Shown piece by piece: positions 1 to 64,000 of a stretch of 64,000 bases of DNA. The DNA is from Thauera humireducens (GTDB taxonomy: Bacteria; Pseudomonadota; Gammaproteobacteria; Burkholderiales; Rhodocyclaceae), in contig NZ_CP014646.1 of the NCBI RefSeq assembly GCF_001051995.2, positions 3,906,001 through 3,970,000 on the forward strand, given 5' to 3'. Below the pieces are notes generated by a model. The model was not told where the DNA came from. It did not search any database and saw only the letters and a list, made by a program, of their open reading frames with translations. The stretch's first letter is position 1. The number at the start of each line of letters is the position of its first letter. A program made the translations under genes and the position numbers.

Positions 1-1133
1 AGCCCTGCAATCAGATACGTGTCGCGATGATCCGGGCTGCTCGCGGGCGCGTCTTCTGGAGTGCCCGGCGATGTGGCAGCGGGGACTGCTGGCGCGCTTG
101 CTTGCATCGCGGCCTGGTCAAGTGCCTCGATGCGGGCCTGCAGCCGATCGCGAGCCTCTTCCAGTTCCTTGATGCGTGCCAGCAACTCCATCTCGGCGAT
201 GATGCTGCGATCGATCGCCGCAGCGAGCTTGTGCTCGCGTTCGAGCAGCTCCGACGCCCTGGAGCCGGGCGCTTCGCCGGATGCCGCTGCTGTCGCCCTG
301 GCGGGAGCGGCTGTCGGTTTGTCGCTCTCGACGATGACGCGGTCGCGGGTGTCGCTCCGCGGCGGTTGTGCCGCTGCGACAGCAGGCGTTCCCGCGGCCG
401 GGCCGGGTGGCCTGGAGGCGGCGGGCGTCTGCGCTTGTGCGGCGCGCGGTTTGTCCGCCCGCTTTGCTGGCGCACCGTTGGAAAGCGTGCGCAGGTCGGG
501 TACCGTCAGTGCGGTGCCAACTGGGAGCGGACGGGCTTGCGAGCCGGCTTGCTCGAACAGGCCGGGGTTGGCCGCCGCCGTTGCGCGGATGAAACGTCGC
601 CGGGCCGCGGCATCGTCGGGATACAGCGAATGTGCGAGCGAGTCGAGCGATTCTCCCGGTGCGGTGGTCCAGGTGCGCCCGGTGCTAGGGGTGCTTTTCG
701 CCGGGGCTGGCCTTGAGGTCTGTTGCACGGGCGAAGTGGGCGCTGCCGGCTTCGAGACCGGATAGGGCAGGAGCAGGGTGTACTCGCGCCGCAGGCGGTT
801 CTCGCACACGTCCTCCAAGGCCACGCGCACGACGGGCTCGTTGATGGCGCGGGAGGTGGTCACCGCGACACGCGGACTGGCGCCGCCAATCACGGACAGT
901 CGCGCCCCGGCGACCCAGGGCAGGTCGCCCGCGTCATCCCCGGCGGTGCCAATGCGCAGGCAGTTCGCGGTCTCCTGGTCGAATCCGCCGACGATGCGGA
1001 TCTCGGCGCGTAGTGGCTCGCCGATGGGCGACAGCGACACGACGTCGCCCAGCACCGAAGCGAAGACGCTGGGCGATGAAAACATGAGGGTGGTGGCCAG
1101 CGCCACTGCGGTGCGTATCGGTGTTGTTCTCAT
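1..1133 (-). CDS. FimV-like N-terminal domain protein (partial, C-terminus beyond window)
   Basis: The minus-strand frame opens with ATG at 1133 and stays open to the window edge (about 377 codons), so the C-terminus is missing. Residues 1-25 form a signal peptide ending SPSVFA. Residues 26-140 resemble the FimV N-terminal domain (SVLGDVVSLSPIGEPLRAEI pattern). A LysM-like stretch (about 150-215, with LDSLAHSLYPDDAAARRRF) suggests peptidoglycan binding. A Pro/Ala-rich linker and a coiled coil (about 295-345) follow. FimV proteins are inner-membrane/periplasmic organisers of type IV pili and cell poles. The family assignment comes from the N-terminal pattern and domain order; the precise role is unknown without the C-terminal TPR region. 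Confidence 0.75.
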   Translation of the reverse strand, partial: MRTTPIRTAVALATTLMFSSPSVFASVLGDVVSLSPIGEPLRAEIRIVGGFDQETANCLRIGTAGDDAGDLPWVAGARLSVIGGASPRVAVTTSRAINEPVVRVALEDVCENRLRREYTLLLPYPVSKPAAPTSPVQQTSRPAPAKSTPSTGRTWTTAPGESLDSLAHSLYPDDAAARRRFIRATAAANPGLFEQAGSQARPLPVGTALTVPDLRTLSNGAPAKRADKPRAAQAQTPAASRPPGPAAGTPAVAAAQPPRSDTRDRVIVESDKPTAAPARATAAASGEAPGSRASELLEREHKLAAAIDRSIIAEMELLARIKELEEARDRLQARIEALDQAAMQASAPAVPAATSPGTPEDAPASSPDHRDTYLIAG

Positions 1134-1350
1134 TGTCCGCACTTCCGGCGGTCTGGATGCGATAGCTTGCTTTTAGCAGAGTCCGGTCGTGGCTTCCAGC
1201 ATATGCGGCAGGCTTGTGTGCCGCGCGCCACGCGTGGCGTGAACTATGGTGTGCTGTGCCGGGGATTTGCAAGTGGGGCTCGACATTCCTTAAGGTGTCT
1301 GCAATCGGTTAAGATCAACGGCCCCATACGCCACCGTACGCGAAACGAAG

Positions 1351-1905
1351 ATGCCGCTACCTGTTCCCACGGCGCCTCGTCGGCGCTTTCACACTCGTCG
1401 CATCGAGGTCGAGGGCTTCCTGCGAGAGGATGGTCTCTACGACCTGGAGGCGTCGCTGACGGACGTCAAGGACGTCGACTATCCGATCGCCTCGGGTATG
1501 CGCCCGGCGGGCGTGCCTGTGCATCTGATGCGGGTGCGCGTTACTTTCGATGCGGCCTTCAACATCGTCGAGGCGGTCGCCTGTTCGGACGAGGTGCCCT
1601 ATCCGGGCAACTGCGACACGATCGGGCCGCGTTACGCGAGGCTGGTGGGGCTCAATCTCGTGCGTGGGTTCCGCCGCACGGTCAATGAGATGTTCGGCGA
1701 AACGCTGGGCTGCTCGCACATGACCGAGATGCTGCAGTCGCTGCCCACTGCCGCCATCCAGACTGTGGCCACCTTCAGCCGCGACACGGATGACAGCGCC
1801 GGCAAGCCGCCACAACTCGACCGCTGTCATGCGCTCGACACCGCGGGTGAAGCCGTGCGGCGCTACTACCCGAAGTGGTACCGGGGGCAGGACGAGACCG
1901 CCTGA
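1351..1905 (+). CDS. DUF2889 domain protein
   Basis: A 184-residue soluble protein with no signal peptide or membrane segment. It matches the DUF2889 pattern: an N-terminal RRxFHTRRIEVEGFLREDGLYDLEA block, a DVKDVDYP stretch and a central GxxRTVNEMFGETLGCSHMTEML motif with conserved Cys/His. Its biochemical function is not established. It is transcribed away from the FimV-like gene and toward sucC, but the 232-base gap before sucC argues against tight coupling. Confidence 0.7.
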   Translation: MPLPVPTAPRRRFHTRRIEVEGFLREDGLYDLEASLTDVKDVDYPIASGMRPAGVPVHLMRVRVTFDAAFNIVEAVACSDEVPYPGNCDTIGPRYARLVGLNLVRGFRRTVNEMFGETLGCSHMTEMLQSLPTAAIQTVATFSRDTDDSAGKPPQLDRCHALDTAGEAVRRYYPKWYRGQDETA

Positions 1906-1946
1906 GCGGCCCGTTGAGCGGGCACTGTGCACTGCGCAAAACTGGT

Positions 1947-1952
1947 TATAAT
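1947..1952 (+). promoter_or_regulatory. candidate -10 box upstream of sucCD
   Basis: A perfect TATAAT stands out in an AT-rich island between the DUF2889 gene and sucC. No good -35 hexamer lies at the usual distance, so activation or an extended -10 is possible. If used, the sucC leader would be about 180 nt. Confidence 0.35.
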
Positions 1953-1986
1953 TATGGAGTCTTGCGGTAAACACGTACTCGTGCGT

Positions 1987-2018
1987 GACAGCCGGAAGTT
2001 CAGGCCGGCTTTCCTGTC
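1987..2018 (+). other. stem-loop in sucC leader
   Basis: AGCCGG (1990-1995) pairs with CCGGCT (2005-2010), and an outer GACAG/CTGTC pair (1987-1991 with 2014-2018) extends the stem over an asymmetric bulge. It lies in the predicted 5' leader of sucC and could be a leader regulatory structure. No known riboswitch class could be assigned by eye. Confidence 0.35.
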
Positions 2019-2137
2019 GGCGGCGGTGGGTGGCGGTCGAGGGAGACGACGCCTGTCGCTGAGCATCTGCGCTCCTAAGCATGCCATCAACCTGTTCGCG
2101 ACGGGCTCGCCGTCGCGGCTTCGATCGAAGGGCAACC

Positions 2138-3298
2138 ATGAAGATTCATGAGTATCAGGCAAAAGAACTACTGAGGAAGTATGGCGTCGTCACGCCGCGC
2201 GGCTTCCATTGCGTTTCCGTCGATGCGGCGGTCAAGGCGGCCGAAGAGCTTGGCGGCAAGATCTGGGTGGTGAAGGCCCAGATTCACGCGGGTGGTCGCG
2301 GCAAGGGTGGTGGCGTCAAGCTGGCCCGTTCCCTGGATGAAGTGCGCCAGCACGCCAACGACATCCTCGGCATGCAGCTGGTCACCCACCAGACCGGCCC
2401 CGAAGGCCAGAAGGTCCGCAACCTCCTGATCGAGGAAGGCGCCGACATCCAGAAGGAATACTACGTCGCCGCACTGACCGACCGCGCCACGCAGAAAGTC
2501 GCCATCATGGCCTCTTCCGAGGGCGGCATGGACATCGAGGAGGTCGCCCACAGCACCCCCGAGAAGATCCTCAAGGAGTTCGTCGATCCGCTCGTCGGCC
2601 TGACCGACGCGCAGGCCGAGACCCTGGCCCGCGGCATCGGCGTGCCCGAGGCGTCGGTGGCCAAGGCGGTCGATACGCTCAAGCGCCTGTACACCTGCTA
2701 CATGGAAACCGATGCCTCGCTGGCGGAAATCAACCCGCTGATCCTCGAAGGCAACGGCAACATCAAGGCCCTGGACGCCAAGTTCAACTTCGACTCCAAC
2801 GCCCTCTACCGCCACCCGGAGATCGTCGACTTCCGCGACTTCGACGAAGAGGACGCCGACGAGATCGAAGCCTCCAAGTTCGACCTCGCCTACATCAGCC
2901 TCGACGGCAACATCGGCTGCCTGGTCAACGGCGCAGGCCTGGCGATGGCCACCATGGACACGATCAAGCTGTTCGGCGCCGAGCCGGCCAACTTCCTCGA
3001 CGTCGGCGGTGGCGCGACCACCGAGAAGGTCACCGAAGCCTTCAAGATCATGCTCAAGAACCCCAAGGTCAAGGGCATCCTGGTCAACATCTTCGGCGGC
3101 ATCATGCGTTGCGACACCATCGCCACCGGCGTGGTCGCGGCGGCCAAGGAAGTTCACCTCTCCGTCCCGCTCGTGGTGCGCATGAAGGGCACCAACGAAG
3201 AGCTCGGCAAGAAGATCCTCGCCGAATCGGGCCTGCCGATCATCACCGCCGACACCATGGCGGAAGCTGCGACCAAGATCGTCGCTGCGGTCAAGTAA
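2138..3298 (+). CDS. sucC: succinyl-CoA synthetase, beta subunit
   Basis: A 386-residue TCA-cycle enzyme subunit (ADP-forming succinate-CoA ligase), full length for the family. It begins [17 protein letters not shown] and has an ATP-grasp domain ([16 protein letters not shown] at about 46-61). The C-terminal ligase domain carries [13 protein letters not shown] and [16 protein letters not shown] at 2138 is preferred over upstream in-frame codons because the family N-terminus starts there and GAAGGG lies just upstream. The alpha subunit follows 11 bases downstream, so the two form an operon ending at the terminator near 4230. Confidence 0.97.
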
Positions 3299-3309
3299 GG
3301 AGAGTTTGA

Positions 3310-4203
3310 ATGTCCATCCTGATCAACAAAGACACCAAGGTCATCACCCAGGGCATCACTGGCAAGACCGGTCAGTTCCACACCGAGAAGTGCCAGGAGT
3401 ACGCGAACGGCAAGAACTGCTTCGTCGCCGGTGTGAACCCGAAGAAGGCGGGCGAGAAGATCTTCGACATCCCCATCTACGCCTCGGTCAAGGAAGCCGC
3501 TGCTGAAACCGGCGCCACCGTGTCGGTCATCTACGTGCCGCCGGCGGGCGCTGCCGACGCCATCTGGGAGGCCTGCGAAGCCGATCTCGATCTGGCGATC
3601 TGCATCACCGAAGGCATCCCCGTCCGCGACATGCTGATGGTGCGCAACAAGATGAAGCAGAAGGTCGCCAAGGGCGGCAAGGAAACCCTGCTGCTCGGCC
3701 CGAACTGCCCCGGCCTGATCACGCCCGACGAGATCAAGATCGGCATCATGCCCGGCCACATCCACCGCAAGGGCCGCATCGGCGTGGTGTCGCGTTCCGG
3801 CACGCTGACCTATGAAGCCGTGGCGCAGCTCACCGAGATCGGCCTCGGCCAGTCCTCGGCGGTCGGCATCGGCGGCGACCCGATCAACGGTCTGAAGCAC
3901 ATCGACGTGATGCGCATGTTCAACGACGATCCGGACACCGATGCGGTGATCATGATCGGCGAGATCGGCGGTCCGGACGAAGCCGAAGCCGCGATGTGGT
4001 GCAAGGCCAACATGAAGAAGCCGATCGTCGGCTTCATCGCCGGTGTCACCGCGCCGGCCGGCAAGCGCATGGGTCACGCCGGCGCACTGATCTCCGGTGG
4101 CGCCGACACTGCCGATGCCAAGCTCGCCATCATGGAAGAGTGCGGCTTCAAGGTGACGCGCAACCCGTCGGAAATGGGCAAGCTGCTCAAGGCAATGCTC
4201 TGA
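3310..4203 (+). CDS. sucD: succinyl-CoA synthetase, alpha subunit
   Basis: A 297-residue CoA-binding subunit that pairs with SucC. It starts MSILINKDTKVITQGITGKTG, with the Rossmann-type CoA-binding domain in the first ~130 residues. The active-site histidine is the one in GHAGALI near residue 252, which is phosphorylated during catalysis in this family. AAGGAGAG directly precedes the start. Length and motifs are normal. Confidence 0.97.
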   Translation: MSILINKDTKVITQGITGKTGQFHTEKCQEYANGKNCFVAGVNPKKAGEKIFDIPIYASVKEAAAETGATVSVIYVPPAGAADAIWEACEADLDLAICITEGIPVRDMLMVRNKMKQKVAKGGKETLLLGPNCPGLITPDEIKIGIMPGHIHRKGRIGVVSRSGTLTYEAVAQLTEIGLGQSSAVGIGGDPINGLKHIDVMRMFNDDPDTDAVIMIGEIGGPDEAEAAMWCKANMKKPIVGFIAGVTAPAGKRMGHAGALISGGADTADAKLAIMEECGFKVTRNPSEMGKLLKAML

Positions 4204-4228
4204 TCCTTCGAGTCCTTCTCGACCCGAG

Positions 4229-4260
4229 AAAGCGCCGGTGCATCCGGCGCTTTTTTTTCG
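4229..4260 (+). terminator. rho-independent terminator after sucCD
   Basis: A 9-bp perfect stem (AAGCGCCGG, 4230-4238, with CCGGCGCTT, 4244-4252) and a five-base loop run into a T tract ending at 4258. It closes the sucCD operon. Confidence 0.85.
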
Positions 4261-4286
4261 CCTCCCGCCAAGTGGAGGCGCCGCGT

Positions 4287-4292
4287 TAGAAT
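4287..4292 (+). promoter_or_regulatory. candidate -10 box for the FHA gene
   Basis: TAGAAT sits 53 bases before the FHA start and just after the sucCD terminator, where a new promoter is needed. No convincing -35 was found. Confidence 0.3.
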
Positions 4293-4344
4293 GTCGTGAG
4301 AATTCCGCAGCATCTGCGGCAAACCAAATCGACGGGTAGGGGCA

Positions 4345-5076
4345 ATGCCGAAGTTGATCCTCAGCATGGACGGTCTCGTCCTCAAGGAAATCGAGCTCAA
4401 CAAGGAGCGGACCTCGATCGGGCGCAAGCCGAACAACGATATCCAGATCGACAATCTGGCCATCAGCGGACAGCACGCCGTGATTACCTGCATCCTCAAG
4501 GACGCTTTTCTGGAAGATCAGAACAGCACGAACGGTACCTACGTGAATGGTCAGCCCGTCAAGAAGCATGTCCTTCACCACAACGATGTCATCGAGCTCG
4601 GCAAGTACCGCTTGAAGTACATCGTCGATGCCACGCAGCCAGGCCTCGCTGCTTCAGAAATGATCGAGACGGCCGCGATCAAGCCCTTCGAGTTGCCGCT
4701 AACGGCTACCGATGTCGGTGCGCGACCCGCGGGCGAGAAGGGGAGTGACACCCAGGTGGTGGCCGCGGGCGCGCTCGAGCGTGCCGAAAAGGCGCTTGCT
4801 GCAGCCGGCGAGCGCCTCGGGATCATCCAGGTACTCAGTGGGGCCAATGCCGGCCGCGAGCTCGAACTGACGAAGTCGCTGACGACCCTCGGCAAACCGG
4901 GCAAGCAGGTCGCGGTCATCACGCGGCGCCCCCATGGCTACTTCATCACGCACGTCGAAGGTGCGAGCTTTCCGCTCGTAAACGGCGCGCCAATCGATGC
5001 CCAGGCCTGCCTGCTCAAGGATCACGACATCATCGAGCTCGCAGGAGTCAAGATGGAATTCTTCCTGCGGGCCTGA
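4345..5076 (+). CDS. FHA domain protein
   Basis: A 243-residue cytoplasmic protein with an N-terminal forkhead-associated domain (about 1-95). The phosphothreonine-binding signature is present: TSIGRKPNNDI, SGQHAVI and NSTNGTYVNG. A low-complexity linker (about 100-150) leads to a degenerate second FHA-like fold (about 155-243, GRELELTKSLTTLGKPGKQVAVI, then FPLVNGAPI) that lacks the binding Ser/Arg set. It precedes the phosphodiesterase-like and GAF-ATPase genes on the same strand, which suggests a signalling role linked to a secretion or pilus-type ATPase. No kinase gene is nearby. Confidence 0.85.
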   Translation: MPKLILSMDGLVLKEIELNKERTSIGRKPNNDIQIDNLAISGQHAVITCILKDAFLEDQNSTNGTYVNGQPVKKHVLHHNDVIELGKYRLKYIVDATQPGLAASEMIETAAIKPFELPLTATDVGARPAGEKGSDTQVVAAGALERAEKALAAAGERLGIIQVLSGANAGRELELTKSLTTLGKPGKQVAVITRRPHGYFITHVEGASFPLVNGAPIDAQACLLKDHDIIELAGVKMEFFLRA

Positions 5077-5210
5077 AAATGACCGGCGCGTGCCGCCCGC
5101 AGCGTGATTTTTTGCCTACCGGCACAGGGGCTGGGGTGATAAGTTTCCCGCAGACGTAACGGGGAACCAATGCCGCGCGATCCAGCAGGGTCGTTTCGCG
5201 GCGACAGCTC

Positions 5211-5978
5211 ATGAAACTGAAGGTGTTGGGGTGCAGCGGCGGAATCGGCGGGGCGCAGGCGCGCACCACGTCCTTTCTCGTCGACGAGGACATCCTCATC
5301 GACTGCGGGACAGGTGCGGGCGAGCTTTCGCTCGACGCGATGAGACGCATCGACCATGTCTTCCTGACCCATGCGCATCTCGATCACATCGCCTGCCTGC
5401 CCTTGCTGATTGACTCGGTCGGCGATGCGCGCAGCCTTCCGGTCACGGTGCATGCGACGCCGGAGACGATCCGCATCCTGCACTCGCATGTGTTCAACTG
5501 GCTCGTGTGGCCGGACTTTTCAGCAATTCCCGACCGCCATCACCCCTTCATGCGCTTCCAGCCGATGAAGCTGGGGGAGAGCATTTCGCTGGGTGGGCGA
5601 GTGATCAAGGCGCTGCCCGCGCAGCACACGGTACCCACTGTCGCCTATGCGCTCGACAGCGGCGAAGGGCAGCTCGTGTTCTCGGGCGATACCGCCTATT
5701 GTCCCGAACTGATCGCCGCGATAAACGCTCAACCGGCCCTGCGCCATCTCATCGTCGAAACGGCGTTCGCCGACGAGCAGCACGGTCTCGCGGTTGCGAG
5801 CCGTCATCTGTGCCCGAGCATGTTGCTGGCCATGCTCGAGGAAGTGCACGTCACGCCCGAAGTCCACATCACCCACCTGAAACCTGGCGCGGACCTGCGT
5901 ATCATTGCGCAGATCGAGGCGGGGGCTCCACGGCTCAAGCCTAGGCGCCTGCAAATGGGGCAGGAGCTCTATTTCTGA
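5211..5978 (+). CDS. metallo-beta-lactamase-fold hydrolase, cyclic-nucleotide phosphodiesterase-like
   Basis: A 255-residue protein with the binuclear-metal motif THAHLDHIACLP (HxHxDH, near residues 50-55), a later SGDTAYCPEL metal aspartate and a C-terminal THLKPG histidine. The arrangement resembles class II 3',5'-cyclic-nucleotide phosphodiesterases or RNase Z-like hydrolases. The substrate cannot be read from the sequence. The stop is 15 bases before the GAF-ATPase gene, so co-transcription is likely, and a nucleotide-signalling link to that GAF domain is an inference. Confidence 0.75.
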   Translation: MKLKVLGCSGGIGGAQARTTSFLVDEDILIDCGTGAGELSLDAMRRIDHVFLTHAHLDHIACLPLLIDSVGDARSLPVTVHATPETIRILHSHVFNWLVWPDFSAIPDRHHPFMRFQPMKLGESISLGGRVIKALPAQHTVPTVAYALDSGEGQLVFSGDTAYCPELIAAINAQPALRHLIVETAFADEQHGLAVASRHLCPSMLLAMLEEVHVTPEVHITHLKPGADLRIIAQIEAGAPRLKPRRLQMGQELYF

Positions 5979-5993
5979 TTCGGGACTTCGCGA

Positions 5994-8426
5994 ATGACGC
6001 AGTTGCACGACGATCCGCAGCAATCCGCCGCGCAGGCGAAAGCTGCCCAGGAGACTGCCGATCCGTTGGCGGCGACCATTGGCAAGCTGCAGCAAGGTAG
6101 TGCGGTGTCACGCCGCCTGGCCTTCTTCAAGGGGCTGCAGGTCGTCACCAATCGCATCCATGCCAGCAACGACGTCGACGAGATCATCCTCGAGCTTTCA
6201 GCAGATCTGTGTGCCCTGTTCGAGGCGCAGCGGCTGACGATCTACACCCTGGAGGACAAGGGCACGACGATCGTCACCCGCGTCAAGACGGGCCTGGACT
6301 CGGTGCAGAGCATTCGTCTCCCGGTGGCCGACAGCAGCATCGCCGGCTTTGTCGCCCTGACCGGCAGGCCGGTCAACATTGCCGACGTGTATGACCAGGC
6401 CGAGCTGGCCGCCATCTCGCCCAGTCTTCACTTCAAGCGCGAGGTGGACGCCAGTACCGGTTTTCGCTCCCGCCAGATGCTCGTGGCGCCGATCCGCGAC
6501 CCGGACAGCGAGCGCGTCATCGGCGTCATCCAGCTCATCAACAGCCAGAGCGGAGGCGCGTTCAGCAACGTGGCCGAAGAGGGGCTGCTGGGCCTGACGC
6601 AGACGCTCGGCGTCGCGTTCGCGCGCCATGCCGAGAAACCGGCGCGCCTGCGGTCGCGCTTCGATGCGCTGGTGGCCGACGGGCGTATCACGGCCGAGGA
6701 ACTGCGGCAGGTCATCCGCGAAGCGCGCACCGGCGACCTCAATACCGAGACGATCCTCATCGACGTGCTCGGCCTGAGCGTGGCCGAGCTTGGCGAGGCC
6801 GCGGCCCGCTACTTCGGTGTGCCCTACCAGCCCTTCCTGCCCAATCACGTCAAGCCGATGGATCTGCTGCGCAACATCAAGCGTGACTACGTCCAGCAGA
6901 GCCTGTGGCTTCCCTACGAGGAGAACGGTGACGGGGTCGTGATCCTGTGCGTCGATCCCGAGCAGGTGCGCAGTTCGTGCGTGGCACAGAACGTGTTGCC
7001 GAAGAAGCGGCTCAGCTACAGGGTGACCTCGGCGCGCGAGTTCGCGCAGACGGTGGAGCAGTACTTCGGTGAGTCGATCGACGACGGTTCGGTCAGCGAC
7101 ATCCTCTCCGACATGGACGAACGTGACGACGAGCCGGGCGCGGTCGGCGACGACGTCTCGGCCGCGGCCGACAACGAGCTCGTCAAGCTGGTCAATCGCA
7201 TCATCATCGAGGCTTACCGCCAGGGGGCCTCGGACATCCACATCGAGCCGCGGCCGGGCAGGGAGAAGACGCTGATCCGCTTCCGCAAGGACGGCTCGCT
7301 CGTGCCCTACATCGAGGTGCCGGCCAGCTACCGCAATCCGCTCGTGACGCGCATCAAGATCATGTGCGATCTCGACATCTCCGAGCGGCGAAAGCCCCAG
7401 GACGGCAAGATCAAGTTCCGCAAGTTCGCGCCGCTCGACATCGAGCTGCGCGTGGCGACGCTGCCGACGCAGGGCGGGCTCGAAGATGTCGTGATGCGCC
7501 TCCTCGCGAGCAATGAGCCGATCCCGATGGATCAGCTCGGGCTGATGTCGTTCAACCTCGATCGGCTCAAGGAGGCGATCAACAAGCCCTACGGCATCTT
7601 CTTCGTCTGCGGCCCCACCGGCTCGGGCAAGACGACGACCCTGCACTCGATCCTCAGCTACATCAACACGCCCGACACCAAGATCTGGACCGTCGAAGAC
7701 CCGGTCGAGATCACGCAGCGCGGCCTGCGTCAGGTGCAGGTCAACCGCAAGGCGGGCATCGACTTCGCGACCATGATGCGCGCCTTCCTGCGTGCCGACC
7801 CGGACGTGATCATGGTGGGCGAGATGCGCGACCACGAGACGGTGGCGGTCGGCATCGAAGCTTCGCTCACCGGCCACCTGGTGTTCTCGACCTTGCACAC
7901 CAACAGCGCCCCCGAGTCCGTCGTGCGCCTACTCGACATGGGCATGGACCCGTTCAACTTCGCCGACGCGCTGATCGGCGTGCTCGCCCAGCGCCTGGCC
8001 AAGCGCCTGTGCCTGAAATGCCGTGAGGCCTATCGTCCCGACGACGACGAGGTGCGTCTGCTGCTCGAGGAGTACTGCGAGGACATGCACCTGACGCCCC
8101 GCTTCCAGGCCGACCCTGCCGCGGCGCGTGCCGAGGTCCTGCAACGCTGGCGCAAGAGCTTCGCGGATCAGGCCGGGCATTTCACGCTCTACCGCCCGGT
8201 CGGCTGCGGCGAGTGCAACCACGGCTACAAGGGGCGGGTGGGCCTGCACGAGCTGATGCTCGGCTCGGCACAGATCAAGCGCCTGATCCAGGAGCGCGGG
8301 CGCGTCGACCAGATCCTTGGCGAGGCACTCGCCGAAGGCATGCGCACCTTGCGCCAGGACGGCATGGAGAAGGTGCTGGCCGGCATCACCGACATGAAGC
8401 AGGTGCGCAAGGTCTGCGTGCGCTGA
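5994..8426 (+). CDS. GAF domain-GspE/PilB-type secretion ATPase fusion
   Basis: An 810-residue protein. A GAF sensor domain spans about 45-205, followed by a GspE N-terminal (MshEN-like) domain (about 215-345) and a type II secretion/type IV pilus ATPase domain (about 390-800). Walker A is GPTGSGKTTTLHS, the Walker B region reads DPDVIMVGEMRD, and two CxxC pairs (CLKC, CGEC) form the zinc site. The family powers pseudopilus or pilus assembly at the inner membrane. The N-terminal GAF domain is unusual and no pilin or gsp genes are adjacent, so it is probably a signal-responsive orphan ATPase rather than canonical PilB or GspE. GEMRD replaces the usual GEIRD. Confidence 0.85.
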   Translation: MTQLHDDPQQSAAQAKAAQETADPLAATIGKLQQGSAVSRRLAFFKGLQVVTNRIHASNDVDEIILELSADLCALFEAQRLTIYTLEDKGTTIVTRVKTGLDSVQSIRLPVADSSIAGFVALTGRPVNIADVYDQAELAAISPSLHFKREVDASTGFRSRQMLVAPIRDPDSERVIGVIQLINSQSGGAFSNVAEEGLLGLTQTLGVAFARHAEKPARLRSRFDALVADGRITAEELRQVIREARTGDLNTETILIDVLGLSVAELGEAAARYFGVPYQPFLPNHVKPMDLLRNIKRDYVQQSLWLPYEENGDGVVILCVDPEQVRSSCVAQNVLPKKRLSYRVTSAREFAQTVEQYFGESIDDGSVSDILSDMDERDDEPGAVGDDVSAAADNELVKLVNRIIIEAYRQGASDIHIEPRPGREKTLIRFRKDGSLVPYIEVPASYRNPLVTRIKIMCDLDISERRKPQDGKIKFRKFAPLDIELRVATLPTQGGLEDVVMRLLASNEPIPMDQLGLMSFNLDRLKEAINKPYGIFFVCGPTGSGKTTTLHSILSYINTPDTKIWTVEDPVEITQRGLRQVQVNRKAGIDFATMMRAFLRADPDVIMVGEMRDHETVAVGIEASLTGHLVFSTLHTNSAPESVVRLLDMGMDPFNFADALIGVLAQRLAKRLCLKCREAYRPDDDEVRLLLEEYCEDMHLTPRFQADPAAARAEVLQRWRKSFADQAGHFTLYRPVGCGECNHGYKGRVGLHELMLGSAQIKRLIQERGRVDQILGEALAEGMRTLRQDGMEKVLAGITDMKQVRKVCVR

Positions 8427-8472
8427 ATGGCACCCGCCTGCCTCGCCTGCCCGCGCAGGCGCGTCAGGCGGT

Positions 8473-8478
8473 TAGAAT
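8473..8478 (+). promoter_or_regulatory. candidate -10 box for rpe
   Basis: TAGAAT lies 33 bases upstream of the rpe start in the gap after the ATPase gene. The -35 region is not recognisable. Confidence 0.3.
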
Positions 8479-8510
8479 CCGGTGCTGACCCCGCCTTCCG
8501 GAGACTGCCC

Positions 8511-9206
8511 ATGTACCGCATCGCCCCCAGCCTGCTGTCCGCCGACTTCGCCCGCCTCGGCGAGGAAGTGCGCAACGTCATCGCCGCAGGCGCCGACTGG
8601 ATTCACTTCGACGTGATGGACAACCACTACGTCCCCAATCTCACGATCGGACCCCTGGTGTGCGAGGCGATCCGGCCGCACACCACCGCGCCCATCGACG
8701 TGCACCTGATGGTGAAGCCGGTTGACCGCATCATTCCCGACTTCGCCAAGGCCGGCGCCAACGTCATCACCTTTCACCCCGAGGCCTCCGAGCACATCGA
8801 CCGCAGCCTGGGCCTGATCCGCGATGCCGGCTGCCAGGCCGGGCTGGTGTTCAATCCGGCCACGCCGCTGCACCACATGGACCACGTCATGGACAAGCTC
8901 GACGTGGTGCTGCTGATGAGTGTGAACCCCGGTTTCGGCGGGCAGAAGTTCATCCCCGAGACGCTCAACAAGCTGCGTCTGGCGCGCGAGAAGCTCGACG
9001 CCTACGCGGCGCGCACCGGGCGGCGCATCCTGCTCGAGATCGACGGCGGGGTGAAGACCGACAACATCGCCGAGATCGCCCGCGCCGGCGCAGACACCTT
9101 CGTCGCCGGCTCGGCGGTGTTCGGCGCTGGCAAGGACAGCGATCCCAACCGCTACGATTCCATCATCGGCGCGCTGCGGGGCGAGCTGGCCAGGGTGGCG
9201 GCATGA
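8511..9206 (+). CDS. rpe: ribulose-phosphate 3-epimerase
   Basis: A 231-residue TIM-barrel epimerase interconverting ribulose-5-P and xylulose-5-P. It starts [19 protein letters not shown] and shows [25 protein letters not shown] and [12 protein letters not shown], which carry the catalytic Asp and metal His residues, plus [11 protein letters not shown] at 8511 matches the family N-terminus; upstream in-frame codons add a non-conserved extension. The stop overlaps the gph start by four bases (ATGA), so translation is coupled. Confidence 0.96.
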
Positions 9207-9883
9207 GCGCCAGCGCGCGCTTCGCGCCGCGGGCCGTGTTGTTCGACCTCGACGGTACCTTGCTCGACACCATCGCCGACCTGGCCGACGCCGCCAACCT
9301 CATGCTGGCCGAACTCGGCCGGCCGGTACGCAGCCAGGAAGAGGTCCACAGCTTCGTCGGCAAAGGCATTCCCAATCTCGTGCGGCGCTGCATGACCGAG
9401 GGCACGCGTGCGACCGAGGCCGAGATCGAGACCGCGGTGGCGGTCTTTCGCCGCCACTATGCGGTAGTCAATGGCGCGCGCACCGCGATCTACCCCGGCG
9501 TGATCGAAACCCTGCAGGCCTTGCGCGGGCGCGACATCCGGCTGGCGGTCGTCACCAACAAGGCCGAGGCCTTCACGTTGCCGCTGCTCGAGCGCATGGG
9601 TATCGCCACGCATTTCGACACCGTCGTCAGCGGTGACACGCTGCCGGTGAAGAAGCCGGATCCGGCGACCGTGCGCCTGGCGTGCGAGCGACTTGGCGTG
9701 GCGCCGACCGAAGCGCTGATGATCGGCGACTCCGCCAACGACGCGCTGGCGGCGCAGGGTGCAGGCATGCCGGTGCTGCTGGTCACCTATGGTTACAGCG
9801 AAGGCGTGCCGGTGGACACCATCGAATGCGATGGGCTACTATCGAACGCACTTCAGGCCCTCGATCATATCGTTACCGCATAA
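9203..9883 (+). CDS. gph: phosphoglycolate phosphatase
   Basis: A 226-residue HAD-superfamily phosphatase removing phosphate from 2-phosphoglycolate. Motif I is [11 protein letters not shown] near residue 15, motif II VVTNK, and motifs [16 protein letters not shown] and [13 protein letters not shown] helical cap domain lies between motifs I and II. It overlaps rpe by four bases. The rpe-gph-trpE order is common in betaproteobacteria; the trp genes follow after a 228-base gap holding a leader ORF. Confidence 0.93.
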
Positions 9884-9925
9884 GTGCGGGTCTGTCGGCA
9901 CACTCCACTACAGATCGACATCGTG

Positions 9926-10015
9926 ATGCTCGCACCCCGGGATCGCTTCCTCACCGCCCTCTCCACCGTCCAGCCCGGCTGGCACGGTGGCTGGCGTTGG
10001 CCTTTGGGCCACTGA
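9926..10015 (+). CDS. trpL: putative trp leader peptide
   Basis: A 29-codon ORF in the gph-trpE gap, from ATG at 9926 (GTG at 9923 also possible) to TGA at 10013. Three Trp codons fall within seven residues near its end (WHGGWRW; TGG at 9980, 9992 and 9998). Such clustering just before trpE is the hallmark of ribosome-mediated attenuation: scarce Trp-tRNA stalls the ribosome and changes the downstream RNA fold. The ribosome-binding site is weak. The call rests on composition and position; expression is not shown. Confidence 0.6.
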   Translation: MLAPRDRFLTALSTVQPGWHGGWRWPLGH

Positions 10016-10060
10016 ACGCGACTCCCCCAGCGGGGTCCCGTGCGCCAAGGCGCGCCGGCC
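10016..10060 (+). promoter_or_regulatory. possible trp attenuator structures
   Basis: Right after the leader ORF, CTCCCC/GGGGTC (about 10022-10036) and GCGCC/GGCGC (10042-10053) can form GC-rich stems, and GGCC-GGCC (10000-10010) overlaps the Trp codons. No T tract follows, so a classical intrinsic terminator is not evident and the alternative folds are unproven. Confidence 0.35.
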
Positions 10061-10111
10061 ATCCCGCCCGCTGCAGCACCGTCCGCTCGAACCGACTCAC
10101 GTGGAGCCTCC

Positions 10112-11587
10112 ATGCTCGAACAAGAATTCAATGCCCTGGCCGCCGAGGGTTACAACCGCATTCCGGTCACGCTCGAGACCTTCGCCGATCTCGACACGCC
10201 GCTGTCCATCTACCTGAAGCTCGCCAACGAGCCCTACACCTACCTGCTCGAATCGGTGCAGGGCGGCGAACGCTTCGGCCGCTATTCCTTCATCGGCCTG
10301 TCGTCGCCGACCCGCATCGAGGTCTATGACCGCTCGGCGCTGCTGCTCACCGGCAACCGCCTGGTCGAGCGCCGCGACTACGGTGATCCGCTCAACTTCG
10401 TCGCCGAGTTCATGAACCGCATCAAGGTGCCGCCGCGCGAGCACCTGCCGCGCTTCGCCGGCGGCCTGGTCGGCTGCTTCGGCTACGACACGGTGCGCTA
10501 CATCGAGCCCAAGCTGGCCAAGACCGACAAGCCCGACCCCGTCGGCACGCCCGACATCCTGCTGCTGCTGTCCGAGGAAGTCGCCATCGTCGACAACCTC
10601 AGCGGCAAGCTGACCCTGGTCGTGTATGCCGAGCCGGAGGTGCCCGGCGCCTTCAAGCGTGCGCAGAAGCGCCTTCGCGACCTGCTGGCCCGCCTGCGTG
10701 CGCCGGTGCAGGTGCCCGAGGATTCGCGTGCCGAGCCCGCGACTGCGGTGTCGAGCTTCGGCGAGGATGCGTTCAAGGACGCGGTGCGCCGTGCCAAGCA
10801 GTACATCGTCGATGGCGACGTGATGCAGGTCGTGCTGTCGCAGCGCATGAGCAAGCCCTACGCGGCAAGCCCGATGGCGCTGTACCGCGCGATCCGCTCG
10901 CTGAATCCCTCGCCCTACATGTTCTATTTCAACTTCGAGGATTTCCACGTCGTCGGCGCCTCGCCCGAGATCCTGACGCGGCTCGAGGACGACGTCGTCA
11001 CCGTGCGTCCGATCGCAGGCACGCGCAAGCGGGGCGCCACGGTGGCCGAGGACGTGGCGCTGGAGAAGGACCTGCTGGCCGATGCGAAGGAGATTGCGGA
11101 GCACGTCCAGTTGCTCGACCTCGGCCGCAACGATGCCGGCCGCGTGTCGCAGACCGGTACGGTGAGGGTCACCGAGCGCTTCACCATCGAGCGCTATTCG
11201 CACGTGATGCACATCGTCTCCAATGTCGAGGGCAAGCTCAAGGACGGCCTCAACGCGCTGGCCGTGCTGCGTGCCACCTTCCCGGCGGGCACGGTGTCGG
11301 GCGCGCCCAAGGTGCGGGCGATGGAGATCATCGACGAGCTCGAGCCGGTCAAGCGCGGCATCTACGCCGGCGCGGTCGGCTACCTGGGTTTCCACGGCGA
11401 CATGGACCTCGCGATCGCGATCCGCACCGCGGTCATCAAGGATGGCCAGATCCATGTGCAAGCGGGCGCCGGCATCGTTGCCGATTCCGACCCCGATGCC
11501 GAATGGCAGGAAACCCAGAGCAAGGCGCGCGCCATGCTGCGTGCCGCCGAGATGGCCGAAGGTGGCCTGGACACCGAGGTGAAGTGA
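10112..11587 (+). CDS. trpE: anthranilate synthase component I
   Basis: A 491-residue enzyme converting chorismate plus ammonia to anthranilate, the first step of tryptophan synthesis. The N-terminal regulatory domain contains [18 protein letters not shown], whose LLES element is part of the Trp feedback site. The C-terminal chorismate-binding domain carries [31 protein letters not shown] and [21 protein letters not shown] at 10112 (GTGGAG upstream) gives the family N-terminus. It pairs with TrpG, encoded 10 bases downstream. Confidence 0.96.
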
Positions 11588-11597
11588 GGGTGATGAC

Positions 11598-12185
11598 ATG
11601 CTGCTGATGATCGACAACTACGACAGCTTCACCTACAATCTGGTGCAGTACTTCGGCGAACTGGGCGCCACGGTGAAGGTGTATCGCAACGACGAGATCA
11701 CCCTCGATCAGATCGAGGCGATGAAGCCCGACCAGCTCGTCATCTCGCCCGGGCCGTGCTCTCCGGCGGAGGCCGGCATCTCGGTGCCGGCCATCAAGGC
11801 GTTTGCCGGCAAGCTCCCCATCCTCGGTGTCTGCCTCGGCCACCAGAGCATCGGTGCGGCCTTCGGCGGGCGCATCGTGCATGCGCAGAAGCTCATGCAC
11901 GGCAAGACCTCGCCGGTGCATCACAAGGACGTCGGCGTGTTCCGCGGCTTGCCCAACCCGCTCACCTGCACCCGCTATCACTCGCTCGCGATTGAACGCG
12001 ACAGCCTGCCGGCGTGTCTGGAAATTACCGCCTGGACCGACGACGGGGAAATCATGGGCGTGCGCCACCGGACGCTGGATGTCGAGGGCGTGCAGTTCCA
12101 CCCCGAATCGATCCTGACCGAGCGCGGCCACGACCTGCTGCGCAACTTTCTCGACCGCAGCGGCCCCGTGCCCGCCGCCGCCTGA
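11598..12185 (+). CDS. trpG: anthranilate synthase component II, glutamine amidotransferase
   Basis: A 195-residue class I glutamine amidotransferase that supplies ammonia to TrpE and may also serve 4-amino-4-deoxychorismate synthase as PabA. It starts [19 protein letters not shown]. The nucleophile Cys is in [10 protein letters not shown] (near residue 79) and the His-Glu pair in VQFHPESIL (near 168-170). SPGPCSP is the oxyanion-side loop. Confidence 0.95.
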
Positions 12186-12199
12186 TCCCGGACGACACC

Positions 12200-13246
12200 A
12201 TGCCCAACACGATCACGCCCCAGCAGGCCCTGCAACGCACCATCGAGCACCGCGAGATCTTCTACGACGAGATGCTGTCGCTGATGCGCCAGATCATGGC
12301 CGGCGAGGTGTCGCCGGTCATGACCGCGGCCATCCTCACCGGTTTGCGCGTCAAGAAGGAGACCATCGGCGAGATCTCCGCCGCCGCAACCGTGATGCGG
12401 GAGATGTCGACCAAGGTCGAGGTCAAGCCACCGCATGATCACTTCCTGGATGTGGTCGGCACCGGCGGCGATGGTGCCAACACGTTCAACATTTCCACCA
12501 CGACGATCTTCGTTGCCGCGGCGGCGGGCGCGCGCGTCGCCAAGCATGGCGGGCGCGGCGTGTCGTCGAAGTCCGGCGCGGCCGACGTCATCGAGGCGCT
12601 CGGTGTCAATCTCGACCTCACGCCAGTGCAGGTCGCCGAATGCATCGAGGCCACCGGCATCGGTTTCATGTATGCCCCGGCCCACCACAGCGCGATGAAG
12701 AACGTGGCGGCAGTGCGGCGCGAGATGGGGGTGCGGACGCTGTTCAACATCCTCGGTCCGCTGACCAACCCGGCCGGAGCACCCAACACGCTGATGGGCG
12801 TGTTCCACCCCGACCTCGTCGGCATCCAGGCGCGCGTGATGGAGCGACTGGGCGCCAATCATGTGCTGGTCGTGCATGGCCTCGATGGCATGGACGAGGT
12901 CAGCTTGGGCGGCGCGACCCTGGTGGGCGAGCTGAAGAACGGCCAGGTCCGTGAATACGAGATCCACCCCGAGGATTTCGACATTCCGATGGCCAGCAGC
13001 CGCAACCTGCGCGTAGAGAATGCCGACGAATCGCGCGAGGTGCTGCTTGGCGTGCTGAACAACCAGCCGGGGCCTGCGCGCGACATCGTCGTGTTCAATT
13101 CCGGCGTGGCCCTGTACGCGGCCAACCTGGTCGACTCGATCGGCGAGGGCGTGCGGCGTGCGCGCGAAGTCATCGAGAGTGGTGCGGCACGCGCCAAGCT
13201 CGACGAGTTCGTACGCTTCACCCAGCAGTTCCGGAGTGCGCAATGA
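12200..13246 (+). CDS. trpD: anthranilate phosphoribosyltransferase
   Basis: A 348-residue enzyme transferring phosphoribose from PRPP to anthranilate. It has [15 protein letters not shown] (PRPP site, about 88-102), [22 protein letters not shown], and the [37 protein letters not shown] region that binds anthranilate. The start at 12200 follows the trpG stop by 14 bases. It ends overlapping trpC by four bases. Confidence 0.96.
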
Positions 13247-14040
13247 CCGACATCCTGAAGAAGATCTGCGCGGTCAAGGTCGAGGAGGTTGCGGCCGCCT
13301 CAGCCACGAGGCCGCTATCCGTCGTCCGTGACGACGCCGAGGCGGCGCCTGCCGTACGCGATTTCGTCGGTGCCATCCGCACCCGGCATGCCGCAGGGCG
13401 CGCTGCGGTCATCGCCGAGATCAAGAAGGCCAGCCCGTCCAAGGGCGTGATCCGCGCCGACTTCCGGCCGGCCGACATCGCCGCGTCCTACGAGCGCGCG
13501 GGTGCTGCCTGCCTGTCGGTGCTGACCGACCGCCCCTTCTTCCAGGGTGCGCCCGAGTACCTGCAGGCGGCCCGTGCTGCCTGCCACCTGCCGGTGCTGC
13601 GCAAGGACTTCCTCGTCGACCCCTATCAGGTGTTCGAGGCACGTGCGATGGGGGCGGATGCGATCCTGCTGATCGCCGCGTGCCTCGAGCTGCCGCTGAT
13701 GCGCGACATGGAGCAGATCGCCATCGCGCTCGGCATGTCGGTGCTGGTCGAGGTGCATGACGCGGGCGAGCTCGAACTCGCGCTGCAACTGCAGACGCCG
13801 CTGATCGGCATCAACAACCGCAATCTGCGCACCTTCGAGGTCTCGCTGCAGACCACGCTCGACCTGCTGCCGCGCATCGCCACCGGGGCGGCGGGACGCA
13901 TCGTCGTCACCGAATCCGGCATCCTCAAGCCCGAAGACGTGAGCCTGATGCGGGACAACGCGGTGCAGACCTTCCTCGTCGGCGAGGCCTTCATGCGTGT
14001 CGATGATCCGGGCGAGGGCCTGCGCGCCCTGTTCGGCTAG
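13243..14040 (+). CDS. trpC: indole-3-glycerol phosphate synthase
   Basis: A 265-residue TIM barrel closing CdRP to indole-3-glycerol phosphate. Conserved blocks are [66 protein letters not shown] and VTESGI, which include the catalytic Lys and Glu residues. It is monofunctional, not fused to TrpF. The next steps (trpF, trpBA) are not encoded in this window. Confidence 0.96.
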
Positions 14041-14070
14041 GCCGGGCCCCGCAACGCGTCCGGGCGTCCG

Positions 14071-17000
14071 ATGAACGACGAGCCGACGCCGGCCGGGAAC
14101 GGGTCCGGGTCCGCGAACGGGCCGCGGCGCCAGCGACAGCGCGTTCGCCTGTGGCGGTGCGTGGCGCTTGCCATCGTGCTCGTGCTGGCGCTGGTGGCCG
14201 GCGTTGTGGCCTGGCTGGTCGGCACGCGCTCCGGGCTGGAGGCCGCGGTGGCGCTGGCGCAGCGTGCGACCGGCGGCGCGCTGCAGATCGACGGTGCCCA
14301 CGGGCGCGTCCTCGGTCCGCTACGCATCGATGCGCTGCGCTACCACACGCCGGACCTGCGACTCCACCTCGAAGCGCTCGAGCTCGACTGGCAGGCCGTG
14401 CCGCTCCTGCAGCGTCGGCTGGTGGTCGACCGGCTCGCGGTCGCGCGCATCGAGCTGGCTCGCCGCAGCGATGAGGCTTCCAATGCACTGCCGACGCCAC
14501 CCGGCGACCTGCAACTGCCGCTGCAGGTCGAGCTGCGCTCCCTGACCCTGGGTCGCTTCGACTTGCGGGAACTGGGCATCGGCGCCGGGTCTCCGGCTGA
14601 GCCGGCTGGCGATCCGGTCAGCGAGGCCGCGCGCCAGCTCGACGAGGCGGCCGAGACCCTGGGCAACCCGGCCGAGGCTGCGGAGGATGCGGTTCAGATT
14701 GCCGCCGGGCAGGGGTTCTGGCTGGCGGACCTGAGCGCCGCGATCGACAGCGATGGCCGCCGGCATGCGTTGCGCGCGTTGTCCCTGACCTTGCCACAGG
14801 GGCAGCTGACCCTGGCGGCGCGTATCGACGGCCTTGCGCCCTTCGCGCTGGACGCCAGCGGCCGCTTCGACGGAGCGTTCGAGGGCCGTGCCTTCGAGGC
14901 CCGTCTCACCGTTGGCGAGACCTTGCTGGCGCCGAAGGTCGCGGTGGAGGCGTCCGCCGAAGGGCTCACGGCGCATGCGGAGCTGCGTGCGGCACCCTTC
15001 AGCGACACGCCGCTGCGCGCACTCAAGCTTTCGGCCGGAGAGATCGATCCGGCCGCGTTCGTCGCAGAGGCGCCGCGTGCCGCTCTCAGCATCGAGGCGG
15101 AGCTGGCCGCGGCAGAGGGCACGGCGACCTTACTCGCCGGACCCATCCGCCTGACGAACCGCAGCCCGGCGGCGGTCGATGCCGGGGGGCTCCCCCTCCT
15201 TTCGCTGGCGGGCATCCTCGACTGGACGCAGGCGGCGATCGCCGTGGATGCGCTCGACATCCGTCTGCCGGGGGAAGGGCGCGTCAGCGGTCACCTGGAG
15301 TGGCGCCCGCCGAGGGCTGCGACCGGAGAAGCCTCGCTGCAGCGAGGCGTCGGCCAACTCACCGCGGCGCTGGAACTGGCGGGCATCGACATGCGCAGCC
15401 TGGATGGACGCCTACCACGCCAGCGGCTGGCTGGCCGCGTGGAGGCCGAAGGCGACGCGCAGCGCCAGCAGGCCGTGCTGGCGCTCGCGCTCGGTGCGGC
15501 GCGTATCGACGCCCGCGCCGAGTTGAGCGCAGTGACCGCAGAGACGGGTGCCGGCAGCCCGGCGCAACGTGCCGATCCGGCCGAATCCGGTGCTGGCGCC
15601 GCTGCCGTCGGCCCTGCACACGATGGCGGGAACGAGGGTGTGGTGGCGGACGGGCCGCCCCGCCACTTCATGCTCGACGCGACGCTGCGCAACCTCGATC
15701 CGCGTGCCTGGCTGGCCGAAGCGCCACAGGCGCGGCTGAACCTCGATCTCAAGGCGTCGGGCGAACTGTCCGAGCGGGGTGTGCCGCTCACGCTGGCGGC
15801 GACCTTCAACATTCCGGACAGCCGGCTCGAAGGCCTGGCGCTGGGCGGGAAGGGCCGTGTGCGCGTCGAGGGCATGCGCCTGCCAGAGGTCGAGCTTGCG
15901 CTTCAACTCGCCGGTAACACCTTGCGTGCGGACGGTGCCTGGGGCGGAGCGGGCGATACGCTCAACCTGGCGCTCGATGCGCCGCGACTCGATGCGCTCG
16001 GTCACGGCCTGGGAGGACGTGCCGGCGCTCGCGGTCAGATGCGCGGCACGCTGGCGGCGCCGGCCGGCGAAGTGCAGTTCTTCGGTGAGGCCCTGCGCCT
16101 GCCAGGCAAGGTACGCCTGCTCGGCGCGAACGGCGCGGCCCGCCTGGAGGCCGGCGCCGATGGGCCGTTCCAGCTGTCCGCCGGGCTGACCGGGCTGGGA
16201 CCACTGGGTACGGACGCTGACGGTGTTGCCTTACCGGACTGGCTGGCCAGCGCACGCCTGTCTGCATCCGGTACGCGCGCCCGGCACGAACTGGAGCTCG
16301 CGCTGCAGACGCCCGTTCGCGATGATGGCGCGGACAGCCTGCGCCTGGGCTTGCAGGGTGGGTTCGAGCAGGTGGCGCGGGGGCCGAGTTGGGCGGGCGA
16401 ACTGAGGGTGTTCGAGACGGCCGGACGCTTCGTGTCGCGTCTCGTGGCGCCTGCGCGCCTCCTCGTGTCACCGACGGCGCTCAGCCTCGGCGCCGCGGAG
16501 CTCAGTGCCGGCGAAAACGGTCGCATTCGCCTGGAGGAGACGGCCTGGTCGCCGCGGAAGGCGGTCGCGCGCGGCGCGCTGAGCGGACTCAGCTTCGGCC
16601 TCGTGTCGCGGCCCGACGGCCGCCCCCGGCGCGGTCCCGGACCGCTGGTGCTGGGCGCTGACTGGGATCTGTCGATGGGCGACACGCTCGACGGTCAGTT
16701 GCGCGTGTTCCGTGAGGCCGGCGACCTGACGGTCGAGGGGGAGATCCGCACCCGGCTCGGGCTTGAGGCGCTGGAGGCGGTGCTCACCGCACGCGGCGAC
16801 CGCCTGACGCTCACCGCGGATGCGCGCGGCAGCGAGTTCGGCCGGCTGCAGGCCCGTGCCGGCCTGCGTGCGCGGCGCACGGCTGATGGGCAATGGACGC
16901 TGCCGCCGGACACGGCCCTGTCCGGCGCGGCGGAGCTCGACATGCCGTCCATCACCTGGTTGGGCCGGCTGATGCGCGAGAACGTCGAGACCGCGGGCCG

Positions 17001-18282
17001 GCTGCAGGGGCGGGTCGAGTTGGCCGGCACGCTTGATGCGCCGCTCGCCAGCGGCCGGCTCGACGGTCGCGCGCTGCAGGTGGCGCTCGTCGACCAGGGG
17101 CTGATCCTGTCGGGGGGCGAATTCACCGCCAGCTTCGACAGCGACCGGGTGCGGCTCGAGCGACTCGCCTTCGTGTCGCCGAACCGCGTGCGTCCGCGTG
17201 AGAGCCGCATCCCCTTCGCGCGCCTGACCGCCGAGCCCGGCCGCTTTACCGCCAGCGGCGAGGTGCTGCTCGACAGTGGTGCGGGCAGCTTCCGCTTCGC
17301 TGCCGACCGCCTGCCGCTGCTGCAGCGTGACGATCGCTGGATGATCCTGTCGGGCCAGGGTACGGCGCGCAGCAGCTGGAGTTCGCTCACGCTCGATGCG
17401 GATTTCCGCGCCGACGCCGGCTACATCGAGTTCGCCGAGACGCTGCCACCGAGCCTGTCGGACGACGTCGTCGTGCTCGGTCGCGACGAGGCGCGCAGCG
17501 GCACCTTTGCGGTCGAGGCGGACGTGCGCGTCGGTCTGGGCGATGCGCTCTACCTTTCGGCGATGGGGCTGGAGACACGGCTGGCGGGCGATCTGCGCCT
17601 GCGCCTGCGTCCCGGTCAGGCGCTGTCGGCCGTCGGCACCATCTCCACGGTGGGCGGCAGCTATCGCGGCTATGGGCAGAACCTCGTCATCGATCGCGGC
17701 GTGGTCAACTTCCAGGGGCCACTCGACGCGCCCGGTCTCAACATCGTCGCCCTGCGCAAGGGGCTGGCGGTGGAGGCCGGCGTCGCCGTCACCGGCAGCG
17801 CCAAGCGACCGCAGGTCCGCCTGGTGTCCGAGCCGAACGTGCCCGACCCGGAGAAACTCTCGTGGATCGTGCTCGGCCGTGCGCCGGATGCCGGCGCGGG
17901 CGCCGATCTCGGCCTGCTGCTGCCGGCGGCGCAGGCGCTGCTGGGCGGACCGGGCGGTGGCATGACCGACGAACTGTCGCGCAGCCTCGGCTTCGACAGC
18001 TTCTCGATCGGCCAGGGCGAACTCAACAGCACCTCGCGCGCCGCGACCAGCCGTGTGGTCGGCGGCGGCTCGACGATCGCCAGCGGGCCATCTGTCTCCG
18101 GCCAGGTGCTGAGCCTGGGCAAGCGCCTCGGCACCGACCTGTTCCTGTCCTTCGAGCAGAGCCTGGGCGGTGCCGAAACCCTGGTGAAGCTCAGCTACCA
18201 GCTGTCGCGCCGCCTGTCGCTCGTCGCGCGCGGCGGTACCGACAACTCGCTCGATCTCTATTACAGCTTCTCCTTCCGCTGA
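14071..18282 (+). CDS. TamB-like translocation/assembly module protein (DUF490)
   Basis: A 1403-residue protein with one N-terminal membrane anchor (about 27-52, [20 protein letters not shown]) and a long repetitive beta-rich periplasmic body. The C-terminal ~350 residues form the TamB (DUF490) domain, with [36 protein letters not shown] and a terminal YYSFSFR. TamB-family proteins bridge inner and outer membranes for outer-membrane protein assembly or phospholipid transport. Length is typical, but the partner TamA (Omp85 family), usually immediately upstream, is absent here; trpC occupies that place. Confidence 0.85.
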
Positions 18283-18381
18283 GTCAGCCGGTCCGACGCT
18301 GGCGCTTGCGGCGGGTGGGGAATGAATGCGTCTGGCCGCGGTCTGTGCAGGCAGACCGATCACCCTTGGAGTGCAAGCAAG

Positions 18382-18948
18382 ATGACCGAATCGCAACTGT
18401 CCCCCGCTCTCGAGACCGCCATCCTGGGTGGAGGCTGCTTCTGGTGCCTCGAGGCTGTGTTCCTCGAGGTCGAGGGCGTCCACGCCGTGACCTCGGGCTA
18501 TTGCGGCGGTCACGTCGACGCCCCCACCTACCGCGCCGTGTGCACCGGGGGTACGGGGCATGCCGAAGTGGTGAAGATCGACTTCGATCCCGCCGTCGTC
18601 GGCTACCGCGAACTGCTGGAGATCTTCTTCACCATCCACGACCCGACCACGGTCGACCGGCAGGGCAACGACGTGGGGCCGCAGTATCGCTCGGTGATCT
18701 TCGTCACCAGCGACGACCAGCTGCATACCGCGCTGGCGCTGATCGAGGAACTGGGCGAGCTGCGCGTGTTCCCCAAGGCCATCGTGACCAGGGTCGAGCG
18801 CGCGCCGGCGTTCTGGCCGGCCGAGCCGGAACATCACGACTACTACACCCACAACAGCGACCAGCCCTACTGCCAGTACGTGGTGGCGCCCAAGATCGCG
18901 AAGTTTCGCGCCAAGTTCGGCGAGCGCCGCCGTCGCGACGGCAGGTAG
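18382..18948 (+). CDS. msrA: peptide methionine (S)-S-oxide reductase
   Basis: A 188-residue enzyme repairing methionine-S-sulfoxide. The catalytic Cys is in [12 protein letters not shown] (near residue 18), and [32 protein letters not shown] is the substrate region. ATG at 18382 fits the family length; an upstream in-frame ATG at 18322 would add 20 non-conserved residues. No MsrB domain is fused. Confidence 0.94.
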
Positions 18949-18951
18949 AAT
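18946..18951 (+). promoter_or_regulatory. candidate -10 box for the FKBP gene
   Basis: TAGAAT overlaps the msrA stop codon, 33 bases before the isomerase start. It suggests separate transcription, but no clear -35 was seen. Confidence 0.3.
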
Positions 18952-18983
18952 CGCGGTCTTTATCCCACGAGCAGGAGACGCGC

Positions 18984-19328
18984 ATGACCCAGACCACCAC
19001 CGCCAGCGGCCTCGTCATCGACGAAATCGAAGTCGGCACCGGCGAGACCGCCGTGAAGGGCAAGATGGTGTCGGTGCATTACACCGGCTGGCTGACCGAC
19101 GGCCGCAAGTTCGATTCGTCCAAGGATCGCAACGACCCCTTCAACTTCCCGCTCGGCGCCGGCCACGTCATCCGCGGCTGGGACGAAGGCGTGCAGGGCA
19201 TGCAGGAAGGCGGCAAGCGCAAGCTGACGATTCCGCCCGAGCTGGGCTACGGCGCGCGCGGCGCCGGCGGCGTGATTCCGCCCAACGCGACGCTGGTGTT
19301 CGAAGTCGAACTGCTGAAGGTGCTGTAA
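18984..19328 (+). CDS. FKBP-type peptidyl-prolyl cis-trans isomerase
   Basis: A 114-residue single-domain FKBP without signal peptide, hence cytoplasmic. It shows [37 protein letters not shown] and [23 protein letters not shown], covering the active-site aromatic and Asp residues. GCAGGAG precedes the start by 8 bases. It assists proline-limited protein folding. Confidence 0.94.
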
Positions 19329-19424
19329 GCGCGGGCACCGCGGCCACCGCCCCGGCGGTGGCCGGTTCAGGCTGCACCTCATAACGACATGGCCACCGGC
19401 CGCATCCATCGAGGGATGGGAGAC

Positions 19425-19883
19425 ATGAAACTCGACCAGGTGCAGCGCAACATCCTGACGCTGCTGCAGAAAGATTCGACCCTCAGCACCCAGGCCCTGT
19501 CCGAGAAGGTGGGCATGTCGGCCACACCGTGCTGGCGGCGGGTGCGAGAGATGGAGGAGGCGGGCGTCATCCGCGGCTACGTGGCGCTGGTCGACCGCCA
19601 CAAGGTGGGGCTGGGCACCTGCGTGTGGGTGCGGGTGAAGCTCAAGCAGCACAGCGCCGACGTGCTCGACCGCTTCGAGCGGGTGGTTAAGGCCTGCGAG
19701 GAGGTCGTCGAATGCTACGAACTGCTGGGCGAGACCGACTGCCTGCTCAAGCTCTACCTGCCGAACCTCGAGGCGCTGTCGCTCTTCATGCACAACTTCC
19801 TGCTCAAGATCCCCGAGATCGACGTCACCCATTCGGCGGTGGCGCTGCGCGAGATCAAGAACGAAACGGCCCTGCCGCTGTAA
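19425..19883 (+). CDS. Lrp/AsnC family transcriptional regulator
   Basis: A 152-residue regulator. The N-terminal winged HTH (about 1-60) contains LDQVQRNILTLLQKDSTLS and SEKVGMSATPCWRRVREMEEAGVI. The C-terminal RAM/ligand-binding domain (about 65-150) contains YELLGETDCLLKL. The start at 19425 follows GGGAG; an upstream in-frame start at 19389 is less likely. Neighbouring genes for amino-acid uptake and keto-acid oxidation make an amino-acid ligand and local regulation plausible, but this is inferred from position. Confidence 0.9.
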   Translation: MKLDQVQRNILTLLQKDSTLSTQALSEKVGMSATPCWRRVREMEEAGVIRGYVALVDRHKVGLGTCVWVRVKLKQHSADVLDRFERVVKACEEVVECYELLGETDCLLKLYLPNLEALSLFMHNFLLKIPEIDVTHSAVALREIKNETALPL

Positions 19884-19898
19884 GGCGGGCAGGGCCGT
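19866..19898 (-). terminator. terminator between convergent lrp-type and transporter genes
   Basis: An 11-bp perfect stem (ACGGCCCTGCC, 19866-19876, with GGCAGGGCCGT, 19888-19898) spans the stop codon of the Lrp-type gene. On the minus strand it is followed by a T-rich TTCGTTCTT run, so it best serves the transporter gene. Confidence 0.55.
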
Positions 19899-19912
19899 CC
19901 GTGATCGACTGA

Positions 19913-21253
19913 TTACAGGTTGTTCCAGAACACGTACAGCACGCCCAGCGGCGCCACGTAGCGCGCGAGGATCGACCACACCGCAAAGCCGGTGTTGCCC
20001 AGGTTCAACTCCTGCTTCACGCTGTTCTGCTCCAGCTTCCACGCAGCGAACACGATGGCGCCGAGGCCTGCCAGCGGGAGCATGAACTTGCTGGTGATGT
20101 AGTCGAGCAGGTCGAAGATGTTGAGGCCTGCGAGTTTGACGTCGCCCCACAGGTTGAACGAGAGCAGGGCGGCGATGCCCAGTGCCCAGATCGTCAGGCC
20201 GGCGACCACGGTGGCGGTGACGCGGTTCATCGGCGTGCGTTCTTCGAGCAGCTCGACCACCGGTTCCAGCAGCGAGATCGACGAAGTCAGCGCGGCGAAG
20301 GTCAGCAGCAGGAAGAACAGGCTGCCCAGCACCAGTCCGCCGCCCATGTTGCCGAAGGCCAGCGGCAGGGTGACGAACACCAGGCCGGGGCCGGCGGCGG
20401 GGTCGAGGCCGTTGGCGAACACGATCGGGAAGATCGCTAGACCGGCGCACAGCGCGAAGGTGGTGTCCATGATCACGACGGTGCGTGCGGCACGCAGCAG
20501 GTTCACGTCCTCGCCGAGGTAGGAACCGTAGGCCATCATGATCCCCATCCCCAGCGACAGGGTGAAGAATGCGTGGCCGAGCGCGGCCAGCAGCACCGAG
20601 CCGTCGAGCTTGGTCCAGTCGGGGTTGAACAGGTAGGCGACGGCCTGTCCGAAGCTGCCCGTCGTCATGCCGTAGCCGACCAGCACGACCAGGATCAGCG
20701 CCAGCGCCGGCATCATCACCTTGCTGCCGCGCTCGAGGCCGGAGGACACGCCCATCGCGACGATGATCATGGTCAATGCCATGAACAGGGTGTGCCAGCT
20801 GAGAAGCTCCCCGGGGCGGGCCAGGAAGCCGTCGAAGATCGCGCCGATGCCGCCCTTGTCCAGGCCGCTGAAGGCGCCGGTGGCGGCGTCGCGCATGTAC
20901 GCCAGCGCCCAGCCGCCGATCACCGAATAGAAGGACAGGATGAGGAAGGCGGCCAGCACGCCGACGATACCGACGAGCGCCCAGTTGCGCGTGTGCCCGT
21001 GCTGGCGGGCAAGCTGGGCCATGGTGTTGATCGGGTTCTTCTGGCCGCGGCGGCCGATCATCCACTCGGACACCAGGATCGGCACGCCGATGAGGGCGAT
21101 GCAGAGCAGGTAGACCAGCACGAAGGCGGCGCCACCGCTTTGGCCGACCATGTAGGGAAACTTCCAGATGTTGCCGAGGCCGACGGCCGACCCGGTGGCG
21201 GCGAGCACGAAGCCCATCCGCGAGGACCATTGGGCGTGTGTGGTGGCGCTCAT
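19913..21253 (-). CDS. neurotransmitter:sodium symporter family (SNF) transporter
   Basis: A 446-residue polytopic inner-membrane protein with 11-12 predicted helices. The NSS signature GSAVGLGNIWKFPYMVGQSG in helix 1 forms the sodium and substrate site. Bacterial members such as LeuT, TnaT and MhsT co-transport amino acids with Na+, often hydrophobic or aromatic ones. ATG at 21253 follows GAGG; a GTG 15 bases upstream is also in frame. It converges on the Lrp-type gene and diverges from the indolepyruvate oxidoreductase, suggesting uptake of that pathway's substrate. Confidence 0.92.
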   Translation of the reverse strand: MSATTHAQWSSRMGFVLAATGSAVGLGNIWKFPYMVGQSGGAAFVLVYLLCIALIGVPILVSEWMIGRRGQKNPINTMAQLARQHGHTRNWALVGIVGVLAAFLILSFYSVIGGWALAYMRDAATGAFSGLDKGGIGAIFDGFLARPGELLSWHTLFMALTMIIVAMGVSSGLERGSKVMMPALALILVVLVGYGMTTGSFGQAVAYLFNPDWTKLDGSVLLAALGHAFFTLSLGMGIMMAYGSYLGEDVNLLRAARTVVIMDTTFALCAGLAIFPIVFANGLDPAAGPGLVFVTLPLAFGNMGGGLVLGSLFFLLLTFAALTSSISLLEPVVELLEERTPMNRVTATVVAGLTIWALGIAALLSFNLWGDVKLAGLNIFDLLDYITSKFMLPLAGLGAIVFAAWKLEQNSVKQELNLGNTGFAVWSILARYVAPLGVLYVFWNNL

Positions 21254-21722
21254 CTCATCGCACCTCACACAGGGTCGGCGTCGATGGCGGGCTGGTGCGC
21301 GCAGGGTGCCGCAGCGCAGGGGTGCTGGTTTGGATCACGGTAGTCTCCTCGTTTCATGTCGGCGCTCTTGGCGCGGCGGGACAAAAAAGGCGGCAGTTTA
21401 GCCGTGAGCTTGCCGTTTGTGCGGCGAGCTCAAGGCCCGGTCGGGCCATCTCGCTGGTCCCTGCTCTTATGGTGTCGCGCAGTCGGGTGACTGCTGTCGG
21501 ACGCGGCGAATAGTAATGGTGATGTGCGGAACAGTTTTTCTTATCTGACGGTGGCAGCGAGAAAAACAGGAGAAATTTTTCTCTTTTGCTCCGTAGCATG
21601 CGATGCGTTGTCCGCGAAACCGGACGCACCAGAAAACCCATTATCGAAGGAGACAACGCCAGCCTGCGATCCTTGCGTGCCATCCGCGCGCAGGCCGATA
21701 GCCGGCGGCGGTTCACACCACC
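21254..21722. other. 469-base divergent regulatory region, no gene seen
   Basis: It separates the divergent transporter and indolepyruvate oxidoreductase genes. The right half (about 21520-21600) is AT-rich against the local high-GC background and contains the palindrome at 21559-21583. No convincing small ORF was found. Confidence 0.5.
21559..21583. promoter_or_regulatory. palindrome upstream of the indolepyruvate oxidoreductase, possible operator
   Basis: GAGAAAAA (21559-21566) and TTTTTCTC (21576-21583) form a perfect 8-bp inverted repeat with a 9-base spacer, 140 bases before the gene. Its AT-rich symmetry could suit an Lrp/AsnC-type protein, and one is encoded nearby, but no consensus match is claimed. 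Confidence 0.4.
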
Positions 21723-24700
21723 ATGTCGAACACCGTGCCCCCCGTCAGCCTCGACGACAAATACACCCTCAAGACCGGCCGCGCCTGGATGACCGGCATC
21801 CAGGCCCTGGTGCGCCTGCCGATGATGCAGAAGATGCGCGACGAGGCCGCCGGGCTGAACACCGCCGGCTTCGTCACCGGCTATCGCGGCTCGCCGCTCG
21901 GCAACGTCGACCAGGAGTTCTGGAAGGCGAAGAAGTATCTCGAGCCGATGCACATCCGCTTTCAGGCCGGGCTCAACGAAGACCTCGCCGCGACCTCGGT
22001 GTGGGGCACGCAGCAGGTCAATCTGGATCCGAACGCCAAGTACGACGGCGTGTTCTCGATCTGGTACGGCAAGGGTCCGGGCGTCGATCGCACCGGTGAC
22101 GTCTTTCGCCACGCCAATGCCGCCGGCACCTCGAAGCACGGCGGCGTGCTGGTGATCGCCGGCGACGACCATGCCGCCAAGTCGTCCACGTTGCCGCACC
22201 AGACCGAGCACGTGTTCAAGGCGCTGATGATGCCGGTGCTGGCCCCGGCCGGCATCCAGGAATACCTGGAATACGGGCTGCACGGCTTCGCGCTGTCGCG
22301 CTACTCCGGCTGTTGGGTGGCGTTCAAGGCGTTGACGGACACGGTGGAGACGTCCTCGTCGGTGGACGTCGATCCGTTCAAGGTGCAGACGCGGATCCCG
22401 AGCGCGGACGACTTTCCGCTTCCGGTCGATGGTCTCAACCTGCGCTGGCCCGATCCGCCGCTGGTGCAGGAAAAGCGCCTGTTGCACCACAAGCTCTATG
22501 CCGCGCTCGCCTACTGCCGGCTCAACAACCTGAACCGCACCATCATCGACAGCCCGAACGCGAAGCTGGGCATCATCACCAGCGGCAAGAGCTATCTCGA
22601 CGTGCGTCAGGCGCTCGACGATCTCGGCATCGACGAGGACACGGCCGCGGCCATCGGTCTGCGTCTGTACAAGGTCGGCATGGTGTGGCCGCTGGAAGCC
22701 GAAGGCGTGCGCCAGTTCGCCGAGGGGCTCGACGAGATCCTGGTCATCGAGGAGAAGCGCCAGTTCCTCGAGTACCAGCTGAAGGAAGAGCTCTACAACT
22801 GGAAGGACGAGGTGCGCCCGCGCGTGATCGGCAAGTTCGACGACAAGGGCGAGTGGGCCCTGCCGCACAGCGAATGGCTGTTGCCCGCTGCCGGCGAGCT
22901 CACCCCGGCGATGATCGCCCGTGCCATCGCCGGCCGCATCGCCCGCTTCTACACCTCCGACCGCATCAAGGCGCGGCTCGCCTTCATCGAGGCCAAGGAG
23001 GCGGCGCTGGCCAAGCCGCGCCTGTCGATCGCGCGCGTGCCGCACTACTGCTCGGGCTGCCCGCACAACACCTCGACCAAGGTGCCGGAAGGCTCGCGTG
23101 CGATCGCCGGCATCGGCTGCCACTACATGGCGACCTGGCTGTCGCCCGAGCACACCCAGACCTTCTGCCAGATGGGCGGCGAGGGCGTGCCCTGGATCGG
23201 CCAGGCGCCCTTCACCGACACCCCGCATGTCTTCGCCAACCTCGGCGACGGCACCTACATGCACTCGGGCATCCTCGCCATCCGCGCCGCGGTGGCGGCC
23301 AAGGTGAACATCACCTACAAGATCCTCTACAACGACGCGGTGGCGATGACCGGCGGTCAGCCGCACGACGGCACACTGTCGGTGCCGATCATCGCCCGCC
23401 AGCTGCTGGCCGAAGGCGTGGGCACGGTGGTGGTGGTCAATGACGGTACGCCGCGCGCCTACGGCCCGGCCGACCTGCCGCACGGCATCGCCATCCGCCA
23501 TCGCGATGAGCTGGACACGGTGCAGCGTGAGCTGCGCACCGTGCCGGCGGTGACGGCGATCATCTACGACCAGACCTGCGCCGCCGAAAAGCGCCGCCGC
23601 CGCAAGCGCGGCAAGTTCCCGGACCCGGCCAAGCGCGTGGTGATCAACGACCACGTGTGCGAAGGCTGCGGCGACTGCAGCGACAAGTCCAACTGCATGT
23701 CGGTGGGCGCGGTGGAAACCGAGTTCGGCCGCAAGCGCTTCATCGACCAGAGCTCGTGCAACAAGGATTACTCCTGCGTGAAGGGCTTCTGCCCGAGCTT
23801 CGTCACCATCGAGGGCGGCAAGCTGCGGAAGGGCAAGGCTGCCGGCAAGGCTGCCTTTGCCGAGCTGCCCGAGCCCCAGCTGCCCTCCACCGCCGCGCCC
23901 TGGGGCATCCTGATCACCGGCGTCGGCGGCACCGGCGTGGTGACCATCGGCGCGCTGCTGGGCATGGCCGCACACCTGGAAGGCAAGGGCATCTCGGTGC
24001 TCGACATGGCGGGGCTGGCGCAGAAGGGCGGCGCGGTGTGGTCGCATGTGCGCATCGCCGACAACCAGACACAACTCCATGCCGCACGGGTCGCCGCCGG
24101 CGAGGCCAATGCGGTGATCGGCTGCGACCTGGTGGTGGCCGCCAGCGACGAGTCGCTGGCCAAGATGCAGCACGGGCTCACCCGCGTTGTCATCAACCGC
24201 GACCAGACCAACACTAGCGAGTTCGTGCGCGGCTTCGCCGCCCAGGCGCGCAGCGGCAATGTCGGCGCCAATCCGGACCCGCAGTTCCCGGCGCGCTCGA
24301 TGGAGGCGCAGATCGTCGACGCGGTCGGCGCGGACAAGGCCGAGTTCCTCGACGCCACCCGCATCGCCACCGACCTGCTCGGCGACTCGATCGCCACCAA
24401 CCTGTTCATGCTCGGCTACGCCTGGCAGCGCGGCCTGGTGCCGCTGTCGCGGCAGGCGATCGAGCGTGCGATCGAGATCAACGGCGCTGCGGTCGAGGCC
24501 AACAAGGCCGCCTTCCTGTGGGGCCGGCGCGCCGCGGTCGACCTGAAGGCGGTGATCGAGGCCGCCAAGCCGCAGTTCGGCACGCCGGAACATCACAAAC
24601 TCTCGACCAGCGTCGACGAGGTGATTGCCCGCCGCAAGGCCCGACTCACCGACTACCAGAACGCTGCCTACGCCGAGCGCTACGCAAGGCTGGTCGAGCG

Positions 24701-25304
24701 CGTGCGTGCCGCGGAAGCGAAGGTCGCGCCGGGCATCACCTTGCTGACCGAGGCGGTGGCGCGGGGCTATCACAAGCTGCTCGCCTACAAGGACGAGTAC
24801 GAGGTTGCGCGCCTCTATACCGAGACCGACTTCCTGAAGCGGGTCGAGGAACAGTTCGAAGGCGACTACAAGCTCGTCTTCCACCTCGCCCCGCCGACCC
24901 TGGCCGACCAGGACCCGCAGACCGGCGAGCTGAAGAAGAAGGCCTACGGCCCGTGGATGCTCAAGGCGATGCGCACGCTGGCGAAGTTCCGCCATCTGCG
25001 CGGCTCGCTGCTGGACCCCTTCGCGCGCAGCCACGACCGCAAGCTCGACCGCGAGCTGATCGCCGACTACGAGCGCATCGTCGAGGAGATCATCGTGAAC
25101 CTCGACCGCAGCAGCCACGAGGCGGCGATCGAGCTGGCGGCCATCCCCGAGCAGATCCGCGGCTACGGCCATGTGCGCGAGCGCTACCTCGCCAGCGCCC
25201 GCCAGCGCCAGGCGGCCCTGCTCGAGGACTTCCGCCACCGCCGTCCGGTGAGTGCGCCGGCGGCGACCAAGGCGCGTCGGACCATCGCGATCATCCCGGG
25301 CTGA
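21723..25304 (+). CDS. indolepyruvate:ferredoxin oxidoreductase, fused subunits
   Basis: A 1193-residue fused enzyme oxidatively decarboxylating aryl-pyruvates to acyl-CoAs with ferredoxin. The N-terminal part (about 15-330) has GYRGSPLGNVDQEFW and FQAGLNEDLAATSVWGTQQ. The TPP-binding region follows (about 435-620: YCSGCPHNTSTK, GIGCHYM, GGEGVPWIGQ, TYKILYNDAVAMTGGQ). A cysteine-rich Fe-S segment (CEGCGDCSDKSNC, then CNKDYSCVKGFCP) lies at about 645-700. The gamma-type domain starts near 735 (GVGGTGVVTIGALLGMAA). Archaeal IOR has separate subunits; this fused form is common in proteobacteria. With the downstream dehydrogenase it implies Phe, Tyr or Trp oxidation toward arylacetyl-CoA. Confidence 0.92.
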   Translation: MSNTVPPVSLDDKYTLKTGRAWMTGIQALVRLPMMQKMRDEAAGLNTAGFVTGYRGSPLGNVDQEFWKAKKYLEPMHIRFQAGLNEDLAATSVWGTQQVNLDPNAKYDGVFSIWYGKGPGVDRTGDVFRHANAAGTSKHGGVLVIAGDDHAAKSSTLPHQTEHVFKALMMPVLAPAGIQEYLEYGLHGFALSRYSGCWVAFKALTDTVETSSSVDVDPFKVQTRIPSADDFPLPVDGLNLRWPDPPLVQEKRLLHHKLYAALAYCRLNNLNRTIIDSPNAKLGIITSGKSYLDVRQALDDLGIDEDTAAAIGLRLYKVGMVWPLEAEGVRQFAEGLDEILVIEEKRQFLEYQLKEELYNWKDEVRPRVIGKFDDKGEWALPHSEWLLPAAGELTPAMIARAIAGRIARFYTSDRIKARLAFIEAKEAALAKPRLSIARVPHYCSGCPHNTSTKVPEGSRAIAGIGCHYMATWLSPEHTQTFCQMGGEGVPWIGQAPFTDTPHVFANLGDGTYMHSGILAIRAAVAAKVNITYKILYNDAVAMTGGQPHDGTLSVPIIARQLLAEGVGTVVVVNDGTPRAYGPADLPHGIAIRHRDELDTVQRELRTVPAVTAIIYDQTCAAEKRRRRKRGKFPDPAKRVVINDHVCEGCGDCSDKSNCMSVGAVETEFGRKRFIDQSSCNKDYSCVKGFCPSFVTIEGGKLRKGKAAGKAAFAELPEPQLPSTAAPWGILITGVGGTGVVTIGALLGMAAHLEGKGISVLDMAGLAQKGGAVWSHVRIADNQTQLHAARVAAGEANAVIGCDLVVAASDESLAKMQHGLTRVVINRDQTNTSEFVRGFAAQARSGNVGANPDPQFPARSMEAQIVDAVGADKAEFLDATRIATDLLGDSIATNLFMLGYAWQRGLVPLSRQAIERAIEINGAAVEANKAAFLWGRRAAVDLKAVIEAAKPQFGTPEHHKLSTSVDEVIARRKARLTDYQNAAYAERYARLVERVRAAEAKVAPGITLLTEAVARGYHKLLAYKDEYEVARLYTETDFLKRVEEQFEGDYKLVFHLAPPTLADQDPQTGELKKKAYGPWMLKAMRTLAKFRHLRGSLLDPFARSHDRKLDRELIADYERIVEEIIVNLDRSSHEAAIELAAIPEQIRGYGHVRERYLASARQRQAALLEDFRHRRPVSAPAATKARRTIAIIPG

Positions 25305-25402
25305 CGCCGCACTGCTTTTCACCCCTGCCGCCTGACCGGCCCGCCACGAGCGGCGCCGGCGGGCTGGCTCACACCACGTTCCCATAAGGAAGGAGACACA
25401 GC

Positions 25403-26452
25403 ATGGCCGTATTTTCCCTGAGCGACTTCGCCGACCACGAGCAGGTGGTCTTCGTCAGCGACGACAAGAGCGGACTGAAGGCGATCATCGCCGTCCACAA
25501 TTCCAATCTCGGTCCGGCGCTCGGTGGCTGCCGCATGTGGCCGTATGCCTCTGAAGATGAGGCGATTCGCGATGTGCTGCGCCTGTCGCGCGGCATGACC
25601 TACAAGTCGGCGATGGCCAATCTGAAGCTCGGCGGCGGCAAGTCCGTCATCATCGGCAACCCGCGCACGCAGAAGACGCCCGAACTGCTCGCCGCTTTTG
25701 CCCGTGCGCTGGAGCAGCTGAATGGCCGCTACATTGCCGCCGAGGATTCCGGCACCAGCGTCGCCGACATGAAGTACATGACGCAGTTCACCCGCCACGT
25801 CGCCGGCATCCACGACAAGCCTTCGGACGCGGGTACGCGCAGCGGCGACCCCTCGCCGGCCACCGCCTACGGCACCTTCATCGGCATCAAAGCGGCGGTG
25901 AAGGAGCGCCTCGGCCGTGATTCACTGGAAGGCCTGCGCGTCGCGGTGCAGGGCGTGGGCAACGTCGGCTTCGACCTCGCCCGCCAGCTCAAGGCTGCAG
26001 GCGCGCAGCTCTGGGTCACCGACATCCACCGCGAGCCGCTGCTGCAGGCTGGCAAGGAGCTGGGCGCCACCGTGGTCGCGCCGGAAGAGGTCTTCGGTCT
26101 CGACGTCGACGTCTTCGCCCCCTGCGCGCTCGGCGCCATCCTCAACGACAGCACGATCCCGCAGCTGAAGGCGAAGGTCGTTGCCGGGGCCGCCAACAAC
26201 CAGCTCGCCGAAGCCCGTCACGGTGCCGAACTGATGAAGCGCGGCATCCTGTATGCGCCGGATTACGTCATCAACGCAGGCGGCATTATCGACGTGTATC
26301 ACGAGCGCATCGGGTTCGACCGTGCGGCGCTGATCAAGCACATCGAGGGCATCGAGGACAACCTGATGGAGATCTTCGAGCGTGCGCGCAAGGAGGAGCG
26401 ACCGACCGGCGAAGTGGCGGATGCCATCGCCGAGGAGCGCTTCAAGCGCTGA
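25403..26452 (+). CDS. Leu/Phe/Val-type amino acid dehydrogenase
   Basis: A 349-residue NAD-dependent dehydrogenase that oxidatively deaminates an amino acid to its 2-oxo acid. The substrate domain has [12 protein letters not shown], the catalytic-Lys region [19 protein letters not shown] (near 73-91) and [12 protein letters not shown]. The Rossmann domain has [17 protein letters not shown] (about 180-196) and [13 protein letters not shown]. Leu, Val and Phe preference cannot be separated by eye. Position after the indolepyruvate oxidoreductase (98-base gap with a strong AAGGAGG site) favours an aromatic amino acid feeding aryl-pyruvate to that enzyme. Confidence 0.88.
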
Positions 26453-26473
26453 GCGTTTCCGGCGCGACCATGA

Positions 26474-26501
26474 AAAACGGCGACCAGCGGGTCGCCGTTT
26501 T
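26474..26501. terminator. bidirectional rho-independent terminator
   Basis: A 12-bp perfect stem (AAAACGGCGACC, 26474-26485, with GGTCGCCGTTTT, 26490-26501) and four-base loop. A/T tails on both flanks let it stop the dehydrogenase transcript (+) and the PEP-CTERM gene transcript (-). Confidence 0.8.
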
Positions 26502-26520
26502 CCTGCGTGGAGCCCGGGTG

Positions 26521-27240
26521 TCAGGCAGCGCGCTGCTTGCGGCGCAGGGCGCCCAGGCCGGCGAGACCGAGGCCGAGCAGGGCGAGCGAACCGGGTTCGG
26601 GAACGGCATTCGGTTCTCCGGCCTCTTGCTCCGGGGCAGGCGCGGGGCTGACTGGCAACAGTTGCGGTAGCGTGAGCATCGTGACCGTTGCGTTCAGCGC
26701 TTTCGCGCCCTCGTTGTTGTTGACGAAGCTGAGCGCACCGAGACTGATCTGGAAAAGCCCGCCGTCGCCGAATGCCACGTCGAGCGGCGACCAGGTCAGG
26801 CTGAAGTCGACCGTTGCGTCGTCGATCAGCCCCGGTGTCGCGATACCTGCGGTACGGACCTCGCGGATTGAGCCCAGAGGGTCGGCAAATGTGAGGAAGA
26901 CGGAAACGTCGAGTTCGTCTGTCTCAGCGTCTCGAATGCCGGTGTTGCCCTTGCCGGGGCCCGTGTTGGGTTCGCGGAAATTGACGGTGCCGATCTGGAA
27001 GCTGAACGAGTCGCCCGCCGTGCCGAGCGTGAAGCTCTGGGTCGTGAAGGCGGAAGTTGCAAAAACGACGTCAAGCAAGGTGCCGCCGTTTTACTTGTTA
27101 TCGACCCCGTAGCCCGCGCCCCATGTCATTGCGGCGTTGCTGACCACGAAGCTGATCGGGGCAGCCGTTGCGGCCGACGCGACGACCATGAGGCCGGCTG
27201 CGATTAGCGCCAATCCGCCATTCCTGATTTTTGCTTGCAT
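26521..27240 (-). pseudogene. PEP-CTERM exported protein gene, interrupted by an in-frame stop
   Basis: The minus frame starts with ATG at 27240 (TGGAG plus A-run upstream) and encodes a signal peptide (GLMVVASAATAAP). A TAA at 27091-27093 follows residue 49, after GYGVDNK. The same frame then stays open for about 190 more codons to TGA at 26521, ending in a textbook PEP-CTERM tail: VPEPGSLALLGLGLAGLGAL plus basic RRKQRAA. PEP-CTERM tails are processed by exosortase and linked to extracellular polymers. One nonsense change is enough to explain the break, so this is a recent pseudogene or a sequencing error. The mature domain resembles a beta-rich anchor-type protein; its function is unknown. 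Confidence 0.8.
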
Positions 27241-27316
27241 TTTTTTCTCCAGGCGTCTGCCGGTGATTAGATATCCGTCGGCAAGCACTCGCACATTGCG
27301 CTTGCTCATGGGATTC

Positions 27317-27334
27317 TAAGCACAACTCATGCCA
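27317..27334 (-). promoter_or_regulatory. sigma-54 (RpoN) promoter of the PEP-CTERM gene
   Basis: On the minus strand the sequence reads TGGCATG-AGTT-GTGCTTA, against consensus TGGCACG-N4-TTGCW. The GG (27333-27332) and GC (27321-27320) have the required -24/-12 spacing. Transcription would begin near 27308, giving a leader of about 68 nt before the ATG at 27240. RpoN with PrsK/PrsR controls PEP-CTERM genes in known cases, which supports the call. Confidence 0.65.
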
Positions 27335-27665
27335 TCGCCTAAATTATTAAATAAAGTCAATAAAATCAGTATTTTTAACTGGATTTGCGGTGCTGTTTAC
27401 GAGCCCTTCTGACCTTCTCGGGCTGCCCTGTAATAACAACCGACATCTGCTGAATCCCGAGTCCCGTTTTTTCGATGATCGAGTGAAGGGGATGCGAGCG
27501 AGCGTGATTTCCGTCACTTGCCGTGCGTCTCGGCTGCGTGTAGCGAAAACGGCTGATTCTTGGTGAAAGGGTCGTTTGCCGTCGTCGCAAGGGGCCGAAA
27601 AGACGGGCTGAGTGTAAAGAAAACCGACACTTTCGCCGGCCATCGCTTGTGAGAAGGCGATATGG
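27335..27665. other. 331-base region without a convincing gene
   Basis: It lies upstream of the PEP-CTERM promoter and downstream of the GGDEF-EAL regulator stop. Positions about 27340-27385 are strikingly AT-rich, where enhancer or activator sites for the sigma-54 promoter might lie. A minus-strand open frame (27347-27643) has no family resemblance and is not called. Confidence 0.45.
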
Positions 27666-29762
27666 CTATGCGATCAACCGTCGAGCGAAGTCGTCCGCCG
27701 GCAGTGGCCGTGCGTACAGGTAGCCCTGGACGAGGTCGCAGCCTTCGTGGCGCAGGACCGCGGCCTGTTCGATCGTCTCCACGCCTTCGGCCACCACTTC
27801 GAGGCCGAGCCCTTTCGCCAGCGCGATGATGCCGCGCACCACGGCGGCCTGGCGCGGCACGCCGAGCATGTCCTGGATGAAGGCGCGGTCGATCTTCAGC
27901 GTGTCGAGCGGCAGGAAGCTCAGCTGGCTCAGCGAAGAGTAGCCCATGCCGAAATCGTCGAGCGCGAGGCGGAAACCGTATTCGTGCATGTCGCGCAGCA
28001 CCGCGCGCACGAACTCCGTGTCCTGCATGATCATGCTTTCGGTCAGCTCGAGCTCGATCAGGTGTTGCGGTACGCCGCAGCGCTCGGTCTCGGCCACCAG
28101 CAAGGGCAAGAGCCCGGCGTCGAGGAAGTGCGAGGCAGCGAGATTGAGCGCCACCCCGACGATCGGCAGGCCGGCGTCGCCCCACTCGCGCAACTGGCGG
28201 CAGGCACGGCGGATGACCCACTCGCCGAGCGGAATGATCAGGCCGGTTTCTTCTGCGAGCGGGATGAAGCGGCTGGGGGGCAGCAGGCCGAGCGTCGGGT
28301 GCTGCCAGCGGATCAGGGCCTCCGCGCAGCGGATCGCGCCTTCGCGATCGTACTTGGGCTGGTAGTGCAGCATCAGGCCGCCACCGTCGGTGCTTGCCAG
28401 TGCGGCGCGCAGTTCGGCCTCTAGTTGCAGTTGCAGGCGGGCGTCGGTGTTGATGTCGGGCGAGTAGAACTGCAGGTCGCGGACGCCGTGGCTCTTGGCG
28501 TGGTGCGTCGCCGCGATGCAGGCGCTGATCAGCTCGGAGGTCGACTGGCCGTCCGCCGGATGAATTGCGATGCCGGCACGGGCGTCGAGCATGACCTCGT
28601 TGCCACCGCTGCGGAAGGGGCGCCGGATGGCGCCCAACAATCGGTGCGCCACGCGGCTGGCCTCATGCGGCGACGGCAGGCCGGTCAGCAGCACCATGAA
28701 CTCGTCGCCCCCCCAGCGTGCCAGCGTGGCGCCGATCGCAGCCTTCCCCGGCAGGCGGGCCTTGCCCGACAGGGCCTCGGCGAGCCGGCGAGCCACCTGC
28801 AGCAGCAGGGCGTCGCCCGCTTCGTGCCCCAGGCTGTCATTGACGCGCTGGTAGCGGTCGAGGTCGACATGGATGACGGCACCGAGCGTGCCGGCCTGAT
28901 GTTGCGCCAGCCGCTCGTCCAGCACCTCGGTGAAGCGCGCGCGATTGGCGAGCCCGGTGACCGGGTCGTGGCGCGTGAGGTAGTCGATGCGTTCTTCGAT
29001 GCGGCGCTGGGCAGTGACGTCCTGCACCGTGCCATAGGAACGCGCGGCCGTCCCGTCGGCGTCGTACTCGAACTTCACCCGCAGCTGAATCCAGCGTATC
29101 TGACCGTCGCGCGTCAGGAAGCGGTGGATGATGTCCAGCGCTTCGTGCCGTTCGATGGCCTGCGCGATGCCCTGTTGCACGCGCGTGCGATCGTCGGGAT
29201 GCACGCCCTGCATGAAGCGCTGCACGGTGGCCGGCGTCTCGAGTGGGTCGAGGTCCAGGACCGTGTACAGCTCGTCCGAGCACAGCGCGAACCCGCTGGC
29301 GCGGTCCAGCTCCCAGCTCCCGAGCCGGGCGATGACCTGCGCCTCCTGCAGGTTGCGGCGGCTCGCCTCCAGTGCCTGCAAGGTGTCGCGCGCGCGCAGC
29401 AGGAAACGCACGCGATGCGCGAGGATGCTGAAGTTGAAGGGTTTGGCAATGAAATCGGAGGCGCCGGCGTCGAAGGCCTTCTGGATCGTGTCGCTGTCGT
29501 CCAGCGATGTCATGACCAGCACCGGCAGGCGAGCATGAGCGGGCTGCGCGCGCAGCCAGGTGCAGAAGGCCAGTCCGCCGATGCCCGGCATCTGGAGGTC
29601 GAGCAGGATGATGTCCGGCCGCGTCTCGCCGAGCAGGGGGATCGCCGCCTCGGCGATTTCGGCGTCGACGACCGCGTGGCCGACGTCGGTCAACGCACTG
29701 CCGGCGAGCAGGCGGATGACGGGGTCGTCGTCGACGATGAGGATCCGCGCCCGTTCAGCCAC
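27666..29762 (-). CDS. response regulator with PAS, GGDEF and EAL domains
   Basis: A 698-residue c-di-GMP signalling protein. The receiver domain (about 5-122) has acidic DDD at 11-13 and phospho-acceptor D55 (LLDLQMPG). A PAS/PAC sensor (about 145-255) is followed by GGDEF (about 258-435, intact WGGDEF at 350-355, [18 protein letters not shown]) and EAL (about 445-695, intact EALIRW at 481-486, [10 protein letters not shown]). Both catalytic motifs are intact, so synthesis and hydrolysis are both possible. The start is GTG at 29762, overlapping the kinase stop by eight bases, which makes it the likely output of that kinase. Confidence 0.92.
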
Positions 29763-32148
29763 GGCAGGCCTCCATGTCGGCGATTGCCGCGTCGAGTGCC
29801 GTGACCGCCGCCTCGAAACCCTGCGCGATGTCGCCGATGCCGGCGTCGATGCTGGCTGCGTTGCCAGCGCGCAGGGCCAGCTCCACCTCGCGGCAGCGGG
29901 CCGAGAGCTGCAGCGCGCCGAGCGTGGCGCTGCTCGATTTCAGCGTGTGCGCGGCCCTCGAGGCGGTCGCCACATCACCGTCGCGCCACGCCGCCTGCAG
30001 GCTTTCGAGCTGCCGGCGCCCGTCTTCGCGGAATACGGCAACGACCTTGCGCAGCAGGGCATTCCCGCTCGAATGCTGCGTCGCGATCGTCTGCAATACG
30101 AAGGTGTCGAGCACCTCCGCCGGCGCAGGGGGTGGCGTCAAGGGGGCGAGGGGGGTGGGTGCCGGTGCGGCAGCCTGCGTGGCCGGGGCGTCGAGCCAGC
30201 GTGCGATGACCTCGACCAGCTCGGACTGGCGATAGGGCTTGGCGATGAAGTCGACCATGCCCGCTTCGAGGCAGCGTTCGCGGTCGCCCTGCATGGTGTT
30301 GGCGGTCATGGCCACGATGGGGCAACCCGCGGCGCCGTGGCGCTGGATCAGGATGCGACGGGTGGCCTCGAGACCGTCCATCACCGGCATCTGGCAGTCC
30401 ATGAGGATGAGGTCGAATCGCGTGCGCTGGCAGGCAGCCACCGCTTCCGCGCCATTGTGCGCGACCTCGATGGTGAAGCCCAGGCTCTTGAGCTGGCTTG
30501 CGGCCAGCGCCTGATTCACCGGGTTGTCCTCGACCAGCAGCACGCGCAATCCCTGCCAGCGTGCGGACGTGTTGGCAGGGTCCTGCCGTGCGGCGTCCGC
30601 TGCTGCCTTCGGCGCCGGGGGCGGGGTGTCGGGCTGGGCGGCGGCGGGCACGACCGGCATCGCCAGGCTCAGGCGAAAGCTCGAGCCGCGGCCTGGGGTG
30701 CTTCGGGCGGTGATCCGGCCGCCCATCAGTTCGACGAGCTGGCGCACGATGGCAAGGCCAAGCCCGGTGCCGCCGAAGCGACGCGTGGTGGAGTTGTCAG
30801 CCTGGGCGAAGGCGTCGAACAGCTTCGGCAGCAGCGTCGGGCCGATGCCGATGCCGCTGTCGCTCACCTCGATGTCGAGCCGTGCCTCGTCGGGCCCGAC
30901 ACCCGGATGCGCATCCACCGTGATCGTGACCCCGCCGGATGATGTGAACTTGAGCGCGTTGCTCAGCAGGTTGTGGATGATCTGCCGGATGCGCGTGGGA
31001 TCGCCGATCATCAGTGCGGGCACCGTCGGGGCGATGCGGGCCTCCAGCGTCAGCCCCTTGTCGCGGGCCATCGGCGCGTGCAGTTCGACCAGTTCGTTCA
31101 CCAGCCGTGCGGGCGCGAGCGGGATGCGCTCGAGTTCCATTCGCCCGGCTTCGATCTTGGAGAAGTCGAGCAGATCGTTCAGGATCGCCAGCAGTGTCTC
31201 GCCCGACTGCAGGGCGGCATGTGCGTGACGGCTCTGCTCCGGCGTGAGCGGCGAGGACAGCAGCAGCTCGGTCATGCCGAGAATGCCGTTCATCGGCGTC
31301 CGGATCTCGTGGCTCATCGTCGCCAGGAAGCGCGACTTGGCCTGGTTGGCGGCCTCGGCGCTCTCCTTGGCGTGGCGCAGCTCGGCGGTGCGGGCCTCGA
31401 CTTCGCGTTCCAGGTTGTCGCGGTGTTCGAGCAGGGCGTGGCCGCGCGCCTCGATTTCGGCCAGCATGCGGTTGAACTCGTCGACGAGGGCGCCGACCTC
31501 GTCGTTGCCGAACTTGCTTACGCGCACGTCGTAGCGTTGGTTGCGGATCACTTCGCCCACCGCCTGGGCGAGATCGCTGATCGGCGCGGTGATGTGCCGC
31601 TTCAGGCGCAGTCCCAGCAGGACCGCCACGGCCGCGGCGCATGCCGCGATACAGGACAGCAGCAGGCCCGTGCCGAACTGACGCCAGGTGTCGGTGATGT
31701 CGGCCTCGATCTCGAGCTGGCCGATGGTTTCGCCGCCTGCCGTCACCGGCTCGCGGAAGTTCAGCCTGGTCGGCAGCAGCAGCGCGATCAGGGCAGCGTC
31801 CGCTCCGACCGCAAGGTCTGCGCTCGCCGCCGCCGCGGACGGCGGCAAGTCGTAGCTTGCAAGCAGCATGCCGTTCGCATCCAGCAGGCGCGCATGCCGG
31901 ATCGTCGGGTCGGCCTGCAGCGCACCGAGGATCGCCGTGGCGGTGCGCATGTCGTTGAAGGCGAGCGCGCCCTGGCTGTTCAGGCTGGTGAGGTGGGCCA
32001 GGGTCTGGATGCGTTGCTGGGCGCCGTGATGGAACTTGTAGATGGCTCCGGCGGCGAACACGAGCATCGCCAGCAGGATGGCCGTGCCTGTGGTGCCGGC
32101 CACGATGCGGGTGAGCTTGCTGGCGATGGGCAGGTCGCGGAATCTCAT
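29755..32148 (-). CDS. hybrid sensor histidine kinase (CHASE8-HAMP-HisKA-HATPase-REC-Hpt)
   Basis: A 797-residue inner-membrane kinase. TM1 (about 15-37) and TM2 (about 160-182) flank a periplasmic CHASE8-like sensor ([22 protein letters not shown]). HAMP spans about 183-235. HisKA has H280 in [13 protein letters not shown], and the ATPase shows [15 protein letters not shown] and [11 protein letters not shown] receiver domain has D584 in [13 protein letters not shown], and a C-terminal Hpt has H734 in AAHTLKSSS. This is a BarA-like phosphorelay layout. ATG at 32148 overlaps the YfiR-like stop (ATGA). CHASE8 is the sensor type of YfiN, the natural partner of YfiR, so the upstream protein probably gates this kinase. 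Confidence 0.9.
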
Positions 32149-32705
32149 TGCACCACCTGGTCGGCGAGCTGCAGCAGCTGGCTGCTCAGCATCAGGTTGG
32201 CGGCGCGGGCCGCGGCGAGGTTGATGTCGAAGCGTATGCGGCCGTCGACGATCTTCAGTTCGATCATGCCACCGTGGGCGAGGAAGCCGGGCTGGTCGCT
32301 GACGGTGAGTGTGGCCCGCTGGTTCGCCAGCAGCCGCAGGCTGTCGAGGGTCGCGGCGTCCGTTCTGTCGGCGAAGATCACGTCGCATGCCGCTTCGCCA
32401 CCGGTCGCGTCCAGCGGCTGCAGCCGCAGCTGGCGGCCCTGCACGTTGCGACCGTCGAGGGCGTTGAGCTGGCCTGCGAGCGGATAGTCGCCGGTGACGC
32501 AGAGCGTGAGCGTTTGCGTCGTCACGTCCTGTCCGTCAGGCCAGCCGGTGAACTTGATGAAGTTGAGGATGAAGACTGCCTTGACGCGCGCTTCCTCGAT
32601 CGAGTCGGCGGCCCGTGCGGCACCCGCGCCCAGCGCGGCAAGCGCCATCGCGGCCACGACGAAGCCGCGGAGCAGGGGGAGGCGTAGCCGGAGGGGCGGC
32701 ATCAT
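32145..32705 (-). CDS. YfiR family periplasmic protein (DUF4154)
   Basis: A 186-residue exported protein with a signal peptide (about 1-33, ending GAARA-ADS). Family features include [36 protein letters not shown] and a C-terminal [32 protein letters not shown]. In Pseudomonas YfiR is a periplasmic inhibitor of the diguanylate cyclase YfiN. Here it is translationally coupled to a CHASE8 histidine kinase rather than to a YfiN-type cyclase. Two adjacent ATGs (32705, 32702) could start it. Confidence 0.87.
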
Positions 32706-32862
32706 GAGGGACTCAGTGGCGCCAGACTGCCTTTGGGTGGACGCTGCGTTCGATCAGGCGATGCAGCATTGCTGCCCAATATATCGCGAATCCGGTTGCG
32801 CGCCTGCTGTCGGGATGCGGACAGGCTAACGAAAACCGCGTCGGACCACCCCGGCGGCCTGC

Positions 32863-34722
<1,860 letters not shown>

Positions 34723-34730
34723 GGGGGCGC

Positions 34731-34736
34731 ATTGTA
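34731..34736 (-). promoter_or_regulatory. candidate -10 box of recQ
   Basis: TACAAT on the minus strand ends 8 bases before the recQ ATG, putting transcription start within a few bases of the codon. No strong -35 is visible. Confidence 0.35.
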
Positions 34737-34808
34737 CCGGCTTCGTTGCGGGAGCCTGCGGCTGGTCATGCTGCGGGAGGGGGCGCACGCGCTTTCAGTG
34801 CTGACGAC

Positions 34809-34844
34809 TTTGTCGTGGACAAAAGTGGAACAGCTGCCTAGCAT
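34809..34844 (+). promoter_or_regulatory. promoter of the MerR/B12 regulator with overlapping palindromic operator (site A)
   Basis: Palindrome TTTGTC-GTG-GACAAA at 34809-34823. A -35 like TGGACA (34816-34821, 5/6 to consensus) lies inside it, with TAGCAT (34839-34844) 17 bases further. The same 14-base core, read on the other strand (TTGTCCACGACAAA), recurs at the operon promoter near 37610. The placement suggests autorepression. Confidence 0.6.
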
Positions 34845-34905
34845 TCGCTTGCGGCCGGCAGCGTGCTGTCCGCTTATCGCCCCCCATCTTTGAGCCTCGT
34901 CCGCC

Positions 34906-35832
34906 ATGAATGCTGCCCCTCCGGAAGAGATCGCCTTCAACATCGCCGCGGTCGAGCGCGACACCGGCCTGCCAAAGGACACCTTGCGTGTGTGGGAGCG
35001 CCGTTACGGCTTCCCCGCGCCGGCGCGCGACGCCAATGGCGAGCGGCAGTACCCGCCCGAGCAGGTCGAGAAGTTGCGCCTGATCCGTCGCCTGCTGGAT
35101 CACGGCCACCGCCCGGCGAAGATCTGCGGCGCCTCGTCCGAAGAGCTGGCGCAGCTGCTCGCGCAGTACGGGCGTGCCGCCGCTGCCGGGGAGGAGGGCG
35201 GATGCGACAACCGCCTGCTCGAGTGCGTCTGCCTGCACCGCAGTGCCGAACTGGCGGTCGGCTTGCGCCAGGCCCTGCTCAAGCAGGGGCTTCAGCGTTT
35301 CGTCGTCGACACGGTTGCGCCGCTGGCCGCGGCGGTGGGCGAAGCCTGGCTGCGCGGCGAGGTCGATGTGTCGGAGGAGCATCTGTTCACCGAGCAGGTG
35401 CAGAACCTGCTGCGCAGCGCCATCGGCGCGCAGGCTGGTGCTGGCGGGCGTCCGCGCGTCCTTCTCACCACCCTGCCCGACGAGGTGCATGTGCTGGGCC
35501 TGCTGATGGCCGAAGCCATGCTCGTGCCCGAGGGCGCTTCCTGCGTGTCGCTCGGCACCCGCACGCCGCTGGCCGATATCCGCAATGCGGCGACCGGGGG
35601 CGGTTTCGACATCGTCGGCCTGTCGTTCAGCATCGCCTATCCGGCACGGCAGGCGGTCGACGATCTGCTGCAACTGCGCGCCAGCCTGCCGTCGCACGTC
35701 GCCCTGTGGGCGGGGGGGGCGGCGGTGCGTGACCGTCAGCGCCGCCTGCCGGGGGTGCGGGTGGTGGGCGATCTGGACGACACCCTCGTCGCCCTGCACG
35801 AGTGGCGCAGCGCCCACGAGCGTGGGGGCTGA
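34906..35832 (+). CDS. MerR-family regulator with B12-binding domain (CarH/LitR-like photoreceptor)
   Basis: A 308-residue regulator. The MerR HTH (about 10-80) contains FNIAAVERDTGLPKDTLRVWERRYGFPAP. A helical cap (about 100-178) and a cobalamin-binding Rossmann domain (about 184-300) follow. It has the W-x9-EH motif (W148, E158, H159) that lines adenosylcobalamin in CarH, and an ExHxxG motif with H195 as the likely lower cobalt ligand. CarH/LitR proteins bind DNA in the dark and release it when light breaks the Co-C bond. The operon from 37689 shares its operator. Light sensing is inferred from these residues, not shown. Confidence 0.88.
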   Translation: MNAAPPEEIAFNIAAVERDTGLPKDTLRVWERRYGFPAPARDANGERQYPPEQVEKLRLIRRLLDHGHRPAKICGASSEELAQLLAQYGRAAAAGEEGGCDNRLLECVCLHRSAELAVGLRQALLKQGLQRFVVDTVAPLAAAVGEAWLRGEVDVSEEHLFTEQVQNLLRSAIGAQAGAGGRPRVLLTTLPDEVHVLGLLMAEAMLVPEGASCVSLGTRTPLADIRNAATGGGFDIVGLSFSIAYPARQAVDDLLQLRASLPSHVALWAGGAAVRDRQRRLPGVRVVGDLDDTLVALHEWRSAHERGG

Positions 35833-35835
35833 GCT

Positions 35836-37539
35836 TCACGTGCCATTGCTGTTGGCCGGGTCGCTGTCACCCGCACGCTCGGCCTCATCGTTGCGTGCCA
35901 CTTCGGCAGCCGATGTGCCTTCATCCAGCGCCGCGAGCATGCGCGCGGCCTTCGCCACCTGCTCGGTGGCGCGGCGCTCCAGGCTCGCCAGGCGAAGCCA
36001 GTCCTGCATGGTATGAATGTCGAGGCGGGCGTGCGCACCGCCAAGCAGCAGGGCGGCCTTCAGTTCCTGGTACCGGGCTTCCGCCTCCTCCAGGCGCACC
36101 GACACTGCGCCGGGGCTGAAGTCCGGGCGACCGGGGTCGGCGGCTTCGGCCAGGCGGGCGACGGACTGGCGGAAGGTCTCGATCTCGGCGGAGAAGTCGC
36201 GCGTTGCCGTGCGTGCCAGATTGCCGGCAAGGGCGACTGCCTCGCGCATCAGCATGGCCGTCGTTTCCTGGTACTGCAGCGTGCGCAGGCTGTGCGCCAG
36301 TGTCTCGACGAGGGCGGGCGGCAGGCTGGCGCCGCTCAGCTGGCGCGCGTAGTTGCCGATGGCGGGGGCCAGTGCCTGCAGGGCCGAGGTTTCGTGCTCG
36401 ACGCTCGCTTCGTCCGGCGGCAGGCGGTTGGCTGCCGCCAGCGCGGCGACGGCGAAGCACTGGGTGCGTGACAGTTCCATGCGCAGCGCGTGGATCGCCA
36501 GGTCGGGGATCGCCAGCGAGTTCGTGTCCAGGTAGTGCGGCCGCGCCACTTCTTCCTCGCGCGTGCGGAAGCGGCTCGACAGCGAGCGCAGCATCAGGGG
36601 GGCGATCGGCACCATCAGCAGCACGCCGAGCAGGTTGAAGGCCGTGTGGAACATCGCGATCATCACCGCCGGCGTTGCCGGCTGCTCGAACCATTCGCGC
36701 AGCACGCCGAGCAGCGCGATCAGCAGCGGAAGCATCAGCAGCGCGACGGCACCGGTCACCAGGTTGAAGAGCACGTGGGCGGCGGCCAGGCGGCGCGCGT
36801 TGGAGGTCGCGCCCATCGCCGACAGGATGGCGGTGGAGGTCGTCCCGATGTTGGTGCCGATGACCATCGCGCAGGCAGCTTCGACCGTCAGCAGCCCGCC
36901 CTGCGCTGCGGTGATGACGATGGCGATGACCGCGCCGGATGCCTGCATCAGCACCGTGAGCAGGGTGCCGATGCCGATCAGGATCAGCCAGCCGGTGAGG
37001 CCGGGCGCGATGAAGTCCTGCAGGTCCACCATGCTGCCGACGCCCGAGAAGCTGTCCTTGAGCACGTCGATGCCGAGGAAGAGCACGCCGAATCCCGCGA
37101 GCGCCTGTCCCAGCGCACGCGATCGCACCGTGCGGCCGGCGAGCATCAGCACGGCGCCGATGCCGACGAAGGGCAGGGCGAAGGCGTCGATCCTGAAGCC
37201 GAAACCCAGGGCCGCAACGAGCCAGGCGTTCATCGTCGTGCCGACGTTGGAGCCGAAGATGACCCACAGCGCGTTCTTCAGCGACAGCAGGCCGGTGTTG
37301 ACGAAACCGATGCTGGCGACGGTGACGGCCGTCGACGACTGCACCAGCGCAGTGATGGTCATGCCGGCGGCGAGGCCGCGTGGCGCCGTGGCGGTGCCGC
37401 GTTCGAGCAGCCCCTCCAGAGCACGGCCGGCGGCGAGTTTCAAACCCTCGGTCATCATGTGCATGCCGATGAGGAACAGGCCGATGCCGCCCAGAAGGGC
37501 GGAAATCAGCTCGAAAGCAGTGGGGACGGGCGTTTCCAG
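35836..37539 (-). CDS. Na/Pi cotransporter family protein
   Basis: About 567 residues: two Na/Pi-cotransporter repeats with 8-9 membrane segments (about 1-330) and a C-terminal cytoplasmic PhoU-like helical domain (about 350-545). Repeat motifs are TALVQSSTAVTVASIGF with GSNVGTTMNAW, and LMQASGAVIAIVITAAQ with GTNIGTTSTAIL. It imports phosphate or serves an NptA-like role. The start is uncertain: the family N-terminus (ELISALLGGIGLFLIGMHMM) has no nearby ATG. A CTG at 37539 behind GGAG is used here; GTG codons at 37605 or 37617 are alternatives. The latter would overlap palindrome site B. Confidence 0.88.
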   Translation of the reverse strand: METPVPTAFELISALLGGIGLFLIGMHMMTEGLKLAAGRALEGLLERGTATAPRGLAAGMTITALVQSSTAVTVASIGFVNTGLLSLKNALWVIFGSNVGTTMNAWLVAALGFGFRIDAFALPFVGIGAVLMLAGRTVRSRALGQALAGFGVLFLGIDVLKDSFSGVGSMVDLQDFIAPGLTGWLILIGIGTLLTVLMQASGAVIAIVITAAQGGLLTVEAACAMVIGTNIGTTSTAILSAMGATSNARRLAAAHVLFNLVTGAVALLMLPLLIALLGVLREWFEQPATPAVMIAMFHTAFNLLGVLLMVPIAPLMLRSLSSRFRTREEEVARPHYLDTNSLAIPDLAIHALRMELSRTQCFAVAALAAANRLPPDEASVEHETSALQALAPAIGNYARQLSGASLPPALVETLAHSLRTLQYQETTAMLMREAVALAGNLARTATRDFSAEIETFRQSVARLAEAADPGRPDFSPGAVSVRLEEAEARYQELKAALLLGGAHARLDIHTMQDWLRLASLERRATEQVAKAARMLAALDEGTSAAEVARNDEAERAGDSDPANSNGT

Positions 37540-37608
37540 GGGGTGCTCCGGCGGGGCGAGGGATGGCCTAAGCGTAATACCGCAAGTCGTTTCGTGGAAG
37601 CGCACAAA

Positions 37609-37624
37609 ATTGTCCACGACAAAA
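37609..37624. promoter_or_regulatory. palindromic operator, site B
   Basis: ATTGTC-CAC-GACAAA(A), sharing a 14-base core with the palindrome at the regulator gene. It ends three bases before the -35 of the downstream operon and lies between divergent genes, so it could also affect the Na/Pi gene. Confidence 0.6.
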
Positions 37625-37626
37625 TA

Positions 37627-37655
37627 TTGACAGTCGGATTGGGCTGACCTACTGT
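37627..37655 (+). promoter_or_regulatory. promoter of the FAD oxidoreductase-cfa operon
   Basis: A perfect -35 TTGACA (37627-37632), a 17-base spacer and TACTGT (37650-37655). The -35 abuts palindrome B, and palindrome C falls at about +10 to +25, as expected for a repressed promoter. Confidence 0.6.
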
Positions 37656-37670
37656 TCAGTTGCAAACGAC

Positions 37671-37687
37671 ATTTGTCCAGGACAAAT
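37671..37687. promoter_or_regulatory. palindromic operator, site C
   Basis: ATTTGTC-CAG-GACAAAT, a perfect 7-bp inverted repeat with three-base spacer, ending one base before the first ATG of the operon. Its centre is 63 bases from that of site B, six helical turns, so both face the same side of the DNA. Confidence 0.6.
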
Positions 37688-37688
37688 C

Positions 37689-37934
37689 ATGAAATACGCA
37701 GCCAAGCTCCCCCGCATTCCCGTCCTTGTTCTTGGTCTCGTGACGATTCTTGGCGCGACCCAGGCCGTCGCCGTTCAGCCGGGCGCCACGTGCAGCCCGG
37801 TGCAGCGGGCGGACAGCGCGGCGCCCAAGGGGCCGGCGTCCATCGATCTCATGTTGTTCGCCCATCGGACCGACATCGCGCCCTTGCGTGTTCCCGCCCC
37901 CTCCGCTGAGGCGGTACAAGCCGAGCGCCGCTGA
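37689..37934 (+). CDS. small exported hypothetical protein, first gene of the operon
   Basis: An 81-residue protein with a clear N-terminal signal peptide (MKYAAKLPRIPVLVLGLVTI, cleavage likely after TQAVA) and a short mature part holding one Cys (GATCSPVQRA). No family is recognised. Its stop overlaps the next start (TGATG), so it is probably translated as the operon leader gene. Its position right under the TTGTC-N3-GACAA sites makes it the first light/B12-controlled product if the model holds. Confidence 0.65.
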   Translation: MKYAAKLPRIPVLVLGLVTILGATQAVAVQPGATCSPVQRADSAAPKGPASIDLMLFAHRTDIAPLRVPAPSAEAVQAERR

Positions 37935-39301
37935 TGAACGCGCCAGAGCATCTTTTCCGGGCCGGCGTCGGCGATCGGGCTGATGGCGGCCTGAGCCCGG
38001 GTGAACGCGTCGCGGTCATCGGCAGCGGGATCGCGGGCCTGGCGACCGCGTGGTTGCTCGCAGACCATGCGCGGGTGACGGTGTTCGAGGCCGGCCCCGA
38101 GGCGGGCGGCCACACGCACACCGTCGATGTGACGCTGGGCTCCGTCTCGCATCCGGTCGACACCGGCTTCCTCGTCTTCAACCGCCGCACCTACCCCAAT
38201 CTGTGCGCACTGTTCGCGACGCTGGGTGTGGAAGCGGTCGAGACCGAGATGAGTTTCGGCGTCAGCCTGGCCGAGCCCGGCATCGAGTGGGCGGGAACCG
38301 ATCTTGCGAGCGTGTTCGCCCAGCCGCGCAACCTCGTGCGGCCAGCCTTCCACGGGATGCTGCGTGACATCATGCGCTTCAACCGCGACACGACGCAGAT
38401 GGCGCGGGCCGGACAGCTCCCGCAGCTGTCGCTCGGCGACTTCCTCGTGCTCGAGGACTACAGCGATGCGTTCCGCGACTGGTATCTGCTGCCGATGGCG
38501 GCGGCGATCTGGTCCTGCCCGACGAGCACGATGCTCGACTATCCGCTGGCGACCTTCGTGCGCTTCTGCCACAACCATGGCCTGCTGCAGATCTTTGATC
38601 GCCCGCAATGGCTCACGGTGAAGAACGGCGGCCGCAGCTATGTGCGCAGGATGCTGCAGAAGATCGACGACCTGCGGCTGAACAGTCCGGTCACGATGGT
38701 CTCGCGTGACGAGACCGGCGTGTGGGTCAGTTCGTCGCAGGGCACGGAGCGCTTCGACTGCATCGTGTTCGCCTGCCACAGCGACCAGGCCCTGGCCATC
38801 CTCGGCACGCAGGCGAGTGCGGAGGAACGGCGCGTCCTCGGCGCGGTGCGCTACCAGGACAATGTCGCGCTGCTGCATACCGATGCGAACCTGCTGCCCG
38901 CGCGCCGCAAGGTGTGGTCGGCGTGGAACTACCTCGCGGGGAAGGGTGAGCCGGATACCCGCCCGGTCTCGGTCAGCTACCTGATCAACCGCCTGCAGCC
39001 GCTGCCGTTCGAGACGCCGGTCGTCGTGTCGCTCAACCCCTTCCGCGAGCCCGCGCCCGAGCGCCTGATTAAGCGCATCACCTACGCGCATCCGGTGTTC
39101 GACCATGGTGCCATCGACGCCCAGAATCGCCTGCCGCGTATCCAGGGCCGCAACCGCAGCTGGTTCGCCGGCGCATGGACGGGCTACGGCTTCCACGAGG
39201 ATGGCCTGCGTTCGGCGATGGCTGTGGCCGAGTCGATGGGCGTCGCGGTGCCCTGGCGCGAGGCCGTCGCCGGCGCGGTCGAGGCGGACAGAACATGGTG
39301 A
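37934..39301 (+). CDS. FAD-dependent oxidoreductase (amine oxidase/desaturase-like)
   Basis: A 455-residue flavoprotein. The dinucleotide fold VAVIGSGIAGLATAWLLADH begins near residue 26, followed by FEAGPEAGGHTHTVDV and VDTGFLVFNRRTYPNL. The C-terminal FAD motif is FAGAWTGYGFHEDGLRSAM. No signal peptide is seen. Relatives lie beside DUF1365 and cyclopropane synthase-like genes in many proteobacteria, and a role in oxidising or modifying membrane fatty acids is inferred from that association. The stop overlaps the DUF1365 start. Confidence 0.85.
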   Translation: MNAPEHLFRAGVGDRADGGLSPGERVAVIGSGIAGLATAWLLADHARVTVFEAGPEAGGHTHTVDVTLGSVSHPVDTGFLVFNRRTYPNLCALFATLGVEAVETEMSFGVSLAEPGIEWAGTDLASVFAQPRNLVRPAFHGMLRDIMRFNRDTTQMARAGQLPQLSLGDFLVLEDYSDAFRDWYLLPMAAAIWSCPTSTMLDYPLATFVRFCHNHGLLQIFDRPQWLTVKNGGRSYVRRMLQKIDDLRLNSPVTMVSRDETGVWVSSSQGTERFDCIVFACHSDQALAILGTQASAEERRVLGAVRYQDNVALLHTDANLLPARRKVWSAWNYLAGKGEPDTRPVSVSYLINRLQPLPFETPVVVSLNPFREPAPERLIKRITYAHPVFDHGAIDAQNRLPRIQGRNRSWFAGAWTGYGFHEDGLRSAMAVAESMGVAVPWREAVAGAVEADRTW

Positions 39302-40128
39302 GCGATTCGGTCGCGATGGATCGTGGCAGCCTGGCGACGGCGACGGCGACGGCGGCGGTCGGCGATCTCGATCCCGCGGTGTGCTTCGGCGCCGTGATGC
39401 ACGAGCGCCACGTCGCGGCGCATAACCGGTTCGTCTATCCGTCGGCTTTCCTGCGGCTGCCCTTGTCGCGGATCGATGCATTGCGCGTGCCCTTGCTGGG
39501 CATCGAACGCGCCGCGGCCTTCAGCTTCCGTCGCCGCGACCACGGTGCGCGCGACGGTTCGCCCCTGCTGCCCTGGCTGCACCGCATCCTCGATGCGCAC
39601 GGGTTGCGGCACGCCTGCGACGGCGAGGTGGTGCTGCAGACCATGCCGCGCGTGCTCGGCTACGTGTTCAACCCGGTCAGTTTCTGGTTCTGCCACGACG
39701 CATCGGGCCGGCTGCGCGTGGTGCTGGCCGAGGTCAGCAACACCTTCGGCGAACGTCACAACTATCTGGTGCACCACCCCGACCTGCGCCCGATCGAGTC
39801 CGGCGACGAGCTGCGCGCAAGCAAGATCTTCCACGTCTCGCCCTTCTTCCCGGTGCGTGGCGAATACCGCTTCCGCTTCGAGCGCAGGCCCGGCCTGCAC
39901 GCGGTCACGGTCGACCTGTGGGACGACGGCGTGCTGCAGCTTTCGACCCGCCTCGGTGGCCGCGCCGAGGCGCTGGACGGTCGCGCGATGCGACGCTGGC
40001 TGCTGCGCCAGCCTTTCATGACCCTGGGCGTGATCGCCCGTATCCATTGGCAGGCCCTGCGCCTTGCCGTCCGGCGTGTGCGTTTCCACTCGAAGCCGCT
40101 GCCGCCGCTCGAGGAGACCTCGCGATGA
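39295..40128 (+). CDS. DUF1365 domain protein
   Basis: A 277-residue soluble protein with the DUF1365 signature: GAVMHERHVAAHNRFVYPSAFLRLPL, RVLGYVFNPVSFWFCHD, NTFGERHNYLV and KIFHVSPFFPVRGEYRF. Biochemistry is not established, but the family co-occurs strictly with the flanking FAD oxidoreductase and methyltransferase, suggesting a joint lipid-modification step. ATG at 39295 overlaps the upstream stop by seven bases; GTG 39298 and ATG 39316 are alternatives. Confidence 0.87.
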   Translation: MVSDSVAMDRGSLATATATAAVGDLDPAVCFGAVMHERHVAAHNRFVYPSAFLRLPLSRIDALRVPLLGIERAAAFSFRRRDHGARDGSPLLPWLHRILDAHGLRHACDGEVVLQTMPRVLGYVFNPVSFWFCHDASGRLRVVLAEVSNTFGERHNYLVHHPDLRPIESGDELRASKIFHVSPFFPVRGEYRFRFERRPGLHAVTVDLWDDGVLQLSTRLGGRAEALDGRAMRRWLLRQPFMTLGVIARIHWQALRLAVRRVRFHSKPLPPLEETSR

Positions 40129-41357
40129 ACGCCCTGGAACATGCCCTGCAGCCGCTCGCCAGCATCAAGCTGTCGCGCCTGCCCCGCGCCACCCGGCTGG
40201 CGCTGGAGATCTTCGACCGCCTCGACGGCGGCGCGCTCGCCATCGAGCTGCCCGACGGCACGCACCTGCGTGCGGGCCACGGGCCGCTGGTGGCCCATCT
40301 GCGCGTGCGCGACCACGCGGTGTTCGACGAGACCCTGGCGCGCGGCGACATCGGTTTCGGCGAAAGCTGGATGGATGGGCTGTGGGACACCGAGGACCTG
40401 ACCGGCCTGCTGACCCTGCTGTCGCGCAATCGCGCGCGCATCGGCGAAGCGATCTACGGCCGCATGTTCCGCATGCTGGGCCACCGCATCGCCCACCTGC
40501 TGCGAGCCAACACCCGCGCCGGCTCGCGGCGCAACATCGAGGCCCACTACGACCTCGGCAATGACTTCTATGCGCTGTGGCTCGATCCGTCGATGACCTA
40601 CTCCGCCGCGGTGTTCGACTCGCCCACCGAGTCACTTCATGACGCCCAGCTGCGCAAGTACCGCCGCATCCTGGGCGAGCTAGGCGTGCAGCCGGGGCAG
40701 ACCCTTCTCGAAGTCGGCTGCGGCTGGGGCGGTTTCGCCGAGGTGGCCGCGACCGAATTCGGCTGCGGCGTGCTCTGCATCACCCTGTCGCCGTCACAGC
40801 TCGCCTACGCCCGGGCGCGCGCGGAGCGCGGCGGGTTTGCCGACCGCGTGGACTTCGCCCTGTGCGACTACCGCGACGTGCGCGGCCAGTACGACCACGT
40901 CGTGTCGATCGAGATGATCGAGGCGGTGGGCGAGCGCTTCTGGCCGACCTACTTTGCCCAGCTCTCGGCCCGGCTCAAGCCGGGCGGGCGCTGCGTGGTG
41001 CAGGCGATCACGATCGCGGATGCCCTGTTTGGGCGCTACCGGCGCGGAACCGACTTCATCCAGCGTCACGTGTTCCCCGGCGGCATGCTGCCCAGCCCGG
41101 CGGAGGTGGGGCGCCAGGCGCAGGATGCCGGGCTCGCGGTGGTGGGAGATTTCGCCTTCGGCCGGGATTACGCCCGCACGCTGGCGCACTGGCATACCCG
41201 CTTCGAGGCGCAGTGGCCGGCGATCAAGGCGCAGGGCTTCGACGAGCGTTTCCGCCGCATGTGGCGTTTCTATCTGGCCTATTGCGAGGCCGGCTTCGAG
41301 ACCGGTGACATCGACGTCCATCACTATGTCTTCGCTCACGCAGGAGAAGCCGGATGA
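40125..41357 (+). CDS. cyclopropane-fatty-acyl-phospholipid synthase family methyltransferase
   Basis: A 410-residue SAM-dependent enzyme acting on unsaturated acyl chains of membrane phospholipids. It has RRNIEAHYDLGNDFYALWLDPSMTYSAAVF, the SAM site LLEVGCGWGGFAEVAA, and IEMIEAVGERFWPTYF with the catalytic-site Glu region, then DFIQRHVFPGGMLPS. The N-terminal lipid-binding domain spans about 1-125. It could be a true Cfa or a methyltransferase of a furan/methylated fatty-acid route; the operon context (FAD oxidoreductase, DUF1365) leaves this open. ATGA overlap with both neighbours. Confidence 0.9.
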   Translation: MNALEHALQPLASIKLSRLPRATRLALEIFDRLDGGALAIELPDGTHLRAGHGPLVAHLRVRDHAVFDETLARGDIGFGESWMDGLWDTEDLTGLLTLLSRNRARIGEAIYGRMFRMLGHRIAHLLRANTRAGSRRNIEAHYDLGNDFYALWLDPSMTYSAAVFDSPTESLHDAQLRKYRRILGELGVQPGQTLLEVGCGWGGFAEVAATEFGCGVLCITLSPSQLAYARARAERGGFADRVDFALCDYRDVRGQYDHVVSIEMIEAVGERFWPTYFAQLSARLKPGGRCVVQAITIADALFGRYRRGTDFIQRHVFPGGMLPSPAEVGRQAQDAGLAVVGDFAFGRDYARTLAHWHTRFEAQWPAIKAQGFDERFRRMWRFYLAYCEAGFETGDIDVHHYVFAHAGEAG

Positions 41358-41920
41358 ACACGACACGGCGCCGTGCGCGGCTTGGCGCCTGCGTGGCTGC
41401 GGGGCTTGCGCTGGCGCTGCAGATGATGCCGCTGTACGCCTACGTGCTGCCCGCCGCCGAAGAGTTCGCGCCCGCGCCGCTGCGCGTACTCGGAGAGGGC
41501 GAGATGCGCTGGCTGGGCTTCAAGCTCTACGACGTGCGGTTGCTGGTGGCGGCCGGGGCGAGTGCGCCCGAGGCCGATCCCCATGCGCTGGCGATCCGCT
41601 ACGCGCGCGACATCGACGGCCGCCGCCTGGTGGACACGAGCATCGACGAGATGCGCCGCCTCGGCGAGCGCGACGAAGCGACGCTGCAGCGTTGGCGCGA
41701 CGAACTCGCGCGCGCGCTGCCATCCGTGCGGGCGGGCGACACACTCGTTGGCTTGCACCAGCCCGGCGAAGGGGCCCGTTTCTGGCACGAAGGGCGGCTG
41801 ACCGCCGAGATCGACGACCCCGAACTTGCGCGCGCCTTCTTCGCCATCTGGCTCGATGCGCGCACACGTGAGCCCGAGTTGCGCGCCCGCCTGCTCGGAC
41901 TGGACGGACGCGCGCAATGA
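41354..41920 (+). CDS. chalcone isomerase-like exported protein
   Basis: A 188-residue protein with an N-terminal signal (about 1-30, LGACVAAGLALALQMMPLYA) and the chalcone-isomerase-like fold pattern GEGEMRWLGFKLYDVRLLV, ALAIRYARDIDGRRLVDTSIDEM and RAFFAIWLD. Bacterial members are not known to act on flavonoids; lipid or fatty-acid binding is plausible. ATGA overlaps with cfa and the MFS gene couple translation. Confidence 0.82.
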   Translation: MNTTRRRARLGACVAAGLALALQMMPLYAYVLPAAEEFAPAPLRVLGEGEMRWLGFKLYDVRLLVAAGASAPEADPHALAIRYARDIDGRRLVDTSIDEMRRLGERDEATLQRWRDELARALPSVRAGDTLVGLHQPGEGARFWHEGRLTAEIDDPELARAFFAIWLDARTREPELRARLLGLDGRAQ

Positions 41921-43239
41921 ACGCGGATGGCGTTCGGCGGCGGGACCTGCTCGCCTATGGCGCGCTCGGACTGCCGCTCGCCTTCGCGGCCTTGCCGCTG
42001 TACGTCCATGTGCCACGGCTCTATGCCGAGCTTGGCCTGCCGCTGGCGACCGTCGGCGCCGTCCTGCTGGCCGCGCGCATCGTCGATGCCTTGACCGATC
42101 CCCTGATCGGCTGGGCGCTCGACCGTCGGCCCGGCCGCCGTGCCTGGGTGGCCGCCGCGCTGCCGCTGCTGGGCTTCGGCATGATCGGCCTGCTTGCGCC
42201 GCCGGACGGTGCGGGCGCCCTGTGGTTGTTCGTGCTGCTGGTGCTGGTCTCGCTCGGCTACTCGGTGGCGAGCATCGCTCACAATGCCTGGGGCGCGGAG
42301 GTGGCGCCGACCTCCGCGCTGCGCACGCGCTTCGTCGCCAGTCGCGAGGGTTTCGCGCTTTTCGGGGTGATGCTGGCTGCCGCCCTGCCGGCGCTGCTGG
42401 CCGCCGAGGGTGGCGAGGTGGGCGGGCTGGCGCGGCTGGCCCTGGTCTTCATCCCGCTGCTGCTGGTCTTCGGCCTGTGGACTCTGTGGCGGGCGCCACT
42501 GCCGGCAAGCGCGGCACCCGCCCGGCGCCCGGTGCTCGCCGGGCTCGGGGCGGCCTTGCGCGTGCCCGGCTTCAGCCGGCTGCTGGCGGTGTTCGCGGTC
42601 AACGGCATCGCCGCAGCCATCCCGTCGGCGACGGTGCTGTTCTTCGTTGCCGACGTGCTTGGCGCCACCGCCTTCGCCGGCGCCTTCCTGGTGCTGTATT
42701 TCGCCGCCGCAGCGGCCAGCCTGCCGCTGTGGGTCCGCATCTCGCAGCGGGTCGGCAAGTTGCGCGCGTGGCTGGCCGGCATGGGGCTGGCGGTGGTGGT
42801 GTTCGGCTGGGCGGCGACCATCGGGCAGGGTGATCTGCTCGCCTATGGCGCGATCTGCGTGCTGTCCGGCGTGGCGCTCGGCGCCGACCTGAGCCTGCCG
42901 CCGTCGCTGCTTGCCGACCTGCTGGCGCGGGACGATACGCAAGGTGGCGGGGGCTCGCACGCGGGCGCCTGCTTCGGCTGGTGGAACTTCGTGACCAAGG
43001 CCAACCTCGCGCTCGCCGCGGGCCTGGCGCTGCCGCTGCTCGCTGCCCTCGGCTACGCGCCCGGCGCGACGGCGCTCGATGCGCTGGCGGCCTTGTCGGT
43101 GGTGTACGCGGTGGTGCCGGTGGGATTGAAGCTGCTGGCCGTCGCCCTGCTGTGGCGCTGGCGCCACGTCCTCGAATCCGCGTCCGCGCCGCAGCTGCCT
43201 GCGGCTGCACGGACGCCCTGCGGAGCCTGTGAAACGTGA
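41917..43239 (+). CDS. MFS transporter (GPH/MelB-like)
   Basis: A 440-residue membrane protein with 12 predicted helices. The N-terminal half shows AARIVDALTDPLIGWALDRRPGRRAW, typical of the GPH cation symporter branch, and a central basic loop. The substrate is unknown. Embedded in the lipid-modification operon by four-base overlaps on both sides, it may move a lipid precursor or product. The C-terminal end overlaps the DUF3833 start. Confidence 0.85.
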   Translation: MNADGVRRRDLLAYGALGLPLAFAALPLYVHVPRLYAELGLPLATVGAVLLAARIVDALTDPLIGWALDRRPGRRAWVAAALPLLGFGMIGLLAPPDGAGALWLFVLLVLVSLGYSVASIAHNAWGAEVAPTSALRTRFVASREGFALFGVMLAAALPALLAAEGGEVGGLARLALVFIPLLLVFGLWTLWRAPLPASAAPARRPVLAGLGAALRVPGFSRLLAVFAVNGIAAAIPSATVLFFVADVLGATAFAGAFLVLYFAAAAASLPLWVRISQRVGKLRAWLAGMGLAVVVFGWAATIGQGDLLAYGAICVLSGVALGADLSLPPSLLADLLARDDTQGGGGSHAGACFGWWNFVTKANLALAAGLALPLLAALGYAPGATALDALAALSVVYAVVPVGLKLLAVALLWRWRHVLESASAPQLPAAARTPCGACET

Positions 43240-43766
43240 AGCGAATCCTTTGTGTGATGGTGGCCCTGTTCGGGCTGTGGGGGTGCAGTTCGGTGGAGAT
43301 CGACAAATACCGCAGCGAGACGCCGGTCCTGGACCTGCGCGAGTACTTCAACGGCACGCTCGAGGCGCACGGCATCTTCCAGGACCGTTCCGGCGAAGTG
43401 GTCAAGCGCTTCGCCGTGATCATCGACGCGAGCTGGCAGGGCGAGGTCGGGACGCTGGACGAGCGTTTCACCTATTCGGACGGCAGCACGCAGCGCCGGG
43501 TGTGGACGATCACCCGCACCGGCGAGGGGCGCTACGTCGGCCGTGCGGACGACGTGGTCGGCGAGGCACGCGGCGAGTCGGCCGGCAACGCGTTGCGCTG
43601 GCGTTACGTGCTGGCCTTGCCGGTCGATGGCAAGGTCTACAACGTCGACTTCGACGACTGGATGTTCCTGATGGACGACCGCGTGATGCTGAACCGTTCG
43701 GTGATGAGCAAGTGGGGCTTCCGCCTCGGCGAGGTCACCCTGTCCTTCTACAAGCGGGGCGGTTGA
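43236..43766 (+). CDS. DUF3833 lipoprotein
   Basis: A 176-residue lipoprotein starting at GTG 43236. The signal peptide ends in a lipobox (LFGLWGC, lipidated Cys near residue 17). The mature part shows DRSGEVVKRFAVIIDASWQGEVGTLDERFTYSDG and WMFLMDDRVMLNRSVMSKWGFRLGEVTLSF, the DUF3833 pattern. Function unknown; the calycin-like beta pattern would suit lipid handling at the envelope. It overlaps the SDR gene by one base. Confidence 0.82.
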   Translation: MKRILCVMVALFGLWGCSSVEIDKYRSETPVLDLREYFNGTLEAHGIFQDRSGEVVKRFAVIIDASWQGEVGTLDERFTYSDGSTQRRVWTITRTGEGRYVGRADDVVGEARGESAGNALRWRYVLALPVDGKVYNVDFDDWMFLMDDRVMLNRSVMSKWGFRLGEVTLSFYKRGG

Positions 43767-44554
43767 TGGGCTGGCTGGCGCCGCTCAACGCGCCGATCCG
43801 CGACTGGCAGGGGCGGCGGGTGTGGCTGGTCGGGGCCTCGACCGGCATCGGCGCCGCGCTGGCGCGGGCCCTGGCGGCGCGTGGTGCGCGTGTCGCGGTC
43901 TCGGCCCGCAGCCGCGAGCGGCTCGAGGCTCTGGCCGCGAGCGGCGGCGCCGGCATGCTCGCCGAACCGATGGACGTGACCCGGCCGGAAGACTTCGAGC
44001 GCGTACGCGACCGGCTGGTCATTGCCTGGGGCGGCATCGACCTCGTGGTGTTCAACGCCGGCACCTACCGCCCGCTGCGCGCCTGGGAGCTGCAGCCCGA
44101 GGTGATCCGCGAGACGCTCGACACCAACCTGTTCGGCACCATGGCGGGGGCCGCCGCGGTGATCCCGCATCTGCTGGGACAGGGCAGCGGCGCGATCGCG
44201 CTGGTGGGCAGCGTCGCCGGCTACGGCGGGCTGCCGAAGGCGACGGTGTATGGGCCGAGCAAGGCCGCGCTGATCAACTTTGCCGAAACGCTGTACCTGG
44301 ACCTGGCGCCGAAGGGGCTGGGCGTGTTCCTGATCGATCCCGGCTTCGTCGCCACGCCGCTCACCGCGCAGAACGACTTCCGCATGCCGGCGCTGATCTC
44401 CGCCGAGGACGCGGCGCAGGCGATCGTCGCCGGCTTCGGGCGGGGCGATTTCGAGATCCACTTTCCGCGCCGCTTCACGCGGGTGCTGAAGCTGCTGCAG
44501 TGGCTGCCGCGGCGCGCGTACTTCGCCCTGATCCGGCGCGCGACCGGGCTTTGA
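43766..44554 (+). CDS. short-chain dehydrogenase/reductase
   Basis: A 262-residue SDR. The cofactor motif is VWLVGASTGIGAALARALAARGA (about 19-41), then NAGTY, the catalytic Ser in LVGSVAGYGG and YGPSKAA containing the Tyr-x3-Lys pair. An Arg following the second strand (SARSR) favours NADP. Substrate unknown; probably a lipid-derived carbonyl or alcohol given the operon. Confidence 0.88.
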   Translation: MGWLAPLNAPIRDWQGRRVWLVGASTGIGAALARALAARGARVAVSARSRERLEALAASGGAGMLAEPMDVTRPEDFERVRDRLVIAWGGIDLVVFNAGTYRPLRAWELQPEVIRETLDTNLFGTMAGAAAVIPHLLGQGSGAIALVGSVAGYGGLPKATVYGPSKAALINFAETLYLDLAPKGLGVFLIDPGFVATPLTAQNDFRMPALISAEDAAQAIVAGFGRGDFEIHFPRRFTRVLKLLQWLPRRAYFALIRRATGL

Positions 44555-44556
44555 GC

Positions 44557-45009
44557 ATGCGCATGAACGAGCCGACGCGCCCCGTCATCGAAGACGCCGT
44601 CGAGGCGCTCGCCGACTTCTACCAGACGCTGACGCCGGCTTCGCTCAACCGGCTTGGCGCCCTCTACGCCGCCGACGCGCATTTCAAGGACCCCTTCAAC
44701 GAGGTGATCGGCGTCGCCGCGATCCGCCGCATCTTCGAACACATGTTCGCGACCGCGGACTCACCGCGCTTCGTCGTCACCAGTCGCATCGTGCAGGGTG
44801 ATCAGGCCATGCTGGGCTGGGATTTTCATCTGCGCCTGCGAGGGCGCGAGATCGTGGTGCGCGGGGTCAGCCACCTGAGCTTCGATGCCGACGGGCGCGT
44901 GGGCCTGCATCGTGACTACTGGGACCCGGCCGAGGAGCTCTACGCCCACTTGCCGCTGATCGGTGCGCTGATGCGGGGGCTGCGGCGCAGGCTGTCGGCC
45001 ACCGACTGA
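44557..45009 (+). CDS. NTF2/SnoaL-like protein
   Basis: A 150-residue single-domain protein with the NTF2-like pattern: ALADFYQTLTPASLNRLGALYAADAHFKDPFNEVIG, then FEHMFA and the beta-sheet RGVSHLSFDADGRVGLHRDYWDPAEELY. It is the last gene of the operon, two bases after the SDR stop. Members bind small hydrophobic molecules or act as isomerases; no specific activity can be assigned. Confidence 0.8.
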   Translation: MRMNEPTRPVIEDAVEALADFYQTLTPASLNRLGALYAADAHFKDPFNEVIGVAAIRRIFEHMFATADSPRFVVTSRIVQGDQAMLGWDFHLRLRGREIVVRGVSHLSFDADGRVGLHRDYWDPAEELYAHLPLIGALMRGLRRRLSATD

Positions 45010-45164
45010 GCGTGGGCAGTGCAGCCCGATCGCATCGGGCTCCGATGACGCGCGCGTCGCGCGCAATTGCGGCGCTGCAAAAATATCCACCATGGGAAAA
45101 CCCCGAACGCAGCCTCCAAGCGCAGTCGCGATGCGGGCGTTAGCAAATATTGCGCCGCAGTATA

Positions 45165-45178
45165 TTGATTTTTATCAA
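45165..45178. promoter_or_regulatory. FNR/ANR-type box upstream of coxB
   Basis: TTGAT-TTTT-ATCAA is a perfect match to the FNR consensus TTGAT-N4-ATCAA. Its centre lies 86 bases before the coxB ATG in an AT-rich island. The transcription start is not clear, so activation or repression cannot be decided. Confidence 0.7.
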
Positions 45179-45257
45179 AAAACCGTGTTGCGGCTGTGTT
45201 TTTCGCTATGGCAACATCGACCACGCCTGCCAAAACTACAAGATGTAGGGGGTGGTC

Positions 45258-46073
45258 ATGGAACGTGCCCGTCGCTTCGCGACTGCATCCGCCGCTGTCG
45301 GCCTTGCCGGTCCTGCGTTCGCGCAGGACTCGCCCGCGCGCTACAACCTGCAGGCGCCGGTGACCGGCATTGCCGAGCAGATCAACGACATGCATACCTT
45401 GATGCTGGTGATCTGCCTGCTCATCTTCATCGGCGTGTTCGGCGTGATGTTCTGGGCGGTGTTCCACCATCGCAAGTCCAAGGGCGCTGTCGCCGCCCAT
45501 TTCCATGAGAACACCGCGGTCGAGATCGCCTGGACCGTCATCCCCATCCTGATCCTGCTCGGCATGGCCTGGCCTGCGACCCGGACCGTGATCGAGATGA
45601 AGGACACCTCCAACCCCGACCTGACGATCAAGGCCACCGGCTACCAGTGGAAGTGGGGCTACGACTACCTGCAGGGCGAAGGCGAGGGCATCCGCTTCCT
45701 GTCCAGCCTGTCGACGCCGCGCGAGCAGATCGAGGGCGGCGCGCCCAAGGGCGAGGCCTACCTGCTCGAGGTCGACAAGCCGCTGGTGGTGCCGGTGGGC
45801 AAGAAGGTGCGCGTGCTGCTGACCGCCAACGACGTCATCCACTCCTGGTGGGTGCCTGCCTTCGGCGTCAAGCAGGACGCCATTCCCGGTTTCATCCGCG
45901 ACACCTGGTTCCGTGCCGACAAGGAAGGCATCTACCGTGGCAACTGCGCCGAACTGTGCGGCCGCGACCACGGCTTCATGCCGATCGAGGTGCACGTGCT
46001 GTCGGCCGAGAAGTACGCCGAGTGGGTCAGGAGCCAGATCGAGGCGCAGAAGGTGGCGCTGGCCGCCGAATAG
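45258..46073 (+). CDS. coxB: cytochrome c oxidase subunit II
   Basis: A 271-residue aa3-type oxidase subunit with an N-terminal signal (ends GPAFAQ) and two membrane hairpin helices (about 48-70 and 90-112). The periplasmic cupredoxin domain carries the CuA site: HSWWVPAFGVKQDAIPG and NCAELCGRDHGFMP (two Cys, His, Met and carboxylate). No cytochrome c domain is fused. ATG at 45258 follows AGGGGG; GTG 45252 is an alternative. First gene of the oxidase cluster and directly downstream of the FNR-type box. Confidence 0.95.
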   Translation: MERARRFATASAAVGLAGPAFAQDSPARYNLQAPVTGIAEQINDMHTLMLVICLLIFIGVFGVMFWAVFHHRKSKGAVAAHFHENTAVEIAWTVIPILILLGMAWPATRTVIEMKDTSNPDLTIKATGYQWKWGYDYLQGEGEGIRFLSSLSTPREQIEGGAPKGEAYLLEVDKPLVVPVGKKVRVLLTANDVIHSWWVPAFGVKQDAIPGFIRDTWFRADKEGIYRGNCAELCGRDHGFMPIEVHVLSAEKYAEWVRSQIEAQKVALAAE

Positions 46074-46165
46074 GGCCGCATCGCCGCGGCGGCATCCGGG
46101 TTGCCGCGTTTGTGAATCGCGTTGTTGAGTCGTCGTTGTAATGCTGTTCGACAGGAGGACCCCGC

Positions 46166-47743
46166 ATGGCCGCCGTCACACATGATCAGCTCCAGGGGCA
46201 TCACCCCGGCCCGACCGGCCTTATGCGCTGGCTCACGACGACCAACCACAAAGACATCGGCACGATGTACATGATCTTCAGCTTCATCATGTTCCTGTCC
46301 GGGGGCGTGATGGCGTTGACGATCCGCGCCGAGCTGTTCCAGCCCGGCCTGCAGGTGGTGCAGCCGGAGTTCTTCAACCAGCTCACGACCATGCACGGCC
46401 TGGTGATGGTGTTCGGCGCCATCATGCCGGCCTTCGTTGGCTTCGCGAACTGGATGATCCCGCTGATGATCGGCGCCAGCGACATGGCCTTCGCGCGCAT
46501 GAACAACTGGAGCTTCTGGCTGCTGCCGCCGGCCGCGATCCTGCTGATCGGCTCCTTCTTCGTGCCGGGTGGCGCCACCGCCGCCGGGTGGACGCTGTAC
46601 GCGCCGCTGTCGGTGCAGATGGGCATGGGCATGGACCTCGCCATCTTCGCCATCCACATCATGGGCATCAGCTCGATCATGGGCGCGATCAACATCGTCG
46701 TTACCGTGCTCAACATGCGCGCGCCGGGCATGACCATGATGAAGATGCCCCTGTTCTGCTGGACCTGGCTGATCACCGCCTACCTGCTGATCGCGGTGAT
46801 GCCGGTGCTGGCCGGCGCGGTGACGATGATCCTCACCGACCGCCACTTCGGCACCAGCTTCTTCAATGCCGCGGGCGGTGGCGACCCGGTGATGTACCAG
46901 CACATCTTCTGGTTCTTCGGCCACCCGGAGGTCTACATCATGATCCTCCCGGCCTTCGGCATCGTCAGCCAGATCATCCCGACCTTCGCGCGCAAGCCGC
47001 TCTTCGGCTATGCGTCGATGGTCTATGCGACGGCCTCCATCGCCATCCTGTCCTTCGCCGTGTGGGCGCACCACATGTTCGCCACCGGCATGCCGGCCGC
47101 TGGCCAGCTGTTCTTCATGTACGCGACCATGCTGATCGCCGTGCCCACCGGGGTGAAGGTGTTCAACTGGGTGGCGACGATGTGGCGCGGCGCGATGACC
47201 TTCGAGACGCCGATGCTGTGGGCCACGGGCTTCATCTTCGTATTCACCATGGGTGGCTTCACCGGCCTGATCTGCGCCATCGCGCCGATCGACATCCAGG
47301 TGCAGGACACCTACTACGTGGTCGCGCACTTCCACTACGTGCTGGTCGCCGGCTCGCTGTTCGCACTGTTCGCCGGCGCCTATTACTGGCTGCCGAAATG
47401 GACCGGCCACATGCCGAGCGAACTCCTCGGCAAGCTGCATTTCTGGTGCTCGATCGTGTTCTTCAACATCACCTTCTTCCCGATGCACTTCCTCGGCCTG
47501 GCCGGCATGCCGCGCCGCATCCCGGACTATGCGCTGCAGTTCGCCGACTTCAACGCCCTGGCCTCGGTGGGGGCCTTCGGCTTCGGCCTGTCGCAGCTGA
47601 TCTTCCTGGTGGTGGTGGTCAAGTGCGTGCGCGGCGGCGAGCGTGCCGCGGCGCGTTCGTGGGAAGGTGCCGAAGGGCTGGAGTGGACCGTGCCGTCGCC
47701 GGCGCCGCACCACACCTTCGAGGAAGCGCCGGTGGTGAAGTGA
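46166..47743 (+). CDS. ctaD: cytochrome c oxidase subunit I
   Basis: A 525-residue, 12-helix catalytic subunit. Heme a ligand is in TMHGLVMVFG, CuB ligands in HPEVY and AHHMF, and the heme a/a3 histidines in VAHFHYVLVAGS. WFFGHPEVYIMILPAFG is the classic A-type signature containing the K/D-channel landmarks. AGGAGGACC precedes the start. It reduces O2 to water with proton pumping in the inner membrane. Confidence 0.97.
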   Translation: MAAVTHDQLQGHHPGPTGLMRWLTTTNHKDIGTMYMIFSFIMFLSGGVMALTIRAELFQPGLQVVQPEFFNQLTTMHGLVMVFGAIMPAFVGFANWMIPLMIGASDMAFARMNNWSFWLLPPAAILLIGSFFVPGGATAAGWTLYAPLSVQMGMGMDLAIFAIHIMGISSIMGAINIVVTVLNMRAPGMTMMKMPLFCWTWLITAYLLIAVMPVLAGAVTMILTDRHFGTSFFNAAGGGDPVMYQHIFWFFGHPEVYIMILPAFGIVSQIIPTFARKPLFGYASMVYATASIAILSFAVWAHHMFATGMPAAGQLFFMYATMLIAVPTGVKVFNWVATMWRGAMTFETPMLWATGFIFVFTMGGFTGLICAIAPIDIQVQDTYYVVAHFHYVLVAGSLFALFAGAYYWLPKWTGHMPSELLGKLHFWCSIVFFNITFFPMHFLGLAGMPRRIPDYALQFADFNALASVGAFGFGLSQLIFLVVVVKCVRGGERAAARSWEGAEGLEWTVPSPAPHHTFEEAPVVK

Positions 47744-47869
47744 GCGGAGAGGGTGAAGGATGAGCGGGTGAAGAGTCTCAGGGGTGAGCGGGGAGCAGGG
47801 GTGGAGATCTCGGGAGAAGGAGGCTCTGCTCTCCGCCTCACCACCAGGGCCGCAAGGAAGGGAGATGAC

Positions 47870-47986
47870 ATGACGCGCAGCGAGGATCGCAGGGCAGCCA
47901 ACCGTCGGACCGGCCTGATGCTGGCCGCGGTGGCGTTCGCCTTCTTCGTCTTCGTCATCCTCAAGTACAAGGTGTTCGGGCAATGA
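47870..47986 (+). CDS. cytochrome oxidase small assembly protein
   Basis: A 38-residue single-helix protein: basic N-terminus (MTRSEDRRAANRRTG), one membrane segment (LMLAAVAFAFFVFVILKY) and a short tail. GGGAG precedes ATG at 47870. It lies between ctaD and ctaG, overlapping ctaG by four bases, the standard place for this betaproteobacterial small protein. Role in oxidase assembly is inferred from position. The 126 bases before it are purine-rich and hold no gene. Confidence 0.75.
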   Translation: MTRSEDRRAANRRTGLMLAAVAFAFFVFVILKYKVFGQ

Positions 47987-48579
47987 GCACCCACTCCGGC
48001 CGCCTCGCCACGGCGAACCGCCGCCTGCTGCTGCGGCTGACGGTGTCGGCTGCGGTGATGTTCGGCTTCGGCTTCCTGCTCGTGCCCTTCTACGAAAAGA
48101 TCTGCGAAGTGACCGGCATCAACAACTTCCTGCGGCCCGAAGCCGAGCAGGCCGCGCGTGCCGTTGCGAATACGCAGGTCGATACCAGTCGCCGCATCCT
48201 GGTGCAGTTCGACGCCAACCTGCACCACCTGCCGTGGCGCTTCCGGCCCATGCAGCGTTCGATCGAGGTGCATCCGGGGCAACTCGTGCAGGTCGAGTAC
48301 GAAGTCTCCAACACCCGCGACGTGCCGGTGACCGGACAGGCGGTGCCGAGCTACGGACCGCAGCTTGCAGGGCGCTACTTCAACAAGATGGATTGCTTCT
48401 GCTTCGAGCAACAGACGCTGGCGCCGGGCGAGCAGCGCACGATGCCGGTGGTGTTCGTCGTCGATCCCGCGCTGCCGGAAGACGTCACGGTGATCACGCT
48501 CTCCTACACCTTCTTCGAGCTGCCGGGCCGCAACACCGCCGGGCTGCAGTCACCGGTCCGTGCGGAGGGCGCCTCATGA
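47983..48579 (+). CDS. ctaG: cytochrome c oxidase assembly protein CtaG (Cox11)
   Basis: A 198-residue copper chaperone delivering copper to CuB of subunit I. One N-terminal anchor (about 15-38) precedes a periplasmic immunoglobulin-like domain with the copper site KMDCFCFEQQTL (CxC motif) and VFVVDPALPEDV. Four-base overlaps on both sides place it in the oxidase operon. Confidence 0.94.
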   Translation: MSTHSGRLATANRRLLLRLTVSAAVMFGFGFLLVPFYEKICEVTGINNFLRPEAEQAARAVANTQVDTSRRILVQFDANLHHLPWRFRPMQRSIEVHPGQLVQVEYEVSNTRDVPVTGQAVPSYGPQLAGRYFNKMDCFCFEQQTLAPGEQRTMPVVFVVDPALPEDVTVITLSYTFFELPGRNTAGLQSPVRAEGAS

Positions 48580-48782
48580 ACGCCCACGGGACGCCACGCC
48601 GCGCCGGCTTCTGGCCGACCTTGCGCGCCGTGCTGTGGTCCTTCTTCGGCGTGCGCCGGCGCCAGGCTTACATGGAGGACGCGGGCTCGCTCAACCCGCT
48701 GGCGGTGGTCGTGGCCGGCGTGCTGGCTGGCGCGGCCTTCGTCATCCTCATCGTCATCGCGGTGCAAGTGGTGCTCGCCTAG
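48576..48782 (+). CDS. DUF2970 small membrane protein
   Basis: A 68-residue protein with TLRAVLWSFFGVRRRQAYMED, the DUF2970 signature, then one C-terminal transmembrane helix (about 43-67). It overlaps ctaG by four bases and precedes ctaE. The family is restricted to proteobacterial oxidase clusters and similar contexts; its function is not established. Confidence 0.8.
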   Translation: MNAHGTPRRAGFWPTLRAVLWSFFGVRRRQAYMEDAGSLNPLAVVVAGVLAGAAFVILIVIAVQVVLA

Positions 48783-48830
48783 CGGCACCGGGCAGGTCAG
48801 GGTCAGGATCAAGGTCAGGGGGAACACGCC

Positions 48831-49706
48831 ATGAGTCATGCAACAGCAAGCCGCTCGTTCGACCACTACTTCGTGCCCGAGCCCTCCAAGTACCCGATCT
48901 TCGGCTCGATCGCGCTGCTCCTGTTCGGTGCCGGTGCGGCGCTGTGGCTCAACGATGCGCGCTCCGGGCCATGGCTGTTCTTCGCCGGCGTCGCCATCCT
49001 CATCTACATGCTGTTCGGCTGGTTCGGCCAGGTCGTGCGCGAATCGCAGACCGGCCAGTACGGCAGGCGGGTGGACCTGTCCTTCCGCTGGTCGATGGGC
49101 TGGTTCATCTTCTCCGAGGTGATGTTCTTCGCGGCCTTCTTCGGCGCGCTGTTCTACGCCCGCGTGCTGTCGGTGCCGTGGCTGGCGTCCGGCGACAACG
49201 AGGCCCTGCTGTGGCAGGGCTTCACCGGCGCCTGGCCCACGTCCGGCCCCTACGCGCAGAGCGGCGCCGACCCCTTCACGCCGATGGGGGCGTGGGGCAT
49301 TCCCGCGATCAACACGCTGATCCTGCTGACTTCCGGCGTCACGCTCACCTGGGCGCACTACGGTCTGCTCGGCAACAAGCGCAGCCAGCTCAAGCTCGGC
49401 CTGCTGGCCACCATCGTGCTGGGCGCCATCTTCATCGCGCTGCAGGCCTACGAGTACGTGCATGCCTACGCCGACCTCAACCTGCGCCTCGACAGTGGCA
49501 TCTACGGCTCCACCTTCTTCCTGCTGACCGGCTTCCACGGCCTGCACGTCACCATCGGCGCGATCATGCTGGCGGTGATGCTGTTCCGTGTGATGGCGGG
49601 CCACTTCACCCCGGACCACCACTTCGGCTTCGAGGCCGCGGCCTGGTACTGGCACTTCGTGGATGTGGTGTGGCTGATCCTGTTCGTCGTCGTGTACTGG
49701 CTCTAG
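48831..49706 (+). CDS. ctaE: cytochrome c oxidase subunit III
   Basis: A 291-residue, seven-helix subunit. Conserved stretches are RWSMGWFIFSEVMFFAAFFGALFYAR, GAWGIPAINTLILLTSGVTLTWAHYGL, ALQAYEYVHAYADLNLRLDSGIYGSTFFLLTGFHGLHVTIG, and a C-terminal WYWHFVDVVWLILFVVVYW. It stabilises the proton path of subunit I. Confidence 0.96.
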   Translation: MSHATASRSFDHYFVPEPSKYPIFGSIALLLFGAGAALWLNDARSGPWLFFAGVAILIYMLFGWFGQVVRESQTGQYGRRVDLSFRWSMGWFIFSEVMFFAAFFGALFYARVLSVPWLASGDNEALLWQGFTGAWPTSGPYAQSGADPFTPMGAWGIPAINTLILLTSGVTLTWAHYGLLGNKRSQLKLGLLATIVLGAIFIALQAYEYVHAYADLNLRLDSGIYGSTFFLLTGFHGLHVTIGAIMLAVMLFRVMAGHFTPDHHFGFEAAAWYWHFVDVVWLILFVVVYWL

Positions 49707-49739
49707 AACGGGGAGACGGGACGTGACCGCCGCATGTGC

Positions 49740-49940
49740 CTACAGCCTGCCTTCGATGAGTCCGGTGGCGAAGCCGGCCATCAGCAGGGCGAAGAGCGTC
49801 AGCGACAGGCCGACGCGAATGGCCAGGGCGCGGGCGACCCGGGTGCCGCCTGCCGCGTCGCGGTCGCGCATCAGCAGGAACAGCGCCGAGGCCAGGCTGG
49901 CCACGATCATCAGCAGGAAGGCGATGACGACGATGCGCAT
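49740..49940 (-). CDS. twin transmembrane protein (DUF2909)
   Basis: A 66-residue protein with two membrane helices (about 2-23 and 43-62) separated by a polar loop (MRDRDAAGGTRVARAL). It lies on the minus strand between ctaE and the SURF1 gene, a conserved oddity of betaproteobacterial oxidase clusters. Function unknown. Divergent from SURF1 with a 66-base gap that must hold any separate promoters. Confidence 0.8.
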   Translation of the reverse strand: MRIVVIAFLLMIVASLASALFLLMRDRDAAGGTRVARALAIRVGLSLTLFALLMAGFATGLIEGRL

Positions 49941-50006
49941 GACGGTTCTCCCCGGGGTTTCGTTGCAGTGTAGCCGCGTCGATGGGGCGCACCAAACGGA
50001 GGAGGC

Positions 50007-50915
50007 GTGCTCGTGAGCGGCCGGGCAACGGGACGCCTGCGGATGCTGCTGCCCCTGCTGGCGGGCGTGCTCGTGGTCGCCCTCACGGTGTCGCTCGGCA
50101 ACTGGCAATTGCGCCGCGCGCAGGAGAAGACCGCGTTGCAGGCGCTGCTCGACGACGCGACAGCGCGGCCTGCCGTGCGTGCAACGACCACCGCGCCGCT
50201 GGCGGCCGGCACCGACGGAGCGGGGTTGCGGCCGGGCCAGCGCCTGCTGCTCGAGGGCGAGTGGTTGCCGGCGGCAACGATCCTGCTGGACAACCGCACC
50301 CATGCCGGGCAGGCCGGCTATCACGTGCTGACGCCCCTGAAGCTTGCCGACGGCTCGGGCGTGGTGGTGGTCAATCGTGGCTGGATCGCGGTGGGGCCGG
50401 ACCGCCGCGCGGTGCCGGACGTGTCGGTTGCGCGCGGACCGGTTCGACTGGAGGGCCGGCTGCACCGACCTGAAGCCTCGCCCTTCACCCTGGCGCGCGC
50501 GAACCAGTCGAGTGGCGACAAGGTGGTGCAGGTGCTCGATCTGGCCCAATGGGCGGCGGCGTCCGGCCTGGGGCTGGCGCGCTGCCCTGTGACGGCAGCG
50601 GCCGACGGCGTGGGCAGTGCGATGACCGAAGGGGCGACGACAGAAGGCGCAAGCACCACGGCGCTGCCTGCGCAGGGCGCCGCCGCAGCATCGCCCTGTG
50701 TCGCGCCCTGGATTGTGCTGCAGACCACGGTCGTGAATGACGGCCTGGTGCGTGACTGGCCGTTGCCGTCGGCCGGCATCGAGCGTCATCGCGGCTACGC
50801 CTTCCAGTGGTATGCGCTCGCGGCGCTCGCGGCCGTGCTCACCCTCGCATATGTCTGGCACCTTGTTTCTCGGAGAGATCATGAGCAGCGGAACCCTCGC
50901 TTCGCCGGGCACTGA
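50007..50915 (+). CDS. SURF1 family cytochrome oxidase assembly protein
   Basis: A 302-residue protein with N- and C-terminal transmembrane helices (about 14-32 and 268-287) and a periplasmic domain. Family motifs include LGNWQLRRAQEK, GYHVLTPLKLADGSGVVVVNRGWI and HRGYAFQWYALA. Residues about 205-235 are an Ala/Thr/Gly-rich insertion unlike the compact family core. SURF1 helps insert heme A into subunit I. GTG at 50007 follows GGAGGAGG; GTG 50013 is equally possible. It overlaps the next gene by 35 bases. Confidence 0.88.
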   Translation: MLVSGRATGRLRMLLPLLAGVLVVALTVSLGNWQLRRAQEKTALQALLDDATARPAVRATTTAPLAAGTDGAGLRPGQRLLLEGEWLPAATILLDNRTHAGQAGYHVLTPLKLADGSGVVVVNRGWIAVGPDRRAVPDVSVARGPVRLEGRLHRPEASPFTLARANQSSGDKVVQVLDLAQWAAASGLGLARCPVTAAADGVGSAMTEGATTEGASTTALPAQGAAAASPCVAPWIVLQTTVVNDGLVRDWPLPSAGIERHRGYAFQWYALAALAAVLTLAYVWHLVSRRDHEQRNPRFAGH

Positions 50916-51537
50916 GCCCCTCGGTCCCGTGCCGCCGCCCGTGCGCCGACGCCGGGCGCGCCGCACCTTGCTGCTGCTGGCGCTGGTATGCGTGCTGCCG
51001 GTGCTGGCGTCCTACTTCATGTTCTACGTGTGGCAGCCGCAGGGGCGGGTGAACAACGGCGAATTGCTGTCGCTGACGCCCTTGCCGCAGAGCGGCTTGT
51101 CCGGGCTTGGGGGCCAGCCGGTACTGACGCGGGGCGAACTCGAGGGTCGCTGGACGCTGGTGGTGGCCGCGCCCGCCGCCTGCGATGCGGCCTGCGCGCG
51201 GGCGCTGTACGTGTCGCGCCAGGCGCGCATCGCCCAGGCGAAGGAGATGGAGCGGGTTGGCCGGCTGTGGCTGGTCAGCGATGGTGTGGAGCCGCCAGCC
51301 GATCGTCTGCCGGGTGCGTCGGTGGCCGACGAGCTGCGGATTGCCCGTGCCGATGCGGCGTGGCTCGCGACCCTGCCGCAGTGGGCGCCTGGCACCATTC
51401 ATCTCGTCGATCCGCTGGGCAACGTCATGATGCGTTTCGACGACCAGGCCGATGCGACGGTGGCGGCGCGCGCGCTGACCAAGGATCTGCAACGGCTGCT
51501 GAAGTATTCGGCGCTGGGGCGGGGAGGGCGGCCGTGA
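50881..51537 (+). CDS. membrane-anchored thioredoxin-fold (SCO-related) protein of oxidase assembly
   Basis: A 218-residue protein with a basic N-terminus and a single membrane anchor (about 30-50), then a periplasmic domain with [29 protein letters not shown] and [16 protein letters not shown], like SCO/thioredoxin folds. A CDAAC motif stands at the copper or redox position. It is common in this operon position in betaproteobacteria. A copper-related assembly role is inferred. Start at 50881 follows GGAGAG; it overlaps ctaA by four bases. Confidence 0.75.
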
Positions 51538-52619
51538 GTCGCGGCCTGCGCCTGTATCGGCGCCTGGCCCTCGGCGCGCTGCTGCTGACTTTCGTCGTCG
51601 TGGTGTTCGGCGCCTATGTGCGCTTGGCCGATGCCGGGCTCGGCTGTCCGGACTGGCCCGGTTGCTATGGCAAGCTCACGCCGGCGCATGCCGCCGACGT
51701 GATCCGCGACGTGCATGCCGCGGAGCCCGACGGCCCCGTCAGCCTGCCCAAGGCGTGGAAGGAGATGATCCACCGCTACCTCGCTGCCAGCTTGGGCCTG
51801 CTGATCATCGCGCTCGCGGTGCTGGGCTGGCGATTGCGCGACAATCCACGTGCTGCGCCGGCTGTGGCCTTGGCGCTGGTCGGGGTCGTGATCTTCCAGG
51901 GACTGCTCGGCAAATGGACGGTGACCCTGCTGCTGAAGCCCGCCATCGTCACCGCACACCTGCTGGGCGGACTGACGACGCTGGCGCTGCTGGCCTGGCT
52001 GGCGCTGCGCGCCTCGGGTGCCGTGCAGCCGATGACATCGTTATCCCATGCGGGTCGGTCGACGCGCCGTCTGCAGTTGGGCGCCAGACTGGCCTTCGTC
52101 CTGCTGATCGCGCAGATCGCGCTCGGCGGCTGGACCAGCACCAACTACGCGGCGCTGGCCTGCACCGACTTCCCGACCTGTCACGGCAGCTTCGCGCCGG
52201 ACGCCGACTATGCCAACGCCTTCCACGTCGTGCGCGAACTCGGCATGACGGCCGACGGCGAGTTGCTGTCCAACGCCGCACTCACCGCCATCCACTGGTC
52301 GCACCGCATCGGTGCGCTGGTCGCGGGGGGCGCGCTGTTGCTGCTCGGCGGCGCGTTGTGCCGGCGGCGCGCCACCCTCGATGTCGGCGTCGCGCTGCTT
52401 GCGGCCTTGGCGTTGCAGGTCGGGCTCGGCGTCGCCAACGTGCTGCTGTCGCTGCCCCTGCCGCTGGCCGCAGCGCACAACGCTGGCGCAGCCCTGCTGG
52501 TGTTTGTGATGGTGTGGGTCAATTTCCGGCTGGGGGCGCCGCGCGCCCTGCCATCCGTCGCGCCGCAGCGTCGGGCGGCTCCGCCGCTGACGATGGCGAT
52601 CGAGGAGGGGAGATCATGA
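51534..52619 (+). CDS. ctaA: heme A synthase (Cox15/CtaA)
   Basis: A 361-residue, eight-helix membrane enzyme oxidising heme O to heme A. It starts at GTG 51534 overlapping the previous stop. The N-terminus has [22 protein letters not shown], then [13 protein letters not shown] with a heme-ligand His. The C-terminal half repeats the pattern with [32 protein letters not shown] and [12 protein letters not shown]. It overlaps ctaB by four bases. Confidence 0.94.
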
Positions 52620-53512
52620 AAATCGCCGCTTTGGATGCCGCCCGCGCCAGCCGTATGCGCGCCTTCTACGTGCTGACCAAGCCGCGGGTGAATACCTTGA
52701 TCGTGTTCTGCGCGGTGATCGGCATGTTCCTCGCCGTGCCCGAAGGCTTGCCCGACGCTATGACGGTGTTCGCCGCGACGGTCGGCATCGCCTGCGTCGC
52801 CGGTGCGGCGGCAGCGATGAATTGCCTGATCGAACAGCAGATCGATGCCCGCATGACGCGCACCCGGGCCCGGCCGCTGCCGCGCGGCGAGCTGTCGCCG
52901 CCCGAGGTGCTGCTGTTCGCCGGCGTGCTCGGCGGCTCTGGCCTGACGCTGCTGCACCAGATGGTCAATCCGCTGACGATGTGGCTGACGCTCGCTACCT
53001 TCGTCGGCTACGCGGTCGTCTATACCGTGCTGCTGAAGCCGCGCACGCCGCAGAATATCGTGATTGGCGGCGCCTCCGGCGCCATGCCCCCTGTGCTGGG
53101 CTGGGCCGCGGTGTCGGGCGAGGTCAGCGCCGACGCGCTGCTGCTGTTCCTCATCATCTTCGCCTGGACGCCGCCGCACTTCTGGGCGCTGGCTCTGTAC
53201 CGGACCGCCGATTATGCGCGCGCCGGGTTGCCGATGCTGCCGGTCACGCACGGCGCCGAATTCACCCGCCTGTCGGTGCTGCTGTACACGCTGATCCTGT
53301 TCGGCGTCACGCTGCTGCCCTTCGCTACGCGCATGAGCGGCGCGCTCTATCTGGGCGTGGCGGTGGCGCTCGGCTTGCAGTTCATCCGCTACGCCTGGCG
53401 GCTGTACCGCGACTACAGCGATGCGCTGGCGCGACGCACCTTCCGCTTTTCCATTGCCTATCTGTTCGGGCTGTTCGGGGCGCTGCTGGTCGACCACTAC
53501 CTGCCGTGGTGA
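52616..53512 (+). CDS. ctaB: protoheme IX farnesyltransferase (heme O synthase)
   Basis: A 298-residue UbiA-family prenyltransferase attaching farnesyl to heme B. Signature [25 protein letters not shown] contains the Asp-rich DxxMxRTxxRP motif (near residue 75). [22 protein letters not shown] and [15 protein letters not shown] complete the fold, and nine helices are expected. It supplies CtaA. Confidence 0.95.
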
Positions 53513-53610
53513 CCGGCGGGTGACTGCGGCGCCTTGACGCAGGCGGTGTTTGCGCGCGTCGCAAGCGTCTATCATCGGGCGCTGATTCAACCGGCAGCAT
53601 GAGGTGCCCG

Positions 53611-54228
53611 ATGTCGTTCCGCTTCTCCCGCATGTCCTGTCTTTCCCGCCTTGCCCGTGCCGCGGCAATGGCACTCGCAGTCGCCACGCTCGCAGCCTGC
53701 ACCCCGCCCGAGCCAATCTTCCGCAGCACCGACATCACCGGCGCCGAGTACGGCAAGACGCTGCAGCTCATCGACCACCACGGCCAGGCTCGTACGCTCG
53801 CGGACTTCAAGGGCAAGGTGGTGACGATCTTCTTCGGTTACACCCAGTGCCCGGACGTCTGCCCCACCGCGCTGGCGGGCATGAGCGAAGTCATGCGGCA
53901 ACTCGGCCCGGATGGCGACAAGGTCCAGGTGATCTTCATCACCGTCGATCCCGAGCGCGATACGCCCGCGTTGCTGGCCGAGTACGTGCCGGTGTTCGAC
54001 AAGCGCTTCCTCGGCCTGTACGGTACACCTGACAAGATCGCCGAGGTGGCCAAGGATTTCCGCGTCTTCTACCGCAAGAGCGGCGACCTGACCGGGCACT
54101 ACACCATCGACCACTCGGCTGGCACCTACGTGTTCGACCCGCAGGGCCGGTTGCGCCTGTACGTGAAACATGCCGAGGAGCCCGCAGTCATCGCGGCGGA
54201 CATCAAGGCGCTGCTGGCAGGGAAGTGA
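53611..54228 (+). CDS. SCO family copper chaperone
   Basis: A 205-residue lipoprotein-type thioredoxin-fold protein that loads the CuA site of subunit II. The signal ends in a lipobox-like LAAC. The copper motif is GYTQCPDVCPTAL (CxxxC) with the distal His in YTIDHSAGTYV. ATG at 53611 follows GAGGTG; ATG 53599 is an alternative. It closes the oxidase cluster before the terminator. Confidence 0.93.
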   Translation: MSFRFSRMSCLSRLARAAAMALAVATLAACTPPEPIFRSTDITGAEYGKTLQLIDHHGQARTLADFKGKVVTIFFGYTQCPDVCPTALAGMSEVMRQLGPDGDKVQVIFITVDPERDTPALLAEYVPVFDKRFLGLYGTPDKIAEVAKDFRVFYRKSGDLTGHYTIDHSAGTYVFDPQGRLRLYVKHAEEPAVIAADIKALLAGK

Positions 54229-54280
54229 CGCAGGCCGGTTGTGACAAGGGCCGCATGAACACGGCGGCCGCGTAAACGCA

Positions 54281-54306
54281 AAACGGCAACCTCCCGGTTG
54301 CCGTTT
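54281..54306. terminator. bidirectional terminator between sco and rpoH
   Basis: An 11-bp stem (AAACGGCAACC, 54281-54291, with GGTTGCCGTTT, 54296-54306) lies between the two convergent genes, with A/T tails suited to both directions. Confidence 0.7.
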
Positions 54307-54330
54307 CCGCTTGTGTGCGAGGCCGTCGGG

Positions 54331-55182
<852 letters not shown>

Positions 55183-55210
55183 AGGCTTGTGTCCTCCTTG
55201 CGCTCAGATA

Positions 55211-55237
55211 TTAGCACTCGGGGCATCAGAGTGCTAA
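55211..55237 (-). promoter_or_regulatory. CIRCE element (HrcA operator) overlapping the rpoH promoter
   Basis: A perfect TTAGCACTC-N9-GAGTGCTAA palindrome, the CIRCE consensus. Read toward rpoH, a TTAGCA -35 (55237-55232) and TAATAT -10 (55213-55208) with 18-base spacing fall inside or at its edge, so HrcA binding should block transcription. HrcA itself is not encoded in this window. Confidence 0.93.
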
Positions 55238-55549
55238 GCCGGGTCTGAGTTCCGTCTTTGATACACGGCGCTCCCTCCCGATCGTACGTGGGTTCGGGCA
55301 TGCGGGTATCCCATTGTCAGGGGCTCAACCCCGCCCGACGGCACCGGCTGCGATTCCCGCAGGCAGGTGCCATTGGCGTTGTCATCTGTTGCACGACTGC
55401 AACAACAATCCTCCGAATGTGGTGTTTTAGCGCTGCCGGGCTTGCAAGGGGCGCGGCGGGTTTGCAGAATCGCTCCAACTTCTCGCCAGAGAGGTGAGTA
55501 GGGCCGAGGCACATGCCAAGGTCTCAACTTCATATTTGAGGAGAAACAC
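55238..55549. other. 312-base intergenic region with candidate porin promoter
   Basis: It lies between the CIRCE/rpoH promoter and the first porin. A weak sigma-70 pair TTGCAA (55442-55447)-N17-CAGAAT (55465-55470) would give a ~73-nt leader ending in a strong GAGGAG site. No ORF with family resemblance was seen. Confidence 0.35.
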
Positions 55550-56599
55550 ATGCAGAAGAAACTGATCGCGCTGGCTGTCGCCGGCCTGGTTTCGGCTCCG
55601 GCCTTCGCTCAGTCGAACGTGACCATCTACGGTCTGGTGGACATGGGCTTCAGCTACCGTGGCGACCACTTCGTTGACGGCGTCGGCAGCAAGACTGCAA
55701 TCGACTCCGGCGTTGCCAACGGCAGCCGCCTCGGCTTCCGCGGCACCGAAGACCTGGGCAATGGCCTGAAGGCTGGCTTCGTGCTGGAACAAGGTTTTTT
55801 TGCCGATCGTGGTGTCAGCGCCCAAGGTGAGAAGACTTTCGGTCGTCAGTCCTTCGTTTCGCTGGCTGGTGGCTTCGGTGAAGTTCGCGTGGGTCGTCAG
55901 TACCACATGCAGAACATGCTTCACGGCGCTTACGATCCGTTCGGTGACGGCACCGTCGGCAAGATCTCGAACGTTTACGAGCAGACCAACTCGGGTCGCT
56001 TGGACAACGCTCTTGTCTATATCTCCCCGAACTTCTCGGGCCTGACCGTGATCGCTGCTTACTCGACCCAAGCAAACGATCAAGAAAACATCGACAACGA
56101 CGGTGATGCACGCGTCTGGGGCATCTCCCCGATGTACAACAACGGCCCGCTGTCGCTGGCTGCCAACTACCACCAGGTCAAGGTTGAAGGCGCGAGCGGC
56201 AAGAACAAGGTGTGGGATCTGGCTGCCGCCTATGACTTCGGCGTGGCCAAGGTTTCGGCCATGTATGGTCAGAACAAGTACGACGCCGAGTTCACCGGTC
56301 TGGGCGACGACGAGAAGGCCAAGTACTGGATGCTCGGCGTGACCGCTCCGGTTGGCGCTGCTGGCAAGGTCATGGCTTCCTACGTGTCGGGCAAGTACGA
56401 CTTCGCTGGCGACGACTACAAGGTTGGTCAGTGGGCCCTGGGTTACACCCACGCGCTGTCGAAGCGTACCGACATCTACACGGTCTACGCTGACATCAAC
56501 AACAAGGATGACGTCCTGCTGGCCAGCTCTGGCGACGCCACCAACGGCGGCGAAGGCTACCAGAAGGGTTTCAACCTGGGCGTGCGTCACCGCTTCTAA
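55550..56599 (+). CDS. OmpC-type Gram-negative porin
   Basis: A 349-residue outer-membrane beta barrel with a signal peptide (MQKKLIALAVAGLVSAPAFA-QSN). Typical porin features are QSNVTIYGLVDMGFSY at the mature N-terminus, SRLGFRGTEDLGNGLKAGFVLEQGF (loop 3 entry), FGEVRVGRQYHMQN, a C-terminal SKRTDIYTVYADINN strand and a terminal GVRHRF with the final aromatic. Codon use is less GC-extreme than neighbours (many CTGG/GGT runs), consistent with high expression. A strong terminator follows. Confidence 0.93.
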   Translation: MQKKLIALAVAGLVSAPAFAQSNVTIYGLVDMGFSYRGDHFVDGVGSKTAIDSGVANGSRLGFRGTEDLGNGLKAGFVLEQGFFADRGVSAQGEKTFGRQSFVSLAGGFGEVRVGRQYHMQNMLHGAYDPFGDGTVGKISNVYEQTNSGRLDNALVYISPNFSGLTVIAAYSTQANDQENIDNDGDARVWGISPMYNNGPLSLAANYHQVKVEGASGKNKVWDLAAAYDFGVAKVSAMYGQNKYDAEFTGLGDDEKAKYWMLGVTAPVGAAGKVMASYVSGKYDFAGDDYKVGQWALGYTHALSKRTDIYTVYADINNKDDVLLASSGDATNGGEGYQKGFNLGVRHRF

Positions 56600-56626
56600 T
56601 CTGTCTTATCGACAGGTTTGAAAGTA

Positions 56627-56652
56627 AAAACGGGAGCTTCGGCTCCCGTTTT
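56627..56652 (+). terminator. rho-independent terminator of the first porin
   Basis: AAAACGGGAGC (56627-56637), a TTCG tetraloop, then GCTCCCGTTTT (56642-56652): an 11-bp perfect stem with the extra-stable UUCG loop. Confidence 0.88.
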
Positions 56653-56672
56653 GTCGTTTACTGCGACTGCAT

Positions 56673-56697
56673 ACAAGAAACCGCCCCGTAGGGCGGT
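56673..56697 (-). terminator. terminator of the second porin
   Basis: Stem ACCGCCC (56680-56686) with GGGCGGT (56691-56697), followed on the minus strand by a T-rich TTCTTGT run; it lies 24 bases past the porin stop. Confidence 0.6.
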
Positions 56698-56720
56698 GGT
56701 CGTGGTTTCAGATCTTTCGA

Positions 56721-57773
56721 TCAGAAGCTGTGATTGATGCCGAGCGCAAACTCGGTGCTGTCGCCCAGCTTGTCCTTGGCGGCGTCCAGCACGGAATCGT
56801 TGTACTGGCTGGCATACGCATAGAGCTTGGTGCGCTTCGAGAGCTTGTGGCTATACACCACGCTGATGCCCTTCACGTCGTCGTCGAAACGCGTGCCGTA
56901 AGCATTGACGTTGAGGTCTTCGCTTGCGGTTTGGTAGGTCGCCATCAACTCGCCCGCCTTGCCGATCGGCATCGATGCGCCGATCAGCCAGGCTTTCTCG
57001 GTTTGCGCCGACTTATCGAAGCCGACGTTCTTCAGTTGCCCGAAACCTGCATGCACCTTGAGGGCGCCGAAGTCATAGCTGCCGCCGAGTGCAATGTTCT
57101 TCACATCATCGGTACCCGGGCCTTCGGCAAGGTCGGACACATTGCGCTGATCATAGGTAAGCGCCAGTTTGAGCGGGCCGTTGGCGTAGCTCAGGCCCGC
57201 CGAGAAGACGCTCTGGTCGTTGTCGTTCTCGAGCGTTTCCTGACCTTCGCGCCGGGTCGAGTAGCCAGCAGCCAGTTGGAAGCCGGACAGATTGGGGGAG
57301 TAGTAGAACACGGCGTTGTCGACGCGTTCTGCCACCGCATCGTAGCCAAACACGGTCTTCGGGTTGGCTTGCAGGAAGTTCGTTCCCCACGGCGAAACGG
57401 TGCCGCCAAACCAGTCGTAGCCAAGTGCATTCTGGCGGCCAACGCGTAGCTCGCCAAAGCCGCCGGAAAGGCTGACCCATGCGGCGCGGCCGAATGCACG
57501 TTCGCCTTGGGCTGCGATGCCGCGGTCAGCCTCGACACCGGTTTCCAGGCGGAAATTGACCTTCATGCCGTTGCCCAAGTCCTCGGAGCCCCGGAAGCCA
57601 AGACGTGAGCCGCCAGATATTCCGCTGTCGATGGAGCTCGTGGAGCCCTGGCCATCCGCGTCGCGATAGCTGTAGCCCAGGTCCATCACGCCGTAAACGG
57701 TGACATTCGATTGAGCAGCGGCGTGCCCGCAGAACGCGGCAGTGAGAGCGCAGGCGAGGAGTTTCTTCTTCAC
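56721..57773 (-). CDS. OmpC-type Gram-negative porin, second copy
   Basis: A 350-residue paralogue facing the first porin. A GTG start at 57773 gives VKKKLLACALTAAFCGHAAA as the signal peptide before QSNVTVYGVMDLGYSY. The barrel motifs SRLGFRGSEDLGNGMKVNFRLETG, FGELRVGRQNALGYDWFGG and SKRTKLYAYASQYN match the first copy; it ends GINHSF with the aromatic terminus. No ATG lies at the right place, so GTG is chosen (GGGA upstream). Probable general diffusion porin with different loops and hence different selectivity. Confidence 0.92.
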   Translation of the reverse strand: MKKKLLACALTAAFCGHAAAQSNVTVYGVMDLGYSYRDADGQGSTSSIDSGISGGSRLGFRGSEDLGNGMKVNFRLETGVEADRGIAAQGERAFGRAAWVSLSGGFGELRVGRQNALGYDWFGGTVSPWGTNFLQANPKTVFGYDAVAERVDNAVFYYSPNLSGFQLAAGYSTRREGQETLENDNDQSVFSAGLSYANGPLKLALTYDQRNVSDLAEGPGTDDVKNIALGGSYDFGALKVHAGFGQLKNVGFDKSAQTEKAWLIGASMPIGKAGELMATYQTASEDLNVNAYGTRFDDDVKGISVVYSHKLSKRTKLYAYASQYNDSVLDAAKDKLGDSTEFALGINHSF

Positions 57774-57975
57774 GTTGTTGATCCCATAGAAGAGGTTGGT
57801 TAGGTTGTTGGCTGCACAGCAAATGCAGTCCGTCGGAGCCTTATGGCGTCTCGTATTTTCAGTGCGGGATGTGACGCGGTAATGAATTGGTGCAATGTTC
57901 TTGCCTCCTGAAGCCCTTACAATCCCCGGTCCTTGACACCGATCCGCGGTCCTGAGCGCTCGCGCAATCCAAAGC

Positions 57976-58773
57976 ATGTCCATTTACGCTATCGGCGACA
58001 TCCAGGGCTGTTACGCACCACTCGACCGTATGCTCGAGCGCATCGCCTTCGACCCGACTCAGGACTGCCTCTGGGTGGTCGGCGATCTCGTCAATCGGGG
58101 GCCGGAATCGCTGCGCGTACTGCGGCTGCTGCGCGACATGGGGGCGGCGGCGAATGTCGTGCTGGGCAACCACGATCTCTATCTGTTGATGGTCGCGGCC
58201 GGCTATGCGCGGCGCGATAGCGACGACACCCTTTACCAGGTGCTGGAGGCGCCGGATCGCGACGAGTTGCTGGACTGGCTCGCGCGCCGGCCGCTGGTGC
58301 AGGTCCAGGGCGAGCATGTGCTGGTGCACGCGGGCTTGCTGCCCGGCTGGACAGTGACGAAGGCGAAGGCGCTCTCCGACGAGGTGGCGGCGGCGCTGAC
58401 CGGGCCGAAGGCCAAGACCTTTCTGCTGCAGCTGGCAGGCAACCGGCCGGAGCGCTGGGACGAGCGACTCAAGGGCTGGGACCGGCTGCGGGTGATCGTC
58501 AACGCCTGCACCCGGATGCGTTTCTGCACGCCCGATGGGCGCATGGCGCTGCGCGCGAAAGGGGCGCCCGAGCAGGCGCCGCCGGGTACGCTGCCGTGGT
58601 TCCGCGTGCCGGACCGGATGAATCGCACGCACACGATCGTGTGCGGCCATTGGTCGGCGCTGGGTTTCTACCGCGAGCCGGGTCTGATCGCGCTCGATTC
58701 GGGCTGCGTGTGGGGCGGCAAGCTCACTGCGGTGCGGATCGAGGACGGCGAGGTGTTCCAGGTGCCGGGCTGA
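57976..58773 (+). CDS. apaH: symmetrical bis(5'-nucleosyl)-tetraphosphatase
   Basis: A 265-residue metallophosphatase hydrolysing Ap4A to ADP. The PPP-family motifs are intact: GDIQGCY, GDLVNRGPES, LGNHD and VLVHAGLLPGW, then CGHWSALG and LDSGCVWGG. It has its own upstream region with a TACAAT (57918-57923) that might be a -10. Length is normal. Confidence 0.95.
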   Translation: MSIYAIGDIQGCYAPLDRMLERIAFDPTQDCLWVVGDLVNRGPESLRVLRLLRDMGAAANVVLGNHDLYLLMVAAGYARRDSDDTLYQVLEAPDRDELLDWLARRPLVQVQGEHVLVHAGLLPGWTVTKAKALSDEVAAALTGPKAKTFLLQLAGNRPERWDERLKGWDRLRVIVNACTRMRFCTPDGRMALRAKGAPEQAPPGTLPWFRVPDRMNRTHTIVCGHWSALGFYREPGLIALDSGCVWGGKLTAVRIEDGEVFQVPG

Positions 58774-58833
58774 GCGCCTGTAAGGCGCCGTCCGTCAAGG
58801 CGCGTGCGTATTCAGGGTGCGTGTGCCTCGCCT

Positions 58834-59679
58834 TCAGAGGTGTTCGCCGTCATCCGCACAGCCGATGTCCTGCATGATGGCCATTCGCGCCTGTTGGGCA
58901 AGGCGGCGGCGGTCGATGCCGTCGCTGGTCTCGATGGGCGCGGAAACCGTGACCCGTGCGACGAGCTCCCGCGTTGCGATGATGTTGGCCAGGCACTGGC
59001 CCAGGCTCAGCGCGCCATCGTAGGCGGGCGCTCGGCTGTAGCTTTCGTCCATGTTCCGGTAGCTCAGCGCCAGCGGCTGCACGGCGTGGCCGCAGGCCAC
59101 CGCGGGCTGCAGCAGTGCGGCATGAAAGTGCAGCACGTGGCGGCCGTCCGTGGTGGTGCCCTCGGGGAAGATCGCCACATTGCGGCCGGCATCGAGCAGC
59201 GCCGCGATCTCCGCATTGATGATGCGCGCATGCCCGCGGCTGCCGCGGCGCAGGAAGATGGTGTCATTTCGCGCAGCCAGCCAGCCGATGAGCGGCCAGT
59301 TGCGCACCTCGGCCTTGCTGACAAAGGCCGAAGGTGAAGCGGCGTTGATGACGAAGATGTCCACCCACGAGATGTGGTTGGCGACCAGCATTGCGCCCGG
59401 TGCGATCTGCATGCCCTGCAGTTGCAGGCGCAGGCCGAGGATGCCGAGCATGCGTTGCGACCAGCGCTGGCGCAGTGTCAGTTGCGTTGTCTTCGCACAG
59501 AGGGGATAGACCAGCACCAGCGTTGCTGCGCCCTGCAGCAGGTGCAGCGTGAGCCGCAAGTAGCGCCAGCCACGCAGCAGGCGTGGTGTGGATCGTGCCA
59601 CCTCCGGCCTGCTTGTCGCTTGGGTGGCCGACAGTGGCTGCGCTGATGTCGCCAGTACTGCGGTCTCCGGTCCATTCAT
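58834..59679 (-). CDS. olsA: 1-acyl-sn-glycerol-3-phosphate / lyso-ornithine lipid acyltransferase
   Basis: A 281-residue PlsC-family O-acyltransferase with an N-terminal hydrophobic segment (about 45-65). The HxxxxD motif is ANHISWVDIF (near 102), with IFLRRGSRG and the third block NVAIFPEGTTTDG. It lies five bases downstream of an OlsB-type N-acyltransferase gene, the standard olsB-olsA arrangement for ornithine lipids, so it likely adds the second acyl chain to lyso-ornithine lipid. Alone it would be called a generic PlsC-like protein. Confidence 0.8.
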   Translation of the reverse strand: MNGPETAVLATSAQPLSATQATSRPEVARSTPRLLRGWRYLRLTLHLLQGAATLVLVYPLCAKTTQLTLRQRWSQRMLGILGLRLQLQGMQIAPGAMLVANHISWVDIFVINAASPSAFVSKAEVRNWPLIGWLAARNDTIFLRRGSRGHARIINAEIAALLDAGRNVAIFPEGTTTDGRHVLHFHAALLQPAVACGHAVQPLALSYRNMDESYSRAPAYDGALSLGQCLANIIATRELVARVTVSAPIETSDGIDRRRLAQQARMAIMQDIGCADDGEHL

Positions 59680-59684
59680 CAAGG

Positions 59685-60446
59685 CTAGCGTCCCATGAAG
59701 TGTCGCGCGTAGCGGTCGTCGACCTTGGTCATCGGCATCAGGATCGGCAGGTCGGCGGTGTTGAAGTCGGGATCCCAGGCGGGATCGCCGCAGATCCAGG
59801 CGCCAGCGCGCAGGTAGCCCTTGATCAGCGGCGGCGGCTCGGCGGCAAGGTCACTGCGCAGTGCGCGCATCGGCAGTGGGCAGCGCGGGAACACGTGGTA
59901 CTCGGTCGGTGCGAGATGCTTTTCGCGCAGCCGATTATACAGGCTGGCTGCGGCGTGGCCGCCGTCGGCCATGCTGACCGAGGCGCAGCCCATCAGGTAG
60001 TCGTAGCCGTTCTCCTGCATGTAGCGTGCGAGGCCGCCCCATAGCAGCGCGATCACCGCGCCGCTGCGGTAGTCGGCGTCGATGCACGAGCGGCCGATCT
60101 CCACCAGCCGCGGGCGAAGATGCTGCAGGCGGGTGAGGTCGAACTCGTTCTCCGAGTAATAGCCACCGACCCTGCGCGCGGCAGAAGGCGACAGGATGCG
60201 GTAGGTGCCGACGATACGCCCGGCGTCCTCGTCGCGCACGATCAGGTGCTCGCAGAAGGGGTCGTAGATGTCGCGGTCGACGCCGGGGGTGCGCGTCGGC
60301 AGGCGTGCGCCCATCTCGTCGGCGAACACGCGAAAACGCAGCTTCTGGGCCTCGAGGATCTCGGTCTCGCAGGTGGCGAGGCCGACGTGGAGGTTGCGCC
60401 CCTTGCGGGCGGCGGCGTCCTGGCGGGGCTGGCGGTTCTCGAGCAT
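59685..60446 (-). CDS. olsB: L-ornithine N-alpha-acyltransferase (GNAT fold)
   Basis: A 253-residue protein of the OlsB/hemolysin-like acyltransferase family: ILEAQKLRFRVFADEMGARL, DPFCEHLIVRDEDAGRIVGTYRIL, EFDLTRLQHLRPRLVEIGRSCIDADYRSGAVIALLWGGLARYM, and GYLRAGAWICGDPAWDPDFNTADLPILMPM. It transfers a 3-hydroxyacyl group from ACP to ornithine, starting phosphorus-free membrane lipid synthesis. Coupled to the downstream olsA-like gene. Confidence 0.85.
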   Translation of the reverse strand: MLENRQPRQDAAARKGRNLHVGLATCETEILEAQKLRFRVFADEMGARLPTRTPGVDRDIYDPFCEHLIVRDEDAGRIVGTYRILSPSAARRVGGYYSENEFDLTRLQHLRPRLVEIGRSCIDADYRSGAVIALLWGGLARYMQENGYDYLMGCASVSMADGGHAAASLYNRLREKHLAPTEYHVFPRCPLPMRALRSDLAAEPPPLIKGYLRAGAWICGDPAWDPDFNTADLPILMPMTKVDDRYARHFMGR

Positions 60447-60557
60447 GGCTGTTGTCCATCCTGTTGGGATGGGGCCATTCTCGAAACCCTGCGTTGCGGT
60501 GCGGTGACGCGATGGTTACGATGCGATGACCAGAATGCAGACAGATGAGGAGAGGAG

Positions 60558-60974
60558 ATGGACAACTGCGTGTTCTGCCGCATCGTGATAGGCGAACTGC
60601 CGGCGTCGAAGGTGTATGAGGACGAGCACACGCTCGCGATCATGGACATCCAGTCGGTGAATCCCGGTCACATGCTAGTGCTGGTGAAGCCGCATCGCGA
60701 CAACATCTACGCGCTCGACGACGCGCTGGCCGGCGCCGCACTGCGCACTGCGGCGCGCATGGCGCGCACCGTGAAGAAGGTGACGGGGTGCGAGGGCGTG
60801 ACGCTGTTGCAGGCGAACGAGCCCGCCGGCGCGCAGACGGTGTTCCACTTCCATATCCACGTGCTGCCGCGATGGACGGACGACGGCATGGCGCTGGCGT
60901 GGCCGGTGAAGAACCCGCCGCGCGAAGCCTTGCAGGAAATGGCGGAGCGCTTGCGGGCAGGACTGGCGGATTGA
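60558..60974 (+). CDS. HIT family nucleotide hydrolase
   Basis: A 138-residue histidine-triad protein: CVFCRIVIGELPASKVYEDE at the N-terminus and the triad HFHIHVLPR (HxHxHxx) near residue 97-105. HIT proteins hydrolyse nucleotide phosphoramidates or dinucleotides (HinT-like). Divergent from olsB with a 111-base gap; ends before the terminator/promoter element at 61046. Confidence 0.92.
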   Translation: MDNCVFCRIVIGELPASKVYEDEHTLAIMDIQSVNPGHMLVLVKPHRDNIYALDDALAGAALRTAARMARTVKKVTGCEGVTLLQANEPAGAQTVFHFHIHVLPRWTDDGMALAWPVKNPPREALQEMAERLRAGLAD

Positions 60975-61045
60975 TCTTCGCCTCGGCGGACACACGGTCT
61001 CGACCATCTGCCCAGGGAGCGTGACCGCCTGCCCGGTTGTGTATG

Positions 61046-61075
61046 AAGGCCGCCTCGTATAATGGCGGCCTTTTT
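61046..61075 (+). terminator. terminator with an embedded -10 box
   Basis: AAGGCCGCC (61046-61054) pairs with GGCGGCCTT (61064-61072), then a T run to 61075. The 9-base loop contains TATAAT (61058-61063), a perfect -10 for the kinase gene starting 37 bases downstream. A TTGTGT at 61037-61042 is a weak -35 with 15-base spacing. Confidence 0.7.
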
Positions 61076-61099
61076 CATCCGTCCTTGCGGGCCCGCTCT

Positions 61100-62035
61100 A
61101 TGTCCATCCTCGTCTGCGGATCGGTCGCCTATGACTCGATCATGGTCTTCCACGACCGCTTCAAGAACCACATCCTGCCCGAGCAGATCCACATCCTGAA
61201 CGTCTCTTTCCTGGTGCCGGATCTGCGCCGCGAGTTCGGAGGCTGCGCCGGCAACATTGCCTACTCGCTGAAGCTGCTGGGTGCCGATCCGCTGATCATG
61301 GCGACGGTTGGCGAGGATGCAGGACCCTATCGCTACCGTCTGCAAAAGCTGGGATTGCGCCAGGACCATGTGCGCGAGGTGCCGGGCACCTTTACCGCAC
61401 AGGCCTTCATCACGACGGACCTCGACGACAACCAGATCACTGCGTTCCACCCGGGTGCGATGTTCCATTCGCATCTCAATGACGTGCGCGAGGCGAGGGG
61501 CGTGAAGCTGGGCATCGTGTCGCCGGACGGCCGCGACGGGATGCTGCGTCATGCCCGCGGCTTTGCCGCGGCTGGCGTGCCCTTCGTGTTCGATCCGGGC
61601 CAGGCACTGCCCATCCTTGGTAGCGAAGAGTTACTCGAGTGCCTGCAACTGGCCACCTACTGCACGGTCAATGACTACGAGGCTCGCCTGATGAGCGAGA
61701 AGACCGGTCGCAGCGAGGCCGAGCTGGCCGCCATGGTGGACGGCTTTGTCGTGACGCTGGGAGCGGAGGGATCGCGCATACGTCATCGTGGCGAGGTGTT
61801 GAGCATCGCAGCGGCCAAGCCGGATGCGATCATCGACCCCACCGGGTGTGGCGATGCGTACCGCGCCGGCTTGCTGCATGGCATTGCAAGCGGGTGGGAC
61901 ATGCTGCGTGCGGGCCGGCTGGCCGCGGTGATGGGGGCGATCAAGATCGCCCACCGCGGCGGACAGAACCACCAGCCGACGCGCGACGATATTGCGGCGC
62001 GTTATCGGCAGGCTTTCGGAGAGGATCTATGGTGA
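61100..62035 (+). CDS. PfkB family carbohydrate/nucleoside kinase
   Basis: A 311-residue ribokinase-fold kinase. The N-terminal MSILVCGSVAYDSIM leads to the substrate motif EFGGCAGNIAYSLKLLGADP. The C-terminal PfkB signature DAIIDPTGCGDAYRAGLLHG (near 245-264) holds the catalytic Asp and anion hole. It resembles adenosine/ribokinase-type members; the exact substrate is unclear. ATG at 61100 is preferred over an in-frame ATG at 61037, which lies upstream of the likely promoter. Confidence 0.87.
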   Translation: MSILVCGSVAYDSIMVFHDRFKNHILPEQIHILNVSFLVPDLRREFGGCAGNIAYSLKLLGADPLIMATVGEDAGPYRYRLQKLGLRQDHVREVPGTFTAQAFITTDLDDNQITAFHPGAMFHSHLNDVREARGVKLGIVSPDGRDGMLRHARGFAAAGVPFVFDPGQALPILGSEELLECLQLATYCTVNDYEARLMSEKTGRSEAELAAMVDGFVVTLGAEGSRIRHRGEVLSIAAAKPDAIIDPTGCGDAYRAGLLHGIASGWDMLRAGRLAAVMGAIKIAHRGGQNHQPTRDDIAARYRQAFGEDLW

Positions 62036-62502
62036 GTCTGAGAACGACCAGATTGCAGGCTACGGCGGGTGCGCTTGCCGCATTGCTCATCCTTGGTGGG
62101 TGCGCGCAGGGACTGGGCGGCGGGGCCTATTCGCGTACCGAGGCGCGCCGTGCGATGACGGTGCAGTTCGGCACTGTCGAGTCGGTACGCGGCGTGCAGC
62201 TGGAAGGGACCAAGACGCCGGTGGGTACCGTGGCCGGTGCGGCCGTGGGCGGCATTGCCGGCAGCACGATCGGTGGTGGGCGCGGCCAGGCGGTGGCGAC
62301 GGTGATCGGCGCGGTGGCTGGCGGCTTGGCCGGCGCGGCGGTCGAGGAAGGGGTGACCCGTACGCAGGGCGTCGAGGTCACCGTGCGGCTGGATAACGGA
62401 CAGTTCCTGGCCGTGGTGCAGGCTGACGAGGGCGAGGGTTTCCGGCCGGGTGAGCGTGTACGCGTGCTGCGCGATGCCGGCACGACGCGCGTGACGCGCT
62501 GA
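62029..62502 (+). CDS. glycine-zipper (SlyB-like) outer-membrane lipoprotein
   Basis: A 157-residue lipoprotein with a lipobox (LLILGGC, Cys near residue 25). The glycine-zipper 2TM segment is VAGAAVGGIAGSTIGGGRG plus VIGAVAGGLAGAAVEEG (about 67-107). The C-terminal part shows GVEVTVRLDNGQFLAVVQ. SlyB/Pcp-type proteins stabilise the outer membrane. It overlaps the kinase stop by seven bases. Confidence 0.85.
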   Translation: MVSLRTTRLQATAGALAALLILGGCAQGLGGGAYSRTEARRAMTVQFGTVESVRGVQLEGTKTPVGTVAGAAVGGIAGSTIGGGRGQAVATVIGAVAGGLAGAAVEEGVTRTQGVEVTVRLDNGQFLAVVQADEGEGFRPGERVRVLRDAGTTRVTR

Positions 62503-62548
62503 GTGCCGATACGACGGGCGTTAGGGGCGGAAGGCCACGGGTAGAAGG

Positions 62549-63688
62549 TCAGGGATAGAAGACGTAGACCCGGTAGCCCGTCGGCGCGAGATCGGGCGCT
62601 TCGAACCGGATGCGGGCATTGACTGCCCGTCGTCCGGCGAAAGCCTCGCCTTGTTGTGCCGCAGGAATCCATTCATCGGGCGCGAGGGTTCGGCGGGCGA
62701 TCGGCATGTCGCGAGCGTCGGTCAGCGTCAGCTCGAGATGAGGCCAGGCCTGCGCGTAATCCGCACGGTTGTTCACCGTTGCGTTCAGGACGTAATTGCC
62801 CGGGCGACCGGGCTCCGACTGGAGGTCCGACGCGTCGAGCCCGATCGATTCCGCATTGCGGGGATAGGGGACGTTGCAGCCGAGCTGTGCGCAGGCTGAT
62901 GTCAGGATCGGGCGCAGGCCCGGCAGTTCGCGTGCGATGTCGGTGCGATACAGGTAGGTGCCCTGCGCCAGCAACAGTCCGAATAGCAGGCCGAGGGCGA
63001 GCCCCTCTAGCGTGCGTATTGCCGCGCTGGCCGGCTTCGGCGGACGGCCGTAGCGTGCGTCGAGGCGTGCGATGTCGATGTGGGCCGGCTTGATGTCGAC
63101 CGGTGCGATCGGCTCGGCGACTGAAAAGGTGGGTTCGCGCTCCGCCGCGGCCTCGCGTGGGGCTGCCCGCGGCTCTTCAGTACGGAGTTCGCTCGACGGC
63201 GTTTCCTCGATGAACGGTTCGGGCGTAGCGGCTGATGCCGGTTCGGGGTGACCGGCCGGCTCGGTTGAGGCCGGCCGGCGGCCGCTGCGCAGCACGTCGG
63301 GCAACGCTGCTGCCGTGTGCTGCCCGGAGCTTTCAGGCTTGGTTTCACGCGCTTGCGGCGCGGAACGCTCGTCTGGCGGGGTCAGGCCGGGGAAGTCCGG
63401 GATCTCAAAATCCAGGTCGGTGAGGCTCGCCGCCTGAGTCGGCGAGTGTTCGGGCGCCGGGTGGGGAGGTTCGGCTGGTGGTCTTGGTGGCTCCGGCTTC
63501 TCGATCTCGGGGAAGGTGAGATGCGGCGCTCGTGGAGTCGCAAGGGCTTCGCGTGGCCGGATCTCGTGCTCGCGCGCGTTGAAAGGATGAAAGCAATGGC
63601 CGCAGCGGACCTCGCCCCGGCGTGCGTTGAGCTGTTCCGGACTGAGCCGGAACACCGTCTGGCAGGCTGGGCAGCGGGTCAGCATCAT
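62549..63688 (-). CDS. DUF3426 zinc-ribbon membrane protein
   Basis: A 379-residue protein. An N-terminal MJ0042-type zinc ribbon (CPACQTVF and CGHCFHPF, two CxxC pairs in residues 6-32) is followed by a long Pro/Glu/Ala-rich linker (about 40-215). One transmembrane helix (about 230-250, GLALGLLFGLLLAQGTYLY) leads to a DUF3426 domain (about 255-379) with WPHLELTLTDARDMPIARRTLAPDEW. Function unknown. Its ATG at 63688 overlaps the prmA stop; linkage to prmA is conserved in betaproteobacteria. Confidence 0.83.
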   Translation of the reverse strand: MMLTRCPACQTVFRLSPEQLNARRGEVRCGHCFHPFNAREHEIRPREALATPRAPHLTFPEIEKPEPPRPPAEPPHPAPEHSPTQAASLTDLDFEIPDFPGLTPPDERSAPQARETKPESSGQHTAAALPDVLRSGRRPASTEPAGHPEPASAATPEPFIEETPSSELRTEEPRAAPREAAAEREPTFSVAEPIAPVDIKPAHIDIARLDARYGRPPKPASAAIRTLEGLALGLLFGLLLAQGTYLYRTDIARELPGLRPILTSACAQLGCNVPYPRNAESIGLDASDLQSEPGRPGNYVLNATVNNRADYAQAWPHLELTLTDARDMPIARRTLAPDEWIPAAQQGEAFAGRRAVNARIRFEAPDLAPTGYRVYVFYP

Positions 63689-64000
63689 GCGGCGGGGCGC
63701 TGCCCCTCGAGCCGGATCCAGCCTTCGTGGGCGGCGCCGACCCGCAGCGCGATGAAGGGCGCCCAGGCTTCGATGACCTGCTCGGCCTGGGTCTCGAGCA
63801 CGCCCGACAGCGCCACCTTGCCCCCCGGCGCAACGCGCGCGGCAATGGCGGGCGCCAGTACGCACAAGGGGTTGGTCAGGATGTTGGCGACCACGATGTC
63901 GAAGGTGTCGCCGACCGGCGTACCCGAGTGCTGCAGACGGATCGTCGCGGCGTTGCGTTCGGCGTTGTCGCGTGCGGCCTCGACCGCCTTCTCGTCGATA
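63685..64000 (-). CDS. prmA: ribosomal protein L11 methyltransferase (partial, N-terminus beyond window)
   Basis: The C-terminal ~104 residues are present: IDEKAVEAARDNAERNAATI, then FDIVVANILTNPLCVLAPAIAARVAPGGKVALSGVLETQAEQV, the PrmA SAM-fold signature (ANIL-x-NPL). The enzyme trimethylates ribosomal protein L11. The 5' part, with most of the SAM site, lies outside the window. Confidence 0.93.
   Translation of the reverse strand, partial: IDEKAVEAARDNAERNAATIRLQHSGTPVGDTFDIVVANILTNPLCVLAPAIAARVAPGGKVALSGVLETQAEQVIEAWAPFIALRVGAAHEGWIRLEGQRPAA

Follow-up and report, generated by a model that had tools for sequence, protein, structure and literature searches.

What protein reads the short palindrome that stands before a MerR-type regulator gene and twice before a lipid-modification operon of Thauera humireducens, to what signal does it answer, and at which genes? 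The window analysed here, a stretch of 64 kb, contains exact TTGTC-N3-GACAA matches at 34810-34822, 37610-37622 and 37673-37685 and no other. A sequence-only reading had placed three near-identical palindromes here, and exact 13-base matches were indeed found at all three places; its wording was fair for the arms, the centre triplets being different (GTG, CAC and CAG). The 63-base gap it gave for the two palindromes of the operon was confirmed by their centres (37616 and 37679), and its placing of the sites relative to the promoters held on predicted -35 and -10 elements; these were called as consensus matches, and the starts are hence predicted.

34809..34823, no strand: operator 1, TTTGTCGTGGACAAA, overlapping the -35 of the regulator; upstream site in 79/79 named homologues
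34816..34844, + strand: predicted regulator promoter, TGGACA (34816-34821), 17 bp, TAGCAT (34839-34844)
37609..37624, no strand: operator 2, the distal operon site, 5' of the operon -35; kept in Thauera propionica L108
37627..37655, + strand: predicted operon promoter, TTGACA (37627-37632), 17 bp, TACTGT (37650-37655)
37671..37687, no strand: operator 3, the proximal operon site, past the predicted start and over the ribosome-binding stretch; kept in L108

The predicted -35 of the regulator is the right half-site of operator 1, and this geometry of promoter and operator is similar in relatives. At the operon, 4 bp separate the end of operator 2 from the predicted -35, the GACA of operator 2 lies 11 bp from the GACA of that -35, and operator 3, which contains the AGGA of a Shine-Dalgarno-like stretch, ends 3 bp 5' of the ATG at 37689. 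Both predicted spacers have the usual length of 17 bp, and each site lies over the -35, next to it or past the start, an arrangement that suits repression. The MerR-family fold would also allow the regulator to activate by distorting a long spacer in the classical MerR manner, but such spacing and placement make activation very improbable.

The 4.17-Mb genome was then scanned. It holds 7 exact TTGTC-N3-GACAA sites, and the 15-mer TTTGTCN3GACAAA occurs five times, its reversed-pattern control not once. When one mismatch or fewer was allowed, 98 matches were obtained against 86 for the control, so single-mismatch sites carry no genome-wide meaning and were rejected as a target list, being background. 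The earlier reading had asked whether the palindrome is scattered over the genome without promoter context. For exact sites such scatter was not seen: six of the seven are intergenic or shortly 5' of a start codon, and the remaining one (1317753) sits within a 471-codon reading frame. An in-register consensus promoter accompanies three of the exact sites (regulator, operon and DUF3429 gene), and by the same test none was found at phrB or at the 795191 site.

To see how far the sites are conserved, we turned to relatives. Upstream of the named regulator homologues (the best 79 of 588 stretches, searched within 450 bp), a site with at most one mismatch was present at all 79 loci, 65 of them exact, and seven control palindromes gave 0 exact and 0-2 one-mismatch sites at the same loci. 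Among 121 sampled genomes of the family, which are related to each other and not independent samples, the 15-mer was found in 46/50 regulator-bearing vs 11/71 regulator-lacking genomes, the reversed 15-mer yielding 4 and 8 sites, respectively. P values for such counts disregard kinship. Sites were kept where the flanking DNA has diverged, and in an enumeration of palindromes, with the windows then unoriented by strand, TTGTC-N3 ranked first (12/30 and 10/30). Beyond the clade, eight other homologues from a sample of 398 phylum genomes had an exact site in three cases, a one-mismatch site only in two and none within 450 bp in three. The sites and the regulon are well supported by these comparisons of sequence. 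The one-mismatch count, 98 vs 86, would agree with palindromes that arose by chance; that explanation was rejected on conservation and has practically no probability left, given the 15-mer counts in the genome and in the family, the 79/79 loci and the conservation in L108.

The 75 sites listed also differ at their centres, which fit C[AT]N/N[AT]G in 57 of the 61 sites from regulator-bearing genomes and in 3 of the 14 from genomes without the regulator. No coherent target was recognized in 4 of the 20 site or operon regions fetched (G033 C285, G016 C311, G018 4.80 Mb and G098 C6). The odd site centres belong to the same four regions.

The co-occurrence with the regulator and the site upstream of all 79 homologues together support the regulator as the probable binder of the palindrome. 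Co-occurrence alone cannot name a binder, and the site is present in 11 of the 71 genomes lacking the regulator, as might be expected if a different transcription factor bound the palindrome and the regulator gene were one target among others. Such a factor is nevertheless very unlikely, since the sites track the regulator across the 121 genomes and its 79 named loci, and published CarH operators share the half-site (TnnACA) as well as the 11-bp repeats described below.

The regulator itself has the following place and make-up.

34906..35832, + strand: MerR-type regulator, 308 aa, with B12-binding_2 and B12-binding domains (domain profile matches)

Each of its domain matches lies above its own cut-off (MerR_1, 9e-15; B12-binding_2, 6e-6; B12-binding, 3e-9), and residues 10-292 match CarH structures (E ~1e-28). 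The Wx9EH and ExHxxG motifs claimed from the sequence are present, W148, E158, H159, E193, H195 and G198 being invariant in 29 aligned homologues, and both motifs occur in 78 of the 79 named homologues, the exception being L173. These motifs together have been named as defining for CarH/class I LitR (PMC8156234). With NCBIfam NF052513, the CarH equivalog, the regulator scored 127 bits against a cut-off of 400, still its best NCBIfam match; it is thus of CarH type but not NCBI's CarH equivalog. Of the published light signature, GxxW, EH, GxxH and GxxxP (PMC11796333), it has GxxW, EH and GxxxP, and its GxxH has Asp for Gly with the His kept. The His adjoining the Trp is absent in all 78 homologues bearing the motif. 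In Thermus CarH, that His caps the cobalt after photolysis. The genome of T. humireducens encodes an AdoCbl-forming enzyme family and has 4 cobalamin riboswitches.

Light as the signal is supported indirectly, by the B12-photoreceptor residues and by the photolyase-family genes among the putative targets. The missing His would also fit a regulator that binds the operators but senses the B12 level or redox, or that comes off them through a partner protein, the part played by a LOV protein for class II LitR in Pseudomonas; passages of one paper (PMC9758184) describe for PmlR2 of P. mendocina the same two-site layout and release by the LOV protein. Class II LitR, according to the same passages, keeps just one B12 domain, but the regulator here has both; its four key AdoCbl residues (W, E, H and H) are kept in 29/29 aligned homologues, and CtMerR, likewise without that His, has been described as light-responsive (PMC11796333). 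We therefore consider a non-light or partner-borne signal unlikely. Identity with class II LitR was rejected, as the second B12 domain is present and the site differs from TGTACA-N12-TGTACA.

The genes next to the regulator are listed below.

35836..37443, - strand: Na/Pi-cotransporter-type gene, start codon uncertain, between regulator and operon and outside the proposed regulon
37689..37934, + strand: first operon gene, 81 aa, without a family match (ORF and profile search)
37934..39301, + strand: FAD-dependent amine-oxidase-type protein (profile match), which we take to be COG2907-like
39265..40128, + strand: DUF1365 protein, start codon uncertain (profile match)
40128..41357, + strand: cyclopropane-fatty-acid-synthase-type methyltransferase, CMAS (profile match)
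41354..41920, + strand: chalcone isomerase-like protein, Chalcone_3 (profile match)
41917..43239, + strand: MFS_2-type transporter (profile match)
43236..43766, + strand: DUF3833 protein (profile match)
43763..44554, + strand: short-chain dehydrogenase/reductase, start codon uncertain (profile match)
44551..45009, + strand: SnoaL_2/NTF2-like protein, final gene of the run (profile match)

The regulator and the amine-oxidase gene occur together in 47 of the 121 genomes (regulator alone in 3, amine-oxidase gene alone in 6, neither in 65), and in 38 of these 47 they are divergent neighbours.

A regulon of nine genes, as first proposed, turned out too small. It seems, from the placing of the sites, to extend beyond the nine genes of the window operon and to add phrB, which has one exact site, as well as the DUF3429 gene and a photolyase-family operon (flavoprotein, photolyase-family protein and DUF2256), between which another exact site lies. 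Loci of phrB were examined in 30 of the 81 phrB-bearing genomes; the 25 from regulator-bearing genomes had an exact site in 2 cases (T. humireducens and one genome of the same genus), a one-mismatch site in 2 and none in 21, and phrB was rejected as a core target family-wide. For another site-bearing gene type, presumably COG3380, an exact site was found at the 6 closest of 12 homologues and none at the 6 more distant ones.

The spacing of paired sites proved restricted, 54 of 60 pairs lying 14-140 bp apart being spaced 62-64 or 73-76 bp; on a quick tree, the spacing changed from one class to the other at least 5 times. No doublet was found at the regulator in 25 of the 79 named loci. The operator is more than a palindrome, for, in about half of the doublet-bearing relatives, 11-bp half-site direct repeats extend the proximal site: among 47 non-redundant cases, TGTC precedes that site by 11 bp in 51% and by 22 bp in 30%, against a background of about 1.6% per offset. 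The distal site is without such an 11-bp repeat. As ~63 and ~74 bp are whole helical turns, the two operators could be occupied together by a tetramer or by two dimers.

Taken together, the best reading, and one we hold to be probable, is that of an AdoCbl-dependent repressor of the CarH/LitR type that acts in the dark on a regulon for photo-oxidative defence. In the dark, the AdoCbl-charged regulator would bind TTTGTC-N3-GACAAA operators overlapping sigma-70 promoters and repress the lipid-modification operon (37689-45009), the gene that encodes it and photolyase-family genes unlinked to these. Operators ~63 or ~74 bp apart flank the promoter of the operon, and in relatives that of the regulator too; a tetramer or two dimers may bridge them. 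Light would break the cobalt-carbon bond and release the regulator from its operators, and membrane-lipid-modifying enzymes, photolyases and their partners would then be made, limiting photo-oxidative damage. These findings offer a testable regulon, an operator code and a spacing rule.

Like the regulator here, CarH of Thermus thermophilus and Bacillus megaterium (class I LitR) combines a MerR domain with two B12 domains, Wx9EH and ExHxxG, and its operators also overlap the -35 with a half-site TnnACA (here TGGACA/TTGACA); the regulator differs from Thermus CarH in lacking the His adjoining Trp. The CarH operators known from work on carotenoid genes consist of 11-bp direct repeats, three or four in tandem, and passages of PMC9758184 describe class I LitR/CarH as acting mainly in light-inducible carotenoid production. 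The operator here is instead a short palindrome that lies at genes of photo-oxidative defence and often comes in pairs ~63 or ~74 bp apart; about half of the relatives with such a pair have repeats like those of CarH operators at its proximal member. PmlR2/PplR, the class II LitR of Pseudomonas, has in the same passages a light regulon with PhrB, UfaM, FolE and CryB, and of the two PmlR2 sites one is at the -35 and the other falls between start and ATG, as at the operon here; these proteins, unlike the regulator here, have a single B12 domain of the two and leave light sensing to a LOV partner, and their site is TGTACA-N12-TGTACA. In Vibrio cholerae, the MerR-family protein VCA0056, adjoining phr, acts in the blue-light response with ChrR; the term 'binding site' is absent from the text, and its passages give no operator (PMC5241685). 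Among the titles and abstracts listed by our literature search, none describes such an operator for these bacteria, although an earlier mention in print is possible; of the papers listed by a text search for the site, none has the full 13 bases, a search that a paper with the string alone could escape.

Similar kinds of genes (photolyase, CFA-type synthase), compared by description alone, make up the RpoE-ChrR regulon of Rhodobacter sphaeroides, which includes the RSP_1087-1091 operon (CFA-like, GPH symporter, SDR), folE2 and fasciclin (PMC7074977). The operon here resembles RSP_1087-1091 by gene descriptions. RpoE-ChrR is a sigma factor and anti-sigma factor answering singlet oxygen, whereas here a repressor-type B12 protein is found; a CarH-type receptor, found in Thauera, Zoogloea and Accumulibacter among others, appears wired to gene kinds that Rhodobacter runs by a singlet-oxygen sigma factor, one operon under two different sensor kinds. 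We tentatively suggest, as a possibility that may well prove wrong, that in many Rhodocyclales and neighbours a B12 photoreceptor took over a singlet-oxygen defence regulon, RpoE-ChrR damage sensing giving way to light sensing, with a new CarH operator design in which two convergent operators flank the promoter six or seven helical turns apart, are bridged by one AdoCbl tetramer and differ between spacing classes by one 11-bp repeat unit. A ChrR regulon in T. humireducens was rejected, the genome having no TIGR02451 match at E <= 0.001. ChrR-like matches at that threshold occurred in 40 of the 121 genomes and only 2 exceeded the cut-off; both of these genomes carry chrR beside the operon and are without the regulator. 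The weak ChrR-like matches of G002, G013 and G075 lie on contigs other than that of the operon.

All three TTGTC-N3-GACAA palindromes reported in the sequence-only reading were recovered as exact copies at their positions in the window, and a scan of the 64 kb found no further exact copy. Together with the transcription units that they precede, they are as follows.

34809-34823, putative operator, first site
34906..35832, forward strand, MerR-type regulator gene
37609-37624, putative operator, distal site of the operon
37671-37687, putative operator, proximal site of the operon
37689..45009, forward strand, lipid-modification operon with an amine-oxidase gene

On a consensus reading, the predicted promoter of the regulator was TGGACA-17-TAGCAT, the right half of the palindrome forming its -35, and that of the operon was TTGACA-17-TACTGT, with one site directly upstream and another lying after the predicted start and before the ATG. 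The earlier placement of the sites at the regulator's -35, upstream of the operon's -35 and downstream of its start agrees with these readings.

The source of the window is a 4.17-Mb genome in a single contig, in which 7 exact sites were present. The genome scan for TTTGTC-N3-GACAAA (the 15-mer) that had been proposed earlier returned 5 sites versus 0 for the reversed control. When one mismatch was allowed, 98 matches were obtained versus 86 for the control, and the weight therefore rests on exact or conserved sites only. The exact sites elsewhere in the genome (genome coordinates) are listed below.

721766, flanked by DUF3429 on one side and on the other by an operon that encodes an amine-oxidase-type flavoprotein, a photolyase-family protein and DUF2256
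2717710, ending four bases 5′ of the phrB start codon
795191, TTTTGTCCAGGACAAAT (locus L187, G000:C1:791000-799500, ~4192), between the gene of a chemotaxis receptor, which has an MCP signal domain, and that of an alpha/beta hydrolase
1317753, within a 471-codon reading frame, probably by chance

The consensus test gave the DUF3429 promoter the same geometry as that of the regulator (TGGACA-17-TAGCAT), and found no promoter of this geometry at phrB or 795191. If the chemotaxis receptor is the target of the 795191 site, behaviour might be tuned by light too.

The site was strongly conserved upstream of regulator homologues. A search of named relatives gave at least 588 confirmed stretches, the best 80 of which represented 79 distinct loci, titled as beta- or gammaproteobacteria or as proteobacteria without a class; among the matches listed, Thauera propionica had the closest regulator (92% identical). 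Of these best 79 loci, 65 had the exact site in the 450 bp before the regulator, and all 79 had one there when up to one mismatch was allowed. None of seven control palindromes matched exactly in the same loci, and with one mismatch they gave 0 to 2 hits; five of them had other arms, and two kept the arms but had a spacer of 2 or 4. In a second set, made up of the 30 best of 50 family genomes, the exact site was present within 700 bp in 27, and a site with no more than one mismatch in all 30. In the 121 family genomes sampled, the 15-mer occurred in 46/50 with the regulator versus 11/71 without it (P 4e-18, uncorrected for kinship), amounting to 92 versus 15 sites, against 4 and 8 for the reversed control. 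Among the 75 listed of these 107 sites, the centre was C[AT]N/N[AT]G in 57/61 from regulator-bearing versus 3/14 from regulator-lacking genomes, the centres in the latter being mostly of other kinds.

The regulator contained MerR_1, B12-binding_2 and B12-binding domains (Pfam), and its best structural relatives were Thermus CarH chains over the full length (E about 1e-28); however, its score with the NCBIfam CarH model (127 bits, cut-off 400) counts against CarH. The Wx9EH and ExHxxG motifs noticed earlier were indeed present, both occurring in 78/79 named homologues, and W148, E158, H159, E193, H195, G198, G217 and P221 were invariant among 29 aligned homologues. The residue beside the motif Trp was Met in 25, Glu in 22, Leu in 21 and others in 10 of the 78, and His in none, which would preclude the bis-His light state of Thermus CarH and is a further point against CarH; yet CtMerR, with Arg at this place, is described in the available text of PMC11796333 as light-responsive without that state. 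The genome encodes a CobA/CobO/BtuR-family protein and has four cobalamin riboswitches, so AdoCbl should be available to the regulator. The regulator is most likely an AdoCbl-dependent dark repressor, because the predicted sites overlap the -35, lie next to it or fall in the early transcript, because the promoter spacers are normal, and because characterised CarH/LitR proteins are repressors in the cited literature, as far as its available text goes.

Doublets were found at 54/79 named loci and not at the other 25, with spacings of 63 bp (24), 74 bp (20), 64 bp (5), 62 bp (2) and 73, 75 and 76 bp (1 each). Two narrow spacing classes took in 54/60 site pairs 14-140 bp apart, with at least 5 changes between them on a quick protein tree, and the spacers of the 63-bp doublets shared a mean pairwise identity of 45%. 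The proximal site was preceded by a further TGTC at -11 in 51% of 47 non-redundant cases and by one at -22 in 30%, over a background of about 1.6% per offset, which provides a material basis for the 11-bp step between the classes; no such repeat was seen at the distal site. Most of the Thauera loci that were read had a single site at the regulator, with the doublet standing at the operon instead. This operon doublet measured 63 bp in the window, in T. propionica and in G103 (one copy with one mismatch) and 61 bp in L112; L124 had a single exact site there, and no operon site was found in the stretches fetched for L109 and L110, the latter carrying a one-mismatch 74-bp pair at the regulator. 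The operon promoter lies 11 bp farther from the distal site than regulator promoters do, so the operon doublet may be of separate origin.

Published CarH operators are 11-bp tandem repeats with TnnACA, one repeat containing the -35; they are termed plastic, and an inverted-repeat reading exists for Myxococcus CarA sites (PMC9304148 and PMC8156234, available text). The palindrome is thus a variant and does not contradict the CarH type. Both TGGACA and TTGACA fit the TnnACA half-site, and GACA of the distal operon site lies 11 bp from GACA of the operon's -35. The two-site layout at the operon resembles that of Pseudomonas mendocina class II LitR, which has sites at the -35 and between start and ATG; its relatives in P. 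putida control PhrB, UfaM, FolE and CryB (the latter from a summary; PMC9758184, available text). Burkholderia class III LitR may be a closer parallel. Given these LitR parallels, the system is not of a new kind.

The regulator and the amine-oxidase gene occurred together in 47/121 genomes, one alone in 3 and 6, and neither in 65. The pair were divergent neighbours in 38/47, on different contigs in 6 and far apart in 2; in the window they share a strand, with a Na/Pi-cotransporter gene between. Sites also adjoined genes for fasciclin (G033, G091), lipocalin (G112), glutathione peroxidase divergent from the regulator (G046, G117) and a halogenase-type flavoprotein (G067), and lay between DUF3429 and photolyase-family genes in G060 and G067 too. 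With the identity-checked G056 copy as query, folE2 was found directly 5′ of the amine-oxidase gene in 6 of the 30 best operon loci. Compared by description only, these gene kinds are largely those of the Rhodobacter sphaeroides RpoE regulon, which in the available text of PMC7074977 includes cfaS, phrA, fasciclin, folE2 and RSP_1087-1091 (two CFA-type proteins, a GPH symporter, a hypothetical protein and an SDR), among others. ChrR exceeded the curated cut-off in 2/121 family genomes, G024 (C83, L255; verified by Pfam and NCBIfam) and G085 (C443, L256; with a sigma-70-type factor alongside, Pfam). Both lack the regulator and in both ChrR adjoins this lipid operon, which is therefore found beside two sensor kinds. 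Four genomes had the operon with neither the regulator nor an above-cut-off ChrR: G002 (83% complete), G056 (85% complete, one 15-mer site), and G013 and G075, in which the palindrome was absent within 1.5 kb upstream of the operon (L253, L254).

G048, of the same genus and 99% complete, had no match to the regulator or the amine-oxidase gene and kept phrB without the site. A similar membrane-protein-like gene had a site upstream in L239 (G091) and L235 (G033), the G091 copy being without a Pfam match. The first operon gene encodes an 81-aa protein without a family match (37689-37934), whose first codons are kept in T. propionica (L108) along with the doublet before it. Genes of cytochrome c oxidase type, named from translations alone, follow 3′ of the operon on the same strand (45252-48579).
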